Of a stretch of DNA of 25,179 bases, positions 1 to 25,179 are shown piece by piece. A program made the translations under genes and the position numbers. The DNA is from a virus. Every line of letters begins with the position of its first letter. Position 1 is the first letter of the stretch. The notes under the pieces are model-generated. The model was given only the letters and a program-made list of their open reading frames with translations, had not been told where the DNA came from and searched no databases. The stretch spans positions 1 through 25,179 of IMG/VR virus record IMGVR_UViG_3300028388_004798; one strand, written 5' to 3'.

Positions 1-118
1 TATAAGGTTGTATAGAAAGAAGATAGGATGGTGTAGGGAAGATAGAAGGTAAGAGATAGGGTTGTGTGTGTCCCTTCCGGAATTTTTTCTATATAGAGCC
101 ATCCGGCCATACAAAAGC

Positions 119-168
119 ACTTACACTTTGTAAGCCGACCCTATAGGCAGCCGGGAGAGAGTGTAAGT
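119..168. repeat. 9-bp inverted repeat forming a stem-loop
   Basis: ACTTACACT at 119-127 is perfectly complementary to AGTGTAAGT at 160-168. The 32-base loop is itself GC-rich and contains a CCTATAGG palindrome. It could be an RNA stem-loop in the leader of the gene at 280 or a protein-binding site in DNA. There is no T-run after the right arm, so it is not an intrinsic terminator, and there is no T-loop sequence, so it is not a tRNA. Confidence 0.45.
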
Positions 169-171
169 AAG

Positions 172-195
172 ATAGGGGGTATTGCTTATACATTG
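172..195 (+). promoter_or_regulatory. G-rich leader motif, copy 1
   Basis: ATAGGGGGTAT at 172-182, followed by a pyrimidine/AT stretch ending in CATT, is nearly repeated at 1220-1244. This copy lies about 100 bases before the gene at 280, and the second lies about 40 bases before the gene at 1267. Runs of five G are rare in this AT-rich sequence, so the shared 11-mer and its similar flank suggest a common control element, perhaps for early or middle genes. The function is inferred only from position. Confidence 0.35.
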
Positions 196-279
196 TAAGG
201 AAATATATGTGGATTTAGTTGGTAGTATGGGAGATAGTTACTATATTAAGGTAAGTTAAAAGATAAAAAGATAAAGGTT

Positions 280-594
280 ATGACTTACAACGACAAGATT
301 AAAGCATCAAACATCATCATCAATGGTATTAATGGACTTAAAGATGGAGATAAGTTAAGAGTATCTTATGGTGTAGATTCAGATGATATGCCTATTAACT
401 ACTATATTACATGTCATACATACGGTACTGGTACCTCTTATAGTATATATAGAGATGATGTATGGGCTATGACTGGTATGAATATATCTTCTGTAGGTAA
501 GACCTCTATGGTGGCATATACATCCTTCCACGGGCATCCGTCCGGCAGTCTTCGGTCATATTGCTCTCATGGTGATATAACACTGACAGTATAG
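280..594 (+). CDS. Hypothetical protein, 104 residues
   Basis: I do not recognise this small protein. It has no signal peptide or transmembrane helix. Residues 1-35 are mixed charged and hydrophobic (IIINGINGLKDGDKLRV), and the rest is rich in Tyr, Ser, Thr and Gly with three cysteines or fewer, suggesting a compact beta-rich fold. The start is supported by a leader ending in ATAAAGGTT directly before ATG. The genes at 1738 and 2412 share this AAAGGTT leader, and the gene at 3227 has AAAGAGTT. It lies alone on the plus strand, before a minus-strand cluster of tiny genes, so it is probably an accessory gene. It could be an early host-takeover protein, but nothing in the sequence shows this. 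Confidence 0.6.
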   Translation: MTYNDKIKASNIIINGINGLKDGDKLRVSYGVDSDDMPINYYITCHTYGTGTSYSIYRDDVWAMTGMNISSVGKTSMVAYTSFHGHPSGSLRSYCSHGDITLTV

Positions 595-691
595 TTCCCT
601 AACGGGTACGTCGTCGGTGTGGCTGCGCCTGTCTAGAGAACATATATCTGATAGATTTCGGTATATAGTAATATATATTTATATATTAGTA
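595..691. other. Intergenic stretch, no gene seen
   Basis: A short GC-richer patch at about 604-635 follows the stop of the gene at 280. It gives way to a very AT-rich stretch (about 660-690) downstream of the convergent minus-strand genes. I found no tRNA, no clear hairpin followed by a T-run, and no open frame with protein-like composition. Confidence 0.4.
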
Positions 692-769
692 CTACTTCTT
701 ACACTTCCACACAATATAAATTCCATACAAGCATAATGCAATAATAATGTAACCCGGTATATTAATCAT
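692..769 (-). CDS. Putative 25-residue single-helix membrane peptide
   Basis: A minus-strand ATG at 769 opens a frame of 25 codons ending in TAG. The peptide starts MINIPGYIIIALCLYGIY and ends with the basic tail WKCKK. That is a single hydrophobic helix (about residues 5-21) with a positively charged C-terminus, the usual form of a phage micro-membrane protein. It lies 12 bases after the stop of the neighbouring minus-strand ORF, as expected for an operon. Such peptides can be antiholins, superinfection blockers or regulators of host membrane enzymes, but nothing here chooses between them. The short length makes chance possible. The hydrophobic core with basic end and the matching neighbour are the supporting evidence. 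Confidence 0.35.
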   Translation of the reverse strand: MINIPGYIIIALCLYGIYIVWKCKK

Positions 770-781
770 AGTGTATTCTTA

Positions 782-910
782 TCATAAAAATCCATAGACG
801 TAGATTGCTACCGTAATATACCCAAATAAGAAGAGAGCAGTGAATACGTTAATTTTTCTCTTACCTATCCTTACATCGTCATAGAAGATAAAATCTCTTA
901 TCTTGGACAA
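782..910 (-). CDS. Putative 42-residue membrane protein (TTG start)
   Basis: This minus-strand frame has no ATG. The best start is TTG at 910, giving a protein beginning MSKIRDFIFYDDVRIGKRK. The N-terminal half is amphipathic and basic. Residues 21-42 (starting NVFTALFLFGYI) form one transmembrane helix running to the C-terminus. The frame stays open upstream and overlaps the end of the gene at 945-1127 in another frame, so the true start could be earlier. The charge pattern (basic cytoplasmic end, then a helix) and the lack of low-complexity codons make coding plausible. It sits in the middle of a three-gene minus-strand cluster. Confidence 0.4.
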   Translation of the reverse strand: MSKIRDFIFYDDVRIGKRKINVFTALFLFGYITVAIYVYGFL

Positions 911-944
911 TATGTTAATGAACGTTTTTATATAATAGATCCCT

Positions 945-1127
945 CTATTTAGAGGTACGTCGTTTTTTATCTAATTTCTTTTTTACCTTATCGAAGGCGT
1001 CATCGTAGATATCTCTGGAAGGCTTATTGGTCTTTTGTTTAATCTTTGATGCTTTCTTGAGCACTTCCTTTCGGATACCCAGCCTCTCGGCCTCCCATAG
1101 TAAATCTTCTAAATTATCGTGAGCCAC
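945..1127 (-). CDS. Small basic hypothetical protein, 60 residues (GTG start)
   Basis: This GTG-start gene lies on the minus strand, opposite to every other well-supported gene in the window. The N-terminal part is acidic (MAHDNLEDLLWEAERLGIR). The rest is strongly lysine-rich and predicted helical, ending in KKKLDKKRRTSK. This is the pattern of a small helical phage protein, possibly nucleic-acid binding through its basic tail. A sigma70-like promoter (TTGATT, 17-base spacer, TATATT) lies just upstream on the same strand, with a predicted leader of about 20 bases. Two very small membrane-peptide frames follow. I do not recognise a family. Confidence 0.6.
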   Translation of the reverse strand: MAHDNLEDLLWEAERLGIRKEVLKKASKIKQKTNKPSRDIYDDAFDKVKKKLDKKRRTSK

Positions 1128-1152
1128 AACTCGTAATTTTTATTATACATTT

Positions 1153-1181
1153 AATATAAGAACTTTTTGTTAAAAAATCAA
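1153..1181 (-). promoter_or_regulatory. Sigma70-like promoter for the minus-strand cluster
   Basis: Read on the minus strand, TTGATT (1181-1176) is separated by 17 bases from TATATT (1158-1153), about 25 bases before the GTG at 1127. Spacing and both hexamers fit a primary-sigma promoter. A Bacteroidetes host sigma prefers a different pattern, and AT-rich DNA gives such matches by chance, so this is a moderate call. Confidence 0.4.
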
Positions 1182-1186
1182 TAAAA

Positions 1187-1205
1187 CCCGGGGAAATTTT
1201 CCGGG
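1187..1205. terminator. GC-rich hairpin between divergent transcription units
   Basis: CCCGG at 1187-1191 pairs with CCGGG at 1201-1205, extendable by two G-U pairs. It is flanked by AAAA on the left and AAAAATTTTT on the right. Read on the minus strand, the arm is followed by TTTTATTGATTTTTT, a fair terminator tail, although the minus-strand promoter lies just beyond it. It may act as an insulator between the divergent genes at 1127 and 1267. Confidence 0.4.
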
Positions 1206-1219
1206 AAAAATTTTTGTAT

Positions 1220-1246
1220 ATAGGGGGTATCGTTCATATCATTAAG
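1220..1246 (+). promoter_or_regulatory. G-rich leader motif, copy 2
   Basis: This is the second copy of ATAGGGGGTAT (1220-1230), followed by a stretch similar to that after copy 1 (pyrimidine-rich, ATATCATT). It lies 37 bases before the ATG at 1267, at a distance suited to a promoter or operator element for that gene. See the copy at 172. Confidence 0.35.
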
Positions 1247-1266
1247 ATAAGAACTATTTATGTATA

Positions 1267-1701
1267 ATGCAACCTATAGACCCACATACGTTATTCTCAA
1301 TCTTTGAACAAGGAGATGAGGCGGTGTACAGAGAGAACGGAGTAGAAGACGTTCTTAATAATCCGTATGTACTTATAGGAATGGTTATAAAAGGATTAGA
1401 GAATTACCAGTTGATGGATAGTATGTATATGAGATCTTACCCTAAAGAATACCAAGCAGTAAGAGATAATGTGAAACTAAAGTATTATAATAATCTCTAC
1501 CAATATCTCTTACGTATCGACAGTACTTCATTTGAATCAATCTATTCAATAGGAGAGGCATACGATGTTCAACAGGTACTTTTCGGTTTGGACACTATGT
1601 TATATTATTTTGAGACATTAGAAATGTATGAAAAATGTGCTATAATAAAACAGTACATGGATTTAGTTAGAGCTTCTATGGGAGAAAAGTTGGTAAATTG
1701 A
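1267..1701 (+). CDS. Hypothetical phage protein, 144 residues
   Basis: This is a soluble, acidic, largely helical protein with no signal peptide or membrane segment. It is rich in Tyr, Leu, Met and Glu. Near the C-terminus, YFETLEMYEKCAIIKQYMDL resembles the helix often seen at the end of small T4-type phage proteins with repeated helical hairpins, but I cannot name a family. CTATTTAT lies 5 bases before the ATG, similar to elements before the genes at 4929 and 7244. No Shine-Dalgarno sequence is visible. The gene starts the plus-strand run that leads through the accessory genes to the late sigma factor. Confidence 0.65.
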   Translation: MQPIDPHTLFSIFEQGDEAVYRENGVEDVLNNPYVLIGMVIKGLENYQLMDSMYMRSYPKEYQAVRDNVKLKYYNNLYQYLLRIDSTSFESIYSIGEAYDVQQVLFGLDTMLYYFETLEMYEKCAIIKQYMDLVRASMGEKLVN

Positions 1702-1737
1702 ATTATTTATCCTATATTTAAGTATAAAATAAAGGTT

Positions 1738-2352
1738 ATGAGTTTTAATCAAAGTCTAGAAGATTTTTTCAATCGTCCGTATAGCGATAACCCTGTACCT
1801 CAAAAGTTAGAATACCGCCATGGGTATAAGCCGTCTATCTTACGTATCACCCCAGAACAGGCTTTAAAATATATCCCTGTGGAGGAAGATCAATACGGGG
1901 GTGAAGTAAAATATTTTACAATGGAACCGGATCCGGACAATCCTAGATGGGATATTATTACGTACTACACCAACAGGTCAACCCGGGCTTTAGAAATGCC
2001 TGATGATTTTAGCTTAGATGATGCAACCTGGGTGTATGTTCTATCTAATCCTTCAATGCCCGGTATGGTGAAAATTGGAATGACTGATAGGAATTTAGGA
2101 GAGCGTAAAAGAGAGCTAGATAGACATTCGGGAGTCCCTACACCTTTTGTTATTGAATACGGATTTCCATGTATAAATGCCGGTAGGTTAGAAAAAGAAA
2201 TACATATTTATTTAGAATCACAAGGTGTTAGAGCTAATAGTGATAGAGAGTTTTTCTACCTCCAACCGGAAACAGCAATAGAGGTTGTTAATAAGTTAGG
2301 TAGACCGTATAAAATTAACTTAAAAGAAGAAAGTAATGAGAGCGATACCTAA
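1738..2352 (+). CDS. T5orf172 / GIY-YIG superfamily protein
   Basis: Residues 98-175 match the T5orf172 (MUG113-type) domain, a branch of the GIY-YIG nuclease superfamily. WVYVLSN (98-104) stands in for the GIY strand and VKIGMT (111-116) for the YIG strand. They are followed by an arginine-containing helix (NLGERKREL) and a glutamate helix (GRLEKEIHIYL, with E152/E154 as candidate metal ligands). The final segment, SDREFFYL, is typical of the family. Residues 1-97 form a separate N-terminal region of unknown fold. Family members are thought to cut or bind DNA, and in phages they are often free-standing and mobile. The leader ends in AAATAAAGGTT before ATG, matching the genes at 280 and 2412. 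The target is unknown. Family assignment is firm, nuclease activity less so. Confidence 0.8.
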   Translation: MSFNQSLEDFFNRPYSDNPVPQKLEYRHGYKPSILRITPEQALKYIPVEEDQYGGEVKYFTMEPDPDNPRWDIITYYTNRSTRALEMPDDFSLDDATWVYVLSNPSMPGMVKIGMTDRNLGERKRELDRHSGVPTPFVIEYGFPCINAGRLEKEIHIYLESQGVRANSDREFFYLQPETAIEVVNKLGRPYKINLKEESNESDT

Positions 2353-2411
2353 TGTATCTCGTACGCGTTATATAGCGCACAATCCAACGTCACGTTTAAT
2401 AAAGGTTATAT

Positions 2412-3074
2412 ATGGAAAAATTAAAGCTTACTGTAGATTACAAAGGATTCGTAAATAGTTTCGCGGGACAACTTCGCGCGTTTCGCGCGGCGGCGTGGCC
2501 GTTAATAGCTCTAACCGCACTCTCTTGCACTAAAACCGAGGTCTCCCTTGTTTGCCCTGATGGTAATTGTTATGCTACTATGCAATTTCCTGGTAGACTG
2601 GATAAAAATGGGTACTACCATGTATCTCTAGACTGGTCTCAAGAGTATTATCCGTATTTTCACTTAGATATTAATGCTTCACCTACTAACGGACCTTATA
2701 AGTATAACGGTGAATCGGTAGTTACTGCTAAATTTGATAGTGATACCTCATGGGTTATAGGGGATACACTTGTTATGAAGCAGGCTTATTATAAACCTTT
2801 TACCGGAGAATGGACATCTACCGGTGGAGCTCTACCTACCCATTGGAAAAACCTTGATCTAACTCAATTTAAAGGCACGGTAGTTAATATTGCTCAGAAT
2901 ACTTCAATTTATTTTAAGCAAAAAGACACTATTCTTTCTTCTAGACGCACTTTAGGACCATTTCCACCACACTTAAAAGGTGATACTATAACGGTTTTTA
3001 TGGAGGTTATATGGGATGCAGGTGACCTATCACTTAAAAAATCAGGATACAAAGAGAAATTTATTGTAGAATAG
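2412..3074 (+). CDS. Predicted phage-encoded lipoprotein, 220 residues
   Basis: Residues 22-39 read as a lipoprotein signal: basic residues (LRAFR), a hydrophobic core (AAAWPLIALTAL) and a lipobox ending SC, with the lipidated cysteine at 39. The n-region before the core is unusually long (about 25 residues). After the cysteine comes TKTEV, a Bacteroidetes-like lipoprotein start, then a 180-residue beta-rich domain with aromatic and Gly-Asp-Thr strands. No catalytic motif is visible. Phage lipoproteins of this kind usually block superinfection by binding a receptor, or act in lysis as an outer spanin. Neither is shown here. Codons for residues 15-31 are strikingly GC-rich (CGC, GCG) against the AT-rich remainder and contain a perfect hairpin, suggesting that this part has a different origin. 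The leader AATAAAGGTT is shared with neighbours. Confidence 0.7.
   Translation: MEKLKLTVDYKGFVNSFAGQLRAFRAAAWPLIALTALSCTKTEVSLVCPDGNCYATMQFPGRLDKNGYYHVSLDWSQEYYPYFHLDINASPTNGPYKYNGESVVTAKFDSDTSWVIGDTLVMKQAYYKPFTGEWTSTGGALPTHWKNLDLTQFKGTVVNIAQNTSIYFKQKDTILSSRRTLGPFPPHLKGDTITVFMEVIWDAGDLSLKKSGYKEKFIVE
2475..2489. repeat. Perfect CGCGCG hairpin inside the lipoprotein signal region
   Basis: CGCGCG (2475-2480), a TTT loop, then CGCGCG (2484-2489) make a very stable six-pair stem of pure G-C pairs. It lies in a GC-rich island (about 2461-2502) inside an AT-rich genome. It falls between the start codon and the signal core, where it could slow or gate translation, or mark an inserted piece. Confidence 0.5.
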
Positions 3075-3226
3075 TTGATTCTTTGAATTATTTTTATTAT
3101 CTTCTTTATATATCTAATATAGAATATATAATTATATATAAAATATAGATATTAATAATAATATACAGTAAAATAATAAAGAGATATAATATATACATAT
3201 ATTATAATATAAATATATAAAGAGTT
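3075..3226 (+). promoter_or_regulatory. Extremely AT-rich intergenic region with a TATAAATA box
   Basis: This gap is almost pure A/T, with alternating TA runs. It contains TATAAATA at 3208-3215, an exact match to the T4 late-promoter consensus, 11 bases before the ATG at 3227. In AT-rich DNA an exact 8-mer can arise by chance, and the spacing would leave a very short leader. The region could also serve as a DNA-unwinding or recombination site. No gene is seen on either strand. Confidence 0.35.
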
Positions 3227-3481
3227 ATGTCATTATCCGCCGAAAAGATCCAAAAAAATTACGAAAAACATCTTAAAATTATAGAAACTTACATTACCGA
3301 CCGTAAGGAAGCATGTATTTCTATGATTAAACACATGGAGGATACATATGTTATGGCTCCTGCTAGTTCTAAAACATGGTACCATAGTGCATTTCCTGGC
3401 GGATACGTGGATCATGTTAATAGAGTGGTTGAGTATGCGGTGAAACAAATGAGGTTATATCAAGAAATGCCTCTTCCATGA
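3227..3481 (+). CDS. HD-domain phosphohydrolase, N-terminal part (frame broken)
   Basis: This is the first half of a phage HD-superfamily metal-dependent phosphohydrolase. TWYHSAFPGGYVDHVNRVVE (about residues 50-69) carries the conserved histidines (YHSAF and DH) that precede the HD motif in this family. The frame ends at TGA (3479-3481), which overlaps the bases encoding the His-Asp pair in the next frame. Downstream, frame +1 reads CLFHDLGKMGDGD from 3468, the metal-binding HD motif. Related proteins that I recall carry roughly 14-17 more residues between the LYQEM helix and the HD motif, so a deletion of 3n+2 bases is likelier than a single-base slip. Such enzymes hydrolyse nucleotides or phosphoesters; the substrate here is unknown. 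If the break is real, this fragment is inactive. Confidence 0.7.
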   Translation: MSLSAEKIQKNYEKHLKIIETYITDRKEACISMIKHMEDTYVMAPASSKTWYHSAFPGGYVDHVNRVVEYAVKQMRLYQEMPLP

Positions 3482-3491
3482 TTTAGGTAAG

Positions 3492-3917
3492 ATGGGTGAT
3501 GGTGATCGTCCAAATTACATACCTCAAACTGATAAATGGCGTCAAGATAAATTATCTGAAATGTATACCTATAATCCTGAGCTTGATTTTATGCTAATCC
3601 CAGATCGTTCACTGTTTATTCTCCAGAAATTTGGCATTCCAGTTAGTCAAAAAGAGTGGCTAGGCATCAGACTACATGATGGTGTATTTGATAAAGCTAA
3701 TGAAGCATACTTTTTCAGTAATATGGAGTCATCTAGGCAGAAAACTAATATAGTCTCAGTAATACATACAGCAGACTTCCTAGCTTCCAAGGTAGAATAC
3801 GATATGTGGAAGGAAAATGGCGGTTCTACTCAACCGAAAGCCCAGAAAACACAAGCTTCTACAGGAAAACGGGTAAACTCCTCAGAAGGACTTACGAATA
3901 TGTTAAAAAATCTATAA
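3492..3917 (+). CDS. HD-domain phosphohydrolase, C-terminal part (frame broken)
   Basis: This is the second half of the HD phosphohydrolase begun at 3227. The frame is open from 3453 and encodes the HD motif (HDLGK, 3477-3491) before its first ATG at 3492, so an independent product starting at that ATG would lack the catalytic His-Asp. The segment continues with PNYIPQTDKWRQDKLSEMY, a basic/tyrosine patch conserved in the phage family. It then has the helical region LFILQKFGIPVSQKEWLGIR and a late conserved SVIHTADFLASKVEYD, whose HxAD supplies a further metal or substrate ligand. The last 25 residues are a Ser/Thr/Lys-rich tail. It is followed three bases later by the membrane protein gene at 3921. 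Treat the two parts as one gene, disrupted in the phage or in the assembly. Confidence 0.65.
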   Translation: MGDGDRPNYIPQTDKWRQDKLSEMYTYNPELDFMLIPDRSLFILQKFGIPVSQKEWLGIRLHDGVFDKANEAYFFSNMESSRQKTNIVSVIHTADFLASKVEYDMWKENGGSTQPKAQKTQASTGKRVNSSEGLTNMLKNL

Positions 3918-3920
3918 AAA

Positions 3921-4229
3921 ATGGACATAAATTACATAGTTACCGGGGTTTTAGTTGCTATCTGTACAGTTTTACTATATATTGTACGTAATCTTATTAT
4001 TAAAAACGAAAAATACGAAGATGTTGTGCGTGACCAGACACAGTATCTTCAAAATATATCAAACGCAATATACGAAGGTCAAAAGCACCTGCAAAATCTT
4101 GACGAGAAAGGGGTCTTCCAGTCAGACGATGAGGTCGGTTATTTTTTCGAACAACTTAAATACGTTCAAGACGAGCTAAACCGATACATGCTCCCAGAAA
4201 ATTATGGCAAGGAAGAGAAGCAAAGCTAA
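3921..4229 (+). CDS. Small membrane-anchored coiled-coil protein, 102 residues
   Basis: Residues 5-27 form one strong transmembrane helix (IVTGVLVAICTVLLYIV), followed by a long charged amphipathic helix (about 30-95) with heptad-like spacing (NLIIKNEKYEDVVRDQTQYL). The result is a short N-terminal anchor with a coiled-coil on one face of the membrane. The gene overlaps the late sigma factor gene by 26 bases, so the two are translationally linked. I recall similar small anchored proteins next to the sigma gene in related phages but cannot name a function. Possibilities include a role in lysis timing or in membrane-linked replication or assembly. The overlap and the helix composition make the gene itself secure. 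Confidence 0.7.
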   Translation: MDINYIVTGVLVAICTVLLYIVRNLIIKNEKYEDVVRDQTQYLQNISNAIYEGQKHLQNLDEKGVFQSDDEVGYFFEQLKYVQDELNRYMLPENYGKEEKQS

Positions 4230-4908
4230 TTACTTTACAAAAGAGACAGAAGACTATATAGTAAAATACAATAATTCGGTTGATCAGGAATATAGAAACC
4301 AGATCTTTACCGAGCATATTTATTTACCGTTTTATAAGCTAGCAGAGAACATTATACATACTTTTAAGTTTTACTACACCGATGTAGACCGTATTGAGGA
4401 TTTAAAACATGAGATAGTATCTGTATTACTAGAAGAGAAGATTGATAAGTTTGATCCAACAAATGGAGCTAAGGCTTATTCTTATTTTGGGACTATTGTC
4501 AAGCGCTGGCTTATAAACTACAATAACAAGAACTATAAGAAACTTAAACAGATAGGTCAATTCTCTGAAATGGAAGAGACTTATGAACCTGACCTAGACG
4601 AAGACTCTGTCAGCAAAAAGACTTTATCTAGAATTTTAGACGAGTGGGTAGAGGAAGTCTATGAAGACTTAGATGAATTATTTTTTAAAGACTCAGAAAA
4701 GCAGATAGCCGACGCTGTTCTTATAGTTTTTAAAACTCGTAATGATTTAGAAATCTTCAAGAAAAAAGCTCTTTACATTTACATACGGGAAATGACCGAT
4801 TGTGATACACCAGCCCTTACTAAAGTTATTAACATATTGAAGGATAGTTGGAATAAAAAATATCAAGCATTATACGATTTAGGGTTACTAACAAATTCTT
4901 ACGTCTAA
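4204..4908 (+). CDS. 55: Late-transcription sigma factor, T4 gp55-like
   Basis: A phage-encoded divergent sigma factor that directs host RNA polymerase to late promoters. The N-terminus (MARKRSKANYFTKETEDYI) is the usual opening of gp55-like proteins in this phage group. LPFYKLAENIIHTFKFYYTD (about 39-58) and KFDPTNGAKAYSYFGTIVKR (about 81-100) match sigma region 2, which binds the polymerase clamp helices and melts the -10 box. A basic NYKKLKQIG segment follows. At 234 residues it is longer than T4 gp55 (185), with an acidic insertion at about 120-135 and an extra C-terminal helical part. In T4, gp55 works with coactivator gp33 and the sliding clamp. Its position directly before the structural operon fits control of those genes. 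The start overlaps the previous gene. Confidence 0.85.
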   Translation: MARKRSKANYFTKETEDYIVKYNNSVDQEYRNQIFTEHIYLPFYKLAENIIHTFKFYYTDVDRIEDLKHEIVSVLLEEKIDKFDPTNGAKAYSYFGTIVKRWLINYNNKNYKKLKQIGQFSEMEETYEPDLDEDSVSKKTLSRILDEWVEEVYEDLDELFFKDSEKQIADAVLIVFKTRNDLEIFKKKALYIYIREMTDCDTPALTKVINILKDSWNKKYQALYDLGLLTNSYV

Positions 4909-4909
4909 T

Positions 4910-4918
4910 CTATTTATA
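4910..4918 (+). promoter_or_regulatory. CTATTTATA element before the structural operon
   Basis: CTATTTATA occurs here 10 bases before the ATG at 4929, and again at 7232-7240 before 7244. Shorter forms lie at 1254 (before 1267), 1703 (before 1738), 15081 (before 15102) and 17241 (before 17267). TATTTATA is the reverse complement of the T4 late box TATAAATA. Its presence in several of the larger gaps between plus-strand genes suggests a late promoter variant or RNA-processing site. The AT-rich background limits confidence. Confidence 0.35.
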
Positions 4919-4928
4919 AAGAAAGACT

Positions 4929-5303
4929 ATGAGTTTAGATAAAGAAATCTTCAAAGGAAAAACCTTATCAGACCTTTTTGGAGAAATATACGACAACTCT
5001 AAAGAAACCAAACTGCAAGTCAGAGCTCTTATAAATGAACTTAAACCTTTGATAGAAGGTATAGGAGACGCTACTCTTATTGTCCCTATGATAAAAGAAT
5101 ATATGGAAATAGGAGTAAAGAATGACGAGCATTTAATAAAGCTAGCGACGGTAGTTCAACGTATAGAAACAGCACAAGCTAAAGGAGATGGAGCTGGAGA
5201 TTTTGATTTTTCGGACCTTCAAGACTTATTAGAGGAACAGGAAGCTTTAGAACAGCAAATAGAGAAATCAGAAAATGAAAATTTAGAAGATGATACTAAA
5301 TGA
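4929..5303 (+). CDS. Conserved small acidic phage protein, 124 residues
   Basis: The protein is helical and acidic with no membrane segment. It begins MSLDKEIFKGKTLSDLFGEI, followed by two helical blocks (about 27-70) containing IKEYMEIGVKNDEHLIKLAT, then a long Glu/Gln/Leu coiled tail (about 85-124). I recall similar proteins as conserved hypotheticals beside the late sigma factor in related phages. The short LSDLF near the start resembles the hydrophobic motif by which late-transcription proteins dock on the sliding clamp. With its size (T4 gp33 is 112 residues) and position, it is a candidate late coactivator, but this is speculation. The gene overlaps the next by 14 bases. CTATTTATA lies in its leader. 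Confidence 0.65.
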   Translation: MSLDKEIFKGKTLSDLFGEIYDNSKETKLQVRALINELKPLIEGIGDATLIVPMIKEYMEIGVKNDEHLIKLATVVQRIETAQAKGDGAGDFDFSDLQDLLEEQEALEQQIEKSENENLEDDTK

Positions 5304-6384
5304 TAACTCACTAATTCTAGTTAGAGTTAAAGATGTAATTTTAGACGACTCTCACCCTGAATATGAAAAATACGGTAAGGTAGAAAGTATAGGAGTAATT
5401 AAGTATGCTCCTATTAACAAAAATGTTGACACTTCAAACATCGAGTCTCTACCTCCCGCCTTTCCCTTACATCAGACTATAAAAACTTGCCCTCTAGTTA
5501 ACGAACTAGTGTTTATTGTTAAAGGAGTAAGAGGAGATAAAAAAGATGCCAAAACCACTTACTATCTTTCTCCGTTAAGTATTTTTAACGATACTAACTT
5601 TAACGCCTCTTACGATACACTAGATAACTCAGATCTTACACCCGGATATGAATTTCCAGTAAATCCTGAAAAAAGACCTCTATATCCATTTCATGGAGAT
5701 TTAATTTTACAAGGTCGTCATGGACAGTCTATAAGATTAACAGGAGCAAGATCGTTTAATAATCCCTTTACCAACTCATCCAATCAAGGATCTCCTATTA
5801 CTATTTTAACCAACGGGCATCAAGACGCTTCCGCTAGAGAACTGTATATTGAAGATATAAATAAGGATGATACATCCATATACCTTACATCTAAACATAC
5901 TATCCCTTTAGAGCAAATTCGAGATAAATACGCCGGAGCAGCAAACCGACCAGTCTTAGCCAAAAACTATAAAGGAGCACAAGCTATAGTTAATAGCGGA
6001 AGATTATACTTTAACGCTTATGACGATGATATTTTATTTTCTTCTCAAAATAATTTTGGGATCACTTCCAAGCAGGTAAGTATAGACGGAGTAGACTCAA
6101 TAGGGCTAGATGCTAAAAAAATATATTTAGGAGAAAAAGCTTTAAGATTTGAATTACAGCCCGTTTTACTAGGAAATCAAACTGAATTATTTTTAGATGT
6201 CCTATTAGGAACTTTAGGAACTTTAGCTGATGCATTAAAATCTGCAAGGACAGTTGATCAAAAAGCTATTCCTAGTTTAAATGTTAACGGCTATACGTTA
6301 GAAGCTACAATTAAAAGCTTACAAAATCAAATAAACCCTAATGGAGATTCTTTACTAAAATCTAAAAAAGTATTTACAGAATAA
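5290..6384 (+). CDS. 5: Baseplate hub / spike protein, gp5-like
   Basis: A virion protein of the central baseplate hub. The N-terminal 100 residues form an OB-like beta region (LILVRVKDVILDDSHPEYEK) with a late loop (IKTCPLVNELVFIVKG). Then comes GDLILQGRHGQSIRLTGA (about 136-153), the conserved hub/needle entry motif seen in gp5-type proteins that lack the lysozyme domain. SIYLTSKHTIPLEQ (about 196-209) is the next conserved strand. The remainder is a beta-rich segment with a helical C-terminus (ELFLDVLLGTLGTLADALKS). T4 gp5 is 575 residues and carries a lysozyme domain, which is absent here. In the assembled baseplate this protein would sit at the tip of the tail tube. The next gene starts at the stop codon. 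Confidence 0.65.
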   Translation: MILNDNSLILVRVKDVILDDSHPEYEKYGKVESIGVIKYAPINKNVDTSNIESLPPAFPLHQTIKTCPLVNELVFIVKGVRGDKKDAKTTYYLSPLSIFNDTNFNASYDTLDNSDLTPGYEFPVNPEKRPLYPFHGDLILQGRHGQSIRLTGARSFNNPFTNSSNQGSPITILTNGHQDASARELYIEDINKDDTSIYLTSKHTIPLEQIRDKYAGAANRPVLAKNYKGAQAIVNSGRLYFNAYDDDILFSSQNNFGITSKQVSIDGVDSIGLDAKKIYLGEKALRFELQPVLLGNQTELFLDVLLGTLGTLADALKSARTVDQKAIPSLNVNGYTLEATIKSLQNQINPNGDSLLKSKKVFTE

Positions 6385-7226
6385 TGGCTATCCCAGTTAA
6401 CATAAGACCTAAACTAAACGAGTTTGTTAATGTAGGATTAGCTAAAGGTCAAGCTATTATTATAACCCGAATTCAGGGAGAAATTAGAAAAAAGTTAGAA
6501 CTACTGCTCACCGAATGCCCCCCTCCGGATATTCTTAAGACTATTACTAGCTTTATACAAACTACCCGTCCTGTTATAAATGATGCTGAGAAAAAAATAT
6601 CTCAAGCAAATAAAATTGCAGATCAACTACAACCTGCAATCGTAGGAGGAAATTTACTAATAGAAATACTATCTACGAATCCTCTACCTCCGGTAGTAAT
6701 AAACGGAATTTTAAGCCCTGTGTCTGTAATACCCTTTACACCAGCCACAGTGCTACAACCCACTAGAGGAATGCTAAATAAAGATTCTGCTATACTTCAA
6801 TGGGCTAGAAACCTAGTAGAGGTTTTAAATGATGAAGGCAGAGCTATATCTGCTGGAATATCTGCTGCACAAGGAGTACTAACACCGGTAAAAAATCAAC
6901 TAAATCAACTAGAAGCTCTAACTCAAGCGTGTTATGAAAATCAGGATTTATCTGATGAAGATAGAAAAGGTATTTTAGATAACTTAGAGTCGAGGCTTCC
7001 TCAAGATCCAAGCCTTATTGGTATAAGCTACACAAGCTCATCAGGTAGAACGTACACTATTAAGGTTATTAACGATCCTAACTCCCCCGAAATTGCCCCC
7101 CGTCGTCAAGCTATAGCTCAAGATTTTAGAGGAATAACCGTTTTAACAGGTCCATCTTCTTTTGCTACACGAACTCAAGTACTAATTGACGAAATAAAGT
7201 TTAGAATAGAAAATCAACTTCCATAA
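6384..7226 (+). CDS. Virion structural protein, hub-associated, 280 residues
   Basis: I do not recognise a T4 counterpart, though I recall similar proteins between the hub and gp25 genes in marine T4-type phages. The N-terminal 110 residues are helical (ending PAIVGGNLLIEILS). A proline/valine-rich linker (about 100-125) follows, then a second helical section. The C-terminal 75 residues start SYTSSSGRTYTIKVINDPNS and continue through IAPRRQAIAQDFRGITVLTG, a conserved-looking block. There is no signal peptide. The ATG overlaps the previous stop by one base (TAATG), so expression is coupled to the hub gene. It probably bridges hub and wedge, judged from position only. Confidence 0.55.
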   Translation: MAIPVNIRPKLNEFVNVGLAKGQAIIITRIQGEIRKKLELLLTECPPPDILKTITSFIQTTRPVINDAEKKISQANKIADQLQPAIVGGNLLIEILSTNPLPPVVINGILSPVSVIPFTPATVLQPTRGMLNKDSAILQWARNLVEVLNDEGRAISAGISAAQGVLTPVKNQLNQLEALTQACYENQDLSDEDRKGILDNLESRLPQDPSLIGISYTSSSGRTYTIKVINDPNSPEIAPRRQAIAQDFRGITVLTGPSSFATRTQVLIDEIKFRIENQLP

Positions 7227-7231
7227 CTTAA

Positions 7232-7240
7232 CTATTTATA
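7232..7240 (+). promoter_or_regulatory. CTATTTATA element, second full copy
   Basis: An exact repeat of the 9-mer at 4910-4918, ending three bases before the ATG at 7244, in one of the few gaps of the structural operon. It is too close to the start codon for an ordinary promoter for that gene, which favours an RNA-level or translation-enhancing role, or chance. Confidence 0.3.
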
Positions 7241-7243
7241 TAT

Positions 7244-7732
7244 ATGAAAATCGATCAACTAAGAAAGATAATCAGAGAAGAAGTACGAGCAGCTGTTAAG
7301 GAAGAGTTACAGGATGTACTCACCGAAGCAGTTAAAATAGCTAGCACTCCATCAGGTATGCAACCGGCTCCACAGCCAGGTACATCTGAGTGGAGCGCAC
7401 CAAAAAAGCCGTCAAAACAAGAGTTAGCTGAATTAATAGGACTTAAAACTCCACCTAAATCTACTAACATAGAGTTTAGTAAAAATGAATCAATTAATTC
7501 TATGTTACAGCAGACTCAAAAGAGTATGACTAATGAAGATTACCAACAAGTATTTACAGGTACTTCTGATATGGTTTCTAAACCTAGCTTTGCTTCCTCT
7601 ATGGCAAGTCAAATGGGTATGACAGGAGTACAGCCCGGTATTGATATTAGTAAACTAGACTTTGTAAATAAAGCTAAAAGTGTTTTTGACGCATCAATTA
7701 AAAAAGATAAACAAAGACTAGGTCAACTATAA
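7244..7732 (+). CDS. Hypothetical structural/assembly protein, 162 residues
   Basis: The protein begins with a charged amphipathic helix, MKIDQLRKIIREEVRAAVKE, continuing to about residue 31. A Pro/Ser/Gln-rich disordered part (about 35-55) follows, then a Met-, Ser- and Gln-rich low-complexity region, and a short basic C-terminal helix (FVNKAKSVFDASIKKDKQR). Helix plus disorder with no enzymatic motif fits a scaffolding, chaperone or tape-like helper. I recall similar N-termini in proteins next to gp25 of marine T4-type phages. It ends one base before the gp25 gene, in the same operon. CTATTTATA lies immediately before the start. Confidence 0.55.
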   Translation: MKIDQLRKIIREEVRAAVKEELQDVLTEAVKIASTPSGMQPAPQPGTSEWSAPKKPSKQELAELIGLKTPPKSTNIEFSKNESINSMLQQTQKSMTNEDYQQVFTGTSDMVSKPSFASSMASQMGMTGVQPGIDISKLDFVNKAKSVFDASIKKDKQRLGQL

Positions 7733-7733
7733 A

Positions 7734-8144
7734 ATGGCAATAAAAGTAACACAGATTGATCCATTAGATCTTAGGTCTTCTGTAGGGGTAGGAGTTAATT
7801 TACCGTTTACTGGGAATGCTGTGTTCAATACAACATACACTACTAGAGAAGCTACTAAGGCCAATCTAGTAAATTACTTTTTAACCAATAAAGGAGAAAG
7901 GTATCTTAATCCAAATTTTGGATCTAATATTAGACTTTTACTATTTGAAAACCTAACGCAGGATAAAGTGGATAATTTAAAGGAGCAGATTACATCTGAG
8001 CTTGAATTATTCTTTCCTAGGATTAGACCTATAATTTTTGAAATAACCGGAGATCCGGATAGAAATTCTTTTAGAGTCTATTTAAAATATGACATTATAA
8101 ATACAAATATAGAGGATGAACTCTTAATTAATATTGAACAGTAA
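7734..8144 (+). CDS. 25: Baseplate wedge protein, gp25-like
   Basis: A component of the baseplate wedge that links the inner wedge to the sheath initiation ring. At 136 residues it matches T4 gp25 (132). The diagnostic core is YFLTNKGERYLNPNFGSNIR (about 47-66), the gp25/GPW family pattern in which the protein end fits the sheath handshake. The following segment (LLLFENLTQDKVDNLKEQI) is the conserved amphipathic helix, and the C-terminus ends in a beta strand pair (RVYLKYDIINTNIEDELLINI). Its stop overlaps the start of the gp6-like gene by one base (TAATG), the expected neighbour. Confidence is high. Confidence 0.88.
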   Translation: MAIKVTQIDPLDLRSSVGVGVNLPFTGNAVFNTTYTTREATKANLVNYFLTNKGERYLNPNFGSNIRLLLFENLTQDKVDNLKEQITSELELFFPRIRPIIFEITGDPDRNSFRVYLKYDIINTNIEDELLINIEQ

Positions 8145-10021
8145 TGGCTCAAGAAAGAGATATCAAATACATTAATAGAGAATTTGACGATTTTAGAACT
8201 CAACTTATTGAGTATACTAAAAATTACTTTCCGGATACGTATAACGATTTCTCTACTACATCTCCCGGTATGATGTTTATTGAAATGGCATCTTATGTTG
8301 GAGATGTACTTTCTTTTTACCAAGACACACAGCTACAGGAAACTTTTCTTACACACGCTAAAGATCCTAAAAACCTCTACTCTTTAGCCTACATGATGGG
8401 CTATAGACCAAAGACCACAGGAGTCTCTACAGTAACAGTAGAATTTACCCAAATTATAGACGCTGATTTATCTACAGGTAATTACTTCCCCAGTTGGAGT
8501 CAAGCTGCTATAATACCGCAGAACACTATTTTAACATCAACAGATAATTCTCAAACAAAATTTCTATTAGATAAGAGTATTGATTTTTCTTTTTCTAGCT
8601 CATTTGACCCTACAGATATAATAATTTCTGAATTAACAGATGACGGTAACAACAGTCCTCTCAAATATAGGTTAAAGAAAACAGCAGAAGTATTTTCTAG
8701 CGAAATAGTTGAACAGGAATTTACTATTTCCTCTACCCAAAAATTTTTAACACTTACCCTTCAGGATACAGATATAGTAGGAGTATTAGATGTATTTGAA
8801 GTTTCCGGTGGAACTGAACAAGATCAGTGGTACGAAGTACCTTTTTTAGGTCAGGATACAATCTTTAGTGATGAAAAAAATAAATCAACAGATTCTTCTC
8901 TAACTCCTAAAAATTTAATACTAAAAAAAGTACCTAAAAGATTTGTAACAAGACACCTATCCTCAGGTTTTCTACAACTTCAATTCGGGGCAGGTACAAA
9001 CACCAGCGACGACTCTACTATTTTACCAGACCCTTTTAATGTAGGATTAGGAAGCGAGTTTAGAGAGTCACAATTAGATAAAGCATACGATCCATCTAAC
9101 TTTACTTACAGCAAAGCTTACGGAATAGCACCTGTAGCGGGTACAACCCTTAGAGTTAGGTACCTGAAAGGAGGAGGAGTTACGGCGAACGTTCCTGCTA
9201 ACTCTATAACCCTTCTCGATACATCAAATACGGTAGGAATTACCACCACAGGAGGAGCTACTATAAACCCAGGAACGTCTACATACCCTACAGTTAATAA
9301 TCCATCTCCTGCACAAGGAGGAAGAGATGGGGATACGGTAGAAGAATTAAGAGAGAATAGTTTAAGATCTTTTAGCGAACAAAAAAGGACTGTAACTACT
9401 CAAGATTATACTGTTAGGGCATTATCTCTACCTCCCAGGTTTGGTAGCATTGCTAAGGCGTATGTAACTCAAGAACAGCTTTCTAATTCTAATCCTAGTG
9501 ACCTTACTTCATACAATCCTTTTGCTTTGAGTTTATACATTTTAGGATACGATAACAGTAAAAAATTAATCCCGGCCGGACCCACTTTAAAGTCCAATCT
9601 ACGAACCTACCTATCTGAATATATACCGGTAACTGATTCTATAAATATAAAAGACTCTTTTGTAGTTAATATAGGAGTCGAATATGAGATTATAGTAAGA
9701 CCGAATTACTCTGGGAGAGATGTTCTTTTACAGTGTAGTAATACATTAAAAGAGCATTTTAATATAAGCAAATGGAATATTAATCAGCCGATCAATTTGA
9801 CTAAAATTTTTACAGTTCTGGATAAGATAAAAGGGGTACAGACAGTACAGAAAGTAGAAATTACAAATAAACAAGATAGCACAGGGTCTACTTACTCACA
9901 ATATGCGTACGATATCAAAGGTGCAACTAGAAATAATATAGTATACCCATCTTTTGACCCGTGTATATTTGAAGTAAAATACCCAGATCAAGATATAAAA
10001 GGACGAGTAACAGTATTATAA
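8144..10021 (+). CDS. 6: Baseplate wedge protein, gp6-like
   Basis: The main wedge protein that forms the inner ring of the baseplate and drives its change from hexagon to star. Its 625 residues compare with 660 in T4. The N-terminal block is typical of the family: DFSTTSPGMMFIEMASYVGD (about 36-55), followed by TQLQETFLTHAKDPKNLYSL. The central part is beta-rich. The region from about 392, GGRDGDTVEELRENSLRSFS then RTVTTQDYTVRALSLPPRFG, is the baseplate-J-like core shared by gp6 and P2 gpJ. The C-terminal part (IGVEYEIIVRPNYSGRDVLL) is the dimerisation region. It sits directly after gp25. Confidence 0.85.
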   Translation: MAQERDIKYINREFDDFRTQLIEYTKNYFPDTYNDFSTTSPGMMFIEMASYVGDVLSFYQDTQLQETFLTHAKDPKNLYSLAYMMGYRPKTTGVSTVTVEFTQIIDADLSTGNYFPSWSQAAIIPQNTILTSTDNSQTKFLLDKSIDFSFSSSFDPTDIIISELTDDGNNSPLKYRLKKTAEVFSSEIVEQEFTISSTQKFLTLTLQDTDIVGVLDVFEVSGGTEQDQWYEVPFLGQDTIFSDEKNKSTDSSLTPKNLILKKVPKRFVTRHLSSGFLQLQFGAGTNTSDDSTILPDPFNVGLGSEFRESQLDKAYDPSNFTYSKAYGIAPVAGTTLRVRYLKGGGVTANVPANSITLLDTSNTVGITTTGGATINPGTSTYPTVNNPSPAQGGRDGDTVEELRENSLRSFSEQKRTVTTQDYTVRALSLPPRFGSIAKAYVTQEQLSNSNPSDLTSYNPFALSLYILGYDNSKKLIPAGPTLKSNLRTYLSEYIPVTDSINIKDSFVVNIGVEYEIIVRPNYSGRDVLLQCSNTLKEHFNISKWNINQPINLTKIFTVLDKIKGVQTVQKVEITNKQDSTGSTYSQYAYDIKGATRNNIVYPSFDPCIFEVKYPDQDIKGRVTVL

Positions 10022-10022
10022 C

Positions 10023-11171
10023 ATGGCAGTATATAGAATTTTTCCTGAAAGCGACACTTTTATCTATACAGAAGATATTCAAGGTAATGCCGGTCGAGAC
10101 GAAGTCTTAGAGCTTGGAGGATACCCCGTAGCTGGAGTTGGACAAACATCTCGAATGTTATTTAAATATAACACTCAGGAGATTCAGAACGCTGTTAATA
10201 ATAAAATCGGAAATAATACTTTCCAGGCTAATTTACACGTAAATTTAGCATCAGCTTACGAACTCCCTCAAAGCTACTCAATAAATGTATACCCGGTTTA
10301 TGATTCATGGATAAACGGAGTCGGAAAATTTGGAGATATACCTACAGATAAATCTGGGGTAAGTTGGATATATCGAAATGCACAAACAGTTATAGATAAC
10401 GCACCTGCCGGTGCAAGATGGACTAATGATATAACCTATGAAACAGCTTCTATACCTCAATTTGTAGATTGGTATTATACTGAAACATACGAAGGCGGAG
10501 GAGGTTCTTGGTTAACTGCTTCTAATGGAGTTGATCTACACGCATCTCAAACTTTTCAAATTACTGCTGAACATGACATTCATGTCAACATTACTCCAGC
10601 AGTACTCCAACACTATAGTGAATCAATAGTTAACAGTGGATATATTGTTAAACTGCCTAACGATTTAGAATTCAATACCACTGCTTCGATTAGGTTAAAA
10701 TACTTTAGTAGTGATACTAACACCATTTACCCTCCTTATCTAGAATTTGCTTGGGACGATAGTATATATGAAACAGGTTCGCTATCTATACTTAACTCTT
10801 CTGAATCAGTTATTGAGTTGACAAATAATAAAGGCAGGTATGTAGACGAAGGTAAACAAAGATTTAGACTAAAAGCTAGGCCTAAATACCCCGCCCGTAC
10901 ATTTACTACATCTTCTGCATACTCAACTAACTACGCTTTACCAACAGCGTCGTATTGGGGTCTTAGAGATGAATTTACAGAGGAGATGTTAGTTCCTTTT
11001 AACACCGGTAGTACTAAGATAAGCTGTGATGCTAATGGACCTTACTTCGATATCTACATGGACGGTATACAACCTGAAAGGTACTATAGGGTATTAGTAA
11101 AAACAGAATTAGACGGAAGTACAGTAGTTATAGATAACAAGGATACTTTTAAAGTTGTAAGAAATGGCTGA
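10023..11171 (+). CDS. Baseplate/tail beta-sandwich protein, DNRLRE-like
   Basis: A 382-residue structural protein. Residues 1-110 resemble the DNRLRE-type beta-sandwich: an opening PESDTFIYTEDIQGNAGRDE, a glycine turn (LELGGY), the core strand SRMLFKYNTQEI, and VYPVYDSWINGVGKFGD with the tryptophan typical of the fold. The middle has a Trp/Tyr-rich part (WYYTETYEGGGGSW), and the C-terminal 120 residues form a second beta domain (KARPKYPARTF and on). DNRLRE domains are found in secreted or surface proteins that bind polysaccharides, so a role as a fibre base or glycan-contact wedge protein is possible. By position it takes the place of gp7/gp8 or gp10. The next gene overlaps by 8 bases. Confidence 0.6.
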   Translation: MAVYRIFPESDTFIYTEDIQGNAGRDEVLELGGYPVAGVGQTSRMLFKYNTQEIQNAVNNKIGNNTFQANLHVNLASAYELPQSYSINVYPVYDSWINGVGKFGDIPTDKSGVSWIYRNAQTVIDNAPAGARWTNDITYETASIPQFVDWYYTETYEGGGGSWLTASNGVDLHASQTFQITAEHDIHVNITPAVLQHYSESIVNSGYIVKLPNDLEFNTTASIRLKYFSSDTNTIYPPYLEFAWDDSIYETGSLSILNSSESVIELTNNKGRYVDEGKQRFRLKARPKYPARTFTTSSAYSTNYALPTASYWGLRDEFTEEMLVPFNTGSTKISCDANGPYFDIYMDGIQPERYYRVLVKTELDGSTVVIDNKDTFKVVRNG

Positions 11172-11502
11172 AAAAGTTAAATTGATAAAAACTGTACAGC
11201 AAAAGGATCAATTTTCTAAAGTAGTATCTAGAGAGTTTACTACTTTTGTAAGAGAAACTGACCAAGAAGCAGGAGATACTATTCAAGAATTATTTAGACT
11301 GTATAACAAGTTGTATCTTGATATTCCTTTGAAAGGACCACAATCACATACTTATTTTATAGAAGAAAGTTCTAAACTAGTACAGGTTATACAGGATAAT
11401 GAAGAAATACAGCCGCTTCTAGATGAAATAAATGAACTCAGAGAAAGATTACTAACAGCAAATCAGCAGTTGATAGAAATACAGACACAAACCAATGGGT
11501 AA
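11164..11502 (+). CDS. Small helical structural protein, 112 residues
   Basis: The protein is all-helical: a basic N-terminus (MAEKVKLIKTVQQKDQFSKV), then REFTTFVRETDQEAGDTIQE and ELFRLYNKLYLDIPLKGP, a conserved-looking SHTYFIEESSKLV, and a C-terminal coiled coil (EINELRERLLTANQQLIEIQ). It overlaps both neighbours by 8 bases, so it is almost certainly made together with them as an assembly partner or linker in the baseplate. No T4 homologue is evident to me. Confidence 0.6.
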   Translation: MAEKVKLIKTVQQKDQFSKVVSREFTTFVRETDQEAGDTIQELFRLYNKLYLDIPLKGPQSHTYFIEESSKLVQVIQDNEEIQPLLDEINELRERLLTANQQLIEIQTQTNG

Positions 11503-14500
11503 CTATAAGTATACTTTTTCTGAAATAGACCTTAATACTGTTTTTAACAGTGATGCTCTTTCTGAGAAAGATAGTATTCTTATTGATAATTTTAATATTA
11601 ACTCGTTATTTGATCAAAGAAAAGACTTAATAGAAGTTCATTACTACTCATTAGACGGAAGATTACTAGATTCAACATTAGCAACTCCTAATCAGCAAAC
11701 TAATCAAGATTCTGAAACTGCAAATAACGGTACGTTAAACACGGTATCTTTAAGAGTTCAAGATGATTTAGTAAGTAAAGGTTACACTTTTGGGGACATA
11801 TATCTCGTATATAACTTTATTAATAATCCATATACTAACAAAGACCTTAATTCTCCTTTCTTTATTGAAGAAATATCTTCTGATCGAAAAGAAGTAAGAC
11901 TACTTAGTACGGTATTAAATAACACAGTTCTTTTGGAGACTACATCTAAGATCAAACTAAACTTAGATATACCAGATTCTCCTCAGTACTACCTAAACCT
12001 TGGTGAAAATAGACTTTTAATAATTACAAATATAGACACCCTACCGTATAAAGGAGGAGAATCTATAATTATTAAACTATATAATCCACTACCTGAAGAC
12101 GTTGTAGCTAAGACACCACTGAATATTAGTCAGAAGGTTGCAAATTCAATAGGATATCAAGCTTTTGCAGAACTTATATCTGAGGTAATTAAACCTACTT
12201 ACCTTAAAGGTCCTAACTTTAATGTAAATGTAGAAGAAGATACAGAACAGCCTACACAGTTCTTTAATATAGGAGAGCTGTTCGGCTATCCAGTTACAAG
12301 CTCTTTTTATGAAGTTAAATCAGCATTTGAAGAAAAGGGAGCAGAATTAAGTATAGATTACAGCGACTATACTAACTTTATAAATTTTTCTTCAGCTCAA
12401 GAGAGATTAGAGAATTTTAAGTATAAGTTTGATCTTATTCAAACATACCGGTCTCAAAGCAACTCTATCTATACAGCAAATAATACCGAAGGAGGTATTA
12501 CGGGAAGTAGAGAATATTACGACGGACTAATTAATAATATACTTAGTAATTTTGACCACTACGACAGGTTTTTATATTATGAAAGTAGTTCGTACTCATG
12601 GCCTAAAACTGGGGTTAGAAAACCCTACACCTTAGTTACAGGTTCAGCTGCAACCGGTTCCGGTTCTTGGTATGAAACACAACTAACATCTGCTTCTGTT
12701 TTTGATAGTAGCAACCCGCATTCATTAGAAAATACCATACCTGAGTTTTTAAGGGAAGATCCAAATAATACCAAATACCTTAAGTTCATCCATATGATTG
12801 GTCAACACTTTGACAATCTATGGCTGTATACTAAAGCTGTAAGCGATAAGTACGATGGAGATAATAGATTAGATCACGGAATCTCTAAAGACCTTATTCA
12901 AGATGCTTTAAAGAATTTTGGAGTAAAACTATACAGTAGTAATAAATCTACCCAAGAGCTCTTTAATATATTTACAGGAAATTTTTATGAAATGACCTCG
13001 GAAGAGTTTGGTAGCCGCTTACCTTCTGCTTCATTTATAACAGGATCTGATCAATCTACTTCTGAAGAAAATTATAGAAAGGAAATATATAAAAGATTAT
13101 ATCATAACCTTCCTCTTTTAACTAAAGCCAAAGGAACAGAAAGGGGAGTTAGAGCCCTTCTATCTACATTTGGTATACCCTCTTTATACTCATCAGGATC
13201 ACATTCCGGCTTAACTATTAATCAAATAGGAGGAACAATCTCAGGGAGTTTTAACTTAGGAGGAGATCAATACGTTACTTCGTCTTCAGATAGAATTAAA
13301 ATAGACAATACCGGTAGTATTATAGAAGGAAATGTTCTTTCTCAATACTCTAGTATCCAAAAAGCTAATAGTAAATATGCTAAAGACTATAATTTAATAG
13401 AAGCTGGATTTTCACCTGCAAACTATTTAAATAATCTTACTTTAGCCTCTGCTTCTCTAGACGGATTTGATATAGAGGATGTGTTAGGAGACCCTAGATT
13501 AGATCAGTCGTCTAGCTATGATGCATTGATAGCAAAAGCTAAAGAGTATTTAACTCCTATATCTTCTACACCGTACGATATTAAAGACTTTGTTAGAATT
13601 ATTAAGTTCTACGATAACGTTTTATTTAAAACTATCACAGATTTTCTACCTGCTAGAGCAAACGTTAGTACCGGTATTATTATTAAGCCTCACTTATTAG
13701 AGCGTTCTAAAGTAAAACAAGTACAGGTTAAGAGTAGTGACAGAGAATATTTATCTGGTTCATACCTTAAAACAGACAATCAGAATTTTAGCTTACTTAA
13801 AAAACAATTAGTAGGGGATCTTACGTTAACCGGGTCTATCTCTATAGGAACTACAAGCGGTAGTCATGGACAAGTATATGAAATAGGAGGAGGAGAAAAA
13901 GATACAGCCTACAGCTCGTCAGCTATGACACCTTTTGGCCCCGCCCTATTATCCTACCATACACATAATGAAGCTAAGTACGACGGTGAATTATCTGGAA
14001 GCGGTATAGTCTTATCCACAGGAGAACTAAATGATGAAAATCCTTTTAAATATACGAACCCTAATACTTCTTTTTTCAAAGTAGGCACTACTACAAACTG
14101 TCAAGCACCAGTGATTGTAGATAATATAAACGTAACCCCAACCCCAACAGCTACTGCCGTATGTCAAGGTACAGTAACTGCTGAAAATATAAACGGTACA
14201 CCATCGACCCCAACCCCAACACCCACAGCAGCAACCCCAACACCCACAGCTACCGAAACAGCTACACCTACACCCACACCCACCGAAACAGCTACACCTA
14301 CACCCACACCTACCGAAACAGCTACACCTACAACCACACCTACCGAAACAGCTACGACATCTCCGGCCCCTACTTATTATAGATTTGAAAATTGTACAAC
14401 AACAGCTTTAGTGTTCCAAACACTACCTTCTGAACCAAGTATAAACGATAGGTATACTGATGGTATTGACAACTTTATTTACGACGGTACATCCACAACT

Positions 14501-15067
14501 TTACCAGGCACTATTGTAACTAACCTATCCGGTCCTATTGGTACAGGATGTTTTAACGCTACCCCAACCCCAACACCTACACCCACTGTAGAAAATGTGC
14601 TGATATATGAACAATCTGGAGGCGGTGGATGGTCCTCTTCAGGAGACGCTTGTAGTGGAACCGGGGGAACAAGTATAGTGAACCTTTACAGAGCACCCGG
14701 GACTACTTCACCTCTTTATACCAATATAGATCAAACCATACCATTCCCAGGGGGAAATACCTGGTACCAATTACAAGGTACGACAGATGTTGTATTAATA
14801 GATAGTTCAGGAGATATTACACAGACATTTGACTGCTCTGTCCCTACCCCAACACCTACTCCTACTCCTACTTGTAATAGTTCTTTAGTAACCTATGACG
14901 GAGACCAACCAGCTTTTAGTTCTGCTAGTGTGCTATATAATCAAGGTACAACTAATAATGCGTCTCCCGGCTACTACCTTTTAGCAGACAACACCACCTG
15001 GAGATTCTGGAATGGAAGCTCATTCACTAGTTCAGGAAGTGATCCATGTACTGGAGGACCAGTATAA
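11495..15067 (+). CDS. Large baseplate/tail protein with C-terminal modular adhesin
   Basis: A 1190-residue fusion. Residues 1 to about 875 are an ordinary tail/baseplate protein of marine T4-type phages. They include a conserved helix block (KFIHMIGQHFDNLWLYTKAV), followed by LLTKAKGTERGVRALLSTFG (about 538-557), the most conserved signature. A Pro-Thr-Glu-Ala linker (about 881-959) holds four copies of a 30-base repeat encoding TETATPTPTP. The tail carries three short domains: type A (960-1019), type B (1034-1114) and type C (1127-1190), each with paired cysteines and joined by short PTPTP linkers. The same types occur in the genes at 15102 and 18935. I infer that the body anchors to the baseplate and the tail is displayed outward to bind the host. 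It overlaps the previous gene by 8 bases. Confidence 0.65.
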   Translation: MGNYKYTFSEIDLNTVFNSDALSEKDSILIDNFNINSLFDQRKDLIEVHYYSLDGRLLDSTLATPNQQTNQDSETANNGTLNTVSLRVQDDLVSKGYTFGDIYLVYNFINNPYTNKDLNSPFFIEEISSDRKEVRLLSTVLNNTVLLETTSKIKLNLDIPDSPQYYLNLGENRLLIITNIDTLPYKGGESIIIKLYNPLPEDVVAKTPLNISQKVANSIGYQAFAELISEVIKPTYLKGPNFNVNVEEDTEQPTQFFNIGELFGYPVTSSFYEVKSAFEEKGAELSIDYSDYTNFINFSSAQERLENFKYKFDLIQTYRSQSNSIYTANNTEGGITGSREYYDGLINNILSNFDHYDRFLYYESSSYSWPKTGVRKPYTLVTGSAATGSGSWYETQLTSASVFDSSNPHSLENTIPEFLREDPNNTKYLKFIHMIGQHFDNLWLYTKAVSDKYDGDNRLDHGISKDLIQDALKNFGVKLYSSNKSTQELFNIFTGNFYEMTSEEFGSRLPSASFITGSDQSTSEENYRKEIYKRLYHNLPLLTKAKGTERGVRALLSTFGIPSLYSSGSHSGLTINQIGGTISGSFNLGGDQYVTSSSDRIKIDNTGSIIEGNVLSQYSSIQKANSKYAKDYNLIEAGFSPANYLNNLTLASASLDGFDIEDVLGDPRLDQSSSYDALIAKAKEYLTPISSTPYDIKDFVRIIKFYDNVLFKTITDFLPARANVSTGIIIKPHLLERSKVKQVQVKSSDREYLSGSYLKTDNQNFSLLKKQLVGDLTLTGSISIGTTSGSHGQVYEIGGGEKDTAYSSSAMTPFGPALLSYHTHNEAKYDGELSGSGIVLSTGELNDENPFKYTNPNTSFFKVGTTTNCQAPVIVDNINVTPTPTATAVCQGTVTAENINGTPSTPTPTPTAATPTPTATETATPTPTPTETATPTPTPTETATPTTTPTETATTSPAPTYYRFENCTTTALVFQTLPSEPSINDRYTDGIDNFIYDGTSTTLPGTIVTNLSGPIGTGCFNATPTPTPTPTVENVLIYEQSGGGGWSSSGDACSGTGGTSIVNLYRAPGTTSPLYTNIDQTIPFPGGNTWYQLQGTTDVVLIDSSGDITQTFDCSVPTPTPTPTPTCNSSLVTYDGDQPAFSSASVLYNQGTTNNASPGYYLLADNTTWRFWNGSSFTSSGSDPCTGGPV
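14135..14371 (+). repeat. Pro-Thr linker with tandem 30-bp repeat
   Basis: This low-complexity coding stretch links the tail body to the adhesin domains. A 30-base unit (ten codons, TETATPTPTP) starts at 14252, 14282, 14312 and 14342, with an exact 30-base period and small substitutions. It is a likely site of slipped replication or recombination with the similar linkers at 15333 and 19079. Confidence 0.8.
14372..15064 (+). repeat. A-B-C adhesin cassette, homologous to modules in the gene at 18935
   Basis: Type A is at 14372-14551 (starts YYRFENC, ends GTGC), type B at 14594-14836 (from VLIYEQS to FDC) and type C at 14873-15064 (contains WRFWNGSSFTSSG). Domain C closely matches the last domain of the gene at 18935 ([13 protein letters not shown]). 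Order A, B, C with C at the very end is the same in both genes, which points to shared ancestry by cassette exchange. Confidence 0.65.
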
Positions 15068-15101
15068 AATCAAATAATTATATATTTATCATTAAACAGG
15101 T

Positions 15102-16079
15102 ATGTCATTTTCAGCAACAATAAAAGTAGATTTTTCCGGTACAAGTTACGGCATTAGTGACACGTTTACAGTACAGGGAGCAAATAATACTGCAGTAACA
15201 GGTATAACATTTTCGCAGCTAACTTCAACAGGTGCTGGGTATGAATATGTTTACACTACCTCTGAAGATACCTTCACAGTAACTTCAGAAACTGGAGTAT
15301 GCTCAGGTCAAACTGTGGGTACATATAGTGTTCCTTCTACTCCAACTCCTACTGTAACAGCAACAGCTACCGCTACTGCAACAGCTACTGCAACAGCTAC
15401 CGCTACTGCAACAGCAACAGCTACTGATACCCCAACCCCTACCCCTACATATGTTCAGCAGTGGGCTGATTTCTATATAGATTCCACAGGGTACAGTAAT
15501 GAATTTGATGCTTGTGATAACGCTGTTTTAGGTACAAGAGTATTCTTTACTTCAAGTATAGGAACTTCTTTTTCTGAACTTATTTCGTATATAGATGCAG
15601 GTAACCCAGTAACAATTTACACTACAGATACATTCGATCCAGGGACTGAATTTACAAGTACAACACTATTCCACGCAGCAGATTCAACTGGACCAGATCC
15701 AACTTATGCGCTTTTAATTAACACCAGCGGCATCGGCGGCGGAGTAGTACAGTCGTGTGCTGGAGCTACAACTCCTACACCTACACCCACCCCGGTTCCT
15801 GAGGTATTCTATGAACTAAGAGCTGCCTCATTTGACGGTGTAAACGTAACTGGATGGGATACTAATACTGATGCATGTAATGGAAGTGGAACTTCATTTG
15901 GATCTACATTAATAGAATCTGCTTCTTTACCCGTTACAGTTGGAGATGTATTCTACTTAAATACGTACGGATCAGGTAATGAACTTCAGGGTGGCACTAA
16001 ATGGTTCAAACACCCCCCATTAAATGAAGTTTACTTGATAGATAATTTAGGAACAGTCCAACAAATAGTAACTTGTTAA
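15102..16079 (+). CDS. Modular tail adhesin, 325 residues
   Basis: Three parts joined by linkers. Residues 1-77 are a compact beta domain (MSFSATIKVDFSGTSYGISD) without a signal peptide. Residues 78-116 are a linker with alternating Thr-Ala ([19 protein letters not shown]) and a PTPTPT end. Residues 117 to about 220 are a domain not seen elsewhere in the window (QQWADFYIDSTGYSNEFDAC). After a second short PT linker comes a type B domain (234-325, VFYELRAASFDG to VTC) that is clearly homologous to the B domains of the gene at 18935. The N-terminal domain probably docks to the baseplate protein encoded upstream. A 34-base AT-rich gap containing TATATTTAT precedes the ATG. Ligand unknown, with a role in host attachment inferred. 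Confidence 0.6.
   Translation: MSFSATIKVDFSGTSYGISDTFTVQGANNTAVTGITFSQLTSTGAGYEYVYTTSEDTFTVTSETGVCSGQTVGTYSVPSTPTPTVTATATATATATATATATATATATDTPTPTPTYVQQWADFYIDSTGYSNEFDACDNAVLGTRVFFTSSIGTSFSELISYIDAGNPVTIYTTDTFDPGTEFTSTTLFHAADSTGPDPTYALLINTSGIGGGVVQSCAGATTPTPTPTPVPEVFYELRAASFDGVNVTGWDTNTDACNGSGTSFGSTLIESASLPVTVGDVFYLNTYGSGNELQGGTKWFKHPPLNEVYLIDNLGTVQQIVTC
15333..15449 (+). repeat. Thr-Ala / Pro-Thr coding linker
   Basis: Low-complexity DNA built from GCAACAGCTACT and GCAACAGCTACCGCTACT units, encoding Thr-Ala repeats flanked by Pro-Thr. The same GCAACAGCTACT-type units appear in the linker at 19079-19417, which gives the two genes short stretches of shared sequence for recombination. Confidence 0.7.
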
Positions 16080-16091
16080 TCGGTAAAAAAA

Positions 16092-17222
16092 ATGAATTTT
16101 GAAACATTCAAAATAACTGACCCTGGAGCAGGAGAAATTGAATTATTTGTCTCTGGGGGGAGTAATATCGCAGGAATTACTATTAGCACATTAAACTGTT
16201 CTTCTACCAATTTCAATTACACAATTCAGCAAGCTAGTACTATTAACATTAATGGAACTGAATTTAATATAATAGAAAAAATACCGTATTCCACTCATTA
16301 TTTTTTAAATGTAGATTCAACACCTTTTAATACTGAATCACAAGGAGTAGGTACAGGAGAATGCATTGAAATAGGTTTTTCACCTTTTATATTACCTATT
16401 CCATTTACGTACAATGATTATAATGCTATATTAGGTAACACAGAAGAGATAAGAACAACATCTTTTATTTTTGATGTAGACAGAACAAACGATCAAATAG
16501 TACCTTTAAATATACAAAATATACTTTCGGGTAACGGAACCCCGGCAAAATTTGCAGAATCCAACCATACAGATACAGGATTTATAAATGCAAGATATAA
16601 TGGGACTAAAACATCTATAGATGATTATGGGACTATTCCTGCATTTTCTGCTGTAAGCTTTAAAGGATCGTCTTACGGTGTGGATACAGCAGACAACCTA
16701 ATATGCTCTCAATCTTCAGATAATAGGGTAGTTAGAGATTTACTATACGCACCAAACCCGCAAGCATTAATAGGGGTAGAGAATTTAGAAGAAGTTCCTC
16801 AAGTTAGGTATAAGTCTCTAGGTATACCAGCTCCAGCTAGTAATATTGTAAACTCAGAATCAGATACTGATATAGAGTACAATACCTATCTTGATATAAA
16901 ATCAGGAGATATAATAAGAATCGGAGGGAACACGGGCGAGGTAATGAAAGTAGTTAGTATAGAAGTTCAAAGTATAGCAAGAACTGAGTTTACAGTTATT
17001 AGAGCTTATAAAAAAGATGTGTACCCCTCTAACATTGCTATCAACATTGGAACTACAAGTACTAAGTTTGAAATAGTAATAGGAGACACTATTTATAACG
17101 CAGACTCTAATCAAGTTTATAGACTACGAGATAAAAAACTTTGGATTCAAGATACGAAAGAGATTTACTATATTGACGATAATGGTCAACTACTGTTCGA
17201 ATTAGATACGTGTAGTGTTTGA
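16092..17222 (+). CDS. Virion structural protein, 376 residues
   Basis: A beta-rich, Asn/Thr/Ser-rich protein with few charged clusters. The start (MNFETFKITDPGAGEIELFV) leads into a small beta domain (1-90) with two cysteines (CSST, GECIEIG). A second part (about 100-220) contains EIRTTSFIFDVDRTNDQIVP and ESNHTDTGFINARYNGTK, a conserved-looking block. The C-terminal part (about 255-376) has GDIIRIGGNTGEVMKVVSIE and a final strand pair. There is no Pro-Thr linker, unlike its two neighbours. It belongs to the late tail operon and probably forms part of a fibre or its base. The A-rich leader (GTAAAAAAA) sits directly before ATG. Function not recognised. Confidence 0.55.
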   Translation: MNFETFKITDPGAGEIELFVSGGSNIAGITISTLNCSSTNFNYTIQQASTININGTEFNIIEKIPYSTHYFLNVDSTPFNTESQGVGTGECIEIGFSPFILPIPFTYNDYNAILGNTEEIRTTSFIFDVDRTNDQIVPLNIQNILSGNGTPAKFAESNHTDTGFINARYNGTKTSIDDYGTIPAFSAVSFKGSSYGVDTADNLICSQSSDNRVVRDLLYAPNPQALIGVENLEEVPQVRYKSLGIPAPASNIVNSESDTDIEYNTYLDIKSGDIIRIGGNTGEVMKVVSIEVQSIARTEFTVIRAYKKDVYPSNIAINIGTTSTKFEIVIGDTIYNADSNQVYRLRDKKLWIQDTKEIYYIDDNGQLLFELDTCSV

Positions 17223-17266
17223 TAGAAAAATAAAAAAGAATATATTTATATAAAAGACATTAGAAA

Positions 17267-17926
17267 ATGGGATTTTTAAATAACAGCGTAGTAACAGTAG
17301 ATGCTATACTAACTAAAAAAGGTAGAGAGCTATTAGCAAGAGGAGACGGCTCTTTTAAAATAACTCAATTTGCATTAGCAGATGACGAAATAGACTATAC
17401 CCTATATAATCCTCAACACCCTTCAGGTTCAGCTTTTTACGGACAGGCTATTGAAAATATGCCACTACTAGAAGCGTTCCCTGATGAAACTCAGGTAATG
17501 AAATATAAACTTACCACTCTTCCAAGAGGTACTTCTAAACTTCCATTACTAGATGCAGGATATAACGCTATTAGACTTAAACAAGGAGCTGCTCTGGCTA
17601 TTACTCCTCAAACATTAAATTATTTAGGAGCAACTTCTACTTTTGAAGCTGGAGGATATACAGCAACGATTGCAGACGTAAGGGTATTATCTACCTTTAC
17701 CGGGGTTGGGGTTAATACGGAAGAAGCTGAAAGACTAAATACTACAACTACTGTAGGAACTAACGTTTCTAAGACCGTGATAGGAACCTCTATTAATCTT
17801 ACTGCTACTACAGTAAATACTCTATTTGGAACAAGATCTCAACTACAGACTACAGTAACTCTAATCGGTAGAGATTCAGGAGCTAGAATTACTATTCCTG
17901 TTACTATTATAAAAGTAAATAACTAA
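17267..17926 (+). CDS. Conserved tail structural protein, 219 residues
   Basis: The opening VDAILTKKGRELLARGDGSF then KITQFALADDEIDYTLYNPQ is a highly recognisable pattern of a conserved virion protein in marine T4-type phages. It is a short helix with a Lys-Gly-Arg core followed by a strand with the acidic ADDEIDY. HPSGSAFYGQAIENMPLLEA completes the conserved half (to about residue 75). The C-terminal half is Thr-rich beta. The role is probably that of a baseplate or fibre-attachment subunit. The exact T4 counterpart is unknown to me. The 44-base gap before it contains TATATTTATA at 17241-17250. Confidence 0.65.
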   Translation: MGFLNNSVVTVDAILTKKGRELLARGDGSFKITQFALADDEIDYTLYNPQHPSGSAFYGQAIENMPLLEAFPDETQVMKYKLTTLPRGTSKLPLLDAGYNAIRLKQGAALAITPQTLNYLGATSTFEAGGYTATIADVRVLSTFTGVGVNTEEAERLNTTTTVGTNVSKTVIGTSINLTATTVNTLFGTRSQLQTTVTLIGRDSGARITIPVTIIKVNN

Positions 17927-17932
17927 TAAGAT

Positions 17933-18931
17933 ATGTCGTTTAAAAGATTTGACCAAGAGGATATCGTAGTAAGTGCTGATTCTATTACAGCACCAGCCTG
18001 GACTGGTAATAATACTTCATTAACTGCATTCTATACTGCAAGTAATGCTATAAGTACTGATGCAGGAAACTACTTTATAAATGTATATAATGAAGATGCT
18101 GCTGCTAGCTCAGCAGCCATACAATTCTCAGTAGCATACGGTAATAGAGTAGGAAGCGGATCACTTCTATTTGATTCTTCTATTACAAACAAATCTTACT
18201 CTTCTACAGTATATGGTCAATTTAGAACTTTAGTTAACGGAGATGAAGATACAGACTTTACTTTTATTTCTGGTTCTTCAACTTTGACACCTAATAGCGT
18301 ATACTTTATTTCTGTTGAGAGAGCAAGATTTAAAGAAAAAATATTACCCGGTTCTTTAACTTTAAAACTAAAAGGATCATCTGAAATTAGCTTAACAGAT
18401 AATAGTTTATCTGCTTCTGTAGATACATTCGTTGATGCAGGAAGAGTTTATGCAATCAAACCAGGAACAGCTGGTGCAATAACTAACTCAGATGTTGAGT
18501 ATGGTAAGTTATACCCCGATGTAGGATTAATAGTATTAAACGCAGACTTATTAGCTGCAGATGGGTATATAGGAGCATTAAATACAACTTCCAATTCCAA
18601 TACTGCTCCTAACAACTTACAAGTAATTTATAACGCCCTAGAAGCTCCCACTTCTCCTACATTTACTATAAGATCAGAAGAGACAGTAACTTCAAATTAC
18701 GTTTTTGTTAGAGCAAGAAATAGTGAGTTTAACTATTCGACAAACCCATCAAACATTACCGGGTCAGGAGAACTGCTTCATAATATTATGATTGACTCTC
18801 CCCAGGCCTATATTACTTCCGTAGGATTATATAATGACAATAACGACCTACTGGGAGTGGCTAAACTATCAACTCCACTCTTAAAAGACTTCACTAAAGA
18901 AGCTCTTATTCGTATCAAGCTTGACTATTAA
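17933..18931 (+). CDS. Tail structural protein, paralogue of the gene at 23335
   Basis: A 332-residue beta-rich virion protein starting MSFKRFDQEDIVVSADSITA. The C-terminal segment (about 290-332) contains AYITSVGLYNDNNDLLGVAK followed by LSTPLLKDFTKEALIRIKLD. The protein at 23335 ends with a clearly related segment (PYITAVGLYNDSDQLIAVGK). The shared C-terminal domain is common in marine phage tail proteins and probably forms a repeated subunit of the baseplate or fibre base. The stop and the ATG of the adhesin at 18935 are separated by three bases, so the two are coupled. Confidence 0.65.
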   Translation: MSFKRFDQEDIVVSADSITAPAWTGNNTSLTAFYTASNAISTDAGNYFINVYNEDAAASSAAIQFSVAYGNRVGSGSLLFDSSITNKSYSSTVYGQFRTLVNGDEDTDFTFISGSSTLTPNSVYFISVERARFKEKILPGSLTLKLKGSSEISLTDNSLSASVDTFVDAGRVYAIKPGTAGAITNSDVEYGKLYPDVGLIVLNADLLAADGYIGALNTTSNSNTAPNNLQVIYNALEAPTSPTFTIRSEETVTSNYVFVRARNSEFNYSTNPSNITGSGELLHNIMIDSPQAYITSVGLYNDNNDLLGVAKLSTPLLKDFTKEALIRIKLDY

Positions 18932-18934
18932 TGA

Positions 18935-21900
18935 ATGGGATCATTCAAAAAATTAAAGAATCAAGATGCCGTAATAACTTCGTATACTGCGAAGAAAGGT
19001 TTTAGTTTTTCTGGAGACGAACTAGCCCGAAACGGTATTTATTCTTTTCTATTTGATAGGTACATTGATCCTCTAGCTACTCCTACTCCAACACCAACCC
19101 CTACTCCAACATCTACTCCGACTCCAACTCCTACTCCAACACCAACTCCTACTCCAACTCCAACACCAACTCCTACTGAAATAGCTACTCCAACTCCTAC
19201 TGAAATAGCTACTCCAACAGCTACCGCTACTGCAACAGCAACAGCTACTCCAACTCCTACTGAAACAGCAACAGCTACTCCAACTCCTACTGAAACAGCA
19301 ACAGCTACTGAAACAGCAACAGCTACTGAAACTGAAACACCTACTCCTACTCCTACTGTAACCGCAACAGCAACAGCAACAGCTACTGAAACTGAAACAC
19401 CTACTCCTACTCCAACCATAACTTATTACAACTTTGATGCATGTGATGGAGGAGAAACAGTAACCTACTCTCTTCCGTCTGAACCTATATCCGGTTCTAC
19501 GTATGCTGATTATACTTTTACACCTATAGATTACTACGTGTATAACGGAGTATTCCAAAACAGCCCAGCTGGATTCACTGTACCGTCAAGTCTACAGGCA
19601 GTTGGAGGAACCGGTTGTCCAACCCCTACCCCGACAGCCACTCCTACTCCCACCCTTACCTATGTATTCTATGAATTAAGAGCAGATACATTCGACGGGA
19701 ATAATGTTAATGGATGGGATACATCAACACAAGCATGCGAAGACGAATTTCCAACTTCTTTCTTCCCGGTTTATATAGAATCTAGCTCTCTACCTGTATC
19801 AGTGAACGACATATTCTATACCGGTTCATCAGGACCAGGAAGTGAATTTAATGGAGGAGGTAAGTACTTTGTTAATGGAGATAGTAGTGAAACTTACTTT
19901 ATTGACGGCCTAGGAACAGTCACTCAAATTATTAGCTGTATACCAACACCCACTCCTACTCCAACACCTACTCCGACTCCAACTATAACTTATTACAACT
20001 TTGATGCATGTGATGGAGGAGAAACAGTAACCTATTCATTACCATCTGAACCTATATCCGGTTCTACGTATGCTGATTATACATTCACTCCTATAGACTA
20101 CTACGTGTACAATGGTAATTTCCAAAACAGTCCAGCTGGATTTACTGTACCGTCAAGCCTTCAAGCTGTAGGAGGAACTGGCTGCCCCACCCCAACACCA
20201 ACTCCAACACCAACCCCAACTATTACTTATGTATTCTATGAATTAAGAGCAGATACATTTGACGGGAATAATGTTAGCGGGTGGGATACATCAACTCAAG
20301 CATGTGAGGATGAATTACCAACATCTTTTGGATCTATATTCATAGATCAAGCTGATTTACCTGTAAATGTAGGGGATACATTCTACACTTCATCTAACGG
20401 ACCCGGGAGTGAATTTAACGGTGGAGGGAAGTACTTTGTTAATAGCGACAGCAGCGAAACGTACTTAATAGACGGTACCGGAGAAGTTACTCAGATAGTA
20501 GACTGTACTGCAGCTACCCCTACTCCTACCCCCACTCCTACTCCAACCATAACTTATTACAACTTTGATGCATGTGATGGAGGAGAAACAGTAACATATT
20601 CTCTAGGCTCTGAACCAGCATCAGGATCTACTTACCAAGACCTTTCAGTTACCCCTATAGACTACTATGTTTATAATGGTAGCTTCCAAAATAGTTCGGC
20701 CGGATTCACTGTACCGTCAAGCCTACAGGCAGCTGGAGGAACCGGTTGTCCAACTCCTACCCCTACACCCACTCCTACCCCTACTATAACGTACGTATTC
20801 TTTAATCTAAGAGCAGATCTAGTAGATGGTACCGGCTGGAACACATCAGGGGAAGCTTGTGGGGATAGTTCACCTACATCATTTGGTTCTATCTATATAG
20901 ATTCTACATCACTCCCGGTGAGTGTAAATGACATATTTTACACAGCTTCATCAGGACCTGGGAGTGAATTTAATGGGGGAGGAAAGTATTTCGTTAACGG
21001 AGATAGTAGTGAATCATACTTAGTAGACTCTCAAGGTACAGTTACCCAGGTAGTAGACTGTACAGTTGCTACACCAACTCCAACACCTACGCCAACACCT
21101 ACGCCAACTATAACATATTATAACTTTGATGCTTGTGATGGAGGAGAAACAGTAACTTATGCGTTAGGAGCCGAACCAGCAGTTAACGCAACTTATAGAG
21201 ACACCTCAGTTACCCCTATCGACTACTACACCTATAACGATACATTCCAAAATAGCACAGGAGGATTTACAGTACCTTCAAGCCTTCAAGCCGTAGGAGG
21301 AACCGGATGTCCTACTCCAACACCTACTCCGACTCCAACACCTATTACATATTACGCAACTTTTGTTGAATGTAACAACCCAGGAGGGACCACCTTACAG
21401 GTAATAGATTCTAGCCCTATCTCATATCAGATACTGTCTGATGGAGTTACCTGTTATGAATACTCTAGTACCGGAGGAAGCGGAATAAACGGAGACATTG
21501 CAGGATATACTTCATATTCAAGCTGTGCAGAATGCCTACCTCCGACCCCGACACCTACCCCGACACCTACTCCAACACCAACCCCTACTCCAACACCAAC
21601 CCCTACTCCAACACCAACCCCTACGCCTATAACATATTATGCAATCTTTGTTGACTGTGATAATCCATCTGGGGCTACCTTACAAGTCTCTAGCAGCAGT
21701 CCAATTAGCTTCCAAGTACTAAAAAGCGGAAGCACATGCTACCAGTACTCTAACACAGGAGGAGATGGATCAAATGGAGATATAGAAGGCTATACATCTT
21801 ATATTAGTTGTTCAACCTGTAATCCACCCACACCTACACCTACTCCGACCCCAACTCCTACCCCGACCCCAACTCCTACACAGGTATGTAATACAGTAAC

Positions 21901-22126
21901 ATTAGGAGATGGAGCTGGATTTAATTTTGCGTGTGACGACATACTAATTTCACCTACTACACGAGGAATGGATGCAGTATCATTTACAAGTGCAACTGAA
22001 CTATATACGGATGGTTCTTGTAGTTCTTTAGCATCTGCAGGATACTATTCTGACGGTACAGACTGGAGATATTGGGATGGTAGTTCATTTACAAGCGGAG
22101 GAGACTGCGGTATATACGGAAATTAA
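18935..22126 (+). CDS. Giant modular adhesin with tandem A-B modules and Pro-Thr linkers
   Basis: A 1063-residue tail protein. Residues 1-47 ([20 protein letters not shown] near the start) look like a conserved baseplate-anchor head. Residues 49-161 are a long Pro-Thr-Ala-Glu linker. Then come bead-like domains separated by PT linkers: A1 (162-228), B1 (243-335), A2 (351-417), B2 (432-524), A3 (539-605), B3 (620-709), A4 (726-792), D1 (804-867), D2 (899-962) and C (983-1063). Type A starts [17 protein letters not shown] and ends GGTGC. Type B contains [14 protein letters not shown] and ends in Cys. Type D has four cysteines. The paired cysteines suggest disulphide-stabilised beads outside the cell. 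I infer a receptor-binding or surface-display role. No signal peptide, as expected for a virion protein. Confidence 0.65.
19079..19417 (+). repeat. Long Pro-Thr-Ala-Glu coding linker
   Basis: A 339-base low-complexity tract encoding [20 protein letters not shown] and TETETPTP blocks. A 60-base unit starting AGCTACTGAAACTGAAACAC at 19321 begins again at 19381. The tract gives long false open frames on the minus strand. Confidence 0.8.
19418..19939 (+). repeat. A-B module 1
   Basis: Domain A1 (19418-19618) and B1 (19661-19939), joined by a PT linker. A1 shares long identical DNA stretches with A2 and A3, including the first 50 bases or so. Module starts are spaced 567, 564 and 561 bases apart along the gene, showing tandem duplication. 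Confidence 0.75.
19985..20506 (+). repeat. A-B module 2
   Basis: Domain A2 (19985-20185) and B2 (20228-20506). A2 is almost identical to A1 in protein and DNA; B2 differs from B1 mostly in the middle ([20 protein letters not shown] against the B1 version), so B changes faster than A. Confidence 0.75.
20549..21061 (+). repeat. A-B module 3
   Basis: Domain A3 (20549-20749) and B3 (20792-21061). B3 is three residues shorter than B1 and B2 and has a changed start ([18 protein letters not shown]), while its end ([20 protein letters not shown]) is conserved. The central strand of A3 ([11 protein letters not shown]) differs from A1 and A2. Confidence 0.75.
21110..21310 (+). repeat. Domain A4 without a partner B
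   Basis: The fourth A domain is followed directly by the D domains, not by a B domain. Its central part ([20 protein letters not shown]) is the most divergent of the A copies, while the start and the GGTGC end are kept. Confidence 0.7.
21344..21820 (+). repeat. D-domain pair (D1, D2)
   Basis: D1 (21344-21535) and D2 (21629-21820) are both 64 residues with four cysteines each. Both open ITYYA followed by C-N-P or C-D-N-P, continue LQV...SSPIS, and end GYTSY-SC-C. A long pure PT linker (about 31 residues) separates them. D appears only in this gene within the window. Confidence 0.75.
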
Positions 22127-22136
22127 AAAATAATTG

Positions 22137-22556
22137 ATGTGGTTTTATAAAGGTAAAAAGATAGAAAGTATCGATGAGATGCCCGATCAGACGTACGGGT
22201 TTATATATGAAGTACTACATTTGCCTACCGGCCGTAAGTACATTGGGAAAAAAGTTCTTATATTTAATAGAACGTTACCTCCTTTAAAAGGGACTAAAAG
22301 AAAGAGAAAAGTTCAAAAAGAATCTGATTGGAAAACCTATTATGGATCTCATCAGGAAATTAAAGGGCTAATTAAAGAAGGTAAACAGGAAGAATTTAGT
22401 AGAGAGATATTACAGTTTGTACCTACAAAAAAGCTACTGACTTACTTTGAATGTAAGTATCTATTTATAAAAGAGGTGTTAGAGCATAATGAATATATTA
22501 ACGATAACATCTTAGCTAAATTCTACAGAAAAGATTTTAATTATGATAAAGCTTAA
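22137..22556 (+). CDS. SegE-type GIY-YIG nuclease-like protein
   Basis: A 139-residue protein of the SegE-like GIY-YIG family, a group of free-standing phage endonucleases. GFIY then TGRKYIGKK (about residues 21-39 from this ATG) give the GIY and YIG strands. SDWKTYYGSHQEIKGL is the conserved basic patch with the family YYGS motif. The helix LTYFECKYLFIKEVL carries the glutamate expected to bind the metal ion, and YINDNILAKFYRKDF is the family end. An in-frame TTG lies one codon upstream, but the ATG at 22137 is the better start. It sits immediately after the adhesin and overlaps the next gene by 14 bases. SegE-like proteins act in homing or DNA processing. Activity here is not shown. Confidence 0.75.
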   Translation: MWFYKGKKIESIDEMPDQTYGFIYEVLHLPTGRKYIGKKVLIFNRTLPPLKGTKRKRKVQKESDWKTYYGSHQEIKGLIKEGKQEEFSREILQFVPTKKLLTYFECKYLFIKEVLEHNEYINDNILAKFYRKDFNYDKA

Positions 22557-23331
22557 AGACGTAGTAGGGTACCCATCTCTACAGTATCATTTAGAAAACA
22601 ATCTATCTCTTCACGAGCATGTCTACAGGTACTCATCGGACTCTTTTGTTCAACTCTTTGCAGAAGCCAGAGAAGCTTATGAAAACGGAGACATTGAATT
22701 GTCAGAAGAAGATGTAGAGCTTTTAGAGACTACAGATATTGGTGAGTATGGAGATTATAATGGAATGAAAGTTCCTTTAGATCTTCCTATGATATCACCT
22801 TCTTATAACCCTCTTTTTGAAGTTGGATGCATGATTGATGAGATGATCGAAAACGATGAAATGATTGATGAAGCAGCTTCTATAGACGAAATGATTGATT
22901 TTGACTATATAAAAGAATTAGTAGAATCTATTGGTGCTTCAATCAATATGGATAAGTTTAGAAAAGCTATCAAACTTCAAAACGAAACTTTTGATTATAA
23001 CGGCTTTGAAATGCTAAAAGCATCTGTAGACTATATCCCAGAAGCCGAGTATAGAGGGAAGAAAGTCAAGCTTAATAAACCTAAGCGTGGGGGGTCTAAA
23101 AAGTTTTATGTTTATGTTAGAGATCCTAAAACTAAAAATGTAAAGAAAGTATCATTCGGCGATACAGGCCTCTCAGTTAAAATCAAACAGAGAGGAGCAA
23201 GAGCTGCTTTTGCTGCACGTCATAAATGTGCACAGAAAAAAGATAAGACTAAACCAGGGTACTGGTCGTGTAATATCGGCCGTTATTGGAAGAGTCTTGG
23301 CGGTGGTTCTAACTTCTCTGGATACTGGTAG
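22543..23331 (+). CDS. Conserved two-module T4-type phage protein, 262 residues
   Basis: Residues 1-88 form one conserved module: LHEHVYRYSSDSFVQLFAEA, then an acidic stretch leading to TDIGEYGDYNGMKVPLDLPM. Residues 89-170 are a variable acidic hinge with repeated MIDE motifs. Residues 171-262 are a second conserved module, rich in Lys and Arg: KPKRGGSKKFYVYVRDPKTK, FGDTGLSVKIKQRGARAAFA, then ARHKCAQKKDK and a final GYWSCNIGRYWKSLG with two cysteines. I recall this C-terminal pattern from many marine T4-type phages, where it is annotated only as a structural or hypothetical protein. The FGDTGL and RHxC motifs may bind a metal. The gene overlaps the SegE-like gene, so it is co-translated with it. 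Confidence 0.65.
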   Translation: MIKLKDVVGYPSLQYHLENNLSLHEHVYRYSSDSFVQLFAEAREAYENGDIELSEEDVELLETTDIGEYGDYNGMKVPLDLPMISPSYNPLFEVGCMIDEMIENDEMIDEAASIDEMIDFDYIKELVESIGASINMDKFRKAIKLQNETFDYNGFEMLKASVDYIPEAEYRGKKVKLNKPKRGGSKKFYVYVRDPKTKNVKKVSFGDTGLSVKIKQRGARAAFAARHKCAQKKDKTKPGYWSCNIGRYWKSLGGGSNFSGYW

Positions 23332-23334
23332 TAG

Positions 23335-24129
23335 ATGAGCGATCAATATATAGATACATCTACCTATTCAAGGTACTATTACACTTCTCCATATACTCAA
23401 CCTGGAGGATCAAATAAGCTTTTGAATTACTATAGTATAAAACATCTTTACTATTCAAATTTCGATACCGGCTCAGGCATAGTAAATTCTTCAGGTAGTT
23501 TTGAGAATTACATAGAATCATCTTTCTCAGTATCAGGTTCAAGGACTTTAAATACCCAAGGTGAAGGTATTATTTATTCTATTCCCCGTAAACTTTTTGG
23601 GCTAAATTTAGAACCTAGTACTGTTCAAATATCCTCTAGTTTTGACTCCGGTACATTCCCTACCGGATTTATCCTTACAGATGATGGAGAAGGTAATCTT
23701 ATTTATAATAATTCTAGAGTAGGAAATATTATATACACCCACGGACAATTAATAGTTACTTCATACAATCATTATCTACATTTAAGTGCTTCTGAAGCTG
23801 CAAGTGATGGACCATCTATTAAGTTTAAATCTAACCAGCCACTATATACCTATACCTATAACTTAAAAATATCAGACTACGAATATAACCATACCTTAAA
23901 TCCTACAGCCCAATTAGAATCTACAGTACTAGAATACTCCGGTAGTAAGTACGTACAGCCTTCTGGAGTTTACTCAAACAACATTACAGGATCAGCATTC
24001 CAACCGTATATTACAGCAGTAGGACTATACAATGATTCTGATCAGCTCATCGCTGTAGGAAAGCTTGCACAACCTCTACCAAAACCGGCCGATACTGAAT
24101 TAACAATACAAGTTAAACTAGATGTCTAG
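23335..24129 (+). CDS. Tail structural protein, paralogue of the gene at 17933
   Basis: A 264-residue beta-rich protein. After a Tyr/Ser/Thr-rich N-terminus (MSDQYIDTSTYSRYYYTSPY) comes NKLLNYYSIKHLYYSNFDTG, a helix typical of marine phage tail proteins, then GEGIIYSIPRKLFGLNLEPS and a set of strands. The C-terminus PYITAVGLYNDSDQLIAVGK matches that of the gene at 17933. In related phages I recall an N-terminal head like the first 47 residues of the adhesin at 18935 on the same protein as this HLYY part, so the two may be halves of one ancestral gene split by insertion of the adhesin, nuclease and two-module genes. The next gene overlaps by 8 bases. Confidence 0.6.
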   Translation: MSDQYIDTSTYSRYYYTSPYTQPGGSNKLLNYYSIKHLYYSNFDTGSGIVNSSGSFENYIESSFSVSGSRTLNTQGEGIIYSIPRKLFGLNLEPSTVQISSSFDSGTFPTGFILTDDGEGNLIYNNSRVGNIIYTHGQLIVTSYNHYLHLSASEAASDGPSIKFKSNQPLYTYTYNLKISDYEYNHTLNPTAQLESTVLEYSGSKYVQPSGVYSNNITGSAFQPYITAVGLYNDSDQLIAVGKLAQPLPKPADTELTIQVKLDV

Positions 24130-24373
24130 ACCGTACATCGAAGAAGGAGAAATCAGAACATTCTCAGAAAACGTTCAAGAATTTGAATTAGTTTGGCATA
24201 GGGATAAAGAAGATAGGTATGTGACTCCGCTTCATGAAACTGATTGGAAATTTCAATTAGATAATGATATTCCCAGAACAATAGAAAACGAGATATTTAT
24301 ACCTAAAGAAACTTATCATAGACTAATTAAAGGAACCGGTAACTTAAACGTTAGAATTAAAAAAGTTGGCTAA
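24122..24373 (+). CDS. Conserved small phage protein, 83 residues
   Basis: An acidic protein rich in Arg/Glu/Trp. FSENVQEFELVWHRDKEDRY, PLHETDWKFQLDNDIPR and IFIPKETYHRLIKGTGNLNV suggest a small beta barrel with a short helix. The spaced His residues (WHRD, LHET, YHRL) recall a cupin-like barrel, but the canonical metal-binding pattern is absent, so I do not claim it. It overlaps the structural gene before it by 8 bases and the following small gene by 8 bases, so it belongs to the same operon. Confidence 0.6.
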   Translation: MSRPYIEEGEIRTFSENVQEFELVWHRDKEDRYVTPLHETDWKFQLDNDIPRTIENEIFIPKETYHRLIKGTGNLNVRIKKVG

Positions 24374-24503
24374 AGGAATTAACTTAGTTGCATTTAAAGA
24401 AAAGTCGAAAAAAAGTAGACCAGGAATTAAAGCAAAAACAAAACAATCTAAGCTTAAGAGCTCTAAAAACTATACTAAAGTATATAGAGGACAAGGAAGA
24501 TGA
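24366..24503 (+). CDS. Small basic protein, 45 residues (TTG start)
   Basis: This frame starts at TTG within the last codons of the previous gene and ends at TGA overlapping the next ATG. The product begins MAKGINLVAFKEKSKKSRPG and ends KNYTKVYRGQGR, with about 15 lysines and arginines, so it is very basic and probably disordered. I recall small proteins with this MAKGINLVAFKE start and YRGQGR end from related marine phages. The 8-base and 4-base overlaps match the packing of neighbouring genes. It may bind nucleic acid or a virion surface. Function unknown. Confidence 0.6.
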   Translation: MAKGINLVAFKEKSKKSRPGIKAKTKQSKLKSSKNYTKVYRGQGR

Positions 24504-24685
24504 AATTAAAAGAACTAATATTTGAACAAGATAATCAAGTAGCTTCCGCTGCTAAAGCTATCAATGATGCAATTATTTCTATTGACGATAGTATGCATTA
24601 TGGAGTATTTGCTAAAGCTGTAGCTCATATACTTAAAGATGAATATGGACCTCACAATATTAAACCTTTTATGGAAGAGCTTTAA
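24500..24685 (+). CDS. Small phage protein, possibly the first part of a +1 frameshift gene
   Basis: A 61-residue product beginning MKLKELIFEQDNQ and containing AAKAINDAIISIDDS, GVFAKAVAHILKDEYGPHNI and a final PFMEEL. It is helical and acidic, without membrane segments. I recall small proteins with the FAxAVAxILKxEYGxHN pattern from other phages, usually with a longer C-terminus. The frame ends at CTT TAA (24680-24685). Moving one base forward there reads KLGKVSFLYKNSLPEDAWKK, which continues for 57 residues. The downstream sequence looks like a true protein, so either a programmed +1 shift or a one-base T insertion in the TTT run is possible. Confidence 0.55.
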   Translation: MKLKELIFEQDNQVASAAKAINDAIISIDDSMHYGVFAKAVAHILKDEYGPHNIKPFMEEL

Positions 24686-24857
24686 ATTAGGTAAAGTATC
24701 CTTCCTCTATAAAAATAGCCTTCCTGAAGACGCTTGGAAAAAAGTAGAAGATATTATTAAACAGCACGGAGGAAAAATTACAAACTCAAGCAATTGGTAC
24801 GACTCAGACCCAGGCGAAAGAGATATATACCCAGACATTAAATTTGAGATTTCATAA
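24639..24857 (+). CDS. Likely second part of the frameshifted gene at 24500
   Basis: The frame is open from an ATG at 24639 inside the previous gene, but its first residues overlap that gene and look like shadow. The credible part starts at about 24684 with KLGKVSFLYKNSLPEDAWKK and continues through VEDIIKQHGGKITNSSNWYD and SDPGERDIYPDIKFEIS. The clear Gly/His/Asp-rich pattern (QHGG, SNWYDSDPGERDIYP) makes coding likely. No good independent start lies at the junction, which favours joining it to the frame at 24500 by a +1 shift. Function unknown. Confidence 0.5.
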   Translation: MNMDLTILNLLWKSFKLGKVSFLYKNSLPEDAWKKVEDIIKQHGGKITNSSNWYDSDPGERDIYPDIKFEIS

Positions 24858-24863
24858 TAAAAG

Positions 24864-24892
24864 TTGTCTCATTTAATTATAATCCGTATATT
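24864..24892 (+). promoter_or_regulatory. Sigma70-like promoter for the primase gene
   Basis: TTGTCT (24864-24869), a 17-base spacer and TATATT (24887-24892) put the transcription start near 24899 and leave a leader of about 20 bases to the ATG at 24919. The promoter overlaps the left arm and loop of the terminator hairpin, so RNA starting here lacks the left arm and would not form the hairpin. Confidence 0.35.
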
Positions 24893-24918
24893 ATAGTAAT
24901 ATAGTTACGGATTTTTTT
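24881..24918 (+). terminator. Intrinsic terminator before the primase gene
   Basis: AATCCGTA (24881-24888) pairs with TACGGATT (24906-24913). The AT-rich loop can form additional pairs (TATTA with TAATA). Seven T residues follow at 24912-24918, and the primase ATG begins directly after them. It should end transcripts from the late operon. Confidence 0.7.
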
Positions 24919-25179
24919 ATGGATTATACTTTCCTACTTGCAGGACTAGAAAATATTCTAGGCAAAGGACAAAAGCGTGCACGTGATAATTACGCCTTTC
25001 ACTGTCCTTTCTGCAATCACCGTAAACCTAAGTTAGAAATTAATATGGCAACCAACGAAGAGGGTAAGAACTTCTGGGAGTGTTGGGTATGTCAAACCCG
25101 TGGCCGTTCTATAAGATCTCTCTTAAAGCAATTAAAAACACCTAGAGAACAAGCCGCCGAAATATTAAAGTATCTACCA
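24919..25179 (+). CDS. 61: DNA primase, gp61-like, N-terminal part (runs off the window)
   Basis: The 87 residues present hold the zinc-binding domain of a phage primase. FHCPFCNH gives Cys29 and Cys32, and FWECWVCQTRGRS gives Cys55 and Cys58, four ligands spaced as in T4 gp61-type and related CHC2-like primases. KLEINMATNEEGK forms the beta sheet between the pairs, and the helix RSIRSLLKQL follows. The domain recognises the start site for RNA primers. The catalytic TOPRIM domain lies beyond the window. Arginine codons here are mostly CGT, unlike the AGA-rich late genes upstream, which fits a separate transcription unit. The start ATG directly abuts the terminator T-run. Confidence 0.78.
   Translation, partial: MDYTFLLAGLENILGKGQKRARDNYAFHCPFCNHRKPKLEINMATNEEGKNFWECWVCQTRGRSIRSLLKQLKTPREQAAEILKYLP

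Follow-up and report, generated by a model that had tools for sequence, protein, structure and literature searches.

Phage T4 produces the superinfection exclusion proteins Imm and Sp, which are small membrane proteins, outside its late programme, and phage holin/antiholin pairs are short proteins with one or two helices and charged ends. Here we describe three small minus-strand genes, two of them predicted to encode single-helix membrane peptides, in a 25,179-base virus record (the window, that is, the whole stretch of DNA analysed). A phage accessory operon of microproteins is a known kind of locus; the protein families and the phased DNA element of this one were not found in the libraries searched, and a narrow literature look-up found no publication on the cassette.

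That the cassette is an expressed, conserved operon seems to us almost certain from its conservation, and we regard it as probably a non-late accessory operon. For the explanation as a whole, in which a minus-strand accessory (takeover or moron) operon of a T4-like phage produces peptides that enter the host inner membrane, we lean towards acceptance.

The phage is assigned as a T4-like relative of Flavobacterium phage immuto. Two plus-strand genes of the window match baseplate wedge proteins, and the nearest isolates in the phage collection are Flavobacterium phages immuto, of about 160 kb and with annotated T4-like capsid genes. Since immuto is the nearest isolate relative, the host is probably a marine Bacteroidetes.

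We note several further features of the window. A phosphohydrolase gene (3227-3917) lies in two frames (84 and 141 aa) and is a single intact 244-aa frame in the related contig L002; the split is either a genuine disruption or a sequencing error. A G+C-rich patch amid the A+T-rich genome (about 2460-2500) encodes LRAFRAAA ahead of a lipobox-like stretch, and this LRAFRAAA stretch recurs in lipoprotein-like genes of many relatives. For a 140-aa protein (22134-22556), matches were obtained to phrog_447, which carries the label NAD synthetase (E 1.3e-34), and to families of homing endonucleases (E 1.2e-12 and 1.8e-6). Positions 60-180, upstream of a 104-aa gene (TTTTTCTATATAGAGCC...), resemble L013 and L016 by the frames yielded and are possibly a conserved non-coding stretch.

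A helical protein and its exchangeable partners

The three minus-strand frames of the original prediction were found exactly where they had been placed, with matching sizes: a 60-aa first gene with a GTG start (945..1127), a 42-aa gene with a TTG start (782..910) and a 25-aa last gene with an ATG start (692..769). Their orientation is indeed opposed to that of the window's other apparent genes; the longer minus-strand ORFs listed overlap plus-strand ORFs. The 42-aa and 25-aa frames each contain one hydrophobic stretch (best 19-residue Kyte-Doolittle mean 1.99 in both), and the basic flanks claimed for them are present, before the helix in the 42-aa protein and at the C-terminus of the 25-aa peptide. 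The operon-like arrangement also drew support from the relatives, in which the slot is conserved, spacings are short and the listed cassettes have a single promoter region. Gene order in these cassettes is fixed, the soluble protein coming first and membrane peptides following; L015 and L027, near-identical here, carry an extra 91-aa gene ahead of the soluble-protein gene.

The cassette is bounded by a conserved single-copy non-coding element (about 520-690) and, on the right border of the slot, by a divergent and conserved 144-aa gene (1267..1701, plus strand), whose immuto homologue has 42% identity. A viral-contig scan with the 144-aa gene found seven more loci. The model of its protein is all-helical (pLDDT 77), with no PDB match better than E 0.6.

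The first gene had been described as merely a small basic gene, and a widespread conserved family was thereby missed. The basic C-terminal tail is common to the two closest relatives, but it is absent from 19 of the 26 aligned family members, which are 49-53 aa long. Positions E, A, G, Y and A are invariant in this alignment, and AlphaFold2 predicts three helices for the 60-aa protein (pLDDT 82). Scanning viral contigs with the 60-aa protein yielded a single close relative, 67% identical and with the surrounding genes preserved, and a search with a 12-member alignment found 78 helical-family loci. The codon-level conservation that the original prediction expected of its frames is evident in this gene, which, with dN/dS of 0.11 and 0.12 against two relatives at a synonymous difference of about 0.7, is judged to be under purifying selection; six other pairs in the family give 0.14-0.30. 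Conservation of the frames in related phages is therefore borne out for the 60-aa gene, is weak at codon level for the 42-aa gene and does not extend to the 25-aa frame, for which no homologue was found.

The helical family (about 50 aa), as defined here, matches no curated family of the libraries searched, nor did searches of isolate phage genomes recover it. Against PHROGs, no scanned member had a match at E 0.01 or better, and the 26 members touched seven families at E 0.03-0.07, one member each; in Pfam and NCBIfam, none of the helical members scanned scored above cut-off. With three helical-family queries, tblastn gave nothing better than E 6 across 50,697 isolate phage records and nothing in immuto, and the 19 pattern matches in bacterial genomes scanned with A4 include no relative. 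Foldseek with the three-helix model returned no match at E 0.001 or better in PDB and BFVD, the best BFVD match being an uncharacterised uncultured-phage protein of 55 aa (TM 0.74/0.81, E 0.09), and a profile search of PDB sequences with the family reached E 0.032 at best. VIA-align, applied to 6 chains only, gave its best Z of 4.7 with a mitochondrial ribosomal chain and a Z of 3.5 with a 55-residue chain of a cyanobacterial RNA polymerase holoenzyme, both too weak for use.

The 78 loci differ in context: the 144-aa gene is near in 30, a gp62-like gene lies just upstream in 25, and 23 have other contexts. The helical-family profile behind the core check among these loci and the element counts, both given below, derives from A3, and many of the same records are part of A3; the 25 gp62-like calls were made by comparison with the L077 protein. 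The latter is itself assigned as gp62 through phrog_225 at E 2e-14; PF16790 also matches it at E 1.6e-5, the 25.8 bits falling slightly short of the cut-off of 27. In L077, a gp44-like clamp loader gene (phrog_168) lies upstream of the gp62-like gene with two genes between, and at 3567-4377 the helical gene overlaps the end of the gp62-like gene (ATGA) and precedes a phrog_1811-like 75-aa gene. In 12 of 14 distinct gp62-type loci, the next gene is a 63-76-aa soluble gene at -4; it is a membrane gene in none.

Counterparts of the 42-aa gene occupy the same slot in L002/L017 (47 aa) and L030 (36 aa). Codon-level support for this gene is weak because it shares 31% identity with the L017 counterpart at a dN/dS of 0.58; membrane genes are mostly faster-evolving, the six pairs giving 0.10, 0.24, 0.43, 0.58, 0.64 and 0.66. 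Support for the 25-aa gene is positional. Among 32 distinct records (duplicate segments dropped), 23 have a minus-strand membrane frame of at least 22 aa whose stop falls at +95..+120 relative to the core of the element, against 0.11 expected in shuffled DNA, and the window's 25-aa frame stops at +109, the commonest value listed (7 of 23). Short last genes (25, 28, 29, 32, 36, 37 and 42 aa) are also present among the relatives, and a size of 25 aa is therefore not out of line.

The original prediction took the second gene to be simply a micro-membrane gene and overlooked that this partner is exchangeable, being either a membrane or a zinc-ribbon-like protein. Downstream partners, classed by eye from a listing, comprise a membrane gene in 15, a zinc-ribbon-like gene in 5 and a larger gene in 1 of 24 distinct loci of the 144-aa type (3 are cut off), and a membrane gene comes next in 7 of 19 other distinct loci. 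From these classes, pairing with a membrane gene is taken to recur outside the slot beside the 144-aa gene and not to be universal. We also observe that a paired-cysteine GHNPxPxN protein of 49-56 aa (zinc-ribbon-like) replaces the membrane gene after the helical gene in L071 and L072 and at 3527-3685 in L045. Where the sequence allowed, the relatives' slot was seen to hold minus-strand genes, either helical plus small membrane genes or others, the latter oxygenase-like, methyltransferase-like and glycosyltransferase-like (named by eye from sequence).

None of the cassette proteins scanned scored above curated cut-offs in Pfam or NCBIfam, and none had a match in PADLOC. The window's own frames gave nothing below E 0.2 in PHROGs; for proteins of 25-42 aa, family models have little power. 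A two-helix, 67-aa cassette protein of L010 weakly matches phrog_16874, 'membrane protein; moron, auxiliary metabolic gene and host takeover' (E 0.0031), and one 67-aa membrane protein gave only E 2-6 matches by tblastn against isolate phages. A Trp-x10-Trp spacing occurs in 10 of 34 membrane partners (shuffle mean 2.1, max 7, 500 shuffles); the partners are related and hand-chosen, and it was left unused.

Promoter-like sites and a phased non-coding element

Two minus-strand promoter-like sites lie ahead of the first gene. The proximal site P1 (1151..1181) reads TTG-N20-TATATTAA with a AAAAAGTTCT block that is visible upstream of the first gene in relatives, and the distal site P2 (1242..1272) reads TTG-N20-TATCTTAA and overlaps the start of the 144-aa gene. 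Scored on both strands of the whole window with a matrix made from relatives, P1 (30.1) and P2 (28.5) rank first and second, and the third match reaches only 14.9. The matrix comprises 19 distinct sites from 26 relatives' upstream regions, with the window excluded; the sites were chosen by presence of TAT[ACT]TTA, one of them in shifted register. Because they are related by descent, the result shows sequence constraint, not independent origin. A promoter-like sequence had been predicted at 1153-1181; on the minus strand it reads TTGATT-17-TATATT. Conservation in relatives upholds this site, whereas its sigma70-like match has no weight, being one of 23 in 4 kb with 19.3 expected.

The promoter form is TTG-N20-TATnTTAA, which resembles, and is not identical to, the flavobacterial -7 box, TAnnTTTG (PMC9723704). 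The same layout stands before the 104-aa gene (219-249) and, divergently, before the 144-aa gene (1214..1244, plus strand; TTG-N20-TATCATTA, a pattern match only). Between P2 and P1 lies a G+C-rich hairpin (1187..1205) that is terminator-like on the plus strand; a scan gave 3 such sites against 2.0 expected, and by eye it is not strictly conserved in relatives' upstream regions. In immuto, 32 of the 40 best matrix matches fall within the initial 78.1 kb, slightly less than half of the genome, a part with annotated genes for replication and with series of small hypothetical genes; 8 fall in the other half. By eye, an annotated start follows closely after most of the ten best, several matches are inside genes, and the match ranked fourth, at 74487 on the minus strand, occupies the homologous slot. 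The promoter class suggests that expression of the operon is non-late.

With the cassette viewed alone, the adjoining conserved non-coding element had been missed. It spans about 517-690 in the window, and its core, CTGACAGTATAGTTCCCTAA (583..602, plus strand), has an exact match in 35 viral-contig stretches. Allowing up to 3 mismatches, the core CTGACAGTATWGTTCCCTAA is present in one copy per record in 11 of 11 records up to 113 kb. Our set of 34 element records consists of the window and 33 of the 35 exact-core stretches; L019 and L020 were left out, their contigs being already present as L009 and L007, near-identical to L008/L016. This set was selected by the exact core, so that core conservation within it is circular. 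A check is provided by the 30 loci with the 144-aa gene, which were collected with the helical protein as query: the core is present at two or fewer mismatches in 23 (14 exact, mostly on the same contigs, and 9 with 1 or 2 mismatches, which are new), and the sequence of the remaining 7 stops no more than about 450 bases from where the first gene starts. The core occurs in 0 of the 48 other helical-family loci, and blastn with the 20-base core region against isolate phages gave no convincing match (one at E 9). The first gene is present in 30 of the 34 element records and absent from 4.

The 3' end of the element is an A+T-rich hairpin with an 8-bp stem and a 4-nt loop (669..688), which lies just past the last stop and is the probable terminator of the minus-strand operon. 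A perfect stem of at least 7 pairs occurs at +60..+125 of the core in 31 of 34 records, against 4.0 expected in shuffled sequence, whereas a control stretch (+250 to +315) has such a stem in 0 of 34. In several relatives the element has micro-membrane genes on either side, one strand each, since a plus-strand membrane protein of about 66 aa is encoded at L006 5052-5252, at L008 367-567 and left of the element in L010.

At its other end, the element contains a degenerate array with an 11-bp phase (528..593; unit nTGmnrkmAnn), which overlaps the end of the 104-aa plus-strand frame. Lag-11 identity upstream of the core is 0.44 versus 0.25 over 28 sequences, with further peaks at 22 and 33; the corresponding z of 18.9 is an average over these sequences, and their relatedness inflates it. 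Taken singly, the array of the window does not stand out (0.53, with 0.55 reached elsewhere and only that value higher), and that of immuto ranks first by a very small margin (0.56 versus 0.55). The unit is roughly palindromic, with weak palindromic covariation within it (positions 4/7 z 2.3, others lower). We favour a protein-bound DNA array over a structured RNA, because the phase is one helical turn and no nested covariation is seen. Structured RNA is not claimed: folding z-scores on both strands are -1.05, 0.12, -1.26 and 0.64, consensus folding energy is near zero without covariation scoring, and mutual information shows no nested helix beyond the A+T hairpin and short stems. Rfam searches of nine sources gave none at gathering scores, with one chance-level match for window 1-1300 (E 0.84).

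Immuto offers a direct comparison over 74-82 kb. Like the window, it has on the right, with gene order unchanged, the 144-aa homologue, a T5orf172 gene and the genes for phosphohydrolase and baseplate proteins, and its slot has a recognisable 11-bp array with visible units, the A+T hairpin and a minus-strand promoter. Unlike the window, it yielded no cassette genes, and its 20-base core has diverged. We observe that the strong minus-strand promoter-like site at 74487-74517 (L126 24487-24517) is kept with no cassette reading frame found after it, and possibly yields a short non-coding transcript. As to an origin at the immuto array, GC skew has no sign change there and gives no support.

Possible roles of the operon

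In the explanation towards which we lean, promoter-like sites of the conserved class TTG-N20-TATnTTAA would drive three small genes, the first encoding the conserved three-helix protein and the others two single-helix membrane peptides, before the late genes are expressed, and transcription would end at the A+T hairpin of the conserved single-copy element. The peptides would insert in the host inner membrane, where the positive-inside rule predicts the N-terminus of the 42-aa protein and the C-terminus of the 25-aa peptide to be inside. There the most likely effect would be a change in the membrane that keeps out the DNA of other phages, or interference with some membrane process of the host. 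The soluble protein may act apart from the peptides, in the cytosol; replication or transcription machinery is its probable target, since its gene follows gp62 in other phages. The membrane partner is not fixed and 4 of 34 records lack the first gene; therefore, the soluble and membrane proteins would not need to cooperate. The cassette appears as an accessory operon should, with its own promoter-like sites, on the opposite strand, inserted between conserved genes at a place where relatives carry differing genes. Dispensability is compatible with the lack of the first gene in those 4 records and, by tblastn, in immuto.

That these frames are chance open frames over a non-coding or antisense transcript is very improbable. 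The 25-aa frame has no homologue found, and immuto keeps its minus promoter with no homologous frame after it, such that the transcript itself could matter there; against this reading stand the first-gene dN/dS of 0.11-0.12 and the recurrent position of the last membrane stop (23 of 32 records). The original prediction offered blocking of superinfection, antiholin action and disturbance of host membrane enzymes as functions, a plausible set that the peptides may or may not fulfil. Among roles for the peptides, superinfection exclusion ranks first and is offered tentatively: hydropathy marks them as small inner-membrane proteins, as would be expected of Imm-like exclusion, and no sequence feature points to exclusion in particular. 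Ranked next, and unlikely in our view, is that the peptides depolarise or poison the inner membrane like small hydrophobic toxins, shutting off host growth, with the first gene as regulator or antidote. Single-helix peptides of 25-42 aa with few charges suit such a role, as does the rapid divergence of several membrane members, but several cassettes have no single-helix peptide, no antisense RNA or antitoxin was identified (Rfam giving none at gathering scores), and the cassette proteins scanned matched nothing above curated cut-offs in Pfam/NCBIfam and nothing in PADLOC. Less probable still is a lysis-timing module, in which the one- or two-helix proteins would be holin- or antiholin-like and the soluble protein a cytosolic modulator. 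Size and topology fit, and several partners have two helices and a charged C-terminus, such as the 67-aa protein of L010. However, PHROGs named no lysis protein among 28 plus-strand proteins of the window (most are without a named family), the promoter class stands mainly before non-structural genes, and in some cassettes a zinc-ribbon-like protein takes the partner's place. In immuto, moreover, chitinase and holin are annotated at 43.7-44.8 kb and a lysozyme at 146 kb, far from the homologous slot at about 74 kb. The antiholin role that the original prediction had allowed is thus disfavoured.

A different emphasis would make the three-helix protein the functional core, as an accessory of clamp loader, polymerase or RNA polymerase, and the following genes unrelated cargo. 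We hold this to be possible, about as much so as exclusion. Of the genes in the slot, the helical gene is the most constant (30 of 34 records); it directly follows a gp62-like gene in 25 of 78 loci and shares an ATGA overlap with it in the replication cluster of L077. On the other side, solved structures gave no match, structural alignments are weak (best Z 4.7), and tblastn with three members gave no match in immuto, a genome with annotated replication genes. A link of the soluble protein to the replication or transcription machinery is nonetheless the best lead for this protein, with the same reserve, and the roles proposed for the peptides and the soluble protein are not mutually exclusive. 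More doubtful is a joint reading of family and element. Here, the helical family would be coupled to the clamp loader in one phage group and to micro-membrane proteins in another, acting perhaps as a replisome- or RNA-polymerase-binding factor that is tethered near the membrane in the second group. The array would be a single-copy set of degenerate TGMnnKCA sites in 11-bp phase, a tandem operator-like or origin-like structure to which a phage protein binds cooperatively on one helix face; the element would also end the operon and lie next to a slot for gene exchange.

In sum, frames that most gene callers would drop (25 and 42 aa, GTG and TTG starts, opposite strand) appear to form a conserved operon in many uncultured phages. 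The helical family defined here gains a genomic link to the clamp loader, the conserved phased DNA element could be a regulatory or replication site, and operon, family and element are testable in a Flavobacterium phage system.

Compared with known systems, the cassette shares with uncultured T4-like clamp-loader clusters such as L077 the same helical family, which there overlaps the end of a gp62-like gene; the clusters differ in that the helical gene is on the replication-gene strand and is followed by a 75-aa soluble gene rather than a membrane gene. Its peptides resemble holin/antiholin pairs in their one or two helices, short length and charged ends, and differ in having no recognised lysis gene beside them and in occupying a slot other than that of the annotated lysis genes of immuto. 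With respect to Imm and Sp of T4, the cassette differs in having no family match found, in the size of its membrane proteins (25-42 aa, one helix each) and in its three-gene layout headed by a soluble protein. Like Imm and Sp, it would supply small phage membrane proteins outside the late programme, the timing being judged here from the promoter class.
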